Below are positions 1 through 64,000 of a stretch of DNA of 64,000 nucleotides, in pieces (position 1 is the first letter of the stretch; each line of letters begins with the position of its first letter). The notes under the pieces were generated by a model. The model searched no databases. It had not been told where the DNA came from and saw only the letters and a program-made list of their open reading frames with translations. This stretch comes from Myxococcales bacterium (GTDB taxonomy: Bacteria > Myxococcota_A > Polyangia > Palsa-1104 > JAEUJZ01), in NCBI GenBank assembly GCA_016794505.1, contig JAEUJZ010000037.1, positions 310,001 through 374,000 of the forward strand, in the 5' to 3' direction. The position numbers and the translations under genes are program-made.

Positions 1-1
1 G

Positions 2-148
2 CTGACCATTCTGGAGGCCCGCGGCATCGGCCTCAGCCCAGCGCAGCGGGACCAGATCCTGGCGTGCAGAGAGGAAGCTCGGATCGGGAACTGGCTACGC
101 CGCGCCGCTGCTGCGGCCACCGCTTTCGACGTGCTGGACGCGGACTAA
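2..148 (+). CDS. C-terminal fragment of an unrecognised protein
   Basis: The frame is open from the window edge to a TAA at 146-148 and encodes the last 48 residues of a protein whose start lies outside the window. The tail is helical and ends in an Arg/Ala-rich stretch (WLRRAAAAAT) before VLDAD. Its pattern (an SPAQRDQILAC turn, then a WLRRA helix) resembles the end of Rpn/DUF4351-type or putative transposase-like proteins that are common in myxobacteria. With so little sequence this is only a suggestion. It converges on the minus-strand gene ending at 206. Confidence 0.55.
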   Translation: MTILEARGIGLSPAQRDQILACREEARIGNWLRRAAAAATAFDVLDAD

Positions 149-205
149 GCGGCGCAGAACCGCGCGCCCCTGAGTCCTCCACGGCAGTCGGCGGCGCCTG
201 GGTCC

Positions 206-1060
206 CTATTTGCTGGGCGGCGCGGGCGGCGTGGGCGGAGCCGGCGGGGTCTTTTCGCGGCGCTTGGGGGCGGCGCGGGCGACGGAATAAAGCGGCGGGA
301 ACGCGGCCTGGCCGGCCTCGCGCAACAGGAAGTGGGCGCCGCGGGCGACCTCGGCATAGAGCGCCGTGAGGACGGCGAAGCTGCGCCAGGCGACGTCGCG
401 GCTGGCCTGCGGACCTTGGCTGCGTAGCTCGCGGGTGATGCGGCCGGACAGGTCAAGCGCGTCCTTGGCATCTTCAGCGCGATAGAAGCGCAGGTCCTGC
501 TTGAGCGTCGCGGCCTGCGCGCGATACAGGCCGGCGAGGCGGCTTAAGTCTTCGGCCAGATCCAGATAGCCCTGCCCGCTGCGGATGTCATCGACCTGGG
601 CGCGCAGCGCGGCATCGTCGCGAAAGTGATAGGCGCAGACATCGAGCATGCGACCCCGCAGCGCGCTCGCTTCCGCCATAAGCTCCACGGGCAGGCGCGT
701 CCCCGAGGCGCCGGCTTCCTCGCGCGCAAGCTGCGCCTGCGTCCACAGCACCGCTTCTGCCGCCGGCCGCAGGTCGTCGAGCGCACTGTGATCAAACTCC
801 GCCCTGGGCAGCGCCGCTAAGCGAGCCAGAATCGCCCGATCCAAGAGCCGCGGCACCGTATCCGAAAGCACAAAGCTCGCGGCCATTCGCGCATCGCCGC
901 GCGGCTGGCTCACCTGCGCCGCAGGCAGCGCATCGATTCGCGCCCGAATGCGCAGAAACGCTGCTTCTCCCGGCTCGATCGCCGCCTTTGCGCCGGCCCC
1001 TTTACGGACCGCAGGCGCCTTCTTACCCGTCGCTGTCTTCGTTGGCTTTTTGCTTGGCAT
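206..1060 (-). CDS. Hypothetical helical protein with basic N-terminal and proline-rich C-terminal tails
   Basis: The protein has 284 aa when started at the ATG at 1060 (MPSKKPTKT); upstream in-frame codons show no protein-like sequence. Residues 1-30 form a Lys/Ala/Pro tail like those of histone-H1-like bacterial proteins. Residues 35-255 are predicted to be mostly helical with no signal peptide or membrane segment. The last 20 residues are a proline-rich tail (PPAPPTPPAPP). I do not recognise a catalytic motif. The basic tail suggests nucleic-acid contact or a flexible linker, but that is inference. It is divergent from the sensor kinase gene at 1243, and the 182-bp gap between them should hold both promoters. 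Confidence 0.7.
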   Translation of the reverse strand: MPSKKPTKTATGKKAPAVRKGAGAKAAIEPGEAAFLRIRARIDALPAAQVSQPRGDARMAASFVLSDTVPRLLDRAILARLAALPRAEFDHSALDDLRPAAEAVLWTQAQLAREEAGASGTRLPVELMAEASALRGRMLDVCAYHFRDDAALRAQVDDIRSGQGYLDLAEDLSRLAGLYRAQAATLKQDLRFYRAEDAKDALDLSGRITRELRSQGPQASRDVAWRSFAVLTALYAEVARGAHFLLREAGQAAFPPLYSVARAAPKRREKTPPAPPTPPAPPSK

Positions 1061-1242
1061 ACATGAATCAAAAAACGGCGACCGCAAGCGAGGCAAGGGG
1101 AAATTATCGCCCGACGCAGATCCCTGGTGGAGCTGAACACACCGGTCATGGCTGCGGGGACGCGTACCGCGCGGTCCTACGGTCCGCAGCCAGACCGGCC
1201 CAGCCACCAGCCCGCCCGTCGAACGTGATACATTCAGCGGGA
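1061..1242. promoter_or_regulatory. Divergent intergenic region
   Basis: This 182-bp gap separates divergent genes starting at 1060 (minus) and 1243 (plus), so it should carry both promoters. A direct repeat CGGTCC-TA-CGGTCC lies near 1182-1195. I see no confident -35/-10 pair and no clear Shine-Dalgarno sequence in front of 1243 beyond AGCGGGA. Confidence 0.4.
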
Positions 1243-4131
1243 ATGCGCTCTGTCGCTGTGCTGATCATCCTGGGCCTGCTGCTTGCCATGGGCTGCAGCG
1301 CCCCGGTCGACGGACCAGAGCGCCCTCCCCCAGAGCGCGTGCGCGCGTACAGCGGCACATGGGAATATCGCTATGGCGAGTCGCCCATCGCGCCCGACGG
1401 TCGCTTTCTGTGGTCGCTGCCCGATGAGGCCCGCAGCGATCCAAGCGCAGGCTGGCGCCCGACGCAGCAGACGCACAACCCACCCGGCCGAAGCGGCCAC
1501 GCGTATCTGTGGTTGCGCACGCGCGTGCCGCCCCTTGCCGCGGATCCATGGGGCGCATCGCGCCTGATCCTGCAGCTTGACTTCGTCGAGCAGAGCTTCG
1601 AGGCATTCCTCGATGGGCAGATGATCGAGCGCTTCGGTGTGCTCGATGGGCCCACAGCGCGCCGTTTTCCCGGTTTTCAGAACCACTTTCTGCCCCTGCC
1701 CGAGCGTGTAGCCGGCCGTCTGCTGGTGATCCGTGTGTACTCGCCGCATGCCCGCATCGGGTTCCCGACGCCACAACACCTGGGCGAGTACACGCATGTG
1801 CTGTCGGCCGTAGTGCAAGAAGGCCTGGGCCCCGCGCTGATCGGTGTGCTGCTCTTGACCGCTGGCTTGGCCTTGTTGTCGCTGTTTCTCGTGCAGCGCA
1901 GCGAGACCGACCTGCTTCTGTACGGCCTGTGCTTGCTGAGCTTGGGCGTGTATGTCCTGTGCCGCTCGACCATCCGTTCCTATTTCATATCCGCCGCGGT
2001 CGTCTGGTACTACGTCGAGCTAAGCAGCCTGTGCTTCTCAGGCGGGTTCTTGTCGCTGTTCGTGGCGCGCATGCTGGGGCGAGACCGACTCAACCTGCTG
2101 CCAGCTTTGGCTGCCCTCTTCTTTTTGTACTTCGCCTTCGCCAGCTTGTTGGTGATCAGCGGACGCGTTCACATCGTCAACACATCCGAGATTCTGAAGT
2201 ACCTGTTCCTGCTGTTCATGCTGCTGGTGATCGGCAAGACGCTGGCCAGTACTCTGCGCGGCGAGCTGTATGGCCGCATGCTCAGCGTGGGCCTGCTCAT
2301 CGCCGCGGCCTTTGCCACGTGGCAGGTCTTGCAAGAGATGCGGGTGCTGCCGCGCACTGGCTTTTTGGGTCACTATCCGGCGGCGCTGTTCGCGCTGACG
2401 CTGGGCGTGATCTTGTCGCATCGCGTGCGTCGCGCGCAGCGTCAGTTGGCCGACTATTCGACACTGATGCAGCTCAACTTTGAATCGGCGCGCACGCGGT
2501 CCCCGCGGCAGCATGCCCACCGCGTGCTGGCTGAGCTTCTGCGCATGCTGCAGGCCGAGCGAGCGCTGCTGTTTACCTGCGATGACGACGGCAATGCGGT
2601 GAAGCTCTTGGCCGCTCGCGATGCGCGCGGTGACGTGTCCTCGGCCGTTGGTGAAGAACATCCGTCGATCCCGGCGCCGGCTCGCCATGCTCTTGCGACG
2701 CGTCAGGTAACCGCCGAGCAGCGTGTGGCCGATGACTCGCTGGGAGCGCGCGTGGCCGCCGATCTCGGCATGCGCTTCAGCGAGCTTGCAGTGCCGCTTC
2801 TGGTCCATGATCAGCTGCTGGGTGTGCTGTATCTGCACGACAGCGTGGTCGGCATCGGCCACAGCGAGCGCGTGTTGGTGCAGGGACTCAGTCGGCAGAT
2901 CGCGCTGCACTTGCTGGGCGCGCGGACTAGCACGCTAGAACAGCAGACACAGCACGCACAGCGCTTGCTCGACGAACAGCAGCAGCTCTTGCTGCAGGTG
3001 GGTCGCTTAGCGCGCGGTGATCTGCAGTCGCCGATCACGGTGCCAACGGAAAGTCAGCTCAGCGCGCTGGCGGGTCTTCTCGATGGCATGCGCCGCGATC
3101 TGGCCGCCAAGATAGCCGAGCTTACGAGCAGCCGCGTGGCAGCACAGAAGCTCAATGAAGAGCTGCGCTTTCAGATCGAGCAGCGCATTCAGCGGCTCTT
3201 AGATCAGGCGCTAAGCAGCGGCAGCAGCAGCCATCCGTTCCAGCGCAGTCAGTGGCTAGAAGCCGGAGAGCTTCTGGGCGATGGCTACCGCGTCGTCGGC
3301 GTGCTCGGCCAAGGGGCCAGTGGCAGCGTCTATGACGTCGAGCGCCTGCGCGATGGTCGCCGGCTGGCCGCCAAGGTGATCTCGGCCAAGGCCCAGAAGG
3401 AAGCCATCCTGCAGTTCGCTCGCGAAGCGCAGATTCTGGCGCGACTGAGCGATCCACATGTTGCGGCCATCGTCGATGTCGATCTGACAGATACGCGCCT
3501 GCTGTTTCTGGTGATGGAACGGGTCCCAGGCACACCGCTCAGTCAGTGCATGGATCGCTATCGCGATGTGCGGGGTGCGTGCCGCGTGCTCTCGCAGATC
3601 GCAAGCGGCCTGCGCACCGTGCATGCCCACGGCGTCGTCCACCGCGACCTGAAGCCCGCCAATGTCTTGGTGGCGCAGGTCGACGGCGAACCACAAGCCA
3701 AGCTGGTCGACTTTGGGCTTTCGACCTTGAGCCAGCAGGAAGCCGTGGCGCGCGAAGCCCGCGAGCAGCCCGGTCTGCTGGTCGGTTCGCCGATGTATGT
3801 GGCGCCTGAGCTGTACGTCGGCTCGCACCGCGCCCAGCCGCCCTCGGACATCTTTAGCCTTGGCGTCATCGCCTATGAGCTGTTGATCGGTGTCCTGCCG
3901 TTTTCTCGGCCGCCGGTTGTCAGTCGCTATCGCGGTGAGGCGCTGCAGCTTCGGTCTGTGCAGTCCCTGCGCAGCGATCTGCCCGATTCTTTGTCGGCCC
4001 TGATCAGCCGCTGCTTGGCGGAAGATCCTGCGCAGCGCCCCAGCGCCGACGAGCTCTTCAGCGCGCTTGCGACCTGGGCAACCCATGACGACAGCCACGC
4101 GAAGCAGCCCGCAGGAGGCCACGCCCGATGA
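1243..4131 (+). CDS. 7TM-DISM-type receptor fused to GAF and active Ser/Thr kinase domain
   Basis: The protein has 962 aa. Starting at the ATG at 1243 gives a clean lipoprotein-like signal (hydrophobic run ending AMGC, Cys18). Residues 35-190 look like an extracellular beta-sandwich of the 7TMR-DISMED2 kind, with a FLDG turn and a WLRT strand. Residues about 193-400 contain seven or so hydrophobic helices. A GAF domain spans about 427-565 and a coiled coil about 566-660. The eukaryotic-type kinase domain covers about 680-940, with a Gly loop (GQGASGSV), Lys711, HRDLKPAN at 800-807, DFG at 823-825 and an APE-like APEL motif, so it should be catalytically active. It probably senses an extracellular ligand and phosphorylates cytoplasmic targets. 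It overlaps the next, paralogous gene by 4 nt (ATGA), implying translational coupling and equimolar synthesis. Confidence 0.88.
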   Translation: MRSVAVLIILGLLLAMGCSAPVDGPERPPPERVRAYSGTWEYRYGESPIAPDGRFLWSLPDEARSDPSAGWRPTQQTHNPPGRSGHAYLWLRTRVPPLAADPWGASRLILQLDFVEQSFEAFLDGQMIERFGVLDGPTARRFPGFQNHFLPLPERVAGRLLVIRVYSPHARIGFPTPQHLGEYTHVLSAVVQEGLGPALIGVLLLTAGLALLSLFLVQRSETDLLLYGLCLLSLGVYVLCRSTIRSYFISAAVVWYYVELSSLCFSGGFLSLFVARMLGRDRLNLLPALAALFFLYFAFASLLVISGRVHIVNTSEILKYLFLLFMLLVIGKTLASTLRGELYGRMLSVGLLIAAAFATWQVLQEMRVLPRTGFLGHYPAALFALTLGVILSHRVRRAQRQLADYSTLMQLNFESARTRSPRQHAHRVLAELLRMLQAERALLFTCDDDGNAVKLLAARDARGDVSSAVGEEHPSIPAPARHALATRQVTAEQRVADDSLGARVAADLGMRFSELAVPLLVHDQLLGVLYLHDSVVGIGHSERVLVQGLSRQIALHLLGARTSTLEQQTQHAQRLLDEQQQLLLQVGRLARGDLQSPITVPTESQLSALAGLLDGMRRDLAAKIAELTSSRVAAQKLNEELRFQIEQRIQRLLDQALSSGSSSHPFQRSQWLEAGELLGDGYRVVGVLGQGASGSVYDVERLRDGRRLAAKVISAKAQKEAILQFAREAQILARLSDPHVAAIVDVDLTDTRLLFLVMERVPGTPLSQCMDRYRDVRGACRVLSQIASGLRTVHAHGVVHRDLKPANVLVAQVDGEPQAKLVDFGLSTLSQQEAVAREAREQPGLLVGSPMYVAPELYVGSHRAQPPSDIFSLGVIAYELLIGVLPFSRPPVVSRYRGEALQLRSVQSLRSDLPDSLSALISRCLAEDPAQRPSADELFSALATWATHDDSHAKQPAGGHAR

Positions 4132-7121
4132 GCCGCATGAGCCATGCAGCCGCACAGGCGTGGGCCGGCCTTCGTCGCTGGCGCGCGGTCCCTGGCGTGA
4201 CGTCCTATCGCAGGCTTGCGACGCTCTGCGGCCTGCTGGTCTTGGCGGTGATGAGCTGTCGCAGCGCAGAGCTCAGCAGCGACGTCCCCGTGACCCAAGG
4301 CATCGCGCCCTATGTCGGTGCCTGGCAGTACCGGTATGGCGAATCACCCGTACTTCCCGACGGAAGCCAGGCCTGGTCGCGCGATGCGGCACCCAGCGCC
4401 GCCTGGCAGAACACGCAGCGCCTGCACAACCCACCAGGCCGCAGCGGCCGCGCCGATCTGTGGCTGCGCACATGGCTCAGCGGACCGGCTGCCGTCGACC
4501 CCACGCTGTTTTTGCACGAAGTCGATCAGTGCCTCGAAGCATTTCTCGATGGCGAGCGCATCGCGCGTTTCGGCCCGATGCAGGGGGATGCACAGCGCTT
4601 CATTGCCAAGCGCCCGATCTATCTGCCCTTGGGCTCACAGCCGACGGGCAAGCTGCTGACCTTGCACCTGCGATCGGTCTATTCCGATATCGGACTGATC
4701 CGGCCGCCACTTTGGGGCGGACGCGCCGAGCTGTTTGCAGATGCCATCCACAAAGGGCTGCCGTTTCTGATTGTGGGCTTGATTGCCTGGGTGCTGGGCG
4801 CAGGCGTGCTGGGCCTGTTTCTGCTGCAGCGTCGCGAGCGCTTGTACCTTTTGTACGCCGTGCAGTGCCTGAGCATCGGCGCCTATCTGCTGAGCCGCTC
4901 GCAGGCGCGGGCGTATCTGTTCGATCACCCGGCGCTGTGGCGCCTGATCTTGGTGGCTTCGTTCTGCCTGATCAGCGCGTCGATGTGTGCCTTCATCGCG
5001 CAGCTCTTCGACGACGGCTGGTCGCGCTTCATGCGCGGGATGGGCGTGGCCAACGCGCTTTTGTTCTTCCTGGGCATGCTGGGCACGCTGACCGGCGTCA
5101 TTCACTTGGAGCTGTTCCTAAAAGCCTCGCTTCTGTTCTGGCTGCCCTTTTCTGTGGCCATCTATGGCGCAGCGATCCATGGCCTTTTGCGTGGCAACGC
5201 GGACGCGCGCATCCTCGCCTTGGGTCTGCTGGGCACCAGCCTGCTTGCCGTGCCGCAGGTGCTGGTCGCGCTGCACATCCTGCGCATGGAATTCGATGTG
5301 CGCGCACTCACCGGCATCGTCTTCATCGGCGCCATGGGGACGATCTTGGTCCGGCGCTATCGCGCGTTCTTGCAGCGCCTGGGTGACTACTCTGCCGTGC
5401 TGGGAACCAGCCTGTCGTCGACGCAGCACAGCGGCAGCCAAGAACACGCGGACAGCACGCTGCAGGCCCTGCAGCGACTTCTGCAAGCCGAGCGCGCCGT
5501 GCTGTTTCTGTGCGATGAGTCGACCGGCGGCCTGCGCGTGCTTGCGGCGCGCACCGCCCAAGGCCGACTGAAGGATGCCGCTGCCGCCACCGCGGGCTGC
5601 GATCCAGTCACGCTGGATGCCGTTGAAAAGAAGCGCCGACCGGCCATGCGTCAGCGTCTTCGTCGCAACCAGGAAACCCCGTCATCGCAGGCCCAAACCC
5701 AGAGCGTGATGGCGGCCCCGCTTCTGGTCCAAGGCCGCCTGTTGGGCGTCGTGTACCTGGAAGCGTCGGCCAGTCGCCGCGAGTTTCAGAACGAAGATCT
5801 CGAAATCCTGATCGAGCTCGGCAACCACGTCGCGCTGACCTTGACCGCCCAGCGCGCCGATGACTTGGAAGAACAGAGCACGCATACCAAGCGCAAGCTC
5901 GATGAGCAGCGCAGCCTGCTGGCCGCAGCAGCCCGCCTGGCGAAGGGCGAGCTTCAGACCCCCGTTCCCATCGACGAAGGTCACGAGCATGCCCCCTTGG
6001 CCCGCGCCATCGAAGACATGCGGCGCGATCTTTTGGCCAAGCTGCGGGCGCTGCAAGAAAGCCACGCCGCCGAACAGCAGCTAAACAGCGATCTGCGCCA
6101 CCAGCTTGGCCGGCGGCTGCTGCAGGTCAGTCAGCACGGCGGCTTGTCCGATGTTGCGCTCGACGAATCGCAGCGCAGTGATGGCACCGCTGGCTCGCGC
6201 GACGCCCCCACGCTGCCACCGGGAGCTCCCTTGGGGCGCAACTATCGCGTGGTGACGCAGCTTGAAGTTCACGGCGGCTATCAGCTGTACCAAGTGCAGC
6301 GCAGCTCGGATCAAAAGCGCTTTGTCGCCAAGGTGGTGTCGAACGCCGCCCACCCTGCCCTGCTCGCTCGCTTCGCGCGCGAAGCCAAGCTGCTCACCGT
6401 CCTTCGCGATCCCTACCTCGACAGCATCGTCGATATCGATCAAGCGCCGGATGGCACCGCCTTTCTGATCTGCGAGCGCCGCCCCAGCCGCACGCTGCGC
6501 CACCTGCTCAGTCTGCCGCGCACGCTCGATGCGGCCCTGTGCATCCTCGCTCAGCTTGCGGCCGGGCTGCGTGTGCTGCATCAACACGGCATCGTCCATC
6601 GCAACCTGCAGCCCCAGAGCGTACACGTCAGCCTCGACGATGCGCCCTACCGCGTGCAGCTTGTCGACCTGGGCCTCGCAGCCGTGACAGCGGGTGGGCA
6701 CCCCGAGCTCGCCGACTTGACCTCGACCGCAGCGCAAGCCGCCATCCACGCGGACGACGTCCTGGCCGAAAGCACCGACGAGGCACGCCAGATTCGCCGC
6801 TATCGCGCCCCCGAGCTCGCCGCTGGGCTGCACGCCGCAACGCCGCAGTCGGATGTGTTCGGCTTCGGCTTGCTGGCGCTTGAGCTCTTGGCCAGCGAGC
6901 GCAGCCAGGCCGAGATCCCGGCGTCCGAGACCGCACCGCCAACGCCACAGGGCAGCGCGGCCCGTCTGTCGACGATCCCTGGCCTCGACGCCATGCTGGT
7001 CTCGCGGCTTGCTGCCTGCCTGCACCGCGAACCGGCACAGCGCCCCAGCAGCGAGGTGCTGTACAGCGCGCTCGCCAGCTATCTACCCACGCCGCCTTCC
7101 GCTCCGCACCGCGCAGGCTAA
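4128..7121 (+). CDS. Paralogous 7TM-DISM/GAF receptor with a pseudokinase domain
   Basis: The protein has 997 aa and the same architecture as its upstream neighbour: a lipoprotein-like signal (AVMSC, Cys44), an extracellular domain with the same HNPPGRSG and FLDG motifs, 7TM at about 205-412, GAF at about 438-578, a coiled coil, and a kinase-like domain at about 699-988. The VAIK-type Lys735 is kept. The Gly loop is degraded, HRDLK has become HRNLQ (catalytic Asp to Asn826, Lys to Gln828) and DFG has become DLG (Asp847). A catalytic Asp replaced by Asn normally abolishes phosphotransfer, so this is most likely a pseudokinase. Being coupled to the active paralogue by ATGA, it may form a heteromeric receptor or act as an allosteric partner; this is inference. 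Confidence 0.88.
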   Translation: MSRMSHAAAQAWAGLRRWRAVPGVTSYRRLATLCGLLVLAVMSCRSAELSSDVPVTQGIAPYVGAWQYRYGESPVLPDGSQAWSRDAAPSAAWQNTQRLHNPPGRSGRADLWLRTWLSGPAAVDPTLFLHEVDQCLEAFLDGERIARFGPMQGDAQRFIAKRPIYLPLGSQPTGKLLTLHLRSVYSDIGLIRPPLWGGRAELFADAIHKGLPFLIVGLIAWVLGAGVLGLFLLQRRERLYLLYAVQCLSIGAYLLSRSQARAYLFDHPALWRLILVASFCLISASMCAFIAQLFDDGWSRFMRGMGVANALLFFLGMLGTLTGVIHLELFLKASLLFWLPFSVAIYGAAIHGLLRGNADARILALGLLGTSLLAVPQVLVALHILRMEFDVRALTGIVFIGAMGTILVRRYRAFLQRLGDYSAVLGTSLSSTQHSGSQEHADSTLQALQRLLQAERAVLFLCDESTGGLRVLAARTAQGRLKDAAAATAGCDPVTLDAVEKKRRPAMRQRLRRNQETPSSQAQTQSVMAAPLLVQGRLLGVVYLEASASRREFQNEDLEILIELGNHVALTLTAQRADDLEEQSTHTKRKLDEQRSLLAAAARLAKGELQTPVPIDEGHEHAPLARAIEDMRRDLLAKLRALQESHAAEQQLNSDLRHQLGRRLLQVSQHGGLSDVALDESQRSDGTAGSRDAPTLPPGAPLGRNYRVVTQLEVHGGYQLYQVQRSSDQKRFVAKVVSNAAHPALLARFAREAKLLTVLRDPYLDSIVDIDQAPDGTAFLICERRPSRTLRHLLSLPRTLDAALCILAQLAAGLRVLHQHGIVHRNLQPQSVHVSLDDAPYRVQLVDLGLAAVTAGGHPELADLTSTAAQAAIHADDVLAESTDEARQIRRYRAPELAAGLHAATPQSDVFGFGLLALELLASERSQAEIPASETAPPTPQGSAARLSTIPGLDAMLVSRLAACLHREPAQRPSSEVLYSALASYLPTPPSAPHRAG

Positions 7122-7129
7122 AAGCCGGC

Positions 7130-7165
7130 TGAAACATGTGAAACATCGTGAAACAGTGTGAAACA
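7130..7165 (+). repeat. Four TGAAACA repeats at helical spacing
   Basis: Exact copies of TGAAACA begin at 7130, 7139, 7149 and 7159, so the spacing is 9, 10 and 10 bp, close to one DNA turn. The cluster lies 10 bp after the stop of the pseudokinase gene and about 150 bp upstream of the persulfide dioxygenase-like gene. Direct repeats on one DNA face typically bind a transcription factor cooperatively. No regulator can be named from the sequence. Confidence 0.6.
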
Positions 7166-7312
7166 GGGCCGTCTCCGCCTGGCTCGCGGGCTGGGCCGAC
7201 CTGGGGCCCCAGGCTGGCAAGGTAGGCGCGCGGGCCGCCCTGGGAACTTCCGCATCGTGGCATGCCCATTGCTCTTCTTCGACTCGCAACCGCCCCACAG
7301 GAAGAGGACACC

Positions 7313-8218
<906 letters not shown>

Positions 8219-8270
8219 CGCGCAGCACACCAAGTTGGCGCGCTTGCGTGGTGGCCGGCAACTAACAGGC

Positions 8271-9272
8271 ATGCACGCCGCGCGACCCCGATGTCTTTCG
8301 TTCCTTTCTTTCTTCCTTCCTTCCTTCCTTCCTTCGGTCCTCGCGTTCCTCTGCGTGGCTTGCTGCGCGTGGCAGCCCGCCGCTGCAAACGCACAGCCGC
8401 CTCTGCAGATGGCGACCTCACCAGAAGCCTACACACCCCCTGTGGCCTGGCCTGCGCCGCCGCCCGCTGGGGATGATCTGCCAGTCATCCTGCCGACCGC
8501 GTTTCGCATCAACAACCCCACGCGCAACATCGCCCTGCGCTTAAATCTTGAGCTTGGCACCGTCGGTGTGGCCAAGCACACCATCCAGTTCAGCCAGGAT
8601 GGATCCGAGCTCGATTACATCAACGAAGGCGGCCAGAACAACCTGTTTTTCTTTGCGCGCATCTCGGCCGAAGTCGAGCTGTTCCGTCGCCACACGCTGA
8701 TCTTTCTGTACCAGCCCATCGACCTGCGCACCGAACAAGTCCTGGCCCGCGATCTGCGCATCGATCAGCTGGACTTTCCCAGCGGTACGCCGGTCAACTT
8801 CCGCTATGGCTTTGACTTCTATCGCTTCAACTATCAGTTCGACTTCTTTCGCAGTCGCCGGCACGAGCTAGCCATCGGCGTCGGTCTGCAGATCCGCAAC
8901 GCGGCCATCTCGTTCACGTCGGCGGACGGCGCGCTGCGTCGCGTAAACAACGACATCGGCGTCGTACCGCTTTTGCATCTGCGCGCTCGCACCACGTTCA
9001 AAAACGGCCTGTTCATCGGCACCGAGGTCGATGGTCTGTATGCGCGCGGTCGCATCATCACCGGCAGCCTGTACGAGTTTGAAGGCGCGATCCTCGACGC
9101 ATCGCTGCGCATCGGTTTGTCGCTTACCAGCTTTATGGAGACCTTCCTCAACCTGCGCTATCTCGGCGGGGGCGCACAGGGCTTCAGCCAGGACGATCCG
9201 CCGCCGGGCGATGGCTATACCAACAACTGGCTGCACACAGTCGTCACGTCGATCGGCTTCACCATCCGGTAG
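8271..9272 (+). CDS. Outer-membrane beta-barrel protein with repeat-encoded signal peptide
   Basis: The 333-aa protein starts at the ATG at 8271. The first 42 residues form a signal peptide ending near AAANAQ. Its hydrophobic core (FLSFFLPSFLPS) is encoded by a TTCC tandem repeat. The mature protein is a series of alternating hydrophobic/polar strands with many aromatic residues, few Cys, and a terminal aromatic/Arg-containing strand (SIGFTIR), as in small outer-membrane barrels of 12 or so strands. I cannot assign a substrate. Gain or loss of a single TTCC unit would shift the frame at the signal peptide, so expression could switch on and off. Confidence 0.75.
   Translation: MHAARPRCLSFLSFFLPSFLPSVLAFLCVACCAWQPAAANAQPPLQMATSPEAYTPPVAWPAPPPAGDDLPVILPTAFRINNPTRNIALRLNLELGTVGVAKHTIQFSQDGSELDYINEGGQNNLFFFARISAEVELFRRHTLIFLYQPIDLRTEQVLARDLRIDQLDFPSGTPVNFRYGFDFYRFNYQFDFFRSRRHELAIGVGLQIRNAAISFTSADGALRRVNNDIGVVPLLHLRARTTFKNGLFIGTEVDGLYARGRIITGSLYEFEGAILDASLRIGLSLTSFMETFLNLRYLGGGAQGFSQDDPPPGDGYTNNWLHTVVTSIGFTIR
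8313..8335 (+). repeat. TTCC tetranucleotide microsatellite
   Basis: Five complete TTCC units plus TTC run in tandem here, inside the signal-peptide codons of the beta-barrel gene, preceded by related TTCCTTTC units from 8301. Because the unit length is 4, slippage by one unit changes the reading frame. Such repeats are a classic phase-variation mechanism in surface-protein genes of other bacteria; whether it operates here is inference. Confidence 0.8.
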
Positions 9273-9334
9273 CGGCCACATCCTGCTGCGCACGCCTTGC
9301 TTTTGCCAGCGATTCGTCCCGACAATAACTAGCG

Positions 9335-12300
9335 ATGAGCACCAAGAAGAGCATCCAGGTGCGCATGGCCAGTGCGGTGTCGGCTGCGCCGCTGCGCGTT
9401 GCGTTTTACCCCGGCAGCAGCGCCGAATCGATTGAGCGCGCCATTCTGAGCGCACTCGGACAGACGCTCCCCGAAGGGGGCCGCGTCCTCTGCCGCGATG
9501 CCGATGGCGATGTCGTGGCGCTGTCCGATAGCTTGCCGGACGGGCTGGTTCTTTCCGTCGAGCTGAGCCGTCCTGACGCCAAGCCCAGCGAGCCTGCGGC
9601 CGCTGCCACAGCGACCATCCCAGGGCCACGACCGCTGCCGATCATTGGCAATCTCGCCGACCTGCGCCGCGGCAACTTCCTTTCGGCCGCCGAAGATCTT
9701 TTGCACAAGTTCGGCGACTTCGTCGTGCTGAAGCTGCCGGGGCGCACCGTGTACCTGACGCGCGATCCCGAAGTCATCAAGGACATGCTGTCGCGGCCCC
9801 AGGACTTTCCCAAGCGCACGATCGGCGATCGCTCTCCGCTTTCGCACCTGCGCACGTACAGCGTCGGCGATGGCCTGTTCACCGCGGAGGACGACGAAGA
9901 GATCTGGCACGTCGCGCACCGCATCTTGCTGCCCACCATGGGAACCAGCGCGCTCAAGCAGTACTACCCCAAGATGCTTGAGATCGCCGACGTGCTGCTG
10001 GCCCAGCTTGGCCGCTTGCGCGCAGCCGAGCCGTTCTTGGCGACGGATCTGATGACGCGCATGACGTTCGAGACCATCGCCTATACCGGCTTTAATACTC
10101 GCTTTCACTGCCTGGAAAGCAACGAAGCCATCCCGTTTGTCGACGCCATGGTCGAAGTGCTACGCGACGCCATGCAGGCCCCGATGAGCGTGCTGCCTGC
10201 ATCGTTTCATCCGCTGGCCGCGCACCGCCGCGAGCGCGCCAACACCGTCCTTGCCGGCACGGTCGATCGCATCATCGCCGAGCGCAAGCAGGCCCTTGAG
10301 CGCGGCGAGCCGGTGCCCAACGACATCTTGCAGACCATGTTGACGGCGCGCGATCGCATGACCGGCAAGCGCCTGCCCGACGAAAACATCCGGCATCAGT
10401 TGATCACATTCCTCATCGCTGGCCACGAGACCACAAGCGGCCTTCTGTCCTATGCGCTGTATCTGATCAGCCGCCACCCACAGATCGAAGCCGCGCTGTG
10501 CGCCGAGGTCGATCGCGTGCTGGGCCGTGACTTCAGCTATCGCCCGACGTACCAGGACATCGAACGCCTGGACTATGTCGGGCGCGTGCTGAAAGAGACG
10601 CTGCGGCTTTATCCGACGGCACCTGCGTTCAACAAGGTCGTCGATCGCGACACCGTGCTGGCGGGAATGTATCCGGTCAGCAAAGGCCAGCGCGTCGTCA
10701 CGCTGCTGACCGCTCTGCATCGTCATCCGCAGCACTGGGGCCCCGATGCCGAGCGCTTCGATCCCGATCGATTCTTGCCCGAATCCATCGCGGCCCGGCA
10801 CCCCAATGTCTATCACCCCTTCGGACTGGGCATGCGCAGCTGCATCGGCTTTCAGTTCGCGCTTTTGGAAGCGCGCTTGGTGCTGGCGCTTCTTTATCAG
10901 CGCTATCGGCCGCGGCTGCACGACCCCAACTATCCGCTGGTCCATGTCCAGACGCTGACCATCAAGCCCAAAGATCTGCTGCTTGTCTTAGAGCCGCGCA
11001 GCGAAGACAAAGGCGCCTTCCCCGCGCCTGAACAGCGCGATGTTCCCGTCGCTGCGCAGCCCGGAAAGACGACCAGCGGCCCGCCGTTTTATGTCCTGTA
11101 CGGATCGAACATGGGCACCTGTCAGGATCTGGCCCAGGGCATTGCCCGACACGCGACGGCTCGCGGGTTTGCGCCTGTGCTCGCCGATCTGGATGCCTTT
11201 TCTTCGCTGGATGCCCTGGCCAAGATCGGCGCAGCACCCCTGGTCATCGTCAGCAGCACGTACAACGGAACACCACCGGACAACGCGCAGAAGTTTGCCG
11301 CGCTGATCTCGGATCCCGCGCTCGCGGGCAGTCCCTTGCAGGGGCTTCAGTATGCGGTGCTGGGCTGCGGCAACAAGCAGTGGCGCACCACCTTTCAGAA
11401 GTTTCCCAAGCACGTGCATGCCCGTCTGCGTGCGCTGGGAGCGACGCCGTTTATGCCGCTTGGAAGCTGCGATGCCGACGGCGATCTCGAAGCGGCAGCC
11501 GACGCGTGGCAAAAGCAGCTTTTCCGCACGGTACCGACGATCCTTTCCGCCGCCAGCCCACCGCCGCCAGCGCCCGAGACCAGCCCGCTTTTGTATTCCG
11601 TCGAGGTCGTGAACTTCGCAGGCACGCAGGCCCGCGCGGTCCTGCCCAACAAGTTCCCACTGCAAGACGAAGCTCGCCTGGGCGTCATCCTGCGCAACGA
11701 AGAGCTGCAGTCCAGCCTGTCCGATCGCTCGACGCGACACATCGAGATCGAGCTACCCGAAGGCGTCACGTACGCAGCCGGTGATCACCTGGGCGTCTTT
11801 CCCGAAAACCCACACGATCTGGTGGCAGCCGTTGCCACACGCTGCGGCGTACGCAGCTCAGACGTCGTCGTGCTGCATGAGCTCTCGCCGCTGCAGTCGA
11901 CGATCGCAAGGGACTCGGCACACCTGCCAACCGGCGTGCCGATCACCGTCCACGACCTTTTGACCTATCACATCGATCTCAGCGGTCCGCTGTCGCGCAA
12001 AGAGCTGCGCGCACTCGCCGAAGGCTGCCCCTGCCCGCCTGAACAGAAGCAGCTTCTGGATCTCGCCTCGGAAGCAAGCTTTGGCCGCGATGTACTGGGG
12101 CAAAAGCTGACGCTGCTCGATGTGCTGCTGCGCTTTGCGTCGGTACCCTGCCCACTGCCGCTGCTTTTGTCGCTGCGGCCCTTGCTCAAGCCGCGCTACT
12201 ACTCGATCTCGTCCTCGCCGCGCATGCTCGCTCGTGCCTGCAGCATCACCGTCGGTGTACACAACTTCAACGGACCGCACGAGGCACGCCGCGAAGGCCT

Positions 12301-12862
12301 ATGTAGCCACTATCTTTTGCACTGCCCAGCCGGCTCGCAGATTCGCATGCTGGTCAAGGACACGCGCTCGACCTTCCGCTTGCCCGTCGACGCCAAGACG
12401 CCCGTCTTGCTGATTGGGCCGGGCACAGGCCTGGCACCGATGCGCGGCTTTATCCAAGAGCGCGCGGCACAGCGGCAGGCCGGCGAGATCGTCGGAAAGA
12501 CCGTGCTGTTCTTCGGCTGCCGTCGCCCCGATCACGACTTCATCTATCGCTATGAGCTAGAGCAGCACCTCAAAGACGGCTCGCTGGATCAGCTGTACAT
12601 CGCGTTTTCGCGCCAGCCCGATCACCCTCGCATGTACGTGCAGGATCTATTGCGGCAGCATGCCGACCGAGTGCTGGCGCTTTTGGATCAAGGCGCGGCC
12701 ATCTATGTCTGCGGGGATGCGCGCAAGATGGCGGCTGATGTGCAACACATGCTGGCGCAGCTTGTCGCCAAGGCCCGCGGCTGCTCGCTCGCCGACGCCG
12801 ACGCAGTCCTCGAAGGCTGGAAGAGCGAAGGGCGCTATCTGCAGGACGTCTGGGCTTCATAG
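9335..12862 (+). CDS. Self-sufficient cytochrome P450-reductase fusion (CYP102-like) with extra N-terminal domain
   Basis: The protein has 1175 aa. Residues about 95-560 are a P450 domain: I-helix AGHETTSG, K-helix KETLR (ExxR), and haem loop FGLGMRSCIG with the proximal thiolate at Cys503. An FMN flavodoxin domain begins near 583 (YGSNMGT) and an FAD/NADPH reductase domain follows, with RYYS at 954-957, a GPGTGLAP nucleotide loop near 1028 and a C-terminal DVWAS. This is the P450 BM3/CYP102 layout, which hydroxylates fatty acids near the omega end using NADPH, in the cytoplasm. CYP102A1 has about 1049 residues; the extra length is mainly residues 1-95, an unusual small domain with beta-grasp-like pattern followed by an Ala/Pro linker. 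It is convergent with the TetR gene, a common regulator class for CYP102 enzymes. Confidence 0.95.
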   Translation: MSTKKSIQVRMASAVSAAPLRVAFYPGSSAESIERAILSALGQTLPEGGRVLCRDADGDVVALSDSLPDGLVLSVELSRPDAKPSEPAAAATATIPGPRPLPIIGNLADLRRGNFLSAAEDLLHKFGDFVVLKLPGRTVYLTRDPEVIKDMLSRPQDFPKRTIGDRSPLSHLRTYSVGDGLFTAEDDEEIWHVAHRILLPTMGTSALKQYYPKMLEIADVLLAQLGRLRAAEPFLATDLMTRMTFETIAYTGFNTRFHCLESNEAIPFVDAMVEVLRDAMQAPMSVLPASFHPLAAHRRERANTVLAGTVDRIIAERKQALERGEPVPNDILQTMLTARDRMTGKRLPDENIRHQLITFLIAGHETTSGLLSYALYLISRHPQIEAALCAEVDRVLGRDFSYRPTYQDIERLDYVGRVLKETLRLYPTAPAFNKVVDRDTVLAGMYPVSKGQRVVTLLTALHRHPQHWGPDAERFDPDRFLPESIAARHPNVYHPFGLGMRSCIGFQFALLEARLVLALLYQRYRPRLHDPNYPLVHVQTLTIKPKDLLLVLEPRSEDKGAFPAPEQRDVPVAAQPGKTTSGPPFYVLYGSNMGTCQDLAQGIARHATARGFAPVLADLDAFSSLDALAKIGAAPLVIVSSTYNGTPPDNAQKFAALISDPALAGSPLQGLQYAVLGCGNKQWRTTFQKFPKHVHARLRALGATPFMPLGSCDADGDLEAAADAWQKQLFRTVPTILSAASPPPPAPETSPLLYSVEVVNFAGTQARAVLPNKFPLQDEARLGVILRNEELQSSLSDRSTRHIEIELPEGVTYAAGDHLGVFPENPHDLVAAVATRCGVRSSDVVVLHELSPLQSTIARDSAHLPTGVPITVHDLLTYHIDLSGPLSRKELRALAEGCPCPPEQKQLLDLASEASFGRDVLGQKLTLLDVLLRFASVPCPLPLLLSLRPLLKPRYYSISSSPRMLARACSITVGVHNFNGPHEARREGLCSHYLLHCPAGSQIRMLVKDTRSTFRLPVDAKTPVLLIGPGTGLAPMRGFIQERAAQRQAGEIVGKTVLFFGCRRPDHDFIYRYELEQHLKDGSLDQLYIAFSRQPDHPRMYVQDLLRQHADRVLALLDQGAAIYVCGDARKMAADVQHMLAQLVAKARGCSLADADAVLEGWKSEGRYLQDVWAS

Positions 12863-12892
12863 CCTTGCCAGATCGACTTCCTGGCGCACGGA

Positions 12893-13696
12893 TTACATCG
12901 CCGGCATCGCCCCCAAAAGAAGCAGCAGGTGCAGAAGCTGCTGCGACAGCAGGTTGACCACTTCCTCGGCCGGCACCGATGGACACAGGACCCATTCCAG
13001 GCTGGCCGCTTCGACGGTACCAATCCAGGCGCGCAGCGCGATGCGCACAAGCGGCGGCAGCGTCTGTGGCGAAAACCCCATGCCGCTGATCAGACGTGAC
13101 ATGCAGTTCACGCGCGTCTCTTCGACGATGGCGGCGATGCCCGGATCGGCGCCAACCCCGCCACGCATCAGCGCCACATACGACGTCCCGTACTGCTGCA
13201 CATAGCTCAGATAGTGATGCAGGCCGCGCTGCAAGCGCTGAACCGGCGGCAGCTCTGGATCCGGCTGCAGCTGCGCAAGCAGGCGGTCCGCAGCCTGTCG
13301 CAGCGCCGCGGTATAGAAGTCCCGCTTCGTCGGAAAATAGTGATAAAGAAGGCCCTTTGAGATGCCCGCTGCGGTCGCTAGCTCGGCGATGTGAACCTCG
13401 TCATACGGGCGGCTGCTAAACAGCTCAAGACCCAGCGCGATCAGCTGGGCGCGGCGTTCATCGGTGATCAGGCGTGTGCGCGCGTTGTTCGCGCTGCCGT
13501 TTGCTGAGGAACGCTCTGCGCGGCCGGATCGACGGCGTGCGGCAGCCGTCTTTTTCTTGCCCGCTTTGCCCGCTGGCTTGGCCGCTGCTCGACGGGATGG
13601 CTTGGTGGCCGCGGTTTTTCGGCTGGCTGCCTTGCGCGGGGTAGCGGACTTTTTCTTGCGGCGTGCTGGGGGGTTCGCAGGTCGATGCCGGGCCAT
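12893..13696 (-). CDS. TetR-family regulator with long basic N-terminal tail
   Basis: The 267-aa protein starts at the ATG at 13696 (MARHRPANP). Residues 1-75 are a Lys/Arg/Ala/Pro tail resembling histone H1. A typical TetR helix-turn-helix follows at about 80-130 (ERRAQLIALGLELF, then ISKGLLYHYFPTKRDFY), and then an all-helical ligand domain ending in a Leu-rich dimer helix. TetR proteins usually repress and are released by a small ligand, in lipid pathways often an acyl chain. The divergent promoter region holds two similar palindromes that fit as operators, so it probably controls itself and the PF10118/SDR genes, and perhaps the convergent P450. The tail may add non-specific DNA affinity; this is inference. 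Confidence 0.9.
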   Translation of the reverse strand: MARHRPANPPARRKKKSATPRKAASRKTAATKPSRRAAAKPAGKAGKKKTAAARRRSGRAERSSANGSANNARTRLITDERRAQLIALGLELFSSRPYDEVHIAELATAAGISKGLLYHYFPTKRDFYTAALRQAADRLLAQLQPDPELPPVQRLQRGLHHYLSYVQQYGTSYVALMRGGVGADPGIAAIVEETRVNCMSRLISGMGFSPQTLPPLVRIALRAWIGTVEAASLEWVLCPSVPAEEVVNLLSQQLLHLLLLLGAMPAM

Positions 13697-13716
13697 TGCT
13701 TGCCAACAATACGGCG

Positions 13717-13737
13717 CTATTGACCCACATTCAATAG
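13717..13737. promoter_or_regulatory. Candidate TetR operator 1
   Basis: This is a perfect 21-bp dyad, CTATTGA-N7-TCAATAG. It lies 20 bp upstream of the tetR start codon, where it could block the tetR promoter. It shares the core ATTGA-N7-TCAAY with the second site 42 bp away (centre to centre), four helical turns. Confidence 0.65.
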
Positions 13738-13760
13738 GGTGATAGCGTCGGCTTGAGCTT

Positions 13761-13777
13761 ATTGACCAGGAGTCAAC
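13761..13777. promoter_or_regulatory. Candidate TetR operator 2 overlapping the ribosome-binding site
   Basis: The dyad is ATTGA-N7-TCAAC, containing a perfect TTGAC-N5-GTCAA. The AGGAG Shine-Dalgarno of the gene starting at 13779 lies inside its spacer (13768-13772). It has the same half-sites and geometry as the site at 13717-13737. A repressor here would sit across the start of the PF10118-type gene. Confidence 0.65.
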
Positions 13778-13778
13778 A

Positions 13779-14705
13779 ATGACCGCTGCCGCATCTGTAT
13801 CGGGTCTGCATGCTGCAAATGGCTCCCCCTCTTTGGCCACGGACAGCCCGGCAAAGGACGGTGCCCCGGCGCACGCCGCACGGCCGATCAAGCCGCGCTT
13901 GCCACAGCTAGCCATCGACGGTGAGCTGCCGCGACACTGGGCCTTTAACAACGTCATCGCCACATCGTTGATCAACAGCGTCAGCATGCTGTTCCCAGCC
14001 GGTGAGCGCTTCTTTGTGCGCAGCGTGCATTACTACCTGCAGCGAGCCGACTTGCCAGACGAGCTTCGCGCGCAGATCCAAGGCTTCTTCGCGCAAGAGG
14101 GCCGACACGCGCAGCAGCACGAGCGCATGAACCGCCTGCTCAACAGCCAGGGCTATGACGTCAGCGGCTTTCTGCACGTGTATGAGCGGCTCTGTTACCA
14201 GATCATCGAGAAGCTGACGCCGCCGTCATTGCACCTGGCAGGCACGGCCGCCGCCGAGCACTTCACCGCGGTCATGGCCGACAACTTCTTGCGCATGCAC
14301 GAGCTAACCGACCACTTGGATCCGACGATGCGACGCCTGCTTCTGTGGCACGCCGCGGAAGAGATCGAGCACAAAGCGGTGGCCTTCGATGTGCTTGCGC
14401 ACGTCCATCCGAGCTATGCCCTGCGCATGGCTGGGCTGGCCTTTGCGTCGGCGATCTTGGGTGCGTTCTGGTTCGCCGGCACCTGTCTTTTGCTGTGGCA
14501 AGAGCGCCGCATGGTGGGCTGGGAACGCATTCGAAAAGACCTGGCTATGCTGCGCCGCGTGCGCAAAGAACACGGCCGCCGCGGCATCCTGCGCGAGGTG
14601 TTTGCCGCTGGCATCAAGAAGTATCTGCGCCGCGACTTTCACCCCAACGACATCGACAACTATGACCTGGCCATGCAGTACCTGGTCAGCGACGGACTTG
14701 CGTAG
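13779..14705 (+). CDS. PF10118-type metal-dependent hydrolase (predicted diiron, membrane-associated)
   Basis: The 308-aa protein starts at the ATG at 13779 behind AGGAG. It has a 40-residue Ala/Ser/Pro leader, then the conserved core of the predicted metal-dependent hydrolase family PF10118. Candidate metal ligands are the His/Glu clusters QEGRHAQQHE, AAEHF and WHAAEEIEHKAVAFD, which look ferritin-like. A hydrophobic segment (LAFASAILGAFWFAGTCLLL) near residues 215-235 may be membrane-inserted. The biochemical role of the family is poorly defined. Members often sit with SDR and fatty-acid or sterol oxidation genes, as here, and an oxygenase-like role on lipids is a reasonable guess. It shares a promoter region with TetR and is followed after 17 bp by the SDR gene. 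Confidence 0.85.
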   Translation: MTAAASVSGLHAANGSPSLATDSPAKDGAPAHAARPIKPRLPQLAIDGELPRHWAFNNVIATSLINSVSMLFPAGERFFVRSVHYYLQRADLPDELRAQIQGFFAQEGRHAQQHERMNRLLNSQGYDVSGFLHVYERLCYQIIEKLTPPSLHLAGTAAAEHFTAVMADNFLRMHELTDHLDPTMRRLLLWHAAEEIEHKAVAFDVLAHVHPSYALRMAGLAFASAILGAFWFAGTCLLLWQERRMVGWERIRKDLAMLRRVRKEHGRRGILREVFAAGIKKYLRRDFHPNDIDNYDLAMQYLVSDGLA

Positions 14706-14722
14706 AAAAAAGGAGGTTTCCG

Positions 14723-15586
14723 ATGCCCTTTGCTTCGCTGGGACACATGGACATTTCTGGACGCGTGGCGCTGGTGACAGGCGCCGCGCGTGGCATCGGA
14801 CGAGCGACCGCGCTGGCGCTGGCCACAGCCGGAGCGCAGCTGATCATCTCGGACGTAAACGAGGCGGGACTTTCTGAGCTGGCTGACCTGCTGAAGCAGC
14901 GCGGCCGGCTGCTGCTAAGTCGCTGCGTCGATGTGTCGGATCGCGCGCAGATGCAGGCCTTTGCCGAGGCTGTGCATGCCCTGGTCCCCGCCGTCGACAT
15001 CCTGGTCAATAACGCGGGCGTCGGCCTGGCTGGCGGCATCGAGACGACGAGCCTAGACGACTGGAAGTGGGTGCTCGGCGTCAACCTGTGGGGCGTCATC
15101 CACGGCTGCCACTTCTTTGTGCCCAAGATGATCGAGCAAGCCAAGGCGCATGGTCAGGGCGGCCACGTCGTCAATGTCTCGTCGGCATTTGGGTACTATG
15201 GCGGAGCGCGCACGATTGGCTACTGCACCAGCAAGTTCGCGGTCTTTGGCTTAAGCGAGTCGCTGCGCAACGAACTAGCACCGCTGGGCATTGGCGTCAG
15301 CGTCATCTGTCCAGGCGTGATCGACACGGACATCATCTCGACCACGCGCTTTGCTGCCGAGCCGGGTCGCGATCCAGAAAAGATTCGCGCCCGCGTGCAG
15401 AAGATGTACCGCAAGCGCAACTTCCCCCCCGAGCAGGTCGCCGAGTCGATCGTGAGCGCCGTGCGCTGCCGTCGCTCGGTAGTGCCGGTAACCGCGGAGG
15501 CCTGGCTGCTGTGGCTGACCTCGCGCGTGTCCTCGAAGCTTTCGCACCGCATCGGCAACTTGGTCAATCGCCGCGTCGAATCGTAG
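14723..15586 (+). CDS. Short-chain dehydrogenase/reductase
   Basis: The 287-aa classical SDR is preceded by a strong AAAGGAGG Shine-Dalgarno 7 bases before the ATG at 14723. The Rossmann motif TGAARGIG lies at 19-26, NNAG follows, and the active-site pair is Tyr167/Lys171 in YCTSK. Absence of a basic residue pattern typical of the cp1 subgroup makes the NAD/NADP preference uncertain. The C-terminal 40 residues are basic and amphipathic, suggesting peripheral membrane contact, as seen in SDRs that act on acyl chains, sterols or long-chain alcohols. Co-transcription with the PF10118 gene and the nearby P450 suggests it oxidises an alcohol produced by hydroxylation. Confidence 0.9.
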   Translation: MPFASLGHMDISGRVALVTGAARGIGRATALALATAGAQLIISDVNEAGLSELADLLKQRGRLLLSRCVDVSDRAQMQAFAEAVHALVPAVDILVNNAGVGLAGGIETTSLDDWKWVLGVNLWGVIHGCHFFVPKMIEQAKAHGQGGHVVNVSSAFGYYGGARTIGYCTSKFAVFGLSESLRNELAPLGIGVSVICPGVIDTDIISTTRFAAEPGRDPEKIRARVQKMYRKRNFPPEQVAESIVSAVRCRRSVVPVTAEAWLLWLTSRVSSKLSHRIGNLVNRRVES

Positions 15587-15668
15587 CCGCACCCGCCGCC
15601 TTTTGCACCGCGCGGCCGTTCACTTCGGGGGTATGCCGCGGCCGAAAAAAACGATACAAGCTCGACCC

Positions 15669-17246
15669 ATGGTTCGACGACATCGTGCAGCTTGTTCGTT
15701 TGCGGCTACGTCGTATCTGGGTCTTGTGGCGGGCAGCTTGTGTGTGCTGGCCTGCGTCGAGCAGACGCCGGATCGCGCGCAGCCCTCGGAAGCCGAGATT
15801 CAAGAAGCCCGCTCGCAGCTTGTCGCAGCAGACAAAGTACCGACGCTGCGTTACCCCAGTGGCGCCGTGCTAAGCGGCCCTGATGGTGCGCGCATCGTGT
15901 ACCTGGGCATGGACGCTGATGCCGAGGCGCTGGCCGTTGGCAAGCTCGTCACGCTGACCCATTACTTCCGCGTGGAAAAGCCCGCGCCCGAAGGCTGGAG
16001 GCTGTTTGTTCACGTCGACTCGGCCGATGCCAGCGGCAACCGTCGCGCGCACTTCACCGCCGATCACGTGCCGATGAACGGCAAGTACCCCGTCCCAAGC
16101 TGGCAAGCAGGCGAGATCATCCGCGACAGCCATCGCGTGAACCTGCCTGGATCGTGGTCGGGCGACAAAGCGCAGATCTTGATCGGGCTGTGGAAAGGCA
16201 GCGCTCGCTTCAGCGTGCAGAGCGGTCGCCAAGATGGCCAGAATCGCGTCATCGCCGCCGAGCTTCCGACGCTGGCCGCTGCGCCGCCGCCGCCACGTCG
16301 CTTGGTGGTGCGCAAGCTGCCGACCGGGGCGAAGCTTCAGATCGATGGCAAGTTCGACGAGCCAGCGTGGAGCACCGCCGAGAGCAGCGGCCCCTTTGTC
16401 AACACCATGGACGGCTCGCCGTCGCCGCAGGCTGGCTCGGTGCGGGCGCTGTGGGACGACAGCAACCTGTACCTGGCCTTCCACTTCCAAGACAGCGATG
16501 TCTGGGCCACGCTCGACAAGCACGACGACAAGCTGTGGACCCAAGAAGTCGCCGAGGCCTTCATCGATGCCGACGGCGACGGCCGCACATACATCGAGCT
16601 GCAGGTCAGCCCCAAGAACGTGACCTTCGATAGCTGGCTGCCGGTGTATCGCGGCAACGACAACGCCTGGGAATCCGGCATCGAGACCGCCGTCCAGGTC
16701 CACGGCACGCTGAACCAGCGCGACGACGACGACCAAGCCTGGGATGCCGAGCTACGCATCCCGCTGGTCGCGGCCAAGGGCAAGCTCGAAACGATGCGCG
16801 GCGTGCCGCCTGTCCCCGGCACGATCTGGCGCGCCAACTTCTTCCGCTTTGACTTTCCCAAGGGCCGGCAGGCCGTGGCCAGCGGCTGGTCGCCGCCGTT
16901 GGTCGGTGACTTTCACGCGCTGAACCGCTTCGGTCAGCTGGCCTTTGCCGATGCGCAGGGTGTCGTGCCATCGGTGAGCGCGCCAGTTGCGCCCGGCACC
17001 CTGCCACCCGTGCTGCAAAACGCGGTGCTGGCCAATCCCCCAAAGCCCGTGCCCACCGGCCCGGTTCCAGGCATACCGGGGGCCGCTCCGGCGGGCTCTT
17101 CCGACGATCCCAAGGTGCCGCCGACGCCACAGCTTGCACCGCCGCCCGGCCTGCCTGGCGCGCCGCCGGCTGCCCCGGCCCCGGCGAAAGCCAGCCCGCC
17201 GCCGCCCCCCAGCAAAGCCACCCGCCCCGCCGGCAAGACCGGCTAG
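15669..17246 (+). CDS. Lipoprotein with CBM9-like domain and proline-rich tail
   Basis: The protein has 525 aa from the ATG at 15669, chosen because it gives a compact signal peptide ending in a lipobox (CVLAC, Cys29); an in-frame ATG at 15633 is also possible. Residues about 50-200 form a first beta domain of unknown type. Residues about 220-420 match the carbohydrate-binding module family 9 pattern: IDGKFDEPAWS, then LWDDSNLYLAFHFQDSDVW, then WTQEVAEAFIDADGDG, an arrangement used for sugar or calcium binding. The last 100 residues are Pro/Ala-rich (PPPPPSK), probably a flexible wall-spanning or surface tail. It is likely a surface lipoprotein. No enzyme motif is visible. Confidence 0.75.
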   Translation: MVRRHRAACSFAATSYLGLVAGSLCVLACVEQTPDRAQPSEAEIQEARSQLVAADKVPTLRYPSGAVLSGPDGARIVYLGMDADAEALAVGKLVTLTHYFRVEKPAPEGWRLFVHVDSADASGNRRAHFTADHVPMNGKYPVPSWQAGEIIRDSHRVNLPGSWSGDKAQILIGLWKGSARFSVQSGRQDGQNRVIAAELPTLAAAPPPPRRLVVRKLPTGAKLQIDGKFDEPAWSTAESSGPFVNTMDGSPSPQAGSVRALWDDSNLYLAFHFQDSDVWATLDKHDDKLWTQEVAEAFIDADGDGRTYIELQVSPKNVTFDSWLPVYRGNDNAWESGIETAVQVHGTLNQRDDDDQAWDAELRIPLVAAKGKLETMRGVPPVPGTIWRANFFRFDFPKGRQAVASGWSPPLVGDFHALNRFGQLAFADAQGVVPSVSAPVAPGTLPPVLQNAVLANPPKPVPTGPVPGIPGAAPAGSSDDPKVPPTPQLAPPPGLPGAPPAAPAPAKASPPPPPSKATRPAGKTG

Positions 17247-17496
17247 CCCGCCCTCTTGCGTGCCGGATCTCCGACGGGCGCGACCTCTTCTGGCTCGTCG
17301 GAGCGCTCTCGATCGCGGCGCCTACTATTCAACATAAAATCGATACGCCGCAGTGAACTCGGCGATTTGGATTGTAACATTTGTAAAACGCAATTGAGCC
17401 GCCACGGCACGGAATGATAGGTTCGTAAGGTCGTGAACATACGTGCGTTGTGAGCCCGCGACGGCTCAAACCACAGCGCTCGCAGACGGAGGCAGC
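17247..17496. other. Intergenic region upstream of lysR
   Basis: This 250-bp stretch is locally A+T-richer than its surroundings (17325-17400). It contains a TTGTAA-CAT-TTGTAA direct repeat near 17373-17390 that could be part of a LysR-type autoregulatory site. No convincing dyad of the T-N11-A class could be fixed. No gene is visible. Confidence 0.35.
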
Positions 17497-18387
17497 ATGG
17501 ACCTCGAAGAGCTTCGCGCGTTTCTCGCGGTGGCCGATACCGGGTCGTTTCTGACGGCGGCCAAGTCGCTGCGCATGTCACGCGCCACCTTGCGCCGACG
17601 GATCGATCAGCTAGAAGCCCGCGCCGGAGTGCCGCTGGTCGACCGCACACGCCTTGGAGCGCCGCTCACCGAAGCTGGCAAGATCCTCGCGGGCCGGGGA
17701 CGGCTGATGGTGAATGAGGCCAGCGCGCTTCTGGCGTCGGTGCGCGAGGCAGGATCAGAGCCAGGCGGCGAGCTACGCGCGCTCTTGCCGATCGGCCTGC
17801 CGCCGCACGTGGTGACGCCGCTGCTTTCCTTTGTGCGCGGCAAGTATCCACGGCTGAGCTTCCGCCTGCAGTTCTGCGAAGACCCGATCGGCGGACTGCT
17901 CGAAAACGTCGACGTGGCGGTCCACTTTGGCGACAGCACGCCGCCTGGCCCCTGGGTCTCGCGCGAGCTGATCCGCGTCCGCATCTGGGCCATCGCCAGC
18001 CGCGAATACCTGAGCCGCCGCGGCACGCCGCAGAGCATCGAAGACCTCGGTCGCCATGACCTGATGTCCTTTGAAGCCCCCGGCGAAGACGGCCGCAAGT
18101 GGACGACGCTGCGCGGTCAAACCTTTCCGATCGCTCCGGTGCTGGTCACGCGGCACATCCATTTCTTGCGACAGTTCGCGCTCGCCGGGCTGGGCATCTG
18201 CATGGTGCCCGATGCCATGCTGCCCGATCCGGGAGTACCAGACGGCACCTTGATCCCCGTCCTGCCCGATGTGCTCGGCCGCGAGGTCGGTGTTCGCGTC
18301 GTCGTGCCCGCCGTGCTGTCCGATATTCCGCGCATTCGCGCCCTGGTCGATCTACTCAAGCCATTTCTCGGCGACTTGCGACTTTAA
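17497..18387 (+). CDS. LysR-family transcriptional regulator
   Basis: The 296-aa protein starts at the ATG at 17497, with a GGAGG Shine-Dalgarno 5 bases upstream. Residues 1-60 are the LysR winged helix-turn-helix (MDLEELRAFLAVADTGSF opening, then SRATLRRRIDQLE). Residues 90-290 form the two-lobed effector domain. The helix-turn-helix resembles the AaeR/CrgA-type subgroup, which lacks a fixed effector. The aldehyde dehydrogenase follows on the same strand after a short A+T-rich region with a perfect palindrome, so it may be the target. Direct evidence is missing. Confidence 0.9.
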   Translation: MDLEELRAFLAVADTGSFLTAAKSLRMSRATLRRRIDQLEARAGVPLVDRTRLGAPLTEAGKILAGRGRLMVNEASALLASVREAGSEPGGELRALLPIGLPPHVVTPLLSFVRGKYPRLSFRLQFCEDPIGGLLENVDVAVHFGDSTPPGPWVSRELIRVRIWAIASREYLSRRGTPQSIEDLGRHDLMSFEAPGEDGRKWTTLRGQTFPIAPVLVTRHIHFLRQFALAGLGICMVPDAMLPDPGVPDGTLIPVLPDVLGREVGVRVVVPAVLSDIPRIRALVDLLKPFLGDLRL

Positions 18388-18649
18388 TGGCATACAGACC
18401 GAAAGGTATTTTATTTTTATTGATATATCATTATATTGCAATATAAATGACCGTTTCCTCGGCTCACCGCCCGACGCCACGTACTCCGACGCAACCGCTG
18501 ATTCCTCCTGACCCAAGACCCGATCTTCCTTCGTATGACATCGGTTGTCTGTCGACAAAACGTCGCGCCCCCGAGTGCATATCGGCGCGTGAGATCGCAA
18601 TTGACCGTCGCAGCGAGCGCGCAGTACGGTGCCTCGCTTCGAGGTCTTC
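18388..18649. promoter_or_regulatory. A+T-rich intergenic island with 16-bp perfect palindrome
   Basis: This 262-bp gap lies between lysR and the aldehyde dehydrogenase gene. From about 18390 to 18450 it is strikingly A+T-rich. It contains a perfect palindrome TTATATTGCAATATAA at 18431-18446, a plausible operator or easily melted promoter. The remainder is ordinary G+C-rich DNA with a GAGG Shine-Dalgarno at 18641. Confidence 0.6.
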
Positions 18650-20125
18650 ATGCAAAACCAGCTGATTCAGAACTACATCGGTGGTGCCTTTTCTGCGCCG
18701 GCCGCGGGCCGTACGCAGGACAACATCAACCCCGCAAATGGGCAGAGCCTGGGCCAAGTCGTCGTCTCAAGCGCGGCCGAGATCGAGACAGCGGTGCATG
18801 CGGCGAAGACCGCGGCCTATGCCTGGCGCATGCTGCCGGCTCCCAAGCGTGGCGAGATCTTGTTTCGCGCGCAGCACATCCTGCGTCAGCGCAAAGAAGA
18901 AGTCGCCCGCGCCCTGAGCTTGGAAGAAGGCAAGTCGATTGCCGACGCGACCGGCGAAGTGCAGCGCGCCATCAACTGCTTTGAGTTTTCGGCGGGCGAA
19001 GGGCGCCGCAGCTTCGGCCAAGTGATTCCGTCGGAGCTACCCAACAACCTGATCTATACGCGGCGCATTCCGCTGGGTGTGGTGGCGCTGATCACGCCGT
19101 GGAACTTCCCGCTGGCCATTCCGGTGTGGAAAGCGGCAGCGGCCTTGGTCTGCGGCAACACCATCGTGTTCAAGCCAGCATCCAGCACGCCGTGGTGCGC
19201 GCACCTTCTGACCGAGATCCTGATCGAAGCGGGCATTCCTGCGGGCGTGTGGAACGTCGTGTATGGCCCCGGCGGCTCGCTGGGCGATGCGCTGGTCAAG
19301 CACCGCGATGTCGCCGCCATCAGCTTCACCGGCAGCAACGAGATCGGCCAGCGCTTGTACGGCTTGGGCGCCGCGCACAACAAGAAAGTCCAGTGCGAGA
19401 TGGGCGGCAAGAACGCGATCATCGTGCTCGATGATGCCGATCTCGATCTGGCCGCGACCGCAGCGGTACAAGGGGCGTTCTATTCCAGCGGCCAGCGCTG
19501 CACGGCGACCTCGCGTGCGGTGGTCATGAAGTCGGTTCTGTCGACGTTCTGTGAGCGCGTCGTCGAAAAGGCCCGCGCATTGAAAGTGGGGCCGGGCACC
19601 GAGCCAGGCGTGCAGGTCGGCCCGCTCGTCGACAGCAAGCAGCTTTCGACCGTGCTTTCGTACTTGGACATCGGCAAGCGGGAAGCGCGGCTGCTTCTGG
19701 GCGGCTCGCGTCTGGATGGGGCGCTGGCGGCAGGGTACTTTGTCGCCCCGACGGTGTTCTGCGACGTCGAGCGCACGCACCGCATCTTCCAAGAAGAGAT
19801 CTTCGGACCGGTGCTTTCGATCGCAGCCGCCGAAGACGAAGCGCACGCGTTTGCCTTGGCCAACGACAGCAGCTATGGCCTGTCGTCGTCGGTGTACACG
19901 CGCGATGTCGGTCGCGTCTTCCGATACATCGATCTTGTCGAGACCGGCATCTTGCACGTCAACAGTCCGACGGTGGGTGGCGAAGCACAGGTGCCCTTCG
20001 GAGGCCTCAAAGACACAGGCGTCGGCGGACGTGAGCAAGGGACCACGGCGCTCGACTTCTTCACCGAGTGGCAGAGCGTGTACATCGACTACACCGGCAC
20101 GCGCCGCACCGCTTCGTTTTACTAG
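18650..20125 (+). CDS. Aldehyde dehydrogenase (ketoglutarate-semialdehyde / succinate-semialdehyde type)
   Basis: The 491-aa NAD(P)+-dependent aldehyde dehydrogenase starts at the ATG at 18650, which has GAGG nearby; a GTG at 18629 is the alternative. Catalytic Cys284 lies in GQRCTATSR and general-base Glu250 in EMGGKN. The cofactor motif FTGSNEIG and the PWNFPL loop are both present. The family oxidises aldehydes to acids in the cytoplasm. The closest look-alikes are alpha-ketoglutaric semialdehyde dehydrogenases of sugar-acid catabolism, but the substrate cannot be fixed from sequence. No pathway partners adjoin it apart from the upstream LysR regulator. Confidence 0.9.
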   Translation: MQNQLIQNYIGGAFSAPAAGRTQDNINPANGQSLGQVVVSSAAEIETAVHAAKTAAYAWRMLPAPKRGEILFRAQHILRQRKEEVARALSLEEGKSIADATGEVQRAINCFEFSAGEGRRSFGQVIPSELPNNLIYTRRIPLGVVALITPWNFPLAIPVWKAAAALVCGNTIVFKPASSTPWCAHLLTEILIEAGIPAGVWNVVYGPGGSLGDALVKHRDVAAISFTGSNEIGQRLYGLGAAHNKKVQCEMGGKNAIIVLDDADLDLAATAAVQGAFYSSGQRCTATSRAVVMKSVLSTFCERVVEKARALKVGPGTEPGVQVGPLVDSKQLSTVLSYLDIGKREARLLLGGSRLDGALAAGYFVAPTVFCDVERTHRIFQEEIFGPVLSIAAAEDEAHAFALANDSSYGLSSSVYTRDVGRVFRYIDLVETGILHVNSPTVGGEAQVPFGGLKDTGVGGREQGTTALDFFTEWQSVYIDYTGTRRTASFY

Positions 20126-20199
20126 CGAACCGGGGCAACGACGTTCGCTCGCGGCCCGTGGCTTCGCCGCGGCTCTGCGCTGTGTGTCTTCCGCGCGGC

Positions 20200-22581
20200 A
20201 TGGCGGCTGCGCCACTCGCCCGAAGCATAAAGAGGGATGATAGACTGTCGCCGGTGCGCGCCCGATGGTGTCTGGTCTTGTTGTTTCCCATGGTCCTCTG
20301 TGGACGCAGTCAGGCACAGCGCCTCGCCCCGGCATCGCCTGATTCCGCCCCGAGCAATGGAGCAAGCGAGCCCACTGCTGGGTCCAAAGACTCCGTGACC
20401 AGTGAGTCGGGAGACAGCACGCCGTTTGAGACGCGCGTACGAGCCAGTCGAGGAGTGCCAGGTCGGGCGAACAGCGTCGTCACGCGTGAACAGCTCGACG
20501 AGCGTCTGCCCCGCTCGGCTCCTGATGCGCTGCGCTATGAGCCCGGAGTCTATGTGCAGCAGACGGCGCACGGCCAAGGCTCGGCGTTTCTGCGCGGCGT
20601 CACCGGGCAGCACACCGTGCTTCTGTACGACGGCGTGCGGCTCAACAACAGCCTGTATCGCCAGGGCCCGAACCAGTACTTTTTCACGATCGACTCGCAG
20701 ACCATCGATCAGATCGTGGTGCAGCGCGGCTCGGCATCGGTGCGCTTTGGTTCGGATGCCATCGGCGGTGCGATCGAGGCTCTGCCCATCCAGCCGCTGG
20801 CTGCCGAGCGCCCTACGATCGAAAAGCCACGACCGCTTCTGCATGGGCAGGCTCTAGGCCGCTTTGCCAGCGCGGATCGCGAAGCGGGCGGCCGCCTGCG
20901 CCTGTCGGGCTGGCTGTCGCCGCGCGTGGGCTTGGTGGTCGGCGGAGGCTATCGCACAGCCGGGCTTCTCGACGGGCGAGCGGTCCGCAATATCGATCAA
21001 TCGGTCGCGCCGTTTCCTGAAGTGCCGCGCTATACCGGAAACGGCTTGGCGCAGCTTGGCACCGGATTTCGCGAGGGAACCGCAGACCTGCGGCTGGTTA
21101 TTCCGCTCGGACCCGCCACCGGCCCACGGCAAAACGATCAGCTGGTCTTGGCCGCTTATCAGTACCTGCAGTTCGATGCGCCGCGTACCGATCAGTGCCC
21201 GCCGGCCTATGCGCCGCTCGACGAGTGTCTGATCTATGAAGAGCAGTTTCGCACCCTGGCCTATGCCTCGCTGCGGCTGTCGCCGGGACTGCGCGGGCTT
21301 TCGCGGCTGCAGACGACGGTCTCGTATCAGCTACAGCACGAGCGGCGACGTCGCGATCGTCCGTCCGCCAAGGTGCGCGAGCGCGGCCTGGATCAGGTTC
21401 ACACGCTGGGCCTGACTGCGCGCGGCGAGAGCAGCACTCTGCGACGTCGCTGGTTCGGGCTGCGCGGACGCTATGGCTTGGATCTCTATCATGATCAGGT
21501 CGAATCGCAGGCGGCCTTGGATGTCCTCGATCTGGGCTTCACCCGCGACTGGTCCCGCGGGCAGTACATCGCGGGCTCGCGCTACACCAGCTTTGCGGGC
21601 TTCGCCGAAGCCGAAGCCAGCTTCGGTCGCTATGTCGTCGCGCGAGCCGGAGGGCGACTGGGCATGGCCGCGGCCTGGGTGCCCGCCGATGCCGAGTCCG
21701 CGACGCAAGCGGCCGATCGCCTGTTTGTGCCCTATGCCTTCGACGTTGGAATGGAAGTGCGACCGCGCGGTGAACTATCGCTGCTGTTCAACCTAAACCA
21801 GGGCTTTCGCACCCCGAACTTGGACGATCTGTCCTCACGTCAAGCAACGGGCCCTGGCTTTCAGTTCGAAAATGCCGCGCTACAGCCCGAGCGCTCGCTG
21901 ACGGCCGAGGCCGGTGTGCGACTGACGTTTAGCTGGCTTTCGCTCTCGGCATGGTTTTTCAACATGGGCCTGCACGAAGCCATCGTGAGGCGCCCGCGCA
22001 GCATCGCCGAGTGTCCACGAGGCAGCGGCCTGGATGCGCTGGGCTGCATGACGTCGTGGTCGCGTTTTCAGTTGGTCAACATCGGCGGTCGCGGCGTGAT
22101 CTGGGGTGCCGAAGGCGCTCTGCTCGTCCACCTGCCGCTGCGCATCGATCTGTCGGCCACTTTGGCCTATGCCTACGGCGAGGCGCCGAATCCAACGCCG
22201 CCGGGCGTGGGCGAAGTCGGCTACCAAGCGATTGTGCCGCTGTCGCGTATCCCGCCGCTCAACGGCACGGCCGAGCTTCGCCTGCGTCCGCTGCGCGGCA
22301 CCGTCCTAGGCGCGGGCCTGCGCTGGGCCACCGAGCAGACGCGCCTTGCCCCGGCGGACTACAACGATGCGCGCATTCCCCGCGGTGGCACACCGGGTTT
22401 TGTCGTGGTCGATCTGCGCGCCGGTCTGCGCCTTCATGATCTTGTGCCGCGCGGCCTCCTGCATCGCGCAACCGCCATGCTCGTCGTCGAAAATGCCGGC
22501 GACGTCGCCTATCGCTATCATGGATCCAGCGTGAATGGCCCAAGCAGCAGTGTGACATTTTCGTTAGATATCGAACGCTAG
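20200..22581 (+). CDS. TonB-dependent outer-membrane receptor
   Basis: The protein has 793 aa from the ATG at 20200; a GTG at 20254 would give a shorter signal peptide ending SQAQ. After the signal and an acidic/Ser-rich linker comes a plug domain (about residues 85-215: RSAPDALRYEPGVYVQQT, FLRGVTGQHTVLLYDGVRLNN, VQRGSASVRFGSDAIGGA). A long 22-strand-type beta barrel follows, with the usual NLNQGFRTPNLDDL strand and a terminal FSLDIER. Such receptors import iron-siderophore, haem, B12 or oligosaccharides using TonB energy. No TonB or ExbBD genes are in the window. The downstream Cys-rich lipoprotein, 55 bp away, is the likely functional partner. Confidence 0.92.
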   Translation: MAAAPLARSIKRDDRLSPVRARWCLVLLFPMVLCGRSQAQRLAPASPDSAPSNGASEPTAGSKDSVTSESGDSTPFETRVRASRGVPGRANSVVTREQLDERLPRSAPDALRYEPGVYVQQTAHGQGSAFLRGVTGQHTVLLYDGVRLNNSLYRQGPNQYFFTIDSQTIDQIVVQRGSASVRFGSDAIGGAIEALPIQPLAAERPTIEKPRPLLHGQALGRFASADREAGGRLRLSGWLSPRVGLVVGGGYRTAGLLDGRAVRNIDQSVAPFPEVPRYTGNGLAQLGTGFREGTADLRLVIPLGPATGPRQNDQLVLAAYQYLQFDAPRTDQCPPAYAPLDECLIYEEQFRTLAYASLRLSPGLRGLSRLQTTVSYQLQHERRRRDRPSAKVRERGLDQVHTLGLTARGESSTLRRRWFGLRGRYGLDLYHDQVESQAALDVLDLGFTRDWSRGQYIAGSRYTSFAGFAEAEASFGRYVVARAGGRLGMAAAWVPADAESATQAADRLFVPYAFDVGMEVRPRGELSLLFNLNQGFRTPNLDDLSSRQATGPGFQFENAALQPERSLTAEAGVRLTFSWLSLSAWFFNMGLHEAIVRRPRSIAECPRGSGLDALGCMTSWSRFQLVNIGGRGVIWGAEGALLVHLPLRIDLSATLAYAYGEAPNPTPPGVGEVGYQAIVPLSRIPPLNGTAELRLRPLRGTVLGAGLRWATEQTRLAPADYNDARIPRGGTPGFVVVDLRAGLRLHDLVPRGLLHRATAMLVVENAGDVAYRYHGSSVNGPSSSVTFSLDIER

Positions 22582-22636
22582 CGGCACATATCACGCGGTT
22601 CCGCATAGGCTTGTCTTATACAGAAAGGACTCTGCG

Positions 22637-23812
22637 ATGACTTTACGATCTAGCTCCTCGTATTCCTCTCGCGCATGGCTGTGGAACGGCACAAGACGGG
22701 CCGGCCTGGGCGCGGCGCTCGCGCTCGGCTTGGGGCTTGGCTGCTCGGCCACCCCGGCGGAGCAAGTACAGATGATGCCCCCCGACCTTGGTGACACATC
22801 GTTCACCGGCTGCCGCGCGGGCTCGGGCAGCGTGATGTCTTCGGCTAGCTGCACACGCCAAGGAACGGACTATCAGCCGGGCAAGACGGTGAACCCCTGG
22901 CCAGCCTGTGTCAGCGACGGAAATACATACGTTCCCGTCAATGCAAACATCAGCACGGTGGCCCGCATCACGGCGTTTGAGACCATCGCCAACTTGCTGT
23001 GGGAATGCGACAAGGTGCCGACGCCTGCCGACTTTGCCGAGGCCAAGGTGCAGCTCAGCATCGCCAATGGCTTGCAGTCGCGCCTGGATCGACGCGAAGA
23101 CGAGCACTATCCAGTGTTCGTAAACGGCATGGGACAGACGCTGTGTACCGACCCCGTGCAGAGCATCAACCAGCCCGATCGTTGCGTCGGGCCGGTGCGC
23201 ATGGTGCCGGCGCTCAACGCCGCCGTCATGGCAGGGGCCAGCGGTCAGGAGCCGCGGGTTCAGGCCGCCCGCGTCGAGGGCATCCTGATCTGGTTCCTCT
23301 ACACATCGGTGTACAAGGAAGCCGTCACCTGCGGTCGCGACAAGCTCGATGACTGCGACTCGTCATGGGCCTACTTCACGGGAGGCGAGGCGCGCAGCAG
23401 CGCGGGCAAGGGCTTCATGCGATACGCCAAGGTCGCCGACGCTGCGGCGGCTGATCGCGTCTATGATGCCTCGCTGGCTGTGCGCTGCTGGCGCGATGTC
23501 GATCGCATGCTGCCCCCCGGCAACAGCACGCTGCAGAACTTGGCCTACGGTCAGCTCGATCGCGCGCTCGATCGCGCGTTGGCTGCCACGGTCATTGATC
23601 GTCTGGGCTACATGAAGCGCAACTCGGGCGAGCGACGTGCCGCCGACTGGGCCTTCATCAGCATCACCGCTGCTGCGCTCGATCGCGCGGCCACTGCGCG
23701 GAACACCCCCCTTGCGCAGACGCTGCGCAAGGAAGTCCAGAAGACCGATCCCAACTCCGTCAATATCGACGACATGATCAGCACCTTGCAGCAGCTCTTC
23801 CCCTGCAGCTAA
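22637..23812 (+). CDS. Cys-rich secreted lipoprotein of unknown function, possible FEA1-like metal-binding protein
   Basis: The 391-aa protein has an N-terminal signal peptide ending GLGLGC (lipidated Cys) and about ten further Cys residues, suggesting periplasmic or surface disulfides. AAAGGAC precedes the ATG. Most of the mature region is predicted helical. The segment around SSWAYFTGGEAR and GFMRYAKVAD is faintly reminiscent of the WALY.GS.EG pattern of algal iron-assimilation FEA1 proteins, but I cannot confirm homology. It lacks the GxHxxE signature of imelysins. The TonB receptor immediately upstream makes a role in metal or cofactor acquisition plausible. Confidence 0.7.
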   Translation: MTLRSSSSYSSRAWLWNGTRRAGLGAALALGLGLGCSATPAEQVQMMPPDLGDTSFTGCRAGSGSVMSSASCTRQGTDYQPGKTVNPWPACVSDGNTYVPVNANISTVARITAFETIANLLWECDKVPTPADFAEAKVQLSIANGLQSRLDRREDEHYPVFVNGMGQTLCTDPVQSINQPDRCVGPVRMVPALNAAVMAGASGQEPRVQAARVEGILIWFLYTSVYKEAVTCGRDKLDDCDSSWAYFTGGEARSSAGKGFMRYAKVADAAAADRVYDASLAVRCWRDVDRMLPPGNSTLQNLAYGQLDRALDRALAATVIDRLGYMKRNSGERRAADWAFISITAAALDRAATARNTPLAQTLRKEVQKTDPNSVNIDDMISTLQQLFPCS

Positions 23813-23828
23813 GCGCGTCAAACCGGAT

Positions 23829-26800
23829 CTAACCTGCGGCGACCGCGGCAAGCTCGCTGCGCAGGGCGTGTTCCGCGAGCCCAAGCGGGCTCAGACGATC
23901 CAAGAGAGCTTGCGCCGTCGCTGCGGTGTGCTTGGCTTCGTCGCTGCGCCCAGCAGCCCGCAGGACAGCGAGCTGCGTCGACAGGGCCAGTCCGTGCAAG
24001 ATGGGCAGGAACGAATGCAGGGGGGCGGCCGCCGCAAAGGCCGCTTCAGCCCCGGTCAAGTCGCCGGCAAAAAGGCGAGCACTGGCCAGCACGCACTGAC
24101 AGGCCACGACATAAAACGCGTTGGCTCCTTTTGTGGCGAGCACCTCGCTGGCCAGCTTGGCCGCCTCGCGCTGCGCCGTCTGATCTCGGCGACAGCGCAG
24201 CACCATGGCCAGCCACACCTTAGCGTGCGAGATGGGAAGCGGCTCGGCCAAGCGCTGCGCGTGGCTTAGGTTTTCGCGCAGCACGCTCTCGGCGATGGTG
24301 GATTCGTTCGCAAGCTCAAGCGCCATGCCCAAAAAGGCGCTGATCAGCACCTGGTTGCGGCGCGCTCCGGCTTCGTGCGCAGCGGCGAGCCCCTCTTTGG
24401 CCAGCGTGACCGCGCGAGTCGGATCGCTGCCCAGCATCAGCAAGTAAATGGCGTGCGCTTGCTTGAACCACGCTCGCGCCAAGGGATCGCTGCTCAGACA
24501 CGGCTGGCCCATCGCCTCGACCAACCCCAAGAAGCCCTGCGCAGCATCGCGAATCCCACCAAAGCTGAACATGCTGATCAGAAGAGAGCCGGCCTCGACA
24601 TACATCCCCAGTCCGTCGCCGCCTGGAACGACGGTGCTGAACTCGCCGATCAGGCTGCGAAAATGATCCTGCTTTCCCATGAGGCTCGTGAAGGTCAGCA
24701 TGTTGCCCAGGGACTGCATCCACAGCCGACTGCCGCGCGGCAGAAGCAGCAGCGCTTGGCAGCCTGCCGGATAGGCCGACTGAAAGTCGTCGCGCCAGAA
24801 GTGCGCCGCGCAAGCCAGCGCCTCTAGTGTCCCCAGGGCTTCCCCGCTGGCCCCGCAGCGCTTGGCGAGCTCGACGCGAGCCAGCGTGGCCTGCAGATCG
24901 TTGACTGAAAGCGCCTGCATCGCGGCCCGCGTATACGGAGCCATCGCTCGCTCGCAGCTGTGCCCCAAGCGAAAGTGTTCCGCCAAGACCATCGGATCGG
25001 GCTCGCCCGCCTTTTCTAGGTACTCAGCGGCCAAGCCGTGCGCGTTCACGCGATCTTCGTCGGAAAGCAGGCTGTATGTGGCCTCGCGCACCAAGGCATG
25101 ACGGAAGACAAACTCGTCCTCGCCGGGCAGCCGGCTCTCGGGCCGCTGCGTGATCAGCTCGCTGTCGCACAGCGAGCTAAGCGCCCGGTCGAGCTCTGGC
25201 TCGGAAAGCTGGCCAGGCTGCAGTGCTCGGATCCCCGTCCGCCAAAAGCTCTCGCCAAACACACTGGCCGACCGCAAGACACGACGCGACGTGACATCCA
25301 AGGACTGCAGGCGCACCTGCAGCATGGCCAACACCGTCTCGGGCAGCGCATCTCGCTTGCCTGTGGCGACGGCGCGAATCAGCTCTTCCAGATAAAACGC
25401 ATTGCCATCGGCCTGGTTCACAAGCTGCGTCACCAAAGACGGCGTGGCCTGCGGACCCAGCATCTGGCGAATCATGCGCTCGGCCGCGCGGCGGCTTAGC
25501 CCCGGCAGCTTGAGCTCTTGCATGCGGCCGACCCACAGGTTGGGGTACAGCGTATGAATCTCGGGCCGCGCTATGGCCAGCACGAAAAGCGGCTGCTTCA
25601 GCTCGCGCAGGGCCACGTCGACCAGCTTGATGGTCTGACTGTCTGCCCAGTGCAGATCTTCCAGAACAAAGACCAGCGGAGCCACCCCGGCGGCTTGTTG
25701 CAGATACCGCAGAAAGGCCTGGCTGACCTGATCGCCCATGACCTTGGGATCGCTGCGAGCCGCGCGCAGCTTGACGCTGGCGTCGTCGGGAAAGTGTACT
25801 CCCATAAGCTCGCCCAGGAATTCGGCCAGGGCTTCCAGCGAAGGCTCGGATGGCGGGTGTGTGTCCGCGCTTGGCGACAGCGAAAACAGCTGCTCGATGT
25901 GTCGTCGGATTTTTTCTTGCTGCTCGCCCAGAGAGTCCCCGCTGTGAATGCCGCAGGCCTGCCGCAGAGCGCGAGAAAGCGGCGCATACGGCGTGCCCAC
26001 CGCCAGCGGATCGCCGCGCCCCAACAACATGGCCAGAGCCTGCCCGCGCATGACCTGCCGTCGCAGAAACTCATGCCGCAGGCGTGACTTGCCAAACCCG
26101 GCCGGCGCTGTGATCACCATCGCGGCCGGCGACAGGTGCTCCAGCACATTCACAAGCTCCATTTCCAACACGGCCAGGTCTTGCTCGCGTCCTACGCAGG
26201 TCGTTGGCCGTCCAAGCAGCAGACGCTGGTCATCAAAGTCCTCTGGCTCGGCGAGCAGTCCGCGGCCTTCTGCGAGCGTCTCTAGCGTGAAGCGCTGTTC
26301 AAGAAAATCGGCGGACAGCGCGTCCAGCCACACAACCCGCGTCACCGCCGCCAGCAACGAGCGGTCCGCAGGGGTGGCGAGCACGCGGTTCTGCTGCTGG
26401 CGCAGCGAGGCCACGGCGCGATCGATGGCCTCTCCGATGGGCACGCGCTCGCGCACGATGCTGCGACCGGTGGCCATGGCGATGATGGCGCTGGGCCAGA
26501 CCTCGCGAATGGCAAGCGCCAGGCGTGCCGCCAAGGTCACTTGATCGGCAGCGCTGCCGATGTTCTTCAGCGTGGCGCACAGCGAGCCATCGGCCAGCCA
26601 CTCGATCGGTGCCGCGAAGTCCGCCAAGCGCAGCCGCAGCGCACTGCGTTCCTGTGCTAGCTCGCTGGCCGAAAGCAGGCCGCCCGGTCCGGTCGCGCTG
26701 CGGGGATCCGGCTCGGCTGCGACGACCACGGTGACCAGCTGCTGTTCGTCGGCGCCGATGCCTGTCACGGACTTGGGCAGTGGCAACATCGTTTGGCTGT

Positions 26801-27647
26801 CGTCGGAAATCGGGATCTTATTGAGCTCAGCCAGAAGCACGCTAGCACTCTGCGGTCGCTGATCCGGCTCGCGCCGCAGCATGGCCTGCACCAGCGCATC
26901 AAGCTGCGGCGACACATTGCGCCATGCGCTGCTCAGCCGCGGCGCATCTTCGAACAAAATGCGCGACAGCAGCGCCGACAGGTGTTCGCCCATAAACGGC
27001 GGCTGGCCGGTCAAGCACTCGTGCAGCACGCAGCCCAAGGAAAAGATGTCGGCCGGCGGCCCGATGTCGCGACGCCCACGCGCTTGCTCGGGTGACATGT
27101 ACTCGGGCGTGCCGATGACGATGCCGGTCTGCGTCATCGTACGGTGTGACGCACTTCGTCGCGCGACGCCGAGATCCAGCAGCGTGACGCGATCGATCTG
27201 GCCATCGCGCAGAAACAAGTTGCTCGGCTTGATATCGCGGTGGACGATGCCGCGACTGTGCAGAAGCGCCAGCGCCTCGCAGACCTTCTGCGCCAGCCGC
27301 ACGCTCTCGGCGATGCTCAAGGGGCCACGCGAAAGCCGACGGGTCAGGTCTTCGCCATCTAGCCATTCCATGACCAGATAGGGCAGGCCCGCGGCGGACT
27401 GACCGTGGTGGACATAGCCGACGATGCCAGGATGCGAAAGCTCGGCAAGCAGCTGAATCTCGCGCAGGAAGCGCGCCGCTTCCTGCTGTAGCTGTGTGCG
27501 CAGCGCCAGATATTTGATGGCGACCGGCCGATCCGTCTTTCGATCGAGAGCGCGATAGACCGAGCTCATGCCGCCGCTGCCCGCTAGGCGCTCGATGACA
27601 AAGCGATCGCCTTCCACTGTGCCTGCAGCCAGGACCGGGGGATTCAT
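23829..27647 (-). CDS. Large Ser/Thr kinase with cyclase-like, AAA-ATPase and TPR regions
   Basis: The 1272-aa cytoplasmic protein has a kinase domain at residues 15-278 (Gly loop AGSGGMSSV, Lys45, HRDIKPSN from 136, DLG at 158-160 in place of DFG, APE variant SPE). A region at about 300-460 resembles a degenerate nucleotide-cyclase fold. An AAA/STAND ATPase follows, with Walker A APAGFGKS at 514-521 and Walker B VFVLEDLHWAD near 660. The last 450 residues are TPR-like helical repeats. This PknK/ATPase-adaptor layout is expanded in myxobacteria and links signals to large protein assemblies. HRD is intact and DLG keeps the metal-binding Asp, so it should be active. It is convergent with the lipoprotein gene ending at 23812. 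Confidence 0.92.
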   Translation of the reverse strand: MNPPVLAAGTVEGDRFVIERLAGSGGMSSVYRALDRKTDRPVAIKYLALRTQLQQEAARFLREIQLLAELSHPGIVGYVHHGQSAAGLPYLVMEWLDGEDLTRRLSRGPLSIAESVRLAQKVCEALALLHSRGIVHRDIKPSNLFLRDGQIDRVTLLDLGVARRSASHRTMTQTGIVIGTPEYMSPEQARGRRDIGPPADIFSLGCVLHECLTGQPPFMGEHLSALLSRILFEDAPRLSSAWRNVSPQLDALVQAMLRREPDQRPQSASVLLAELNKIPISDDSQTMLPLPKSVTGIGADEQQLVTVVVAAEPDPRSATGPGGLLSASELAQERSALRLRLADFAAPIEWLADGSLCATLKNIGSAADQVTLAARLALAIREVWPSAIIAMATGRSIVRERVPIGEAIDRAVASLRQQQNRVLATPADRSLLAAVTRVVWLDALSADFLEQRFTLETLAEGRGLLAEPEDFDDQRLLLGRPTTCVGREQDLAVLEMELVNVLEHLSPAAMVITAPAGFGKSRLRHEFLRRQVMRGQALAMLLGRGDPLAVGTPYAPLSRALRQACGIHSGDSLGEQQEKIRRHIEQLFSLSPSADTHPPSEPSLEALAEFLGELMGVHFPDDASVKLRAARSDPKVMGDQVSQAFLRYLQQAAGVAPLVFVLEDLHWADSQTIKLVDVALRELKQPLFVLAIARPEIHTLYPNLWVGRMQELKLPGLSRRAAERMIRQMLGPQATPSLVTQLVNQADGNAFYLEELIRAVATGKRDALPETVLAMLQVRLQSLDVTSRRVLRSASVFGESFWRTGIRALQPGQLSEPELDRALSSLCDSELITQRPESRLPGEDEFVFRHALVREATYSLLSDEDRVNAHGLAAEYLEKAGEPDPMVLAEHFRLGHSCERAMAPYTRAAMQALSVNDLQATLARVELAKRCGASGEALGTLEALACAAHFWRDDFQSAYPAGCQALLLLPRGSRLWMQSLGNMLTFTSLMGKQDHFRSLIGEFSTVVPGGDGLGMYVEAGSLLISMFSFGGIRDAAQGFLGLVEAMGQPCLSSDPLARAWFKQAHAIYLLMLGSDPTRAVTLAKEGLAAAHEAGARRNQVLISAFLGMALELANESTIAESVLRENLSHAQRLAEPLPISHAKVWLAMVLRCRRDQTAQREAAKLASEVLATKGANAFYVVACQCVLASARLFAGDLTGAEAAFAAAAPLHSFLPILHGLALSTQLAVLRAAGRSDEAKHTAATAQALLDRLSPLGLAEHALRSELAAVAAG

Positions 27648-27765
27648 CGGGTTCCTCTCGCGCGCCGAGAGGTCGGCTCACAGCAAGCCGGGGCTGGCGC
27701 GGCAGTTGAGAGCCCATTTTAGGAACGACGTGCTTTTCGGGTAAAGCGGTGTATGCAAGGGACGG

Positions 27766-29874
27766 CTAGGACCCATGCCAGCCAAGGACTCGTCCCGCCA
27801 AGGCCATCCCCGAAAGCAGCGCATCCTGCAGCGTGTCCGACTGCGCGGCACGACGACACACGCCCAGGCCGCTGGCCGCGCAAAAGCCTGGCTCGTCGTC
27901 GGATCGCGCGATCTGCAGCTCGGCAGCGTGGGCCCGTGAAAGTGCCCGCTGCAGCCAAGCGCTGCTCTCGGCCGATGTCGCCAGCAGCGCATCAAACGGA
28001 CCCCACTCGGACGGCACGGTGCATGGTTGCGGCGAGTCCACAGGCGGGGTCTTAAGCCACCACCTCGACGCGCGCCGTTCAAGCTCCAGCGACGTCAGCG
28101 GGACCGGCGCGTTCACGCCCCGGCCCAGGTGTGCCGCCAGCGATCCGGCAGGTCCCTGGGGCAGATACCGCTCGGCGAGCGTCGGCTCGCTGGGGGACGG
28201 CCGCAGCTGTGAAATGACAGCATCTTGCATCCACGAATCGACATACCGTCGAAGGCGCCGATCCGAAATGACAAACTCTTGCATCTTTTGCAGCGCTGCA
28301 GAGCCCGCAGGGGCTGCAGCGATCACACTGAAAAGATGGGCAGGGATGCAGTGATCGATCAGCGTGCGTGCGCAGATCAGCGCCGCCATGTCATCGCCCA
28401 GCACCGCGACGCGCAGCGCCTGTTCACGGGCCGGTCGCAGCACCTGCGCGCGATAGGCCAGCGGCGCCAGTTTCTTGGCGAATACGCGCAGCGAAAGAGG
28501 ACGAACGATGCCCAGATACGGGCGCTGTGGCGGAAACGGCCGATCGAACTGCCCCAAGCACCACAAGATGCCGCCATACGACGAAGGGTCGCGGCCATCC
28601 AGGGCATAGCGATGGTTCAGATCGATGAGCAGCGAAAGCGCGCGTTCGGCATTCGGTGTCCACGAAAGCAGCGCCTTGCCCCAGGCCATGCGCAGGCTGT
28701 TGTGCAGCTCTCCATGAATGCGCAGGCTGTGCTGCGCCGCGTCCCACAGCGGCTCGCCGGTTTCGCCGCGCGCCAGCCGTTCCCAGGACGGCAAGAGCGG
28801 TCGCGCATCCGATTCGTGCTGGTGCAGGGTCTTTATCGCCCAGTCCGGCACCGCCGACAGCGTCTCGTGCCGCGGCTCATAGGTGCAAAAGACATGTGCC
28901 AGCTCGCGCCAGGTCAAAAGCTCGTCGAGGAACTTGTCGCGGCTGTCCGCAGAGCAGGTCGCTTGCGCCGCCTGTCGCGCGATGCGCAGCGGCGACACCT
29001 GGCCATAGTGCAGGTACGCCGACATGCGGCTTGACGCCGACGGCTGCAGCGGGTCGTCGCGCTGCGTGGCATAGCGATCGAGACCATCGTGCAAAAAGCG
29101 CTGCCAGCGCGCATAGCCAGCCTGGCTACCGCCGCGCGTATGCTGTACCGGTCCGACGCTGTGATCGATCTCGCAGCGGGCGATGAGCGCGGAAAGATCG
29201 GTCGCTGCGAGATCAAGCGGCACAAACGGCAGGCTCGGCACAAAGGCCGGATAGGGCGGCGTGATCTCGGGCCATGGGCACAGCGCTCGCTGCAGTCGCT
29301 CGCGGGCTGTCGCCGCACGAAAGGCAAAGGCGCGCAGCCACGCGCGTCCGATGCGCCGCGCCGGCAAGACGCAGGCGGTATCAACGGCCAGCACGGCTCG
29401 CCGCAGCGACGTCGCCAGGCTCTGCGTCCAGGTGACAAGCGGTGCCCAGGGCATGTCTTCCGTGACCACGACACAGGCCCGCTGCGCCAGCGTTTTCAGG
29501 TGCGGTCCACGCTGCCCTGGGCGCTCGACGTGACAGGCATAGCCGATGCCGCGCGCCGCAAGCTCGGCTTGTACATCGCGTGCGCCTTCCAAGATGAAGC
29601 GATGGTGGCGATCCGAGGCATAGGGATAGCTCTCGGACAGCGCGTGATAGACGAACAGCGGTCGCAAAAGAAGCCCCGACAGCGTCAGCGCCACATCGAG
29701 CGCGGGGTTTTCGTGCCCGCGCACCGCCGTGCGCATCCAGTAAAGGACGAACTCACCGTCGGCAGGCAGGCGCTCGTTTGCCGCGCCTGGCTCAGGCGAG
29801 ACGACCTGGATGCGCTCGCCCAGGTGGACGGGCAGCCGGGTCAAAAAATCCGTCCGCAGATCAAGGCCTTGCAT
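27766..29874 (-). CDS. Class II deoxyribodipyrimidine photolyase fused to a reduced renalase-like domain
   Basis: The 702-aa protein has residues 35-480 matching class II photolyases: FVLYWMRTAVRGHENPALD at the antenna-domain start, then the FAD-binding helices WRELAHVFC, HNSLRMAWGK and LDGRDPSSYGG. The enzyme would repair cyclobutane pyrimidine dimers with blue light. Residues 486-702 add a second module. It contains a Rossmann-like VAVLGDDMAAL that lacks the GxGxxG glycines, the renalase-like RYLPQGPAGSLAAHL block, and a terminal LQDALLSGMALAGRVLG block. This looks like a shortened renalase/amine-oxidase-type flavoprotein of about 217 residues instead of about 330. Its role is unknown. The gene reads towards the kinase gene at 27647, 118 bp away. 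Confidence 0.9.
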   Translation of the reverse strand: MQGLDLRTDFLTRLPVHLGERIQVVSPEPGAANERLPADGEFVLYWMRTAVRGHENPALDVALTLSGLLLRPLFVYHALSESYPYASDRHHRFILEGARDVQAELAARGIGYACHVERPGQRGPHLKTLAQRACVVVTEDMPWAPLVTWTQSLATSLRRAVLAVDTACVLPARRIGRAWLRAFAFRAATARERLQRALCPWPEITPPYPAFVPSLPFVPLDLAATDLSALIARCEIDHSVGPVQHTRGGSQAGYARWQRFLHDGLDRYATQRDDPLQPSASSRMSAYLHYGQVSPLRIARQAAQATCSADSRDKFLDELLTWRELAHVFCTYEPRHETLSAVPDWAIKTLHQHESDARPLLPSWERLARGETGEPLWDAAQHSLRIHGELHNSLRMAWGKALLSWTPNAERALSLLIDLNHRYALDGRDPSSYGGILWCLGQFDRPFPPQRPYLGIVRPLSLRVFAKKLAPLAYRAQVLRPAREQALRVAVLGDDMAALICARTLIDHCIPAHLFSVIAAAPAGSAALQKMQEFVISDRRLRRYVDSWMQDAVISQLRPSPSEPTLAERYLPQGPAGSLAAHLGRGVNAPVPLTSLELERRASRWWLKTPPVDSPQPCTVPSEWGPFDALLATSAESSAWLQRALSRAHAAELQIARSDDEPGFCAASGLGVCRRAAQSDTLQDALLSGMALAGRVLGWHGS

Positions 29875-30201
29875 ATGCGTTCTGATGCGTCCCAGGTCGG
29901 TGCTGGTTCACAGTTTTCACGCCGCAGCGACGAAGCAAACTCAACAAGGTGGACGCGACACTCAGCGGCTGGTGCGCGGCGCCTTGTGACGGCTGCTGGC
30001 CCGCATCTTCGCGCTTGACCGGCTTGGGGACGAAAGCGCATCTTTTGCAGGCGTGTGGCGTGGGGGCGTAGCCAGCTCCAGAGACGGGACGCACAGCATC
30101 GGCGACCCCGACTGACGACAGGTCCACGCCGAGATCATCGAACCAAAACCCAAGCTGCCGAACCTCGGCAGGCAACCACGACCCGTACGGAGGCTGTTTC
30201 A
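29875..30201. promoter_or_regulatory. Divergent intergenic region between photolyase and superoxide dismutase genes
   Basis: This 327-bp gap must contain the promoters of the photolyase (minus) and SOD (plus) genes. The Shine-Dalgarno for SOD is ACGGAGG at 30187-30193. A minus-strand open frame across the gap (29861-30202) has weak codon bias and starts opposite the SOD start codon; I do not believe it is a gene. No strong palindrome is visible. Confidence 0.4.
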
Positions 30202-30810
30202 ATGCCGCATAGTCCGAAGAATTTCGAGCACCTGATCGGAGACTGCAAAGCGTTCCTCAGCGAGAAGCAGCTGCAAGCGCACTTCACGCTGTACCAGGGC
30301 TACGTTAAGAAGCTCAACGAGATCGAAGAGAGGCTGGGCAAGGCCGACCCGACGACGGCCAACTATTCCTTCAGCGAGTACTCTGAGCTGCGTCGCCGCG
30401 AGCCGGTGGCGTACAACGGCACCGTGCTGCACGAGCAGTACTTCGAGAACCTCGGCGCCGAAGGCGGCCAGCCGAGCGCGGCGTTTAAGGCCGATGTCGA
30501 AAAGTCGTTTGGCTCGTGGGATGCGTTCATCGCCGACATCAAGGGCATCGTCGGCTCGGGCCATGGCTGGGCGCTGGTCACGTACGACTGGACCTATGGC
30601 CGCGTGCGCACCAACCAAGTGCAGGGCGAGCACCACATCGGCCTTCTGCCCAACCAGTCGACGCTGATCGCCATCGACGCGTGGGAACACGCCTACTTTC
30701 TCGACTACGGCACCAAGAAGCCGGATTACCTGGCCGGTGTGCTCAAGCACATCAACTGGGCCACCGTCGAAAAACGTCACGCCATGACCCGTATGGGCAA
30801 GGCGCAGTAA
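30202..30810 (+). CDS. Iron/manganese superoxide dismutase family protein
   Basis: The 202-aa protein starts at the ATG at 30202, 8 bp after GGAGG. It has the C-terminal SOD signature DAWEHAYFLDYGTKKPDYL, supplying the last Asp and His metal ligands, and the middle motif LHEQYFENLG. The first His ligand probably lies in the N-terminal QLQAHFTLYQGYVKKLNE helix. SODs dismute superoxide to hydrogen peroxide and oxygen. No signal peptide is seen, so it is cytoplasmic. The ALVTYDWTYG stretch is typical of the family. It is followed after only 21 bp by thpR, so the two are probably co-transcribed. Fe versus Mn cannot be called safely. Confidence 0.9.
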   Translation: MPHSPKNFEHLIGDCKAFLSEKQLQAHFTLYQGYVKKLNEIEERLGKADPTTANYSFSEYSELRRREPVAYNGTVLHEQYFENLGAEGGQPSAAFKADVEKSFGSWDAFIADIKGIVGSGHGWALVTYDWTYGRVRTNQVQGEHHIGLLPNQSTLIAIDAWEHAYFLDYGTKKPDYLAGVLKHINWATVEKRHAMTRMGKAQ

Positions 30811-30831
30811 GGCGAAAGAGAGGGGGGGCTC

Positions 30832-31524
30832 TTGCGCTTGTTCTGGGCGTTTCGCCCGCCAGACGACGTCGTAGCGGCCGCGGCCGAGCTCTTGCGCGGT
30901 CTCATGACGCCGACCGAGCGCTTGGGCTATCGCGTGACGTGGTCGCGTCCAGCGTCGCTGCACACGACCGTGAAGTTTCTCGGCGACGTCGATCCTGCGC
31001 GCGTGCCGGACATCCTTTCGCGGGTGCAGCGCGGCATGGCCATGCAGCCGACGGCTCCGGCCATTGTGCGTCTGCGCGGCCTGGGCGCCTTTCCCCAGCC
31101 CGAGCGTCCCAAGGTCCTTTGGCTGGGTGTGCAAGGCGAGAGCGAGTCGAACCAAGGCCGGCTGTTTGCCGTGGCTCGCGCCGTCGAAGAATGGCTGTTT
31201 GAGCTGGGCTTTGCGCGCGAAGAGCGGCCGTTTCGTGCCCACTTGACGCTGGGTCGCGTACGCGACCGCCACCAGCCGCGCCCCGTCGACAAGCGGCCCC
31301 CGCAGCGTCGCCCCACGGGCAGTGCCAGCGAGCGCGACGGAAACGGCCCGCTTTCGCCGGAACAATGGCGGCGGGGTCTCGCCGACCTGCTGGCCAGCTA
31401 TGGCGATCGCCCCGTCGGTGGCGCATTTGCCCTCAAAGAGATCGTGCTGTACGAGAGCCGCCTCGGCCCCGACGTTCCCGATTACATCCCCCTGGCCACG
31501 GTGCCGGTGGGCAGCGGCAAGTAA
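30832..31524 (+). CDS. thpR: RNA 2',3'-cyclic phosphodiesterase
   Basis: The 230-aa 2H-phosphoesterase has the two signature HxTxx motifs (LHTTVKFLG near residue 43 and AHLTLGRV near residue 143). They hydrolyse 2',3'-cyclic phosphates on RNA ends, historically called 2'-5' RNA ligase. The start is a TTG at 30832 behind an AGGGGGGG Shine-Dalgarno; the next in-frame ATG would remove the conserved first strand. An Arg/Pro/Gly-rich insertion (about 150-178) interrupts the domain before the last helix. It sits 21 bp after the SOD stop codon in an apparent operon. Confidence 0.9.
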   Translation: MRLFWAFRPPDDVVAAAAELLRGLMTPTERLGYRVTWSRPASLHTTVKFLGDVDPARVPDILSRVQRGMAMQPTAPAIVRLRGLGAFPQPERPKVLWLGVQGESESNQGRLFAVARAVEEWLFELGFAREERPFRAHLTLGRVRDRHQPRPVDKRPPQRRPTGSASERDGNGPLSPEQWRRGLADLLASYGDRPVGGAFALKEIVLYESRLGPDVPDYIPLATVPVGSGK

Positions 31525-31560
31525 TACGTTCCTTTTTCGATCCCTTCACGCATTCCTACC

Positions 31561-33792
31561 ATGGGGGTCCACGTGACTCACGTTCGCTCGTGCAACCTGT
31601 GTGAAGCGATGTGCGGCGTGCGCATCGAGACTGAAGGCGACCGCGTGGTCAGCATCCGCGGCGACGAAGCCGACCCGTTCAGCCAGGGGTATATCTGCCC
31701 CAAGGCCACGGCGCTCGGCGACATTCACCACGACCCCGACCGCCTGCGCCGTCCGCTCAAGCGCAGCGGCACGCGCTGGCACGAGATCTCATGGGACGAA
31801 GCGCTCGACGAGACCGCGGCGCGCATCCATCAGATCCGCAGCGAGCACGGACCCCACGCCGTAGGCATGTACCTGGGCAACCCCAGCGTCCACAACTATG
31901 GCGCGCTGCTTTATTCCGTTCTGTTCGCCAAGGTCCTGCGCAGCCGCAGCCGGTTCTCGGCAACCTCGGTCGATCAGCTTCCCAAGATGCTGACGTCGCT
32001 TTTGCTGTATGGCCACCAGATCGTGATGTCGGTGCCCGATGTCGATCGCACCGACTGCTTTGTGATCTTTGGCGGCAACCCAGTGGTCTCGAACGGCAGC
32101 TTGATGTCGGCACCGGGAATGAAGCGTCGCCTGGCGGCGATTCGCGCCCGCGGCGGTCGCGTCATCGTCTTTGATCCACGCCGCACCGAGACGGCCGAGC
32201 TAGCCGATGAGCACGTGTTCGTGCGTCCGGGAAGCGACGCGCTGATCCTGGCTGCGATGCTGCACGTGATCTTTGCCGAAGACCTCGTGCGGCTGCGGCA
32301 TCTCGCCCCTGCCCTCCGCGGTCTCGATCCCCTGCGCGCTTCCGTGCAGGACTTTTCCCCGGAAGCCGTTGCTGCGGCCTCTGGCGTTCCCGCCGAGACA
32401 CTGCGTCGCATCGTGCGCAGCTATGCCCAAAGCGAGCGCGGCGTGCTGTACGGCCGCTTGGGCGTCTCGACCCATGTCTTCGGCGGGCTGTGCAACTGGC
32501 TGATCGAAGTCATCAACATCGTAAGTGGTCACTTCGATCGCGAAGGCGGCGCGATGTTCCCGACGCCCGCGGTGGACTTGGCGCAGCTTGGATCGTGGCT
32601 GGATCAGCAGGGCCACCACAACAAGTTCACAAGTCGCGTGCGCGGCATTCCCGAGTTTGGCGGCGAGCTTCCCGCGGCCTGCATGGCGGAAGAGATGGAC
32701 ACGCCGGGCGACAAGCAGATTCGCGCGCTGATCACCCACGCCGGGAATCCCGTCTTGAGCACGCCCAATGGCCGTCGACTCGATGCCGCGCTGCCGCGGC
32801 TCGACTTCATGGTGGCCATCGATATCTATCTCAACGAGACGACGCGCCACGCGCACATCATCCTGCCGCCGACCTTCGCGCTTGAACACGATCACTACGA
32901 CCTGGCTTTTTTCGCGCTGGCTGTTCGCAACACCGTCAAGTACTCGCCTGCGCTGTTTGCAAAAAGCGCGGAGCAGCGTCACGACTGGCAGATCTTCGCC
33001 GGCTTGATGACACGCCTGCTGGCGCACGATGCCAAGAGCGGACGCGCCAAGGATGTGGCCCTGTCGCGGGCGCTGCGTCTTGTGTCCGACCATGCCGAGG
33101 GCTTTTTCGATCCGGCTCGCGCGCTTGATCTGTTGCTGCGCATCGGACCCAACGGACTGCGCCGTGGTCGCCAGGGGCTGAGCCTTGCGACGCTGCTCCG
33201 CGACGAAAACCGCCACGGCATCGATCTGGGACCGCTTGCACCCTGTATGCCGCAGCGACTCTATACGCGCGACAAGAAGCTCGACGTCGCAACGCCCATC
33301 ATGCTCGCGGACTTTGTGCGTCTGCGTGAATCGCTCGTGGTGGCGCATGAAACGACGCCGATCCGCGACGGGCTGCTCTTGATCGGGCGACGTCAGCTGC
33401 GCTCGAACAACTCGTGGTGCCACAACAGCGAGCGCTTGGTAAAGGGGCCGGATCGCTGCACGCTGATCATGCATCCGCGCGATGCGGCGCAGCGCGGCAT
33501 CCAGCAGGGCGAGCGCGTCCGCGTGTCGTCGCGCGTCGGCGAGGTCGTGGCGCCGGTCGCGGTTTCCGATGAAGTCATGCCGGGCGTCGTCAGCTTGCCG
33601 CACGGCTATGGTCACCATGGGCAAGGAACTCGCCTGCGCGTTGCTAAAGCGCATGCGGGCGTCAGCGCCAACGACCTCACCGACGAGCTTTTGGTGGATC
33701 CGCTGGCTGGGACGGCGCACCTAAGCGGCGTGCCTGTCACGGTGTGCCGCTTGCCCGCGGACGTTGACACCCTGCGTCAAGGAACGCCCTAG
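31561..33792 (+). CDS. Molybdopterin-dependent oxidoreductase (DMSO reductase superfamily)
   Basis: The 743-aa protein binds a 4Fe-4S cluster through Cys11, Cys14, Cys18 and Cys46 at the N-terminus. The bis-MGD binding folds follow (GGNPVVSNGS, VFDPRRTETAELAD, VRPGSDALILAAM, LITHAGNPVLSTPNG) and a C-terminal dinucleotide-binding barrel (LRSNNSWCHNSERLVKGP, LPHGYGHHGQGT). There is no twin-arginine signal, so it is cytoplasmic. It resembles the single-subunit assimilatory-type or formate-dehydrogenase-alpha-like group, whose substrates are mostly unknown. No electron-transfer subunit or cofactor-biosynthesis gene is adjacent. The next gene is malic enzyme, 102 bp downstream, so a shared function is not obvious. 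Confidence 0.9.
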   Translation: MGVHVTHVRSCNLCEAMCGVRIETEGDRVVSIRGDEADPFSQGYICPKATALGDIHHDPDRLRRPLKRSGTRWHEISWDEALDETAARIHQIRSEHGPHAVGMYLGNPSVHNYGALLYSVLFAKVLRSRSRFSATSVDQLPKMLTSLLLYGHQIVMSVPDVDRTDCFVIFGGNPVVSNGSLMSAPGMKRRLAAIRARGGRVIVFDPRRTETAELADEHVFVRPGSDALILAAMLHVIFAEDLVRLRHLAPALRGLDPLRASVQDFSPEAVAAASGVPAETLRRIVRSYAQSERGVLYGRLGVSTHVFGGLCNWLIEVINIVSGHFDREGGAMFPTPAVDLAQLGSWLDQQGHHNKFTSRVRGIPEFGGELPAACMAEEMDTPGDKQIRALITHAGNPVLSTPNGRRLDAALPRLDFMVAIDIYLNETTRHAHIILPPTFALEHDHYDLAFFALAVRNTVKYSPALFAKSAEQRHDWQIFAGLMTRLLAHDAKSGRAKDVALSRALRLVSDHAEGFFDPARALDLLLRIGPNGLRRGRQGLSLATLLRDENRHGIDLGPLAPCMPQRLYTRDKKLDVATPIMLADFVRLRESLVVAHETTPIRDGLLLIGRRQLRSNNSWCHNSERLVKGPDRCTLIMHPRDAAQRGIQQGERVRVSSRVGEVVAPVAVSDEVMPGVVSLPHGYGHHGQGTRLRVAKAHAGVSANDLTDELLVDPLAGTAHLSGVPVTVCRLPADVDTLRQGTP

Positions 33793-33894
33793 CCATCCGT
33801 CACTCTTGCGTTATTGCCACCGCGCGCTTGCGCTGCGCCGGATCGGCGACGATGCCCGGCTGACCTGGCCAAGCGACTGCGATAGTGTAGTGGC

Positions 33895-35226
33895 ATGGGT
33901 CGTCAACGCATCGATACCGTCTTGCGTGTGCGCACGCGGCACCGCCCTGGACAGCTTGCTCGCCTGGCCACGGTGATCGCGCAAGAGGGCGCACTGATCG
34001 GCGAGATCACCACGGTCCACATGGCCGAAGGGCTCTCGACGCGCGATATCACCGTCGAGACCGAGAACGAAGAACACACCGCTCGCTTGATCTCGGCGCT
34101 GCAGCACACAGATGGTGTCGAAGTGCTGGAAGTCAAAGACCTGGTCTTTGAGCTTCACCGCGGCGGCAAGATTCGTGCGGCCAGCCGGGTTGAGCTACGT
34201 CGCCTCGGCGATCTTCGTTACATCTACACGCCGGGCGTGGCGCGTGTCTCGCGAGCGATTGCCGCCAGCCCGGATCGCGCCTGGGATTACACCAACATCG
34301 GTCAGTCCGTCGGCATCTTCACCAATGGCTCGCGCGTGCTGGGTCTGGGCAACATCGGCCCGCTGGCCAGCATGCCGGTGATGGAGGGCAAGGCCGTCCT
34401 ATACGACAAGTTCGCTGGCATCTCGGCGACGCCGATCTTGATCGACACGCTCGATGCCGACGAATTCATCGAGACCGTCGTGCGGCTGTCCAAGACCTTT
34501 GGCGGCATCCACTTGGAAGACATCCGCATTCCCGAGTGCTTCAAGATTGAAAGCGAGCTTCGTCGTCGCTTGAGCAAGCCAGTGATGCACGATGACCAGC
34601 ACGGTACCGCGGTGGTCACGCTGGCCGCGCTGATCAATGCCTGTCGCATCACCGGGCTGGATCTGCACAAAGCCAAAGTGGCGCAGGTCGGGCTTGGAGC
34701 AGCCGGCAGCGCGATTGCGCGACTGATTCTGAACTACGGTGCGCGCTCGGTCTTGGTCACCGACGTAAATGCCGAGATGGTCACCCGCATGGTGGAAGAA
34801 GGAGCACAGGCCGCGACCTTGGATTCGATCATGGCGACAGCCGATGTCGTGATCTGCACGACGGGCAAAGTGGGTCTGCTCAAGCCCGAGATGATTCGCA
34901 AGGGCCAGGTCATCTTCGCGCTGTCGAATCCCCAGGCCGAGATCGATCCCGATACGGCCCGTGCCGCGGGGGCTGCATATGCCGCCGATGGCGCAGCCAT
35001 CAACAACGCGCTGGCGTTTCCGGGAATCTTCAAGGGCGCTCTAGAGACGCGCGCCTGCACGCTGCATCCGCAGATGTTCATCGCCGCGGCGCAAGCCATT
35101 GCCAGCGTGGTGACTCCTGACGAAGTGGTGCCGTCCCCCTTGGACCCGCGCGTCCACGATGCGGTCCGCAGTGCCGTGGCAGACTGCGCGCACAAGCTCA
35201 ACCTGGCCAACACCGCCAAGCTGTAA
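33895..35226 (+). CDS. NAD(P)-dependent malic enzyme with N-terminal ACT domain
   Basis: The 443-aa protein has residues 5-85 as an ACT regulatory domain (LRVRTRHRPGQLARLATVIAQEGA) of the kind that binds amino acids. The malic enzyme core follows: YTPGVARVSRAI with the catalytic Tyr, the metal-binding EDI and VMHDDQHGTA segment, and the nucleotide loop QVGLGAAGSAIA. It decarboxylates malate to pyruvate, yielding NAD(P)H for gluconeogenic or biosynthetic flux. ACT-fused malic enzymes occur in several bacterial lineages and are thought to be allosterically controlled. Transcription ends at the strong terminator at 35308-35359. Confidence 0.93.
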   Translation: MGRQRIDTVLRVRTRHRPGQLARLATVIAQEGALIGEITTVHMAEGLSTRDITVETENEEHTARLISALQHTDGVEVLEVKDLVFELHRGGKIRAASRVELRRLGDLRYIYTPGVARVSRAIAASPDRAWDYTNIGQSVGIFTNGSRVLGLGNIGPLASMPVMEGKAVLYDKFAGISATPILIDTLDADEFIETVVRLSKTFGGIHLEDIRIPECFKIESELRRRLSKPVMHDDQHGTAVVTLAALINACRITGLDLHKAKVAQVGLGAAGSAIARLILNYGARSVLVTDVNAEMVTRMVEEGAQAATLDSIMATADVVICTTGKVGLLKPEMIRKGQVIFALSNPQAEIDPDTARAAGAAYAADGAAINNALAFPGIFKGALETRACTLHPQMFIAAAQAIASVVTPDEVVPSPLDPRVHDAVRSAVADCAHKLNLANTAKL

Positions 35227-35241
35227 GGCCCCTGGCAGGCG

Positions 35242-35286
35242 GGCCCGTGCGCAGAGCCGGCCCGTACGCAGCCGGCCCGTGCGCGG
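35242..35286 (+). repeat. Three GGCCCGTRCGCRG repeats
   Basis: Near-identical 13-mers begin at 35242, 35259 and 35274 in the malic enzyme 3' untranslated region, just before the terminator. Their function is unknown; they may come from local duplication. Confidence 0.55.
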
Positions 35287-35307
35287 CAGTGGGCGAATCC
35301 GCAAACG

Positions 35308-35359
35308 AAAAAGGGAATCTGGCTGCTTGCCCGCAGGGGCCACACCAGATTCCCTTTTT
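35308..35359. terminator. Bidirectional intrinsic terminator
   Basis: A perfect 15-bp stem pairs 35308-35322 (five A, then GGGAATCTGG) with 35345-35359 (its complement ending in a T run) around a 22-nt loop. The A tract on one side and T tract on the other let it stop transcription from the malic enzyme (plus) and from the minus-strand gene at 35386-35865, which converge here. Confidence 0.9.
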
Positions 35360-35385
35360 TCGTGAATCGAATCGCTCGGCAGCGC

Positions 35386-35865
35386 TTACGGGATGGAATA
35401 CATACTGCCGCGACCCTGCGTGCTATCCAGCTTGCTGCGCTTGAGCTTGCCGCCCTTGACCAACAGGGTCAGGTTGTTTTCCGCTTTGCCACGTCGCCCC
35501 GACGCTTCCCAGTGCTTGCGAATATCCTCGGTGGTAGCGCCGCCCTTTTCGCGAACAAACGTCATGATGAGCTGATCGCCGGTCATCTCGAACTTCCGCG
35601 ACCAAGGCGCCTTGCGAGACGAGCCCCGCTTGTCTGCTGCTGGCTTACGCCCCCGGCGCTTGCCCTTGCTGGGAGCTTCCGTGTCCGCGCGCTTCTTTCC
35701 TTTTTTTCCCCCTGCACCCCGCCCCGCAGAGGAAGGCGCGACGATTCCGAACGCCTTAAACGTTGCGTCGATTTCGGCAATCGCAGCTTCGTGCTGCTGC
35801 CGCTCCTGTCGCAGCTGATTGATCAGACGCGTCAGCTCCGATGCATTGGTGGTCTTGGTCGCCAT
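35386..35865 (-). CDS. Small lysine-rich winged-helix-like DNA-binding protein
   Basis: The 159-aa protein starts at the ATG at 35865. Residues 8-45 are a coiled coil (LTRLINQLRQERQQHEAAI), likely for oligomerisation. Residues 45-95 are a Lys/Arg/Gly linker with AT-hook-like KGKRRGRKP. Residues 95-159 form a compact domain resembling a winged helix (MTGDQLIMTFVREKGGATTEDIRKHWEASGR, then a basic wing ending in MYSIP). The coiled-coil plus basic C-terminal DNA-binding layout parallels H-NS-like nucleoid proteins, though I see no direct homology. It is transcribed convergently with malic enzyme and shares its terminator. Confidence 0.75.
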   Translation of the reverse strand: MATKTTNASELTRLINQLRQERQQHEAAIAEIDATFKAFGIVAPSSAGRGAGGKKGKKRADTEAPSKGKRRGRKPAADKRGSSRKAPWSRKFEMTGDQLIMTFVREKGGATTEDIRKHWEASGRRGKAENNLTLLVKGGKLKRSKLDSTQGRGSMYSIP

Positions 35866-36062
35866 GGTTTTGCCTCGCTGTTTGAGCATGCGGTGTAGGA
35901 ATCTGGTCCGTAGCCGTAATGATGGAACAGTACACAACGCAGAAATTGGGAACAAGCGTGAAAGTGTCCGTTCGCGCTGTGTGAATGCAGCAGCAGATAC
36001 TCCGAAACAGCCAGGCTGCCACCCCCATCGACGGAGGTATCGCGTCTTGATATGGTGCGCCC

Positions 36063-37769
36063 ATGGCAACAGCCACCCCAGGGCCGAACCGGCACGAGTC
36101 GCAGCAAGTGGTCATTCATTCCCCCGTCCCAGCGAGCCGGAGCGATACCTGTGCGGTCGCAGTCAGCCCGGAAGCAGAGAGGCAGAGCCAATCGCAGCCG
36201 GCTGGCCTTCCTGTGGGCATCGGGAATCCCGCGGCGGTCCCGCGAACCCCCCAGCGCCAGCCAAGCTCGACCATAGGCCGGAATGTGGAGCTGTCTGCGC
36301 AGGGCCTGGACGCACAGGGGGCCGGGGTCTGCCGCATGGCGGATCGCGAGGTTCACGTTCCGGGTCTGCTTCCCAATGAGACCGCGGATGTGCGAGTCCA
36401 CCACCTCAGCCCACATACCCAGGATGCCTGGGGGACCGTCAATCGGCGTCTCAGCGACTCAGCGGAACGCGTCCTGCCGTCCTGTGCGGGCTATGGGCTC
36501 TGCGGGGGATGTTCCCTGCAGCACATGCAGTACGACGCTCAGCTGCGTTGGAAAACGGAACGACTGGTCCGCGCCCTGCACGGAATTCCTGGAAGTCCCG
36601 GCGGGGTCTCATCCTGTATTGGGCCTGGCTGGCCCCCGTCCGATCGCGATGAGACATGGGAACGTGGCCCAGGGGGGCTGCCCCTGGGGTATCGCAGCCG
36701 TGTGAAGCTGGTGGCCGCGCACCGAGCGACAAGCGCGAGTTCCGCGACCGCCGCGCCGCTCTATTTCGGGTCCTATGTTCCACGTTCGCATGATGTTCTG
36801 GCGATGGCTGGCTGCCGTGTGAATGCGCCTTCCTTGACTGCGCTCGCTCACACGCTGGCCATCGAGCTGAATCGTGTGGGAGTGCGGGCCTATGACGAAA
36901 CCACGGCGCAGGGCGTGCTGCGCTATGTCCTTCTGCGGGAGTCTGCCGCCCACGAACAGCAGCTGAGCTTGGTTGTGGCCGAGCCCCCGTCTGCTGACGT
37001 GCTGGCCCAGCTAGCGGCGGCGCTTACGCACGCCCATCCGCCGCTTGTCAGCATAGTCCTGCATGAAAATCGCAGCCCCGGAAATGCGCTCTTGGCAGAC
37101 GAAGGATCGGAGACAGATGGCGACGCAGCCGATCGGCTGCTGCACGGCCCACCCTATCTTTGGGATGAAGTCGGGGGGCTGCCGCTGCGCATCTCGGCGC
37201 GTTCCTTTTTTCAAGTCAACCGCGCCACGGCTGCGCGGATCTATTCCGATGTCTGTAAACACGTGCGGTCCCTTTTGCTTCCGGGGCAGGCACAGCCTGT
37301 GGCCGCGCCTCTGCGGATCGTCGACCTGTACAGTGGGGTTGGTGGGCTGGGTCTAACGGTGCTGCGCGGGCTTCCCGGCAGCTCGCTTCTAGGGGTGGAA
37401 TGGAGCGCGAGCGCAAGCGCGGATGCGCAGGCCAGCGCAGCGCGGCTGGGTCTGTCCCACCAGGCTGACTTCCGCTGCGGTGCGGTCGAGACCCTGCTTG
37501 CCGATGCCGCGATCCGCGCGATGGCACAGGGGTGCGACGTCCTGTTATTGAACCCACCACGGCGCGGCTGCACACAAGACGTGTTGTCAGCGATCGTGTC
37601 GCTGCGTCCGCGCTGTGTCGTCTATGTCAGCTGTTCCCCCGAGAGCCTAGCCCGCGATCTGTCGGCCCTGACGAGCGCCGGGTATGCCTGGCTGCAGAGC
37701 ACGCCGTATGACATGCATCCGGGGACCCCGCACATCGAGTCAGTCACGATCTTGCGCGACGCGCGCTGA
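36063..37769 (+). CDS. rlmD: RlmD/RumA-type 23S rRNA (uracil-5-)-methyltransferase
   Basis: The 568-aa protein has a 65-residue non-conserved leader, a TRAM-like RNA-binding domain (about 70-130), 4Fe-4S ligands Cys141, Cys147, Cys150 and Cys251, an SAM-binding loop DLYSGVGGLGL and catalytic Cys in YVSCSPESLARDL. The family methylates U1939 of 23S rRNA (RlmD/RumA) or other pyrimidines (RlmC), so the exact site is provisional. The leader is longer than usual and rich in Pro/Gln/Ser. A start nearer the TRAM domain is possible, but the first 60 codons lack a better start. Confidence 0.88.
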   Translation: MATATPGPNRHESQQVVIHSPVPASRSDTCAVAVSPEAERQSQSQPAGLPVGIGNPAAVPRTPQRQPSSTIGRNVELSAQGLDAQGAGVCRMADREVHVPGLLPNETADVRVHHLSPHTQDAWGTVNRRLSDSAERVLPSCAGYGLCGGCSLQHMQYDAQLRWKTERLVRALHGIPGSPGGVSSCIGPGWPPSDRDETWERGPGGLPLGYRSRVKLVAAHRATSASSATAAPLYFGSYVPRSHDVLAMAGCRVNAPSLTALAHTLAIELNRVGVRAYDETTAQGVLRYVLLRESAAHEQQLSLVVAEPPSADVLAQLAAALTHAHPPLVSIVLHENRSPGNALLADEGSETDGDAADRLLHGPPYLWDEVGGLPLRISARSFFQVNRATAARIYSDVCKHVRSLLLPGQAQPVAAPLRIVDLYSGVGGLGLTVLRGLPGSSLLGVEWSASASADAQASAARLGLSHQADFRCGAVETLLADAAIRAMAQGCDVLLLNPPRRGCTQDVLSAIVSLRPRCVVYVSCSPESLARDLSALTSAGYAWLQSTPYDMHPGTPHIESVTILRDAR

Positions 37770-37826
37770 GAGCCCGCAGCCCAGTGTGAGCTGTTTTGTG
37801 CTCAAGCCGGCACTTAGGGAATAGCG

Positions 37827-38528
37827 ATGGCCAAGTCTGTTACCCACCTGCGCCTGGTCGAAACGCCGGCTGATCCGGGGGCTGGCACTGCCGCGTCGTC
37901 AGATCGGGCGACGGCGTCGCAGGCCACCCTTGCTGCAAGCGTGCGGCGCGGCGAGGCAACCGCAGGCGTGGCGGTTCATGATGTTCCCTGCTTGCCCTCA
38001 ACCAGCGATGGGCCGCCCTCGTGGGAACAGCTATTTCGTCTGTATGGACCCTATGTCGCGCAGGTTGCGCTGCGGGTCCTCGGTCGGGATGACGAGGTGG
38101 ATGACGTGGTGCAGGAAGTCTTTCTGGCCGTGATCTCGGACCTCGATAAGCTGCGCAACCCACTGTCGGTGCGCGGCTGGCTTAAGACGGTGACGGTGCG
38201 CAAGTCGTATCGCGTGCTCAAGCAGCGCAGCCGGCGGCGGCTGTGGGCGTTCTTGGGGCTGGGTGACAGTGCCGAGATTCCGGCGGCCTGTGGCAGCGAT
38301 TCCCTTTTGGCTCCGGGGTGCGGGACCGAAGACCGCGTCCTGCTCATGCGGATCTATCGTCTGCTCGACGAGCTACCCGCCAACGAGCGGCTGGCTTGGA
38401 CGCTGCGCCATATCGAAGGAGAGCAGGTTGAGGCCGTGGCCAGCCTGTGCGGCTGCAGCCTGGCAACTGCCAAGCGGCGCATCGCCGCCGCACAAACTTT
38501 TCTTGCAAGGACATTAGACGATGCCTAG
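37827..38528 (+). CDS. ECF-type RNA polymerase sigma factor
   Basis: The 233-aa protein has a 65-residue Ala/Pro/Ser-rich leader and then sigma region 2 (about 66-130: LFRLYGPYVAQVALRVLGRDDEVDDVVQEVFLAVI) and region 4 (about 175-228: LPANERLAWTLRHIEG, SLCGCSLATAKRRIAAA). This is the extracytoplasmic-function sigma pattern, with no region 1 or 3. An AGGGAATAG Shine-Dalgarno precedes the ATG. It overlaps the FecR/TPR gene by 8 bp, so the two are translated together. The downstream protein is the likely anti-sigma or signal partner, controlling envelope or metal-related genes. Confidence 0.9.
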   Translation: MAKSVTHLRLVETPADPGAGTAASSDRATASQATLAASVRRGEATAGVAVHDVPCLPSTSDGPPSWEQLFRLYGPYVAQVALRVLGRDDEVDDVVQEVFLAVISDLDKLRNPLSVRGWLKTVTVRKSYRVLKQRSRRRLWAFLGLGDSAEIPAACGSDSLLAPGCGTEDRVLLMRIYRLLDELPANERLAWTLRHIEGEQVEAVASLCGCSLATAKRRIAAAQTFLARTLDDA

Positions 38529-39966
38529 TCGGCAGGTTGACTTCCAATCGCAGCTTTGCGCCAGGGTCCGTGCAGAAGCGCAGCACGTGGATGTGTCCTG
38601 GACACCGGAGCGAGCCGAACGCATCCGCACGGCCATTGCGCAGCGACATGTGGCTGCGACTCGACGACGGAACGCTCTGCGCATGGGCGGCATCGCAGCG
38701 CTGTTTCTTGCGGCGCTGTGGCTGCCGCGCAGCGGTTCGCTGCGCCCGTGGAGAAAAGACGCAAGCGGTAGCCTTGCCCAGACAGCGGGCATTCCGCCGG
38801 ACAGTCATGCGACGGGAGGTGCGCCATCGTCCCCTGTGCCGCAGCCGCCGCTGGCAACAAACACCGCTGCGGCTGAAGCAGCCCAGCAGTCGTCGCTGCA
38901 CCTTGCGGATGGATCGTCCGCGCGGCCCCGCGGTCCAAGCGCGGTCGCCGTGCGGCAAGAGAGCGCATCCCGCGTGCTCGTCGAGCTTTTGCGCGGCGGC
39001 GCTGATTTTTCCGTCACCCCGTCCACAGCTCGGCAGTTTCGCGTGGCGGCTGGTGGCGTCACGGTCGAGTCTTCAGGGTCGTCTTTTTCCGTCGATAAGC
39101 AGCCTGTCGGCGCAGCGGACAAGACCGGCCTGCGCGTCACGGTCGCGGTCCGCGAAGGGCGCGTGCGCGTGTTTTGGGCGGGGCAGCAGGCGGTGCTGGT
39201 GGCGGGCGAGCGCGTCGAGTTTCAAGTCAGCGAGCGCAGCCTTGAGTTCACGCTGGGCCCCGCAAAAGTCGCGCCGGCCGCGAGTGCGTTGCCATCGTCG
39301 TCCCCATCAGAAGCGCGAACGGATCAAGGCGCGATCGATCGTGCTGCGTCACCGAGACCCAGGCAGCTTTCGGCGCGAGCGACAAGCGGCGCTTCTGCCC
39401 CAGCAAGCTGGCGTCAGCTGGCGCGCTCGGGAAAATTTGAGCAGGCCTATCAGCAAGCCTTTGCGCCGGCTCACGTTTCCTTTCTGCCGTCGCCTTCGCC
39501 GAACGCGGCTGAAGTCCACTTGTCGCCGCTCGTCGACGAAAATCCCGCGCCGGCAGATCTGCTGCTGCTCGCCGATGTCGCGCGTATGAGCCACCATCCC
39601 GCGTCGGCTGTAGCTCCGCTGCGGCGCTTGCTGGAACGGCACAGCGAGGATCCACGCGCGCCTCTGGCCGCATTCACACTGGGTCGCGTGCTGCTCGATG
39701 ACATGGGGCAGGCGCGAAAAGCAGCCGAGAGCTTTCGTCGTACGCAGACGCTGGATGAGGAAGGACCGCTCAGCCACGATGCACTGGCGCGCGAAGTCGA
39801 GGCGTGGGCGCGGGCCGGGGACCTGTCGCAGGCTCGCGAGCGAGCGCGCGAATACCTTCGTCGGTATCCAAGCGGTCGCCGTGCTGGCACAGTTCGCCGC
39901 ATGGCGGACCTGTCCGCCGCGCCCCCCGCAGAATCCACCGCCACAGCGAGCAGCCCGACGGAATAG
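38521..39966 (+). CDS. FecR-domain/TPR membrane protein, probable anti-sigma partner
   Basis: The 481-aa protein begins with about 50 cytoplasmic residues, a transmembrane helix (about 53-68, GGIAALFLAALWLP), a Ser/Ala/Pro linker and a FecR-like periplasmic region (about 150-240: RVLVELLRGGADFSV, FRVAAGGVTVESSGSSFSV). The C-terminal 180 residues contain TPR-type helices (about 340-450: DLLLLADVARMSHHPASAVAPLRRLLERH). FecR proteins pass an outer-membrane signal to the cognate sigma. The 8-bp overlap with the ECF gene makes this pairing likely. A tight N-terminal zinc-anti-sigma motif is absent, so it may regulate by another contact. Confidence 0.88.
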   Translation: MPSRQVDFQSQLCARVRAEAQHVDVSWTPERAERIRTAIAQRHVAATRRRNALRMGGIAALFLAALWLPRSGSLRPWRKDASGSLAQTAGIPPDSHATGGAPSSPVPQPPLATNTAAAEAAQQSSLHLADGSSARPRGPSAVAVRQESASRVLVELLRGGADFSVTPSTARQFRVAAGGVTVESSGSSFSVDKQPVGAADKTGLRVTVAVREGRVRVFWAGQQAVLVAGERVEFQVSERSLEFTLGPAKVAPAASALPSSSPSEARTDQGAIDRAASPRPRQLSARATSGASAPASWRQLARSGKFEQAYQQAFAPAHVSFLPSPSPNAAEVHLSPLVDENPAPADLLLLADVARMSHHPASAVAPLRRLLERHSEDPRAPLAAFTLGRVLLDDMGQARKAAESFRRTQTLDEEGPLSHDALAREVEAWARAGDLSQARERAREYLRRYPSGRRAGTVRRMADLSAAPPAESTATASSPTE

Positions 39967-39989
39967 CGCCTCGCGCTAGACCAAATCGC

Positions 39990-40652
39990 CTAGTAGTACG
40001 GCGCCGGAACCGCGGGCTCGTCGAGGCGTCGGCTGTACGAGAAGGCGTGGAACTCACCCGGCTCTTGGCGATGCACTTCGCACCACCACTGCTGCCCCTG
40101 TGTTTCTTCCCGCGTCTTTAGGCAGGCTGCGCACGGCGGCTCGATCGTCGGCAGGTTGTCGAGAACATGCGTGTCCTTGGGACGCACGACCAAGACCGCG
40201 CAGGGCGACAGCCGTACCGTGCGCTCGGCCACCGATCCCAAGAGCAGGTGGCGAACACCGCGACGGCCATGGGTGCCCACAACGACGAGATCGGCGCTGA
40301 TCTCGCCGGCTAGGCCTGCGATCTGTTCGGCGATCTTGCCCAGACGAATGTGGACGGTGCTCGGCACGCGTCGCGACGGATCCGGGCCCAGCATGCGATT
40401 GGTTTCGGCAATCAGCCGTTCCCGCATGTGATCGGTGATCTGCACCAGCGAGGCGCGACGATCTTGCAGCGGCACGATCTCGCTGGCTTCCTTGTCGACG
40501 ACTGCGACGACGTGCAGCTCAGCATAGGGATTCCGGCGAGCCAGCGAGATCGCTTCAGCAAACGCCAGAGAGCCCAGATCAGAAAAATCAGTGGCCACCA
40601 GGATGCGGTACTTTTCGGCAGACGAGCTGCCTTTATCGGTCTGTGTTTCCAT
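39990..40652 (-). CDS. Universal stress protein with Cys-rich C-terminal extension
   Basis: The 220-aa UspA-fold protein has residues 15-165 carrying the Rossmann-like core, starting YRILVATDFSDLG and ending with the ATP-binding signature GTHGRRGVRHLLLGSVAE. After the usual end near residue 165 there is an extra 55-residue tail with CAAC and a later Cys/His pair (WWCEVHR), a possible zinc knuckle, ending in an aromatic APYY. USPs act in the cytoplasm under nutrient, oxygen or heat stress. The next gene on the same strand encodes a cytochrome, 90 bp upstream, so the two could share transcription. Confidence 0.87.
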   Translation of the reverse strand: METQTDKGSSSAEKYRILVATDFSDLGSLAFAEAISLARRNPYAELHVVAVVDKEASEIVPLQDRRASLVQITDHMRERLIAETNRMLGPDPSRRVPSTVHIRLGKIAEQIAGLAGEISADLVVVGTHGRRGVRHLLLGSVAERTVRLSPCAVLVVRPKDTHVLDNLPTIEPPCAACLKTREETQGQQWWCEVHRQEPGEFHAFSYSRRLDEPAVPAPYY

Positions 40653-40742
40653 GACTTATTCTCCAGCGAGCGCGACGGCCACACCCCAGGTTCCCAGGGC
40701 CTGCGCGTCCCGCCGTTTGTCGATCGAAGCGGCGTGCATGCT

Positions 40743-41660
40743 TTAGCGCGTCGGGGTGTAGCGGGTCATCGGCGCGGACGAGACCGCTCGCATCCACTGC
40801 CAGAGAAGTCCGGCTTCCGCTTGCGAGACGTGCTTGAGCGCTGGCATCTGCTGCCAGGTCGCTTTGTATTCCACGCGATACGCGATGTGCATATACAGCT
40901 TCTGTTCCGTGCTGCGGTACGTGTGCAACGGCAGCGGCGTCGCATAGTCCCAGCCGAAGTGCGCTCCTACTTTGTTTACGCCGTGACAGAACTGGCAGTT
41001 CTGGCGAAACACTTCAAAGCCGGGACGCACGTCGGCGCTGGGGACAAACTGTCGATAGTACGCGGTGCCCTCGACGAACTCGATGCCGGTCAGCGATCCG
41101 GCCAAGCGCCACGGAGAGAAGTTGGCGAGCGCTGCCTCGGTCATCTCGGGATGCCAGCCATCGGCCACCACGATCTTGTTTCCCGAAAACGCCACCTGGC
41201 GAACGTCGGCATAGCCTTCGACGGACTTGTTCACCGGGGGTAGCTCCGTGCGATACGGCCCCTCGGCAGTGGTACTGCGCGACAGCGCCACGAACGGCGC
41301 CACGCGCTTCATCGTCGCCGCGTCACGAAACGGCAGCGGAATGACGACGCCGTTGTGAAAGTGAAGCAGCGCCAGATCCGTGCCCTTGGGCGGCGTGTAC
41401 TTGGCCCAGATGTCGCTGAGCGCGACGCCGCGGTAATACGCGCTGGAGCCGTACTGCACATCGGTCCGCTGCTCTTGCTTCTGCGGCAGCGACTCTAGAT
41501 CCACGGTCTGTGGGCTCTGTTTCGCCGGGTCCTGCTCTTTTTTGCCATACACCCCAGCGGCCCGAACCCATAGCTGAACAGGCTGAGCCGCCTCGGCATG
41601 GGCAGTCAGCGCCAGCGTCGAGGCCGCGATGAAGAACGATGAACCATTAGTAATTCGCAT
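40743..41660 (-). CDS. Periplasmic c-type cytochrome with sulfite-oxidase-like N-terminal domain
   Basis: The 305-aa protein starts at the ATG at 41660 and has a signal peptide ending AHAEA. Residues 30-190 resemble the substrate-domain fold of molybdopterin oxidoreductases of the sulfite-oxidase type (YYRGVALSDIWAKYTPP, VVIPLPFRD), but I see no clear Moco cysteine, so it may be a non-catalytic relic. A CxxCH haem motif (CQFCH) near residue 218 and a later Met-rich region (WQQMPALKHVS) fit a class I cytochrome domain. The start codon lies in a hairpin (41658-41680). Peroxiredoxin is the next upstream gene. A role in periplasmic electron transfer to thiols or sulfite is plausible. Confidence 0.85.
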   Translation of the reverse strand: MRITNGSSFFIAASTLALTAHAEAAQPVQLWVRAAGVYGKKEQDPAKQSPQTVDLESLPQKQEQRTDVQYGSSAYYRGVALSDIWAKYTPPKGTDLALLHFHNGVVIPLPFRDAATMKRVAPFVALSRSTTAEGPYRTELPPVNKSVEGYADVRQVAFSGNKIVVADGWHPEMTEAALANFSPWRLAGSLTGIEFVEGTAYYRQFVPSADVRPGFEVFRQNCQFCHGVNKVGAHFGWDYATPLPLHTYRSTEQKLYMHIAYRVEYKATWQQMPALKHVSQAEAGLLWQWMRAVSSAPMTRYTPTR

Positions 41661-41680
41661 TGCATTTTTTCGATGCAATG
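41658..41680 (-). promoter_or_regulatory. Hairpin overlapping the cytochrome start codon
   Basis: The perfect 8-bp inverted repeat CATTGCAT/ATGCAATG around a 7-nt A-rich loop (as mRNA) pairs the start codon of the cytochrome gene with bases upstream. This could hide the start site and make translation depend on an unfolding signal such as temperature or a ligand. No obvious Shine-Dalgarno lies inside the loop, so the function is inference. Confidence 0.5.
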
Positions 41681-41861
41681 TACGGGCCAGCGATTTCCTG
41701 GCCGGCCCGCCCCCAAAGCACGCGAAATCTGCGGACACGCGAGCGCACGCAGCAGGTCTTGCGCAGAGCCGGACAGGCTCTCCCCGCAGCGCCTGCGTCT
41801 TCCGGGGTTCACAGGTCGTGCCTTGGCGCCGCGCCGCAGCGGCTTGCCGCGGCCACGTGCG

Positions 41862-42356
41862 TTACTTCGCCGACAGGCCTGCAAGGACCTTTTGCGCGTG
41901 GCCCGCCACTTTCACCTTGCGATAGGCCGCGAGCAAGCGTCCGTCGGGCGCGATGACAAAGGTCGAGCGGATCAAGCCCATCGACTTCTTGCCATACATG
42001 TTCTTTTCCCCCCAAGCGCCATACGCCTGCGCGACGACCGCGCCCGGATCGGAAAGCAGCAGAAAGGGCAGCGAGAACTTGCTCTTGAACTTCTGGTGCG
42101 AAGCGACGCTGTCCGGGCTGATTCCGAGGATGACGGCGTTTTGCTGCGCATAGGCCGCCTGCGCATCGCGGAAGTCACAGCTTTCCTGCGTACATCCGGG
42201 CGTGTTGTCCTTGGGATAGAAATACAGAACCACGCTGCGGCCACGGAGCTCGCGCAGCGTATGCAGGGCGCCGTCATCGCCGTATAGCTCAAACTCTGGC
42301 GCCGACTGTCCGACGGTGGCAACAGCGACGTGGGGGACTTCGGATGTGCTCATCAT
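41862..42356 (-). CDS. bcp: Thioredoxin-dependent peroxiredoxin, BCP/PrxQ type
   Basis: The 164-aa protein starts at the ATG at 42356, or the adjacent ATG at 42353, behind GAGGAAG. The peroxidatic Cys is in DNTPGCTQESC with the resolving Cys five residues later, the PrxQ spacing that forms an intramolecular disulfide. YFYPKDNTPGCT and LLSDPGAVVAQAYG are family signatures. It reduces hydroperoxides with thioredoxin in the cytoplasm. It is followed on the same strand by the cytochrome gene after 201 bp. Confidence 0.93.
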   Translation of the reverse strand: MMSTSEVPHVAVATVGQSAPEFELYGDDGALHTLRELRGRSVVLYFYPKDNTPGCTQESCDFRDAQAAYAQQNAVILGISPDSVASHQKFKSKFSLPFLLLSDPGAVVAQAYGAWGEKNMYGKKSMGLIRSTFVIAPDGRLLAAYRKVKVAGHAQKVLAGLSAK

Positions 42357-42485
42357 GGTTGGCTTCCTCGCGCCGCTGCTCTTATGTCGTCGCACCGGAA
42401 GCTGTCAAGCGAGCCCAGCCACGATTCTTCGTCGACCGCCAAGGCCCTCGCCTTCCGCGGTATAGTGATGGTTTACGACGTGTGT

Positions 42486-43331
42486 ATGGCCAAGCACAGG
42501 AATGCAGCGCAGCTACGCCGATGGGGTCGTGGATTCCTATTTCTTGTGACATTCCTTTTTTCGTCACAAGCGCCAGCCAGCATCCAAGACGACGCCGCGT
42601 TTCGCGAACAGTATCTGCGCGCCAGCAAGCTGTACGCCGCCAAGGACTATGCGGCGGCCATTCCGGTGCTGCAAGCCGCGTACGCCCTCCAGCCGGCGCC
42701 TCAGCTTCTTTACAACATCGGGCAGGCCTATCGCCGCTTGGAACAGTGGTCTTCCGCCCGCGTGTATTTCGAGATGTATGCCGCCCTGAGCCGCGATCTG
42801 ACGCCGCCGGCCCGCGCTGCGTTGGAAAGTGTGCTCAACGAAGTGAGCGAACGCGAGCGCGCCGAGCGCCGGCCCGAGGTCATCGAAAAGACGCGCACGC
42901 TGGTGATCCAAGAAGAAAAGCCACTGCCGCGCTGGCTGCGTCCCCTGGGAATCTCGGCGGGTGCAAGCGGCCTGGGAATCGCCACGGCCGGCGCCGTCCT
43001 TTGGGGTCTGCACGGCCAGTGCGCGCAGCCAGCCGAGCCTCCGGCGACGCAGTGCATGCAAGTCTTCAACAGTGACCGCCTGGGGGTCGCGCTGACGGCC
43101 GCAGGCGTTGGGCTTCTGGCGGTGGGCGCAGTGACCTTTGGTCTGTCCTTTCGTCGTCCCAGCCGCCCGCAAAAGCGTGTCGAACGGGACAGCGTGCTAG
43201 AAGAACAGCTCATCGTTCCGTCGGTCCAGCTCACTGGTGAGCCACCGCCGAGCGGCTGGAACAAGGACGGTACGCAAGTGGAGCCCCCGCCCGCTGGCTG
43301 GGGTCCAGACGGCCAGCGCCTGCCGTATTAG
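42486..43331 (+). CDS. Secreted TPR-domain protein
   Basis: The 281-aa protein starts at the ATG at 42486 (MAKHRN); an in-frame ATG at 42468 would lengthen the signal. It has a signal peptide (FLFLVTFLFSSQAPAS), then TPR-like helices (about 35-110, YLRASKLYAAKDYAAAIPVLQAAYAL), a charged helix, two hydrophobic segments (about 155-175 and 195-215) that may be membrane anchors, and a Pro/Gly repeat tail (PPPSGWNKDG, PPPAGWGPDG). Such TPR proteins often precede kinase genes in myxobacteria and may scaffold envelope complexes. The downstream kinase starts 75 bp away on the same strand, so the pair is probably functionally linked. Confidence 0.8.
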   Translation: MAKHRNAAQLRRWGRGFLFLVTFLFSSQAPASIQDDAAFREQYLRASKLYAAKDYAAAIPVLQAAYALQPAPQLLYNIGQAYRRLEQWSSARVYFEMYAALSRDLTPPARAALESVLNEVSERERAERRPEVIEKTRTLVIQEEKPLPRWLRPLGISAGASGLGIATAGAVLWGLHGQCAQPAEPPATQCMQVFNSDRLGVALTAAGVGLLAVGAVTFGLSFRRPSRPQKRVERDSVLEEQLIVPSVQLTGEPPPSGWNKDGTQVEPPPAGWGPDGQRLPY

Positions 43332-43405
43332 CGGATTCCTTTTTCATTCCGTTTTCTTTGGTAATTGACATCCATTTGTCTCAATAAAGGAGTCACAGAG
43401 CCACG

Positions 43406-45109
43406 ATGTCTTCTCGTCGCGATCGCAGCACCCGCTCGGGGCTAGAGCTTGCCGCCACCTTGGATGGTTCCTGTGCAGCGAAACCGCCGTCGCATGCGGT
43501 CGCTGGCTTGGCTGATACCCTTGCGGCTGAGCCGGCTGAGCCGCAAGCGCGTGACGTGACCCTCGATCCCGCAGCCTGTGACAGCGCGCAGCCAGGCGAT
43601 GAGTCGGTCGTTCAGATCGGGCCTGCCGACGCGCTGCCGACGCGCATCGGGCGCTATCTGATCCTGCGTCAGCTTGGGCGAGGGGGCATGGGCGTGGTCT
43701 ATTCGGCGTACGACCCCGATCTGGATCGCAAGGTCGCGATCAAAGTCGTGCGCGACGGCATGCAGCAGCGCGCCCGCGGGCGCAGCCGGGTGCAGCAGGA
43801 AGCGCAGGCCATGGCCCGTGTCTCGCACCCCAACGTCGTCCACGTCTATGAAGTTGGCGAGGATCATGAGTCGCAAGGCGGCCGCATCTTCATCGCCATG
43901 GAGTTCGTCCCCGGCATGTCGCTTCTGCACTGGCAGGAACAACACCCGCTGCGCGATCCGCGCGCCTTCGATGCCCGTCTGCGTCTGTATCTGCAAGCCG
44001 CAGCCGGCCTCGCCGCCGCCCACCAGTGCGGCCTGATCCACCGCGACTTTAAGCCAGACAACGTGCTGATCGGGGACGATGGACGGGCGCGGGTGCTCGA
44101 CTTTGGCTTGGCGCGAGCGCTTTCTCCGACGAGCGCCGTCGAGGAACAGCCAGCGAGCAGCGTCAGCTTGGCCGGGACCTCGTTTGACAACCTGAAGAGC
44201 AGTCGCGAGCGGCTGACGCAGGCCGGATCGATCATGGGCACGCCGGGCTATATGGCGCCCGAGCAGGTAAGCGGCGACGAAGCGGATGCGCGCAGCGATC
44301 AGTTCAGCTTCTGCGCCGCGCTGTACGAAGCGCTGTACGGCGTGCTGCCTTTTCCCGGCGAGACGTTCGAGCAGTTCGCCGAAAACGTGCGCACCGCTGC
44401 GCTTCCGGCCGCCCTGCCGCGAGCGCTCGGCGGCATCGAAATCCCGACGGTGATCGAGCGAGCCCTGCGGTGCGGCCTGGCGCGCGATCCAGCGGCGCGC
44501 TTTCCATCGATGCAGGCGCTCATCCGCGAGCTAGAACACGGCCTCTTGCCCGATGCCGACAACGAGAACACGCGGCGCATCAAGCGACGCTCGACGCTGG
44601 TGGGCATCGGCATCTTGTTCGGAGTGATCATCCTTCGGCGCATCGCGCTGCGTGTCTCTGGCCCCGATCCGCGCAGCGCGGTGTTGATGGCCTGGACCAT
44701 GGCGCTGGCTTTCGCAGGCAGCATGGTATCGGCGCGCAAGCTGATCCAACGCCAGCCACGCTATCGCCAGTTCGCGTGGGGGATTGGGGCGCTGCTTGGT
44801 TTTGTGGCGCTCGGTCGCACCCTGGGCCTGGTGATCGGCCTAACCGCCGAGCAGTATCTGCCATTGGAAGTTCTGGGGGTGACCACGCTGCTCGTCTATG
44901 ACATCCCCGCCGCGGGGCGCCGCCAGATTGGCCCCTTGGTCGGCTGCTTGCTGTCGCTTGTGCTGCTTTTTTATCTGCCAAAATATCGCATTATTTATAT
45001 TAATATTTTGTATTTGTTTATTTTCTATACATCTGGATATCTCCGTCTGAGCGCTCGTGCGATGGATTCCCAAACAGCCTCCGATGATAGGGGCCAATCG
45101 GGGCGCTGA
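43406..45109 (+). CDS. Membrane-anchored Ser/Thr kinase with polytopic C-terminal domain
   Basis: The 567-aa protein follows an AAAGGAG Shine-Dalgarno. Its kinase domain lies at about 80-365: Gly loop GRGGMGVV, Lys113, HRDFKPDN from 212, DFG at 232-234, then APEQ and the RSDQFSFCAALYEAL helix. All catalytic residues are present. A basic juxtamembrane segment (NTRRIKRR) precedes four or more hydrophobic helices (about 395-540). The final stretch (about 525-548, YRIIYINILYLFIFY) is encoded by A+T-rich DNA unlike the rest of the gene. No extracellular sensor domain is seen, so the C-terminal membrane region may itself sense the envelope. The TPR gene immediately upstream is a likely partner. Confidence 0.9.
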   Translation: MSSRRDRSTRSGLELAATLDGSCAAKPPSHAVAGLADTLAAEPAEPQARDVTLDPAACDSAQPGDESVVQIGPADALPTRIGRYLILRQLGRGGMGVVYSAYDPDLDRKVAIKVVRDGMQQRARGRSRVQQEAQAMARVSHPNVVHVYEVGEDHESQGGRIFIAMEFVPGMSLLHWQEQHPLRDPRAFDARLRLYLQAAAGLAAAHQCGLIHRDFKPDNVLIGDDGRARVLDFGLARALSPTSAVEEQPASSVSLAGTSFDNLKSSRERLTQAGSIMGTPGYMAPEQVSGDEADARSDQFSFCAALYEALYGVLPFPGETFEQFAENVRTAALPAALPRALGGIEIPTVIERALRCGLARDPAARFPSMQALIRELEHGLLPDADNENTRRIKRRSTLVGIGILFGVIILRRIALRVSGPDPRSAVLMAWTMALAFAGSMVSARKLIQRQPRYRQFAWGIGALLGFVALGRTLGLVIGLTAEQYLPLEVLGVTTLLVYDIPAAGRRQIGPLVGCLLSLVLLFYLPKYRIIYINILYLFIFYTSGYLRLSARAMDSQTASDDRGQSGR

Positions 45110-45661
45110 TCAGCCGGCGCTTTTGGGAACCTGGCCTTGCACGAGCTCGGCATGGCCCCCCAGGCGGCGGACGGTGGGCAGCAGGTTGCCAAACGCCTCG
45201 CGAAGCTGACCGTTGCGCTGCTCGACCGCGTGCAGGATCTGGGACAGGGTGGCGCGGATCTGCGCTTCGTTTTCCGGCGGCATGCGCACGACGATCGCGG
45301 CGACGATGCGCTGCGCGGGCACTCGGCCCAGCGGCGGAAAGGTCGTCTCTTCGACGCGCTTGCCGTTGTCCAAGGTCTTTGCGGAAAGCGGCTGCAGCTC
45401 GGCCAGCAAGCGGCCGCTGCCGTCTAAAAGCAGGGCCCACGCGGTCTGATCCGACCTGCCTGCCGTACGCTTTTCGATGCGCACAACGATCTGGCTGGTG
45501 ATCGGGATCTCGTCGGGAGCACTGGCCGCAGGCAGGGCGCGCAGGCTGACGGCGAAGCGGCGATCCTGTGCCTGCTTCAGCGTGCGGAAGCCGACGGCGG
45601 CGACGAGCGCGATCACCAAGGCAAAGCCGAAAATAAACAGGCGTCCGGGGATGGCTTTCAT
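45110..45661 (-). CDS. Hypothetical membrane-anchored protein
   Basis: The 183-aa protein starts at the ATG at 45661 (MKAIPGRLFIF). Residues 6-22 form a single N-terminal membrane helix (RLFIFGFALVIALVAAVGF). The soluble part would lie outside the cytoplasm and is mixed alpha/beta; its last 60 residues are helical (ATLSQILHAVEQRNGQLREAFGN). No signature of a known family is seen. It starts 13 bp after the PEP-synthase regulator gene, the last gene of the five-gene minus-strand run from glgA, and is convergent with the kinase gene ending at 45109. Confidence 0.65.
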   Translation of the reverse strand: MKAIPGRLFIFGFALVIALVAAVGFRTLKQAQDRRFAVSLRALPAASAPDEIPITSQIVVRIEKRTAGRSDQTAWALLLDGSGRLLAELQPLSAKTLDNGKRVEETTFPPLGRVPAQRIVAAIVVRMPPENEAQIRATLSQILHAVEQRNGQLREAFGNLLPTVRRLGGHAELVQGQVPKSAG

Positions 45662-45674
45662 GCGCGCGATTGCA

Positions 45675-46562
45675 CTACTTCTCGCCGTCCGAGAGAAGGT
45701 GATTTTGCGTCTGTCGTTGGTGCGCCGCGGAAAACGCGCGCAGGATGTCGGCGGCGGTCTCTTCGATGGCCTTGCCGGTGATATCGACCACGGTCCAGCC
45801 GGGGTGGGCGGAAAACAGCGAGCGGGCGAAATAGATCTCGCGCAGGATGTGCTCGCGCTGGCCATAGCTCATGTCAGGCACCAGATCCAAGTGCAGGCGC
45901 AAGAGGCGCTGGCGACGGATGGCGAGCAGCGCTTCGGGCTGGATGGTCAGCGCGAACACCCGCTCGGGCGCGACCTCGGCAAGCTGAGAGGGCGGCGGCA
46001 CGTCGAGCACCACGGGCACGTTGGCGACCTTGAAGCCCTTCTGAGCCAGATAGATCGAAAGCGGCGTCTTGGATGTGCGACTGACGCCGACCAGCACCAG
46101 ATCGGCGCGCAGCAGGGCATCGGGCTCGCGCCCGTCGTCGCTGTGGACGGTAAACTCGATGGCTTCCATGCGGCGGTAATAGCCGGTCGAAACGGTGTGC
46201 AAAAGGCCAGGGATACCGCGCGGCTCGATGCCGAAGAAGCCAGCCAGCGAGCCAAGCAGCGAGCCGAGCAAGTCAACACAGCGCACGCTGCGCTCGCCAC
46301 AGCGCCGGAACAAAAGCTCGCGCTCTTCGGGACGGACCAGCGTCGAGACGATCAGCGCCTGCGCGACCTGGGCTTCAGCGACGACAGTGTCGACATCGTG
46401 CTCGTGGCGCAGATGGGGAAAGACGCGCAGGTCGATGTCGCTGTCGTCGATTTCGAACTGCGACAGAGCGGCTCGCACGACCTTTTCTGCGGTCTCGCCA
46501 GTCGCGTCCGACACGACAAAGATGGCGCGCGGCGGCGACGTGTTGGAACCGACAGAAGACAT
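45675..46562 (-). CDS. PEP synthase / pyruvate,phosphate dikinase regulatory protein
   Basis: The 295-aa DUF299/PPSR-family protein starts at the ATG at 46562; an alternative ATG at 46583 gives seven more residues. It has FVVSDATGETAEKVVRA near the N-terminus and the P-loop-like VGVSRTSKT at 158-166. These bifunctional enzymes use ADP to phosphorylate and phosphate to dephosphorylate a Thr on PEP synthase or PPDK, switching gluconeogenic PEP formation off and on. No target gene lies in the window. Position downstream of glgA, lysR and the radical SAM gene suggests that glycogen synthesis and PEP supply are controlled together; this is inference. Confidence 0.92.
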   Translation of the reverse strand: MSSVGSNTSPPRAIFVVSDATGETAEKVVRAALSQFEIDDSDIDLRVFPHLRHEHDVDTVVAEAQVAQALIVSTLVRPEERELLFRRCGERSVRCVDLLGSLLGSLAGFFGIEPRGIPGLLHTVSTGYYRRMEAIEFTVHSDDGREPDALLRADLVLVGVSRTSKTPLSIYLAQKGFKVANVPVVLDVPPPSQLAEVAPERVFALTIQPEALLAIRRQRLLRLHLDLVPDMSYGQREHILREIYFARSLFSAHPGWTVVDITGKAIEETAADILRAFSAAHQRQTQNHLLSDGEK

Positions 46563-46591
46563 GGGATCGCCGACTGGGAACATGGCTGCGC

Positions 46592-48073
46592 CTACGCTAG
46601 CACGGGCAAACGCCTTTTTGCGCACTGCGTCAAAGGTTGGCTGCCCGCGGGCGAGTCCGTCGCAGAGGCCGTCGGCGGATCCCCTGGTTGCGCCGCGGGC
46701 GGATCCTGCGTTGGCTGCGTCATCGCGGTGCGCGCCTGCCAGTCGATCACCCGCGGACACTCGGGGTCGGGGGCGTGTGCATCGTGGTGGATGTGCTGCG
46801 CGACAGCCCGGCAGCCGCCGCGGCATAGCGCCCGGTACTCACAGGATCGGCAGGGCTCGGGCGGCGTTTCGCGATAGCGCTGAAACTCGGGGAAAGCGGC
46901 GGGTTCTTTTTGGTACGCGCGCAGGCGGTCCACCCGCGCAGACGTAGATGCAAAGAAACTGCAGGCAGAGAGCTGTCCGCTGCTGCGCGCTGCGACGAGA
47001 AGGTCACCCGCCGCACATCCATAAATGCAAAGGAATTGCACAATCTGCCGGGGCGGCTGGTGATGGACAACCATCGGGGTAAACGAACAGTCCAAGCGCA
47101 CGCGCAGGCCATGCTGGCGGCTCAGCGACAGCACGGTGGGCAGAAGCGCGCGGTGCTGTTCATCGCTGCAGCGGCTGTTTTGATAGACCTCGCGACGGGC
47201 GCCGCGGCCGGCGGGCTTGAAGCGCAGGACTTCGATCTCGCTGACGTCGCGCGATCGGCCATAGGAAAACAGCTGCGGCAGGCGAGAAAACGTGTCGCGG
47301 GTGAGCACGCAGTTGATGCCGACATCGGGGCTGACGCGCCGCAGGGCGACGAGCGCGCGATCGGCTTGGGCAAAGCCATCGATGCCGCGCACGCGGGCAT
47401 AGTCTTCGTGTACGCCGTCGATCGAGACGTTGATCTGACCGAACAGGCCCTGCTCGGCGAGGCGACAAACGCGCTGCAACACCTCGTCGGGATACAGGCC
47501 GCTTGTGGTCAGGTTGGGGACGATGCCGCGGCGGCGGGCATAGCGCAAAAGATCGTCCAGCCAGGGCAGAAGCGCGGACTCGCCACCGCCGAGCGCGACG
47601 TGAAACACGCCGGCTTCGGCTAGCTCGTCAAGCGCGCGGCACCACTCGGCAAGGCCCCATTCCTGCGGCGCACCGTCGACGGTGGCCCCGGTATAGCAGC
47701 CCTTGCAGCCAGCAGCGCAGCGATTGGTCAGCTGCAGGTGGGCTTCAAGCGGCGCCGAAAGCGGCTGCCGCAAAAGATCGTCGATGGCGGCGGCGGACAG
47801 CGCGGGCGCTTGGCTGGAATCGCTGGCTGGATCGGCGCTTGGCTCGACGGACGGCGGCCACAGGCCCGGCGGAGGCGCACCGTATCCCAAGTGCTGCGCG
47901 CGATCGTGATCGACAAAGACCAAGGCCTGCGGCCAGCCGCTGCGTCCGCCCAGCTGCGCGATGCCGCCGAAGCGCTCGTACCGGAAGGCGCGCGGCGCCG
48001 GAAAGCGACGACGACGGCGGGCTCGTCGCAGGCGCAGGACGATGTCGCGCAGCAGGCGCAGCGGACGCAGCAC
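46592..48073 (-). CDS. Radical SAM/SPASM-domain protein
   Basis: The 493-aa protein probably starts at GTG 48073: it lies 4 nt past the upstream LysR stop and has AAAAGG 9 nt before it, whereas an ATG at 48214 would overlap LysR by 137 bp. The N-terminus is basic (RRARRRRRF). The radical SAM cluster is CAAGCKGC at Cys119, Cys123 and Cys126, followed by GGGES for SAM binding and a SPASM-type Cys cluster (CRSCEYRALCRGGC plus later Cys), implying additional 4Fe-4S centres. SPASM enzymes modify peptides (PqqE, anaerobic sulfatase-maturating enzymes, mycofactocin). I see no small precursor peptide in the neighbouring gaps, so the substrate is unknown. The C-terminal 50 residues are low-complexity (Pro/Ala/Thr). 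Confidence 0.88.
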   Translation of the reverse strand: MLRPLRLLRDIVLRLRRARRRRRFPAPRAFRYERFGGIAQLGGRSGWPQALVFVDHDRAQHLGYGAPPPGLWPPSVEPSADPASDSSQAPALSAAAIDDLLRQPLSAPLEAHLQLTNRCAAGCKGCYTGATVDGAPQEWGLAEWCRALDELAEAGVFHVALGGGESALLPWLDDLLRYARRRGIVPNLTTSGLYPDEVLQRVCRLAEQGLFGQINVSIDGVHEDYARVRGIDGFAQADRALVALRRVSPDVGINCVLTRDTFSRLPQLFSYGRSRDVSEIEVLRFKPAGRGARREVYQNSRCSDEQHRALLPTVLSLSRQHGLRVRLDCSFTPMVVHHQPPRQIVQFLCIYGCAAGDLLVAARSSGQLSACSFFASTSARVDRLRAYQKEPAAFPEFQRYRETPPEPCRSCEYRALCRGGCRAVAQHIHHDAHAPDPECPRVIDWQARTAMTQPTQDPPAAQPGDPPTASATDSPAGSQPLTQCAKRRLPVLA

Positions 48074-48077
48074 GCTT

Positions 48078-49118
48078 TTAGCCTTTTCCCCGCGGCCGGC
48101 GCGGCGCCGCGGATGCGCGCTGCGGTCGCGCTGGGACCGATTCAGAATCGGACCGATCGGCGACGCTGCGCGAGCCACCAGGGTCGCTGCGAAGCGTGTG
48201 CGGATCGTGGCCATCGCCCAAGCGATCGAGCTTCTGCCCGTGCTCGATGAGGGCTTCTTTCAGACGCAGGGCCGCGACGGTCCGCGGCAGATCAGCGCGA
48301 AAGACCAAGCAGATGGTGTCGGGAAAGTTTGGTAGCTCGGGATGCAGGCGCTGCAAGCGGTGGCCTTGGCCGTACGCCGCCACCCGTCGCGGCAACAGCG
48401 CGACGCCGATGCCGGCCAACGCCAGGCTCTTGACGAGCTCAAGGTCGCCGCAGGACAGCAAGCGATGCGAAGCGACCTTCATGCCCGCCAAGCGCTCGAT
48501 CAGCTCGACGCACTGCGAGACGCGCCCGGCGTAGACGATCGGCCCTTCGATGATGCGAGCCACAGCCTCGTCCCAGGACAGCGCGAGCTGTCTGCCATCG
48601 CTGGGCGAAGCGACAAAGAGATCCACGGCATCGCGAAACAGATCGACGATCACCAGATCGGGCAAGCGGCGCGGGTTTACCACCAGGCCAAAGTCGACCT
48701 TGCGCTCGACGACGGCATCTTCGACGGCGGCCGAGGGCGCGTTCCACAGCGACAGCTCGATGCGCGGCTCGGCGCGCCAGAAGTCGGCCATGAAGCCGGG
48801 CAAAAAGTACGCCCCCAGCGACTCATGGCAGCCCAAGGTGAAGCGTCCGATGGAGCCGCGCTCTAAGCTGCGCACTTGTTCTTGCGCGTGCTCGATCAGC
48901 GTGAAGATCTGCTCGGCATGGCGGCGCAGCTCTTCGCCGACGCTGGTCAGCGTGACTCCGCTGTGATCACGATGGAACAGCGTGCCCGAGAGCTCTTTTT
49001 CCAGCTGATGAATGGCGACGGTCAATGCGGGCTGGCTGATGCGCAGCTTCTTGGCGGCGGCGCTGATGCTGCCGGCCCGTGCGATGGCGAGGAAATAGCG
49101 AAGGTGGGAAAGCTCCAC
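48078..49118 (-). CDS. LysR-family regulator with extended C-terminus
   Basis: The 346-aa protein uses GTG at 49118 (the codon before ELSHLRYF, matching the usual M-E-L-x-H-L-R-Y-F opening) or TTG at 49127. Residues 1-60 are the winged helix-turn-helix (AARAGSIS pattern, ISQPALTVAIHQLEKEL). The effector domain runs to about 290. The last 40 residues are unusual, basic and Ser/Arg-rich (SDSESVPARPQR). It starts 9 bp after the glgA stop codon and ends 4 bp before the rSAM start, so it is inside the operon and probably regulates this cluster. The start is uncertain because both codons are non-ATG. Confidence 0.85.
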   Translation of the reverse strand: MELSHLRYFLAIARAGSISAAAKKLRISQPALTVAIHQLEKELSGTLFHRDHSGVTLTSVGEELRRHAEQIFTLIEHAQEQVRSLERGSIGRFTLGCHESLGAYFLPGFMADFWRAEPRIELSLWNAPSAAVEDAVVERKVDFGLVVNPRRLPDLVIVDLFRDAVDLFVASPSDGRQLALSWDEAVARIIEGPIVYAGRVSQCVELIERLAGMKVASHRLLSCGDLELVKSLALAGIGVALLPRRVAAYGQGHRLQRLHPELPNFPDTICLVFRADLPRTVAALRLKEALIEHGQKLDRLGDGHDPHTLRSDPGGSRSVADRSDSESVPARPQRASAAPRRPRGKG

Positions 49119-49127
49119 GAAGAGCAA

Positions 49128-50654
49128 TTATCCCGCGTGGCTGTCCAGCAGGGCCTGTTTATAGACATGCAGATAGGCCCGCGCAGACTGCGCCCAGCCA
49201 AAGTCGGCGCGCATGCCGCGACGGATCAGGCCTTGGAAGGCCATGGGATCGCCGCCGTACGCCGACAGGGCGCGACGAATGGCATGGGTCAAAGACGGCG
49301 CATCGTACTGGGTGAAGCAAAAGCCGGTGCCGCTCTTGGAACGCGCATCGTAATCGACGACAGAGTCGGCCAAGCCGCCCGTGGCGCGCACGATCGGCGG
49401 TGTGCCATAGCGCATGCTGTAAAGCTGGTTCAGGCCGCAGGGCTCAAAGCGCGAAGGCATCACGAAGAAGTCGGCGCCACCCTCGGTGCGGTGCGAGAGC
49501 GCTTCGTCATAGGCCAAGCGCACGGCCAAGCGGCTGGGGAAGCGAGTGGTCAACGCGCGCAGCCGCTCTTCCAGCCAGGGCTCGCCACGGCCTAAGATCA
49601 CCCACTGAAAGTCGCTGCCGGCGAGCAGATCGTTTTCCAGCAGCGAGCAGATGAGGTCGATGCCCTTCTGCTCGGTCAGGCGCGAGATCGTCGCAAGCAG
49701 CGGCGTACGCGGACGCGGCGACAAGCCAAGCTCGCGCTGAAGCTCCGCTTTGCAGCGCGCCTTGCCGGCAAGTGCCGTCTGCCAGCGGTCCTCGTCGAGG
49801 GTTGAGCCCGTGCCCTCGGGATGGCCATAGCGCATCGGCAGATAGGGATCGCTCCACGGGCTCCAGCGCTCATAGTCGGCGCCGTTCAGGATGCCGGTCA
49901 GGCGATCGCCAAGCGCCGACATCACGCCTTCCAAGCCGTAACCGAACTCGGGCGTGCGGATCTCGTTTGCGTACGTCGGACTGACGGTGGTGACGCGGTG
50001 CGCAAACTTCAGACCGGCTTTGATGAACGCGGCCTGGCCCCAGAATTCGACGCCTTCGGGTCCCAGGTCTTGTGGCGCCACACCCAGCGCCGCGGCTTCA
50101 CCCAGCGAGCACAGCCCCTTAAACAGCAGGTTGTGTACGGTAAACACTGTCGCCAAGCGCCGCCCCAGATCGTGATGACCGACGCGGGCATAGTACACAG
50201 CCAGAGCCGTCTGCCAGTCGTGGCCATGCACGAGGTCAGGACGCAGATCGAAGCTCGCGGCCAAGGTCAGCGCGGCCCGCGAAAGCAGGGCAAAGCGGCG
50301 TGCGTTGTCGCCGTAGTCCTGCCCTGGCTGATCCGGCGGGCCATAGATGCCAGGGCGCTCGCTGAAGAGCGGGTGATCGATCAGGTACAGCGGCACATAG
50401 GCCCCAGGCCCCGGCAGGCGACCTTCATAGATCGTGACCTCGTGGTTTTCGCCGGCCAGGGGCACCGACATCGTGCGCAGGCGGCGGGCCATGCCGAACT
50501 CACTTGGCGACAGCGAGCCATAGCGGGCCGAGACGACATAGCTCGTCGCTTCTCCCGTCTGTGTCAGGGCTCGCGGCAGGGCACCAAGAACGTCTCCCAG
50601 GCCGCCTGTCTTCGACAGCGGCGCGACTTCCGAGGCAACATGAAGGACCTTCAT
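49128..50654 (-). CDS. glgA: Glycogen synthase, ADP-glucose dependent
   Basis: The 508-aa protein starts at the ATG at 50654 (MKVLHVASEVAPLSKTGGLGDV); the KTGGLGDV segment at 15-22 binds ADP-glucose. Two Rossmann domains of a GT5 glycosyltransferase follow: HGHDWQTAL, then TISRLTEQKGIDL and EPCGLNQLYSMRYGTPPIVR with the C-terminal catalytic Glu. It extends alpha-1,4 glucan chains on glycogen. GlgB, GlgC and GlgP are not in the window. It is the first gene of the minus-strand run that continues with lysR, rSAM, PPSR and a membrane protein. Confidence 0.95.
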   Translation of the reverse strand: MKVLHVASEVAPLSKTGGLGDVLGALPRALTQTGEATSYVVSARYGSLSPSEFGMARRLRTMSVPLAGENHEVTIYEGRLPGPGAYVPLYLIDHPLFSERPGIYGPPDQPGQDYGDNARRFALLSRAALTLAASFDLRPDLVHGHDWQTALAVYYARVGHHDLGRRLATVFTVHNLLFKGLCSLGEAAALGVAPQDLGPEGVEFWGQAAFIKAGLKFAHRVTTVSPTYANEIRTPEFGYGLEGVMSALGDRLTGILNGADYERWSPWSDPYLPMRYGHPEGTGSTLDEDRWQTALAGKARCKAELQRELGLSPRPRTPLLATISRLTEQKGIDLICSLLENDLLAGSDFQWVILGRGEPWLEERLRALTTRFPSRLAVRLAYDEALSHRTEGGADFFVMPSRFEPCGLNQLYSMRYGTPPIVRATGGLADSVVDYDARSKSGTGFCFTQYDAPSLTHAIRRALSAYGGDPMAFQGLIRRGMRADFGWAQSARAYLHVYKQALLDSHAG

Positions 50655-50829
50655 TTCGCGGCCGAGTATCCACAAAATGCCCGGCCCTGACTAGCGGCGG
50701 TTTTCTGGGGCGCCTGCGGTCACGCGACGAGGCACAGCTTTGCCAGGCCCGCCTCGCTCGCATCAGACCTGTCAGATCGTGCCCCCCGATGCGCGTATTT
50801 TTCGGTATGTTGCGAAGGGGAGCACTGTC

Positions 50830-51159
50830 ATGACCGCGATGCATGCCACCAGTCGGGCGCGCTTTTTGGATGGGGTATCTGCCACGCTTGGACGGACGAG
50901 GATGGGGCTTGTGGGGGGCGCGCTGACGCTCTTTGCCTGCATCACGCTGCCGATGGAATGGAAGAAGGACGGCGTGAAGTCCGATCAGGTGAAGTACGAC
51001 AAAGCCGTCTGCGAGTACAACGCCGAGATCCAGGCGGGTCCCGTCGGATCGCTGTCGAGTGAGCAGCGCGCGGCGCGCAAGGATCAGGTGAAAAAGATGA
51101 CCAACCTGTGCATGACCTCGCGCGGCTACAAGCTAGAGCCGGTGCCGATCGATCCCTAG
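50830..51159 (+). CDS. Small hypothetical lipoprotein-like protein
   Basis: The 109-aa protein starts at the ATG at 50830 with an AAGGGGAG Shine-Dalgarno 6 bases upstream. A hydrophobic segment (LVGGALTLFAC) ends in a possible lipobox Cys. The mature part is charged and helical with two Cys residues and a Lys-rich end. No family is recognised. It stands alone between glgA on the minus strand and the serine hydrolase gene ending at 51167. Confidence 0.65.
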   Translation: MTAMHATSRARFLDGVSATLGRTRMGLVGGALTLFACITLPMEWKKDGVKSDQVKYDKAVCEYNAEIQAGPVGSLSSEQRAARKDQVKKMTNLCMTSRGYKLEPVPIDP

Positions 51160-51166
51160 GAGCCTC

Positions 51167-52339
51167 CTAGGCCGTTGTGGCGAGCCGGTAGACCGCATCA
51201 TGAAGCAGGGGGCGCAGGCGCTTGATGCCCGCTTGCGTCGCAGCGGCCTCGGCTGGGGACGGCACGCAGACGCGGTTCGATAGGAACACGGCCACCACAG
51301 CCTGATCGCGATGGGCAGCCGGGTCGATCCACAGCGAGCAGCCGGTGAAGCCCAGGTGCCCGACACCCGTGCGTGGCCACAGTGAGCCCGCCGATGACAC
51401 CGACGACGAGTCGGGCGAATGCGGCGATGGATGATCCCAGCCCAGACCCCAGGTCGTGCCCGGTGCGTGCTGCGCTTGCGGCAGCGCCCACGCCGTCGCC
51501 AGCACAGCGGGATCGATGCCCAGCGCAGTGGCAGCCTTTGTATCGAGCCGGTGGTAACAGTCGAGCAGTGCCGCGGCCAAGTCAGCCACCGCGCAGAGCG
51601 TGCCGAACAGCCCCGCATGTCCCGAGACGCCCAGCATGGCGCGGGCGTTGTCGTCATGAGCCTGCCCACGCAGCGGCTCGCGTCGCGGGGTCTCGCGATG
51701 GGTGGGAGCGCAGCGGTTCACGGGAATGCGCTGCAGCGACTCGGCGACATCCAGCGGACGAAACGCAAGCTCGATGGCAAGCGCATCGGCCAAGCGGGCA
51801 AACTGCACATCCAGTCGCTCGCCCAGGTGCTGTTCCAAAAGATCGGCCAGCACGATGAAGCCCAGGTCGCTGTACACCGCGCGCTGACCCACGGGCCCGC
51901 GTGGTGCGGCTCGCGCAGCGTCGAACGCAGCCCGGCGCAGCGCTGCGCTGGGCATCGGGAAGGGGCGAGTCGCTGCCTCGTCTGCGTCCCGCGCATCGGG
52001 TGCAAAAAGCGGCAGCCAGGCCGGCAGACCGCTCTGGTGGCGCAAGAGATCCTCGACGGACACACCGGGCAGCGCGGCCTCATCCAGCCGCAGGCGGCCT
52101 TGCGATACAGCGCGCAGGCACAGCACGCTGGTGCAGAGCGCCTTGGTCAGCGATGCCAGATCAAAGCAGGTGTCAGCCAGGGCGGCCCCGACAGTGTCCT
52201 GTCGCACGAGCGCTCGCCCATGCCGGCACAGAAGCCCGGCTGCTGGGTACACCGTCCCCACGCCTTGCGTAAGCAGCGCCCGAATCGGGTCGCAGGGCGG
52301 CTTTAGCGCGCCGGAGTCCATGGCGTTGCTCGGGCTCAC
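51167..52339 (-). CDS. Serine hydrolase of the beta-lactamase / class C type
   Basis: The 390-aa protein has the SxxK nucleophile motif SLTK near residue 63 and YSD (in YSDLGFIV) in place of YxN, followed by a VGHLGFTG stretch analogous to the KTG triad region. That is the DD-peptidase/esterase beta-lactamase fold. No signal peptide is clear, so it may be cytoplasmic. Candidate substrates are a D-amino-acid peptide or an ester; I cannot choose. It overlaps the upstream lipoprotein gene by 4 bp (ATGA), making it the last gene of the dtd-fadL-fadL operon. Confidence 0.85.
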   Translation of the reverse strand: MSPSNAMDSGALKPPCDPIRALLTQGVGTVYPAAGLLCRHGRALVRQDTVGAALADTCFDLASLTKALCTSVLCLRAVSQGRLRLDEAALPGVSVEDLLRHQSGLPAWLPLFAPDARDADEAATRPFPMPSAALRRAAFDAARAAPRGPVGQRAVYSDLGFIVLADLLEQHLGERLDVQFARLADALAIELAFRPLDVAESLQRIPVNRCAPTHRETPRREPLRGQAHDDNARAMLGVSGHAGLFGTLCAVADLAAALLDCYHRLDTKAATALGIDPAVLATAWALPQAQHAPGTTWGLGWDHPSPHSPDSSSVSSAGSLWPRTGVGHLGFTGCSLWIDPAAHRDQAVVAVFLSNRVCVPSPAEAAATQAGIKRLRPLLHDAVYRLATTA

Positions 52340-53478
52340 TGCGGCAGGGTGGCCACGGCCACTTGACTGCCGACGCTGCGCAGCCCAAAGAACAGCAGCG
52401 AGCGGCCCGCCACCGTCGCCAAGCTTGGTGCCCCTACCGTGCCCTCGCTGGTCTTGATCAGCGCGGCCTCGACGGGCAAGAACGCAGAGGCGGGGCCGAT
52501 GCTCGCTTTCGTTCGCCCCTCGGCATAGGCGCTCGCGGCCACCAGCACCGTGTCACGCCCGGCCTGCGCTCGCAGCGCCACATCCCAGCGCACGCGGCCC
52601 ACGGGGGTCAGCAAGCGACGCGCCGCCACGTGCCCGATGCGCTCGGCGGGCACGGCTTTGCTCTCACCGGGCGGCACGCCGACGGCACTGACGTAAAGCA
52701 GCGGCGGGCTGATGCGCACGTCCAGCTCGCCGGTCTCTTTCCGTCCCAGATCGGCAGCGCGCACCAGCGTCGCGTACTCGGTCTCGGCCACGCGAAGCTC
52801 GCGCTCACCGAGGGTGTAGAACAGGTACACGCGATCTTCGTCGCGCACCGCCGACACCCGCCCGATATTGCCGGCGGTCCCGGCCCGCAGCGTCGTCGCC
52901 GAGATCAGCGGCGCGTCTCGCTTGTCGATGCCATCGGCTGTGACCACGGCCGCCCCGACATCGCCCTGCTGCCCTTGGTAAACGAGTAGCTGGCGGCTGC
53001 CATCGTCGCGCAGCGCCAGCACGCTGGGGCTGTGCAGTCCGGCGCCTTCCCAGGGCTGCGTCGGGGTCAGCACTTCGTCGGGCTCGGCCTCAGCATTGGG
53101 CTTTTGGGCACTCAGCCCGGCACGAAACAGCACGGTCTTTTCCGGCGACAGCCGCGGGCTCATCTGCCCCCACACCTGCATGCGAGCATCGGCCAGCGTC
53201 GCGCTCGGCATCACCGGCACGACCACCGTCGGCTCGTCGAGATCCCAGCCAAAGCGGCCCAGGGCATAGGGCACATCGGCATCCACGAAGCGATACCCCG
53301 ACAGCCCCGAGCGCGGCCAGCGATCCGGCAGCACCGTCGCGTCGCCCTGCGTTCCGCACGCCGCCAGCCCCGCCACAAGCAGCGCCCCCCAGGCAAGCGG
53401 CCCTGCGAGCGGCTGCGGTTTTCCATGGTGTGTAGGCTTCCCGAAAACGCGTTGGAACGCCGTGCTGAACCTGCGCAT
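52336..53478 (-). CDS. Hypothetical lipoprotein in the FadL operon
   Basis: The 380-aa protein starts at the ATG at 53478, 2 bp after the FadL stop; an ATG at 53493 overlapping FadL is possible. The signal peptide ends GLAAC. The mature part is beta-rich with repeated blocks such as LLVYQGQQGDVGAAVV, YLFYTLGERELRVAETEY and TVLVAASAYAEG, which may be a beta-propeller. No catalytic motif is visible. Its position between FadL barrels and a serine hydrolase suggests a surface partner for lipid handling; this is inference. Confidence 0.75.
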   Translation of the reverse strand: MRRFSTAFQRVFGKPTHHGKPQPLAGPLAWGALLVAGLAACGTQGDATVLPDRWPRSGLSGYRFVDADVPYALGRFGWDLDEPTVVVPVMPSATLADARMQVWGQMSPRLSPEKTVLFRAGLSAQKPNAEAEPDEVLTPTQPWEGAGLHSPSVLALRDDGSRQLLVYQGQQGDVGAAVVTADGIDKRDAPLISATTLRAGTAGNIGRVSAVRDEDRVYLFYTLGERELRVAETEYATLVRAADLGRKETGELDVRISPPLLYVSAVGVPPGESKAVPAERIGHVAARRLLTPVGRVRWDVALRAQAGRDTVLVAASAYAEGRTKASIGPASAFLPVEAALIKTSEGTVGAPSLATVAGRSLLFFGLRSVGSQVAVATLPQ

Positions 53479-53480
53479 GT

Positions 53481-54818
53481 TTAGAACCGCCATCGCATCT
53501 GCCCCCCGACTTGCCAGACCTGCCCTCCGACGGTGAAGTCGCCGACCAGCGACCGCGGATCGAGCTTCTTGAAGCGGCGCAGCGGCAGGTGTGTAAAGGC
53601 GCCGAACACATCGATCGCCAGCGGCTTTTTTAGAACCTGGCCCAGCCGCGATAGCTCAACGCCCAGGCCGAGACTGACGATGTGGCGATCGCTGTCGCCA
53701 AAGCTCGACTCGCCGTCTTGTTCTGGCACGGGGGACGGCTCGAAGCGATAGCCGCCGCGCAGATCCAGCGCCAGCCGCCCCGACAGCGCGTTCGAAAGCG
53801 CCCGCCATTCCACCCCCACAGCCGGCATCAGCGTGTCAAAGAACCCCGGATCGGGATAAGGCCGCGAGGGCACCAGCTTGACTAGATCGTTGAAACGGCC
53901 GATGTCGACGTTCAGCGTGATGCGCGCCGCGGGCGGGGGCTGCTCGCTCCAGCGCGAGTACGTCAGGTCGAAGCTGACCAGCACCGACGAGAACCGCGCC
54001 GCTGCACCGGCCACGATCTGCCACGGCTGGAACAGATCCACCGAGTACGCGACCTGTTCAAAGCGGGCGCCTTTCACCAGCGGCTCTTGTCCTTCGTCGC
54101 CGATGTCGCCGCGGATGTTGAAGCCTTGCTCTAGCTCCAGCAGGAACTTGTGGCGGTACACCAGCGAAAACGACAGGTCCTTGGTCGCCTCGAAAAGCAG
54201 GCCGACCTGCGGATAGCGAATCGCCAGCAGGTTCACGTCGACCGAGGACTCAAGCGCGCTCTGTTCGGGATCGGACAGCGCAACGCGGCCACGCAGATAC
54301 ACCACGCCCTTGCTGCGCGACATAAACGTCAAGCCACCGCCTAGGTATAAGCCGCGATAGATGTGAATCGCCAAGTTCGCGGCAAAGAACATCCGCTGCG
54401 GCCGGTTTTCAAACAGCTGCAGCCGCGGCCGATCGAACGACAGCACGCGGATTCGCGTCGCCTGCTGGTCCGGCAAGAACAGCGTCACACCGAAGGCAAA
54501 GCGCAGGCCCAAAAGCCGCCCCGGCAAGAGCACGCCAAAGATCAGCCCGCGCGAGTCCATCAGGTCCTGCGGCTGCCCCGAGACATTCAGGACTGGCCGC
54601 GCCAGCTGATAGCCCAAGTCGACGCGCAGATCGGTGCTTCGCGCCAAGCCCGCTGGGTTGTAATACGCTGCTGCTGTGTCGTCGGCCACCGCCGAGTACG
54701 CCGAGCCCAGCGCGGTGGCTCGCGCTCCCAGGCCAAAGGCATCGACGGGGTTTGCTCGCGCCGACGTCGCACCAAGCAGCGCGCCGCACAGTGTCAAAAG
54801 CCATGCCCACGCGCTCAT
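53481..54818 (-). CDS. OmpP1/FadL-family outer-membrane transporter (second of pair)
   Basis: The 445-aa protein starts at the ATG at 54818, overlapping the upstream FadL gene by ATGA. It has a signal peptide ending TSARA and then the FadL hallmark near the N-terminus: NPVDAFGLGARATALGSAYSAVADDTAAAYYNPAGLA, forming the plug and the first strands of the barrel. About 14 strands follow, ending QVGGQMRWRF. FadL proteins move long-chain fatty acids or other hydrophobic molecules across the outer membrane. No adjacent acyl-CoA ligase is visible. Confidence 0.9.
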   Translation of the reverse strand: MSAWAWLLTLCGALLGATSARANPVDAFGLGARATALGSAYSAVADDTAAAYYNPAGLARSTDLRVDLGYQLARPVLNVSGQPQDLMDSRGLIFGVLLPGRLLGLRFAFGVTLFLPDQQATRIRVLSFDRPRLQLFENRPQRMFFAANLAIHIYRGLYLGGGLTFMSRSKGVVYLRGRVALSDPEQSALESSVDVNLLAIRYPQVGLLFEATKDLSFSLVYRHKFLLELEQGFNIRGDIGDEGQEPLVKGARFEQVAYSVDLFQPWQIVAGAAARFSSVLVSFDLTYSRWSEQPPPAARITLNVDIGRFNDLVKLVPSRPYPDPGFFDTLMPAVGVEWRALSNALSGRLALDLRGGYRFEPSPVPEQDGESSFGDSDRHIVSLGLGVELSRLGQVLKKPLAIDVFGAFTHLPLRRFKKLDPRSLVGDFTVGGQVWQVGGQMRWRF

Positions 54819-56092
54819 AGCTGATACCCCAGGACCGCGCCGAGTACACCCAGGCCGCCCGACAGCGTCGAGTGCGGCCCCAAGATATGCCCCTGACCAA
54901 AGACATCGAGAGTCAGCGGCAGCCGCCCGATGAAGCGCAGGCCCAGACCGGCTGACACGATGTGGCGGTCGGCGTCGTGCAGGTTCGATGGTCGCGACTC
55001 GGGCTTGGGGGGCGAGGCCGGTGGATCCGGCGCCGGGCTCCACTCGAACTGATAGCCGCCGCGCAGCGACAGCTCTCCCCAGCCGCCTAAAGCCAGGGTC
55101 TTTTCGATGGCCAGCCGCGGCACCAGCGTGTCGTGAAAGCCGGGCACCGGCAGCATCGCGGCGCTCTGGGTCGCCGGCAAGACCGGGTACTCATACGCCG
55201 ACCAGTGCTTCCAGGTGAGCTGCGCGACCAAAAGCAGCGACGGCCGCAGCCGCGCCGCGGCTTCCATGCCGAGCTGCAGCGGGTCGTACTGCGCCGACCC
55301 GGCAAAGTAAATCAGCGGCAGCTCAATGGGCAGCGCGTCGCCCAGCTTGGTGCTGACCGTTAAGCGATACGACGAGCGCGAGGCACCGCGAAACACCGCT
55401 CCCAGCGCCAGGCGATCGCCCAGGCCCTGCCAGCGCACGCCCAAGATCGGCGCGTAATCGACGGTCAACTGCTGTTCCGAGATCGACGTGATGCGACCGC
55501 TGCCATCGGGCGTGATGGTGATCGTGCCGACCAGCGCCGCCAAAGCCAGCGCACCGCCACCGACGGAAAATCCGCCCGGCAAGCGAACCCCGGCACCGAG
55601 CAGCACCGACACCACTTGCGAGCGTCCATCCAAGACCGGCGCCCGTGGCACGTCGGGGAACGGATCCTGCGCGCGGTTGATCAGGCCAAACGGCGTATAC
55701 AAAGCGAGCGCCGTGCCGATGCGATCTTTCAGCACTCCACCGAGCGGCAGGGTAAAGCTGCCGCCGATGATCAGGCCCGCTGTCGGGTCGATCAGGTGGG
55801 GGCTGATGCTGCCGTCCTGCGGGCTGCGCAGCGACAGGCCATAGCCGCCATAGACCGTTCCCAGCGTCAGCTGTCGGCCGCTCTGCCAGAGGCCCGCCGG
55901 GTTGGCATAGGCGGCATCAAAGCCCGTCGCGTACGCCGCGCCTGTGTTGGCCATCGCGCTCACTCGCCCACCCAGGCCAAATAGCTCGGGCAGCGACGCT
56001 GCCGCAGGCGACGGCGACAGCGAAGCGAGCACCAGGCTCAGCCCGCAAAGTCGCGGCCACGTCGGCCCCATACGACCCAGCGCTCGCCTCAT
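54815..56092 (-). CDS. OmpP1/FadL-family outer-membrane transporter (first of pair)
   Basis: The 425-aa protein starts at the ATG at 56092, overlapping dtd by ATGA. The signal peptide ends AAASLPE and the FadL plug motif [30 protein letters not shown] follows, then a barrel ending LGAVLGYQL. It is clearly paralogous to the next gene but only moderately similar, so the duplication is old. A Pro/Ser-rich insertion ([12 protein letters not shown]) sits in the second half. Together the pair may form two channels for different hydrophobic substrates. Confidence 0.9.
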
Positions 56093-56625
56093 GCTTCACC
56101 TCGGGCTGGCTTGCCGCGACTCAGCGTCGAATCGAGCAGCAGCGTCACCGGTCCATCGTTGACGATCTCGACGGCCATCATCGCGCCGAAGCGGCCGGTG
56201 GCCACCCGATGCCCAAGCTGACGCAAGGCCCAAACAAAGTGTTCGTACAAGGGCTCGGCCTGATCGGGAGGCAAGGCACCGATAAACGAGGGTCGCCGCC
56301 CCTTGCTGGCGTCGCCGTACAGCGTGAACTGGCTGATGACCAGCAGGCTGCCGCCGACCTCGGTCAAGCTGCGGTTCATGTCCTTGCCGCCGCTGGCCTC
56401 GGCTTCTGCGCGGACCGCGCTATCGGGGAATATACGCAGGCCGGCCACCTTGTCCGCCAGCCACTCGGCGTCGGCTCGCTCATCGCCTTGCCCAATGCCG
56501 AGCAGCACGCACAGCCCGCGGTCGATCTGACCCAAGACCGCGCCGCCGTCCTGATAGACGCCCAGGGCCGTAGAAATTTGTTCGCGTACCGCCGCACGCG
56601 ATACGCGCTGGACAACGGCTCTCAT
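56089..56625 (-). CDS. dtd: D-aminoacyl-tRNA deacylase
   Basis: The 178-aa protein starts at the ATG at 56625 ([13 protein letters not shown]). It has the family motifs SQFTLYGD near residue 107 and the Gly-cisPro GPVT near residue 160 that form the active site. It hydrolyses D-amino acids from mischarged tRNA. The family usually has about 145-150 residues; an insertion around GGKD at residues 90-95 and a short basic tail explain the extra length. It is the first gene of an ATGA-coupled run with two FadL barrels, an odd partnership. Confidence 0.93.
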
Positions 56626-56890
56626 CGCAGACTCCCGTGTGGGCAAGCGCCCGCTTGGCTGGTGGACGTGGTGTGTGGCTCTTGCGGTTGGCTTTTGTGT
56701 CCCGGTCTGTTCGCAGAAGAAGAGCGGGTAACACAGCCACGATCCGCCTGGCAAGCGTCGGCCGTGTCCCGTGATCGGCATCGGCCACCCGCCACGCGAC
56801 GGGCTGGACCGGGCGCGGCCGACGGGCTGGGTGCGGTCTTGGCCCTGGCCTCTGTTCAGCTCGCTGGCTTGCGGCCTAAGATGCCGGCCC

Positions 56891-58348
56891 ATGTCGTTTT
56901 CACGCGCATCGTGGGCGGTTTTCGTCGTGGCCCAGCTTGTTGGCTGCGGCGATCCGACACGCGAGTCACCGGATCCGCTGCGCCCCGTTTCCGGGCCGGC
57001 GTCGCCCCTTGCCGATGTCAGCGCCGACCTGCAGGCGCTCTTGGAACACGGCGCGCTGGACGGTGCCTGCACTGGGCTGCCGCCCGCGGGCTCGGATCGC
57101 CAACAGGACCGCACCGCCCGTCTGCGCTGCGGCAAGTCGATGTTCTTTTATGAGAGCTTCGGCACCGCAGGCGTACCCAAGAGCTTGGTGCGGTTTCTCC
57201 TCGACAACTTCCCGCAAGACGTCGGGGCAGGCTTCGCTCGACTGGGCATGGTGCCCGATCCTTACTCGGCGCAGCACCTGCCGCTGGGAATGGTGCCGAC
57301 TGCCAAGCTCGGCGGCAAAGTCGACGCGCTGGCCTTTACCTGTGCAAGCTGTCACTTCGCGCAGCTTCCCGATGGCCGCTACGCCGTGGGAGCACCGAAC
57401 CATCGCTATGAGTACGGCCTGCAGAACCTACTGGTCGCGGTCTTGCCGTCGGTGGCGTTGCAGGGACCTGCCGGGCATGCGGCAAGCGCCGTCGCCCGCG
57501 TACAGCCGCTGCTTTCACGCATCCAGGCCGATGCAGCGCTGAAAAACAAGCTGGTGGCCGCCGTGCTGCCGCTGTCTTTGGCCGGTATCAAGGCCCCGGT
57601 GTTTCCGGCTGCGGCGGAAGATCACTATGCCGCGTGGCGGGCCGGCACCATGGACTTTTTGATCGAGCCCCTGCCCGTAAACGATGGCGTCCACACCGTG
57701 TCGAAGATCCCGCCGCTGTGGGAGCTTCCCACCAACGCAGAGATCGCAGCGAGTGGCATGGCAAACGCGCTGCTGGGCTGGACCGGCAACACGCACAGCC
57801 TGGAACACTTCTGCCAGTCCTTCGTCGTGTACGGCGGTGGGCCGGTCGCGGCCTGGCCGATGGAAAAGATCGCGCCGCTTTGGGAATATGTGTACTCGCT
57901 GCGCCGGCCCGCGAGTCCCGCACCGCTCGACGAGGCGACCGTGGCGCAAGGTCGGCGCGTGTTCAGCGAGCGCGGCTGCAGCACCTGCCACGACGGCCCG
58001 CGCGGCAGCGGCAAGCGCGTCTACGCCTTCGACGAGATCGGCAGCGAGCGCGCCCTGCAAGCCTGGCTGGATCCTGCGGGCAGCGGCACACCTTGCTGTG
58101 GCGCTCCGCCGTCGCCCGAGAGCGCCCCAACGCACGGCATCAAGTCACCACGCCTGGTGGGCCTGTTTTCCGAGCAGCGCTTTCTGCACAACGGCTCGCT
58201 CGACTCGCTGGAACAGCTCTTCTGCTTGGGTAGCTCGCGCCCGACGCGCACCGACATGCCCTTTGGCGATCAGGGACACGTCGAGACCTGCAACGATCTA
58301 CGCGACGACGAAAAGCGGCAGCTCATCGCCTATCTTTTGGCCAACTAG
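56891..58348 (+). CDS. Diheme c-type cytochrome lipoprotein
   Basis: The 485-aa protein has a lipobox (LVGC, Cys19) and two CxxCH haem motifs, CASCH at 151-155 and CSTCH at 363-367. The C-terminal domain looks like a cytochrome c/di-haem peroxidase fold ([29 protein letters not shown]), and the N-terminal half is of unknown type. It is probably exported and surface- or periplasm-anchored. Several such proteins appear in myxobacteria as members of the di-haem cytochrome c peroxidase family, but key axial Met residues were not established here. Confidence 0.87.
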
Positions 58349-58373
58349 GAGCGTATTGCCGCGTCGCGAGCGC

Positions 58374-58531
58374 TTACAGTGCCGCCGCAGAGCCGTGCAG
58401 AAAGGCATCCAAGCGACCGCGCAGCGCGGCATCGGGCTCGTCGGCAGGCGCCTGCGTCCACAGCGCCATGGCATCGTCCGGCCCGCTTGTTTTCGGCCAA
58501 GCCAGCAAGACCGAACGTGCCAGGTTGCGAT
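58374..58531 (-). pseudogene. Out-of-frame continuation of the repeat-protein gene (frameshift candidate)
   Basis: Just past the stop of the gene at 58532, the minus strand stays open in the -1/+2 frame until TAA at 58376. That stretch encodes about 52 residues with strong G/C-ending codon use (NRNLARSVLLAWPKTSG, then GRLDAFLHGSAAAL), like real coding sequence. It has no start codon or Shine-Dalgarno of its own. The simplest reading is that the gene originally continued here and carries a one- or two-base indel near 58530-58560, either true or a sequencing error. Confidence 0.55.
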
Positions 58532-59632
58532 TCAGCCGGAGCGCGACAGAAACGCGCGGCAGCGCTCGCGCAGATCACGTCGCCACTCCGCAGAAAAGCC
58601 GCGCGCCTGTCGCTCGGGCCAGCTCTCTTCGTCGTCCAGCCAGTCGACCAGGCCGCGGATGACGCCAACGTCAAAGAGCCGCGCCGGTCGACGCTCGACG
58701 TGGTGCAGAAACGCCGACAGCACCGCCGCGCCATCGCCGTAGTCATCCATCGTCGCGGCCGGGCCGCCCGTCGTTAAGAGCGCGCTGAGGATCTGACCAG
58801 CCCCATCGAGGATTGCGTCGCTGACCGACTCGCGCTCCAGCGCTGCCTGCAGACGCCCGACCTGGGCACACAGAAGCGCGGTGTATTCGATCATCACGTC
58901 GTTGCGATAGCCATCGCAAAGCAGCCAGTCGCGCAGCGCATCGGGTAGCTCGCCCATGCGCGCCAAGCGCTCGATGACGTGGATGCGCCCCCAGCCGTGT
59001 ACGCGTCGCGCCAAGCGCCACAGCGCAGGCAGCGGATCGGGCTGCGACTGCATCAAAGCCACGGCGGCAAACAGCGTGAACTCATCGTGCGAGCCAGCGA
59101 CCACCAGAAGCTCTTCGTCCTCGGGCTGTGCCACCAAGCCAAGCAGCGCCAGGCCCAGCTTGAGCGGCTCGCGATCGGCCGCGACCTCGACCAAATAGCG
59201 CGCGATGCCATGCAGCGCCTGCGGAGGAATGGCCCGTTCCTCGACGATGCGCTCGCTCAGAGCATCGACCACCTGCAGCGCCTGTGCCTCGCACAAAAGC
59301 GCGTACAGCCCCGCGAGCTTGGCGATGGCGACGTCGTCTGTGTCCGACCGCGCGCAGTCATACAGCGCCGACGTGAGGATCTGCACCTGCTCGGTCCGAT
59401 CGTCCTTGCCCGCCATGTGATGCGACATCACGCCGTCGAGCGCTCCCGGTGCCCAGCGCAGGGTCTCGGGCGTCACCTGCGGCTCGTCGGGCAGCGCCTG
59501 GCCCGCCGCGCTGAGCCCGGCGTCATCGGGCAAAAGGTGCGCGTGCAGGTGTTCAACCAGCGAGACGCGGCCCGCCCACGGCACAGCGAGCGCGTCGATT
59601 GGGGGCGTGGTGCGTCGATCGAACTCAGACAT
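58532..59632 (-). CDS. HEAT-like helical repeat protein, probably frameshifted at its 3' end
   Basis: The 366-aa protein starts at the ATG at 59632. It is almost entirely helical, with paired amphipathic helices typical of HEAT/armadillo repeats (LALLGLVAQPEDEELLVVAGSHDEFTLFAAVALMQ, WGRIHVIERLARMGELPDALRDWLL). No catalytic motif is present, so it is likely a scaffold or adaptor. The end at SRSG is abrupt and the next 52 codons in another frame look like its true terminus. The next gene on the same strand is an A+T-rich DUF3592-like gene 37 bp upstream. Confidence 0.75.
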   Translation of the reverse strand: MSEFDRRTTPPIDALAVPWAGRVSLVEHLHAHLLPDDAGLSAAGQALPDEPQVTPETLRWAPGALDGVMSHHMAGKDDRTEQVQILTSALYDCARSDTDDVAIAKLAGLYALLCEAQALQVVDALSERIVEERAIPPQALHGIARYLVEVAADREPLKLGLALLGLVAQPEDEELLVVAGSHDEFTLFAAVALMQSQPDPLPALWRLARRVHGWGRIHVIERLARMGELPDALRDWLLCDGYRNDVMIEYTALLCAQVGRLQAALERESVSDAILDGAGQILSALLTTGGPAATMDDYGDGAAVLSAFLHHVERRPARLFDVGVIRGLVDWLDDEESWPERQARGFSAEWRRDLRERCRAFLSRSG

Positions 59633-59668
59633 CGGAACCTCAACGTAGGTGACGTGGCGGCACGGTGA

Positions 59669-60697
59669 TTATGTCGTTTGCTGAGCAACCCGGCGGAAGA
59701 GATGACGCGGAACCCCCAGCTCCTCTTTGAGCCAGTCGGCAAACTGCGAGGCTTCTGATTCACTCAACCAACGGCATATGACTACAGCCTGAGATGGATT
59801 TTTGAGAAGAACTACATTGCGATACCTTGTTTCGGTTTCACTGCAATCCTCGTCATGCAGTTCAACTCGGACCGCTGCGATCGCACTCAATGGCAGACTA
59901 ACCTGCTTAAATTGCCTGGCACAATCTGGAAATTTAACGCGCTGTGTTGATTTATTAATAATCAGATCGTAAATACCAGATTTTTGTTTTTCTCGTTGAT
60001 GAAAGATGGCATACCCGCCAACCGCCAACGTCATCAAAACCACGGTACAGGGGATGGCCCAGCCGGTGGGCGCTTCTCGGCCCAGCGCCCCCCCAAGCAC
60101 CGCGGCCAACAGTGCCGCACAGGACGTCGCAATCGCGCCGTACGTACAGGGCGAATAGCCCATAATCTGCACCCGCACTTCGTCGCCAGAGCGCCGGACA
60201 GGCAGGCCGCCGGTCTCGCGACCTCGCTCTCGCTCACGAAGCCTCCGCGCGAGGGCGGCCCAGACCGCCAGTGGAACGACATTGACAGGAATAATAACCA
60301 ACAAAATAAGCACTTCTTGCTCATTGATGTCGCGCTTCAAAACGGAATCATTTTTCGCATGTGGATCATAAAAAACAAGGACCTGCGAGCCAACAGGTAG
60401 CTGTTTTACAATCGCCGCCGCATCCTCCGCCTTATCAAAGCTTTCGTTTATGTAACGATATCGAGTTCCGATAAAATTCTGTCCATCTATTTCATATTCA
60501 TATTTGAATCTTGGCGCATAACGTCTCGAATCATCGCTTGACTTGTCAATGACTTCTCCATGCGTCACTTTCCCAATTGCCGTACTGTATTTCATAGAAC
60601 GCATATACTGCATTAGAAAGTATCCCACAATCGCATCTGTCAGTAGTGCGAGCAAAGAAAGGACCACTCCAATAGAGACGAGCTTGAACGTCCGCAT
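59669..60697 (-). CDS. DUF3592-like membrane protein
   Basis: The 342-aa protein has an N-terminal membrane helix (about 5-30) and a DUF3592-type domain (about 40-130: GEVIDKSSDDSRRYAPRFKYEYEIDGQNFIGTRYRY, then LPVGSQVLVFYDPHAKNDS), then a second pair of membrane helices. The C-terminal part is a soluble domain of unknown function. The gene is markedly A+T-richer than its neighbours, especially 60280-60700 and 59770-60000, with codons such as AAA, ATA and TTT, which suggests recent acquisition. Confidence 0.8.
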   Translation of the reverse strand: MRTFKLVSIGVVLSLLALLTDAIVGYFLMQYMRSMKYSTAIGKVTHGEVIDKSSDDSRRYAPRFKYEYEIDGQNFIGTRYRYINESFDKAEDAAAIVKQLPVGSQVLVFYDPHAKNDSVLKRDINEQEVLILLVIIPVNVVPLAVWAALARRLRERERGRETGGLPVRRSGDEVRVQIMGYSPCTYGAIATSCAALLAAVLGGALGREAPTGWAIPCTVVLMTLAVGGYAIFHQREKQKSGIYDLIINKSTQRVKFPDCARQFKQVSLPLSAIAAVRVELHDEDCSETETRYRNVVLLKNPSQAVVICRWLSESEASQFADWLKEELGVPRHLFRRVAQQTT

Positions 60698-60766
60698 GCT
60701 GTGAATCCTAGGACAAGCGGCGGGCAGCGCGTAGAACGCGTCTTGTCCCCCCGAGGCGCAGGCTGG

Positions 60767-62296
60767 CTACGGGCTGGTCAGGCCCTGGGCGTAGGCCCGG
60801 CGCAGGTCTTCATTGCCGAGCACGATGCGGGCTTCGTCGAGCACACGGGCGATGTGGCGCAGCTCGCGATCCATGCTGGTGCGAGCGCGGTACGGCAGGC
60901 TGGGCGCGTGCAGCTCGCCGCGCAGCGCTTGATGGGCGCGCAGCACTTCCGCCGTCGTCGCGGTCGGCGACAGATCCAAAAGCGCGAAGTAGTCCCCGTC
61001 TTCGACCAGGCGGTACACCTGCTGGATGCGACGCACGCACAGCTCGGCTTCGTTGTGCTGAATCGCGGGCGACGACTTCGGACCCGGCGACGGCTTCGGC
61101 GATGACTTGGGCGTCCCGGAGAGGCCCAGTCCCACGCCCAGCGACGCGGCCAAGGCTCGCGCCCCCGTCGCTGTCCCCGAAACGGCCAGCGTCCCCAGGC
61201 AGACCAGCGAGTACGCCAGCACATACACCGCGTGCTCGCCCAGACCCGTCCTGCGCATGATGTCGTTCAGCGTCTGCTGCCCGTCGAACAGCGTCAGCGC
61301 CAGCTCCTCTGGCGTGCTCAGCCCAATGTCGCTGAGCGCGGCACCTCCCTCGGTGGCGCCGATGACCGCTGTCGGTCGCAGCCGCGCATTCACCGAGCCC
61401 AGCCGGCGCTGCAGAAAGGCCAGCTCGGCGCTCTTGCGCAGACCTTCGACGATCAAGCGACGCACCGGCAGCGGCGGATCGAGCTTTTCATCGCGCGTGA
61501 TGGCCCGCGCCAGCACGCGATACCGCCCCGGTCCGATGGCCACTGCGCGACTGCACAGCTCGCGCACATAGCTCAAAAGATGCCCCATGGCGGCGCCGCG
61601 CGGCAGAAGCTGCGCTTCGACCAAGCGGCCCAGCTGCTGGTGAGGGCGATGCAGCGGCACATCGCTCAGCAGATAGCGCGCCCGCTGCAGCTGCGGTCGC
61701 GACCACAGCGGCCCCAGATAGTCGACCAAGCCATCGTCCGGCACCGTCGAAAACGCGCCGATCAGCGCACCGTTTTCAAAGTACAGCTCGCGGTGCGGGG
61801 CCATGTCGGGGGTGCTCGGCCCCAGACCTCCGGCGTGAGCGCTCTCGGCAGGCGCGAATTCCGGCGGGATGGATCGGCTATTTCCGTCGCTGGGAATCGG
61901 TCCACCCGACGACAGAGGCTGCGGCGCCAGCCACAGGCAGCCGCTGTAGTTCGTCGCCACCGCCCAGGCCACAATACGCGGCGCATCAAACTGCGACAGA
62001 TCGCCAGCCGGCGGCAGCTCGACGACAAAGACGGCGGGCGAGAGCGGCCGGTCCGCCGCAGGCGCGAGCCCCGCTGGCGCTCGCACGCCAGCCCGCGGTG
62101 TCTGGCGCTCGGGAAAGGCGGCGCGCACAGCCGGCGTGGCGACCGGGGTCACCGCTGAAGGCAGCACCGTCACTTGGACCGGCGCCGATGCGGTTCCAAG
62201 CGGCACAGGCGCGGGCAGTGGCGTGATGTCGTCATCGCCAAAGCGCGAGATGCCGCCCCCTGGGAACGGCCCACGACTGACAGGGTCTTTGGGCAC
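60767..62296 (-). CDS. PATAN-like / degenerate J-domain protein
   Basis: The 509-aa protein has a Pro/Ala-rich N-terminus (1-130) and a central region (about 165-390) like the PATAN/DUF4388 modules of myxobacterial regulators (ELYFENGALIGAFSTVPDDGLVDYLG, PEELALTLFDGQQTLNDIMRRTGLGEHAVYVLAYSLVCLGTLAVSG). A KSSPKPSPGPKSS linker follows, then a C-terminal J-domain-like segment (about 435-505: YFALLDLSPTATTAEVLRAHQALRGELH, then DRELRHIARVLDEARIVLG). The HPD tripeptide needed to stimulate DnaK is replaced by HAP, so it probably does not act as a cochaperone. These proteins are suspected to link sensing to motility or chaperone-like contacts. It is divergent from uvrD. Confidence 0.82.
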   Translation of the reverse strand: MPKDPVSRGPFPGGGISRFGDDDITPLPAPVPLGTASAPVQVTVLPSAVTPVATPAVRAAFPERQTPRAGVRAPAGLAPAADRPLSPAVFVVELPPAGDLSQFDAPRIVAWAVATNYSGCLWLAPQPLSSGGPIPSDGNSRSIPPEFAPAESAHAGGLGPSTPDMAPHRELYFENGALIGAFSTVPDDGLVDYLGPLWSRPQLQRARYLLSDVPLHRPHQQLGRLVEAQLLPRGAAMGHLLSYVRELCSRAVAIGPGRYRVLARAITRDEKLDPPLPVRRLIVEGLRKSAELAFLQRRLGSVNARLRPTAVIGATEGGAALSDIGLSTPEELALTLFDGQQTLNDIMRRTGLGEHAVYVLAYSLVCLGTLAVSGTATGARALAASLGVGLGLSGTPKSSPKPSPGPKSSPAIQHNEAELCVRRIQQVYRLVEDGDYFALLDLSPTATTAEVLRAHQALRGELHAPSLPYRARTSMDRELRHIARVLDEARIVLGNEDLRRAYAQGLTSP

Positions 62297-62373
62297 AGTT
62301 AAGTCTAGTCAAATCTCGACGGGGGAAGCAAAAGGAATCGCCTTGCGCAGGGGGAGCGATAAGCTGCCGGCCG

Positions 62374-64000
62374 ATGGGCATTCGGCTGAGTGACTTGAAC
62401 CCACCGCAGCGGCAAGCGGTGACGACAACCGAAGGGCCGCTTCTGGTCTTGGCCGGTGCGGGCTCGGGCAAGACGCGCGTCATCACCTATCGCATCGTCT
62501 ATCTGCTAGAGCGCGGCGTGCGCCCGGAAAACATCTTGGCTGTCAGCTTCACCAACAAGGCCGCCGACGAGATGCGCGAGCGCGTCGAGCGCCTGCTGGC
62601 CGCAACCGGCGACCGCAGTCGTCCGGCATCGTGGGCACGAGGGCTTACGCTTTCGACCTTTCACTCGCTGGGGCTGCTGCTTTTGAAAGCCGAAGCGGCG
62701 ACGCTGGGTCTGCACAGCGGCTTTTCGATCTATGACACAGCCGATCAGATTGGCGTCATTCGCGATGTGCTGCGCGATGCCCATATCGCAGGTCGCAAGC
62801 TCGACATCAAGGCGGTCTTGTCGCGCATCAGTCGCTGCAAGAACGGCGGACTTTCGCCGCAGCAGTTCATCGAACAGGTCAAGCGCGCTCGAATCGTCCA
62901 CGAATACGACGGCTTCACGGCCGAGATCTACCCGCGCTATCAGGCGCGTATGCGAGCGCTGTGTGCCTTTGACTTCGACGATCTGCTCGTCGAGACGCTG
63001 CGCCTTTTGCAAGATCACGAAGACGTGCGGCGTCGCTGGCAGCAGCGCTTTCAGTACCTGATGATCGATGAGTATCAGGACACCAACCGCTGTCAGCTCG
63101 ACCTTCTGCGCTTGCTCGCCGCGCCGCGCAACAACCTGGCTGTGGTCGGCGATGACGATCAGTCGATCTATGGCTGGCGGGGTGCTGAAAGCCGCAACAT
63201 CTTGCAGTTTTCCAAGCACTTCCCTGGCGCTCAGGTGATCAAGCTGGAAGAAAACTATCGCTCGACGGCGGTGGTGCTAAGCGCAGCCAATGCAGTGATC
63301 GCCAACAACCCAAGCCGCCACGAAAAGACGCTGTGGACCGCGCAGCCGGGCGGCGCGCTGATCGATGTCGTCGCCTGTCCCGACGAAAAAGCCGAGGCCG
63401 AGTGCATCGCCGCCGAGATCGATCGCCTGTGCGCTGAAGAGCGCTATCAACTGCGCGACTTCGCGATCTTGTATCGCAGCAACTCGCAGACCGCTGCCGT
63501 TGAAGAAGCGCTGCGGCAGGCGCGCATCGCGTATCGCGTGGTCGGCGGCCAGGCCTTTTTTGATCGCCGCGAGATCAAAGACGCGACGGCGTATCTAAAG
63601 CTCTTGGTCTTTCCCCACGACGAGCTGGCGCTGCGCCGGATCATCAACTATCCGCCACGCGGCTTGGGTCCCAAGGCCATCGAGCGCTTGAGCCAAGGCC
63701 ATCGCCGCGCCCAGAGCCGCCAGGCGAGCTTGTCGCTGTGGGATGTCCTTTTGGCGCTATCGCACGAGCGCGAGAGCGACCTCTTCGGCGAGCTATCGGT
63801 GTCTTCCAAGGTCTCGGCCGCGGGCGCCGCACGGCGTGCGAGCCCTGACGAAGCGAGCGAAGCGGTCGAGGCCACCGATGACACGATCGCGCCGCGGACG
63901 CTGGCCGCGCTGGGGCGCTTCGTCGATGTCGTGCAGCGCTATCGCACGGGCTTGCCGGCAGCCCTGCACAGCGGCGACCTGCACGCACACTGCACGTCGT
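62374..64000 (+). CDS. UvrD/PcrA-type DNA helicase, N-terminal part
   Basis: The ATG at 62374 opens a frame that continues past the window end (542 residues seen). Walker A AGAGSGKT is at residues 27-34, and the helicase motifs include SFTNKAADEM, YLMIDEYQDTN, the GDDDQSIYGWRGAE loop and LEENYRST. The enzyme unwinds DNA 3'-5' in nucleotide excision repair and replication restart. UvrD, PcrA and Rep cannot be told apart here. A weak AGGGGGAG lies 17 bases upstream of the start. Confidence 0.9.
   Translation, partial: MGIRLSDLNPPQRQAVTTTEGPLLVLAGAGSGKTRVITYRIVYLLERGVRPENILAVSFTNKAADEMRERVERLLAATGDRSRPASWARGLTLSTFHSLGLLLLKAEAATLGLHSGFSIYDTADQIGVIRDVLRDAHIAGRKLDIKAVLSRISRCKNGGLSPQQFIEQVKRARIVHEYDGFTAEIYPRYQARMRALCAFDFDDLLVETLRLLQDHEDVRRRWQQRFQYLMIDEYQDTNRCQLDLLRLLAAPRNNLAVVGDDDQSIYGWRGAESRNILQFSKHFPGAQVIKLEENYRSTAVVLSAANAVIANNPSRHEKTLWTAQPGGALIDVVACPDEKAEAECIAAEIDRLCAEERYQLRDFAILYRSNSQTAAVEEALRQARIAYRVVGGQAFFDRREIKDATAYLKLLVFPHDELALRRIINYPPRGLGPKAIERLSQGHRRAQSRQASLSLWDVLLALSHERESDLFGELSVSSKVSAAGAARRASPDEASEAVEATDDTIAPRTLAALGRFVDVVQRYRTGLPAALHSGDLHAHCTS

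Follow-up and report, generated by a model that had tools for sequence, protein, structure and literature searches.

The window, a 64,000-nucleotide stretch of DNA, comes from a Myxococcales genome of 9.2 Mb in 191 contigs. Near its start, on the forward strand, are two adjacent genes: gene A (1243-4131; 962 amino acids), which encodes a receptor with a canonical Ser/Thr kinase domain, and gene B (4128-7121; 997 amino acids), which encodes a receptor with a predicted pseudokinase domain. The stop codon of A overlaps the start codon of B in an ATGA at 4128-4131, and an AGGAGG at 4113-4118, inside A and nine bases 5' of the B start, is the likely ribosome-binding site of B. Because the gene upstream of A is divergent and the gene downstream of B starts 141 bases past the B end, A and B look like a two-gene operon. 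Judged from this ATGA-coupled arrangement, the impaired paralogue would be produced together with its active-type sister. When the sequence was re-read, the reading frames, coordinates and residue numbers of the original prediction proved correct, as did its description of two paralogues overlapping by ATGA, which are also sisters in a tree (see below).

The two proteins share the domain order sensor-7TM-GAF-HAMP-kinase, and both match the Pfam families 7TMR-DISM_7TM (PF07695), GAF (PF01590) and Pkinase (PF00069) above the curated cut-offs. The 7TM domain scores 34.2 bits in each protein against a cut-off of 29 (A residues 199-392, 1837-2418; B residues 221-397, 4788-5318), and seven helices are seen in the AlphaFold2 (AF2) model of B. 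Next come the GAF domain (A residues 425-557, 2515-2913; B residues 441-572, 5448-5843) and the kinase domain, which scores 160 bits in A (residues 682-939, 3286-4059) and 55 bits in B (residues 695-997, 6210-7118). The 7TM, GAF and kinase domains had thus been placed correctly in both proteins, but the supposed coiled coil before the kinase holds a HAMP-like segment. In B this segment (residues 595-635, 5910-6032) is below the Pfam cut-off (21.7 bits against 25, E 2.6e-4); a HAMP match is present in 14 of 20 homologues, with a best E of 2.7e-8. The linker of A and B at residues 595-700 also carries a conserved helix motif before the kinase domain, LNxELRxQIxxRS (for example B residues 650-664, 6075-6119). 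This motif occurs in nearly all these receptors, even where the 7TM domain is missing (as in Nannocystis, L197), and may be a shared dimerisation or signalling helix.

The N-terminal assignments are weaker. The sensor region of B (residues 58-203, 4299-4736) is recognized by alignment only, and its earlier label as DISMED2-like is a weak one: Pfam matches neither DISMED2 nor DISMED1 in A or B, DISMED2 is absent from the list of 25 families matched by 20 homologues, and the AF2 model is too poor in this part to judge. The predicted lipoprotein signal is likewise weak, since the lipobox is imperfect in both proteins (LAMGC in A, AVMSC in B) and at that position the orthologues from Polyangium lack a Cys.

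Receptors of the 7TMR-DISM type usually have histidine kinase, GGDEF or phosphatase outputs. A and B resemble them in the 7TM domain and differ in the undetected DISMED2 and in a Ser/Thr kinase output behind GAF and HAMP. Such an output had been thought unusual in itself, but it recurs: of 20 kinase homologues that were aligned, 17 have a match to the 7TMR-DISM_7TM family (at E values up to 1), and there are two further 7TM-Ser/Thr-kinase receptors in the window's genome (contigs C184 and C42) and several in its relatives. Fusions of this kind are therefore a recurrent feature of the Myxococcota.

The kinase domain of A is canonical, with HRD at residue 800 and DFG at residue 823. In B, the catalytic loop reads HRNLQPQS (residues 824-831, 6597-6620), so that the HRD motif has become HRN826, the catalytic Lys is replaced by Gln828 and the catalytic-loop Asn by Ser831. 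The Phe of DFG is replaced by Leu848, giving DLG (residues 847-849, 6666-6674), and the Gly-loop is lost (G718Y, V720L). Lys735, the alphaC Glu752, the HR of HRD, Asp847, Gly849, Pro895-Glu896 of APE, Asp909 and Arg972 are all retained. The alignment bears out every change in B that had been reported (Asn826, Gln828, DLG and the lost Gly-loop, with Lys735 kept); that list was correct as far as it went, omitting Ser831. These losses exceed chance, because 45 other kinases are nearly invariant at the same positions (Asp at 826 and Asn at 831 in all 45, Lys at 828 in 44). B keeps 22 of 41 near-invariant kinase columns, and these are the structural ones, while the catalytic set is lost. HRD, the loop Asn and DFG are all present in A and in 18 further complete homologues, which come from more than 10 genomes; in two of these homologues the catalytic Lys has become Arg.

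The degenerate domain is still predicted to fold as a kinase. AlphaFold, with 46 sequences, returned a complete kinase fold for the B domain (pLDDT 89.1, pTM 0.88); the full-length AF2 model of B, built from 7 sequences, has a mean pLDDT of 58.9 and is poor for both sensor and kinase. The best bacterial match among solved structures (Foldseek) is 6b2q, an M. tuberculosis PknA/PknB entry, with a TM-score of 0.80 on the target and an rmsd of 3.8. The Hanks-type receptor kinases PknA, PknB and StkP are the closest solved kinase structures to B by both sequence and fold, but they have the catalytic residues that B has lost; to our knowledge, none of them is a 7TM-GAF-HAMP receptor. The proposed contrast between an active kinase and a pseudokinase paralogue thus holds at the level of alignment and model, with A canonical and B very likely a pseudokinase that has presumably lost phosphotransfer activity. 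Nucleotide binding by B would still be possible, because Lys735, Glu752 and Asp847 are kept. The same three residues could be taken to mean that B is a weak or unorthodox but active kinase, and HER3, which is classed as a pseudokinase, does have reported trace activity about 1000-fold below that of HER1 (PMC3014569). In B, however, the Gly-loop, the HRD Asp, the catalytic Lys and the Asn have all been lost together, and ILK, whose catalytic loop has lost a comparable set of three residues (to Ala, Asn and Ser), is inactive (PMC3014569); we regard residual catalysis by B as highly improbable.

The constraint on the rest of B bears on whether its pseudokinase is part of a working receptor. A and B share about 35% of their residues, and a tree of non-kinase columns joins them as sisters (support 97/95), a grouping to be taken with caution because the branches are long. 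Both are traced to an old tandem duplication within this lineage of myxobacteria. In a domain-by-domain comparison with the orthologues that Polyangium has in single copy, A and B show similar identities in the sensor (40% and 41%, respectively), 7TM (33% and 29%), GAF (27% and 34%) and HAMP-coil (38% and 36%) regions. In the N- and C-lobes of the kinase, the values are 56% and 45% for A and 33% and 27% for B. Drift in B is thus confined to the kinase domain, with the remainder of the receptor about as conserved as A, which argues that B has been retained as a receptor with a predicted pseudokinase and is not a dead gene. A pseudogene created by sequencing error was rejected, because the losses are scattered along a single open frame whose codon periodicity resembles that of A; the G+C content of B by codon position equals that of A.

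The low kinase identities could instead mean that the kinase domain of B is a decaying remnant, with B kept only for its sensor and GAF domains or heading for loss, and the restriction of B to a single genome among those examined would fit such decay. Yet the 997 codons of B contain no stop or frameshift even though the branch leading to it has accumulated about one change per column, and the structural kinase residues are kept in a fold predicted with high confidence. We regard decay as distinctly unlikely, and the argument below returns to B as a retained pseudokinase receptor.

Conserved synteny of the pair, which had been proposed as a check, is not seen. In 58 genomes of the class and the GTDB r220 contigs, where the window's genome is the sole member of its genus, neither a tandem pair nor a B-like kinase was found outside the window's genome; only single genes were present. 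Four Polyangium species each have a single intact gene, each genome of genus g2 carries one GAF-type copy, and single-copy GAF-type receptor genes also occur in MAGs. No orthologue of B was detected in Polyangium, in g2 or in the other genomes examined.

The best explanation as a whole, to which we give about an even chance of being right, is that A and B are co-translated sister receptors in which B is the non-catalytic partner of A. In the proposed mechanism, A and B would be translated from one two-gene message, and both would sense the outside through the N-terminal domain and the 7TM bundle and the inside through GAF. A would relay the signal as a Ser/Thr kinase. B would have given up phosphotransfer while keeping its kinase fold, the metal-binding Asp847 and the pair formed by Lys735 and Glu752, and it is this combination that makes a non-catalytic partner its most likely role. 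Pairing could occur through the shared HAMP and helix segments and the kinase surfaces, with B allosterically activating A, restraining it or serving as its scaffold; B would add its own sensor input and a kinase-shaped surface, and A would supply the chemistry. A heterodimeric receptor is plausible, although both the pairing itself and the direction of control are matters that we infer. The ATGA coupling with its Shine-Dalgarno sequence, the sister grouping, the selective catalytic loss, the predicted fold and the constraint outside the kinase domain all favor this explanation. Against it count the occurrence in one genome only, the sister support on long branches and the 35% identity between A and B, which is low enough that their interaction surfaces may have diverged.

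B might also work without A, as a homodimeric pseudokinase sensor to which a phosphatase, a substrate or some other kinase binds, in which case the operon would only reflect the duplication. Full sensor and linker regions are kept in both proteins, and possible partners abound: the window's genome contains 203 HRD-x-KP catalytic-loop sequences (2 in the control), and very large kinomes are usual for myxobacteria. The tight ATGA coupling, however, favors production of A and B in equal amounts and their assembly, and we consider independent action of B unlikely.

For the partnership of A and B, the nearest analogue in logic is HER3 (ErbB3), a catalytically impaired receptor able to activate its sister (PMC3014569). 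With HER2 it shows the same arrangement of an impaired receptor beside an active one, acting as an allosteric partner (PMC3014569). The HER proteins are of unrelated architecture, are tyrosine kinases and form a demonstrated heterodimer, whereas the heterodimer of A and B is a prediction. The most specific version of the model, an obligate heterodimer in which a 7TM pseudokinase allosterically controls its active twin as an independent bacterial counterpart of HER2/HER3, is accordingly held only tentatively and may well not be correct. Among bacteria, the consulted part of a 2025 review (PMC12599244) lists the Ser/Thr pseudokinase families ActPs1-3, GLW, CP1, DYD and DLHK, some of them membrane-anchored. 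These families resemble B in combining a kinase fold with degenerate catalytic motifs, but B differs in keeping the Lys and the DFG Asp, and none of them is presented in that part of the review as a 7TM-GAF receptor that has an active paralogue for a partner. The same text presents bacterial Ser/Thr pseudokinases as largely unexplored experimentally. An operon of an active receptor kinase and its impaired sister would offer a compact model for the recruitment of a kinase to a non-catalytic controlling role after duplication.

Alignment of the relatives revealed a separate phenomenon at the catalytic loop. In genomes G001, G003, G004 and G005, four of five GAF-type receptors are broken at HRD, and a PF00069 scan of G001 found many kinases whose match either ends at model position 123-129 or does not begin until position 118-126. 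For eight of these kinases, both halves lie on the same contig and strand with 0.2-5.4 kb of unrelated DNA between them. The orthologous GAF-type receptor is interrupted at its catalytic loop by different DNA in three related species (L053 in G004, L054 in G001 and L011 in G005, where the insert runs out at the contig end).

One set of inserts (L053 in G004; L130, L132, L135, L137, L140, L146 and L147 in G001) measures 0.2-5.4 kb, sits at HRD or LKPD codons and has flanking repeats of 7-13 bases. Several of its ends hold TTCCGTCG or CCGACGGAA, and its cargo consists of ordinary genes (cysN/cysD-like, ABC-F-like, AAA); no recombinase was seen at these loci. L053 contains two identical 898-base units in perfect tandem, ending in GTTCACAGAG. 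Several of the relatives are apparently short-read MAG assemblies, and so single contigs may be artefacts, possibly including this tandem. A group II intron at the broken kinases found no support, there being no Rfam match. Assembly chimerism was judged unlikely on three counts: sigma54-activator domains of G001 are unbroken at their own repeated motifs, chimeras between kinases would yield full-length kinases, and a search with an element end alone leads to kinase flanks.

The other group of inserts, unrelated to this set, is marked by ends that are conserved and by a serine recombinase (PF00239, PF07508), which explains this group and not the first. Elements at HRD codons were located in G001 (L136, L144, L227-L231, L237, L238 and L240) and G005 (L243), and the recombinase is found at E<1e-30 in 4 of 58 genomes, namely the window's genome, G001, G004 and G005. 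A search with nothing but the left end of the element showed six complete left ends in G001, every one of them directly next to codons for HR-D/E and each in a different kinase. The window's genome has two elements with both flanks present, one of about 12.3 kb between the kinase halves (L272; contig C191, 14000-32500) and one of about 15.5 kb (L273; contig C154, 49000-67000). When their flanks are joined over a shared GA, with which the Asp codon of HRD begins, intact GIVHRDLKPDN and NIVHRDLKPGN are restored in frame. That the insertions are genuine is supported by their recurrence across genomes and by these joins, which keep the frame exactly.

Related recombinases also occur elsewhere. Those at L244 (G004, contig C14) and L254 (G001, contig C99) are 71% identical to the kinase-targeting recombinase, lack its N-terminal part and adjoin no kinase. 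The window's genome has 30 related serine recombinases, the further copies being about 33-38% identical to the kinase-targeting one, and most of the distant copies examined there do not adjoin a split kinase.

Multi-targeting large serine recombinases are already known, and the main text of a survey of them does not contain the word 'kinase' (PMC10083194). Our literature search found no case of a serine integrase in a kinase gene, and the elements at HRD codons are possibly more novel than the receptor pair. In this family of myxobacteria, serine-recombinase elements land in the catalytic-loop DNA of Ser/Thr kinases, so that mobile DNA switches kinases off and, by exact excision, might switch them on again. 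In G001, the element of L238 (contig C71, 1655-11274) occupies the HRD of one kinase whose C-lobe stops again at VKPDK after the right end of the element; a second insert appears to begin there, and this kinase seems to have been hit twice.
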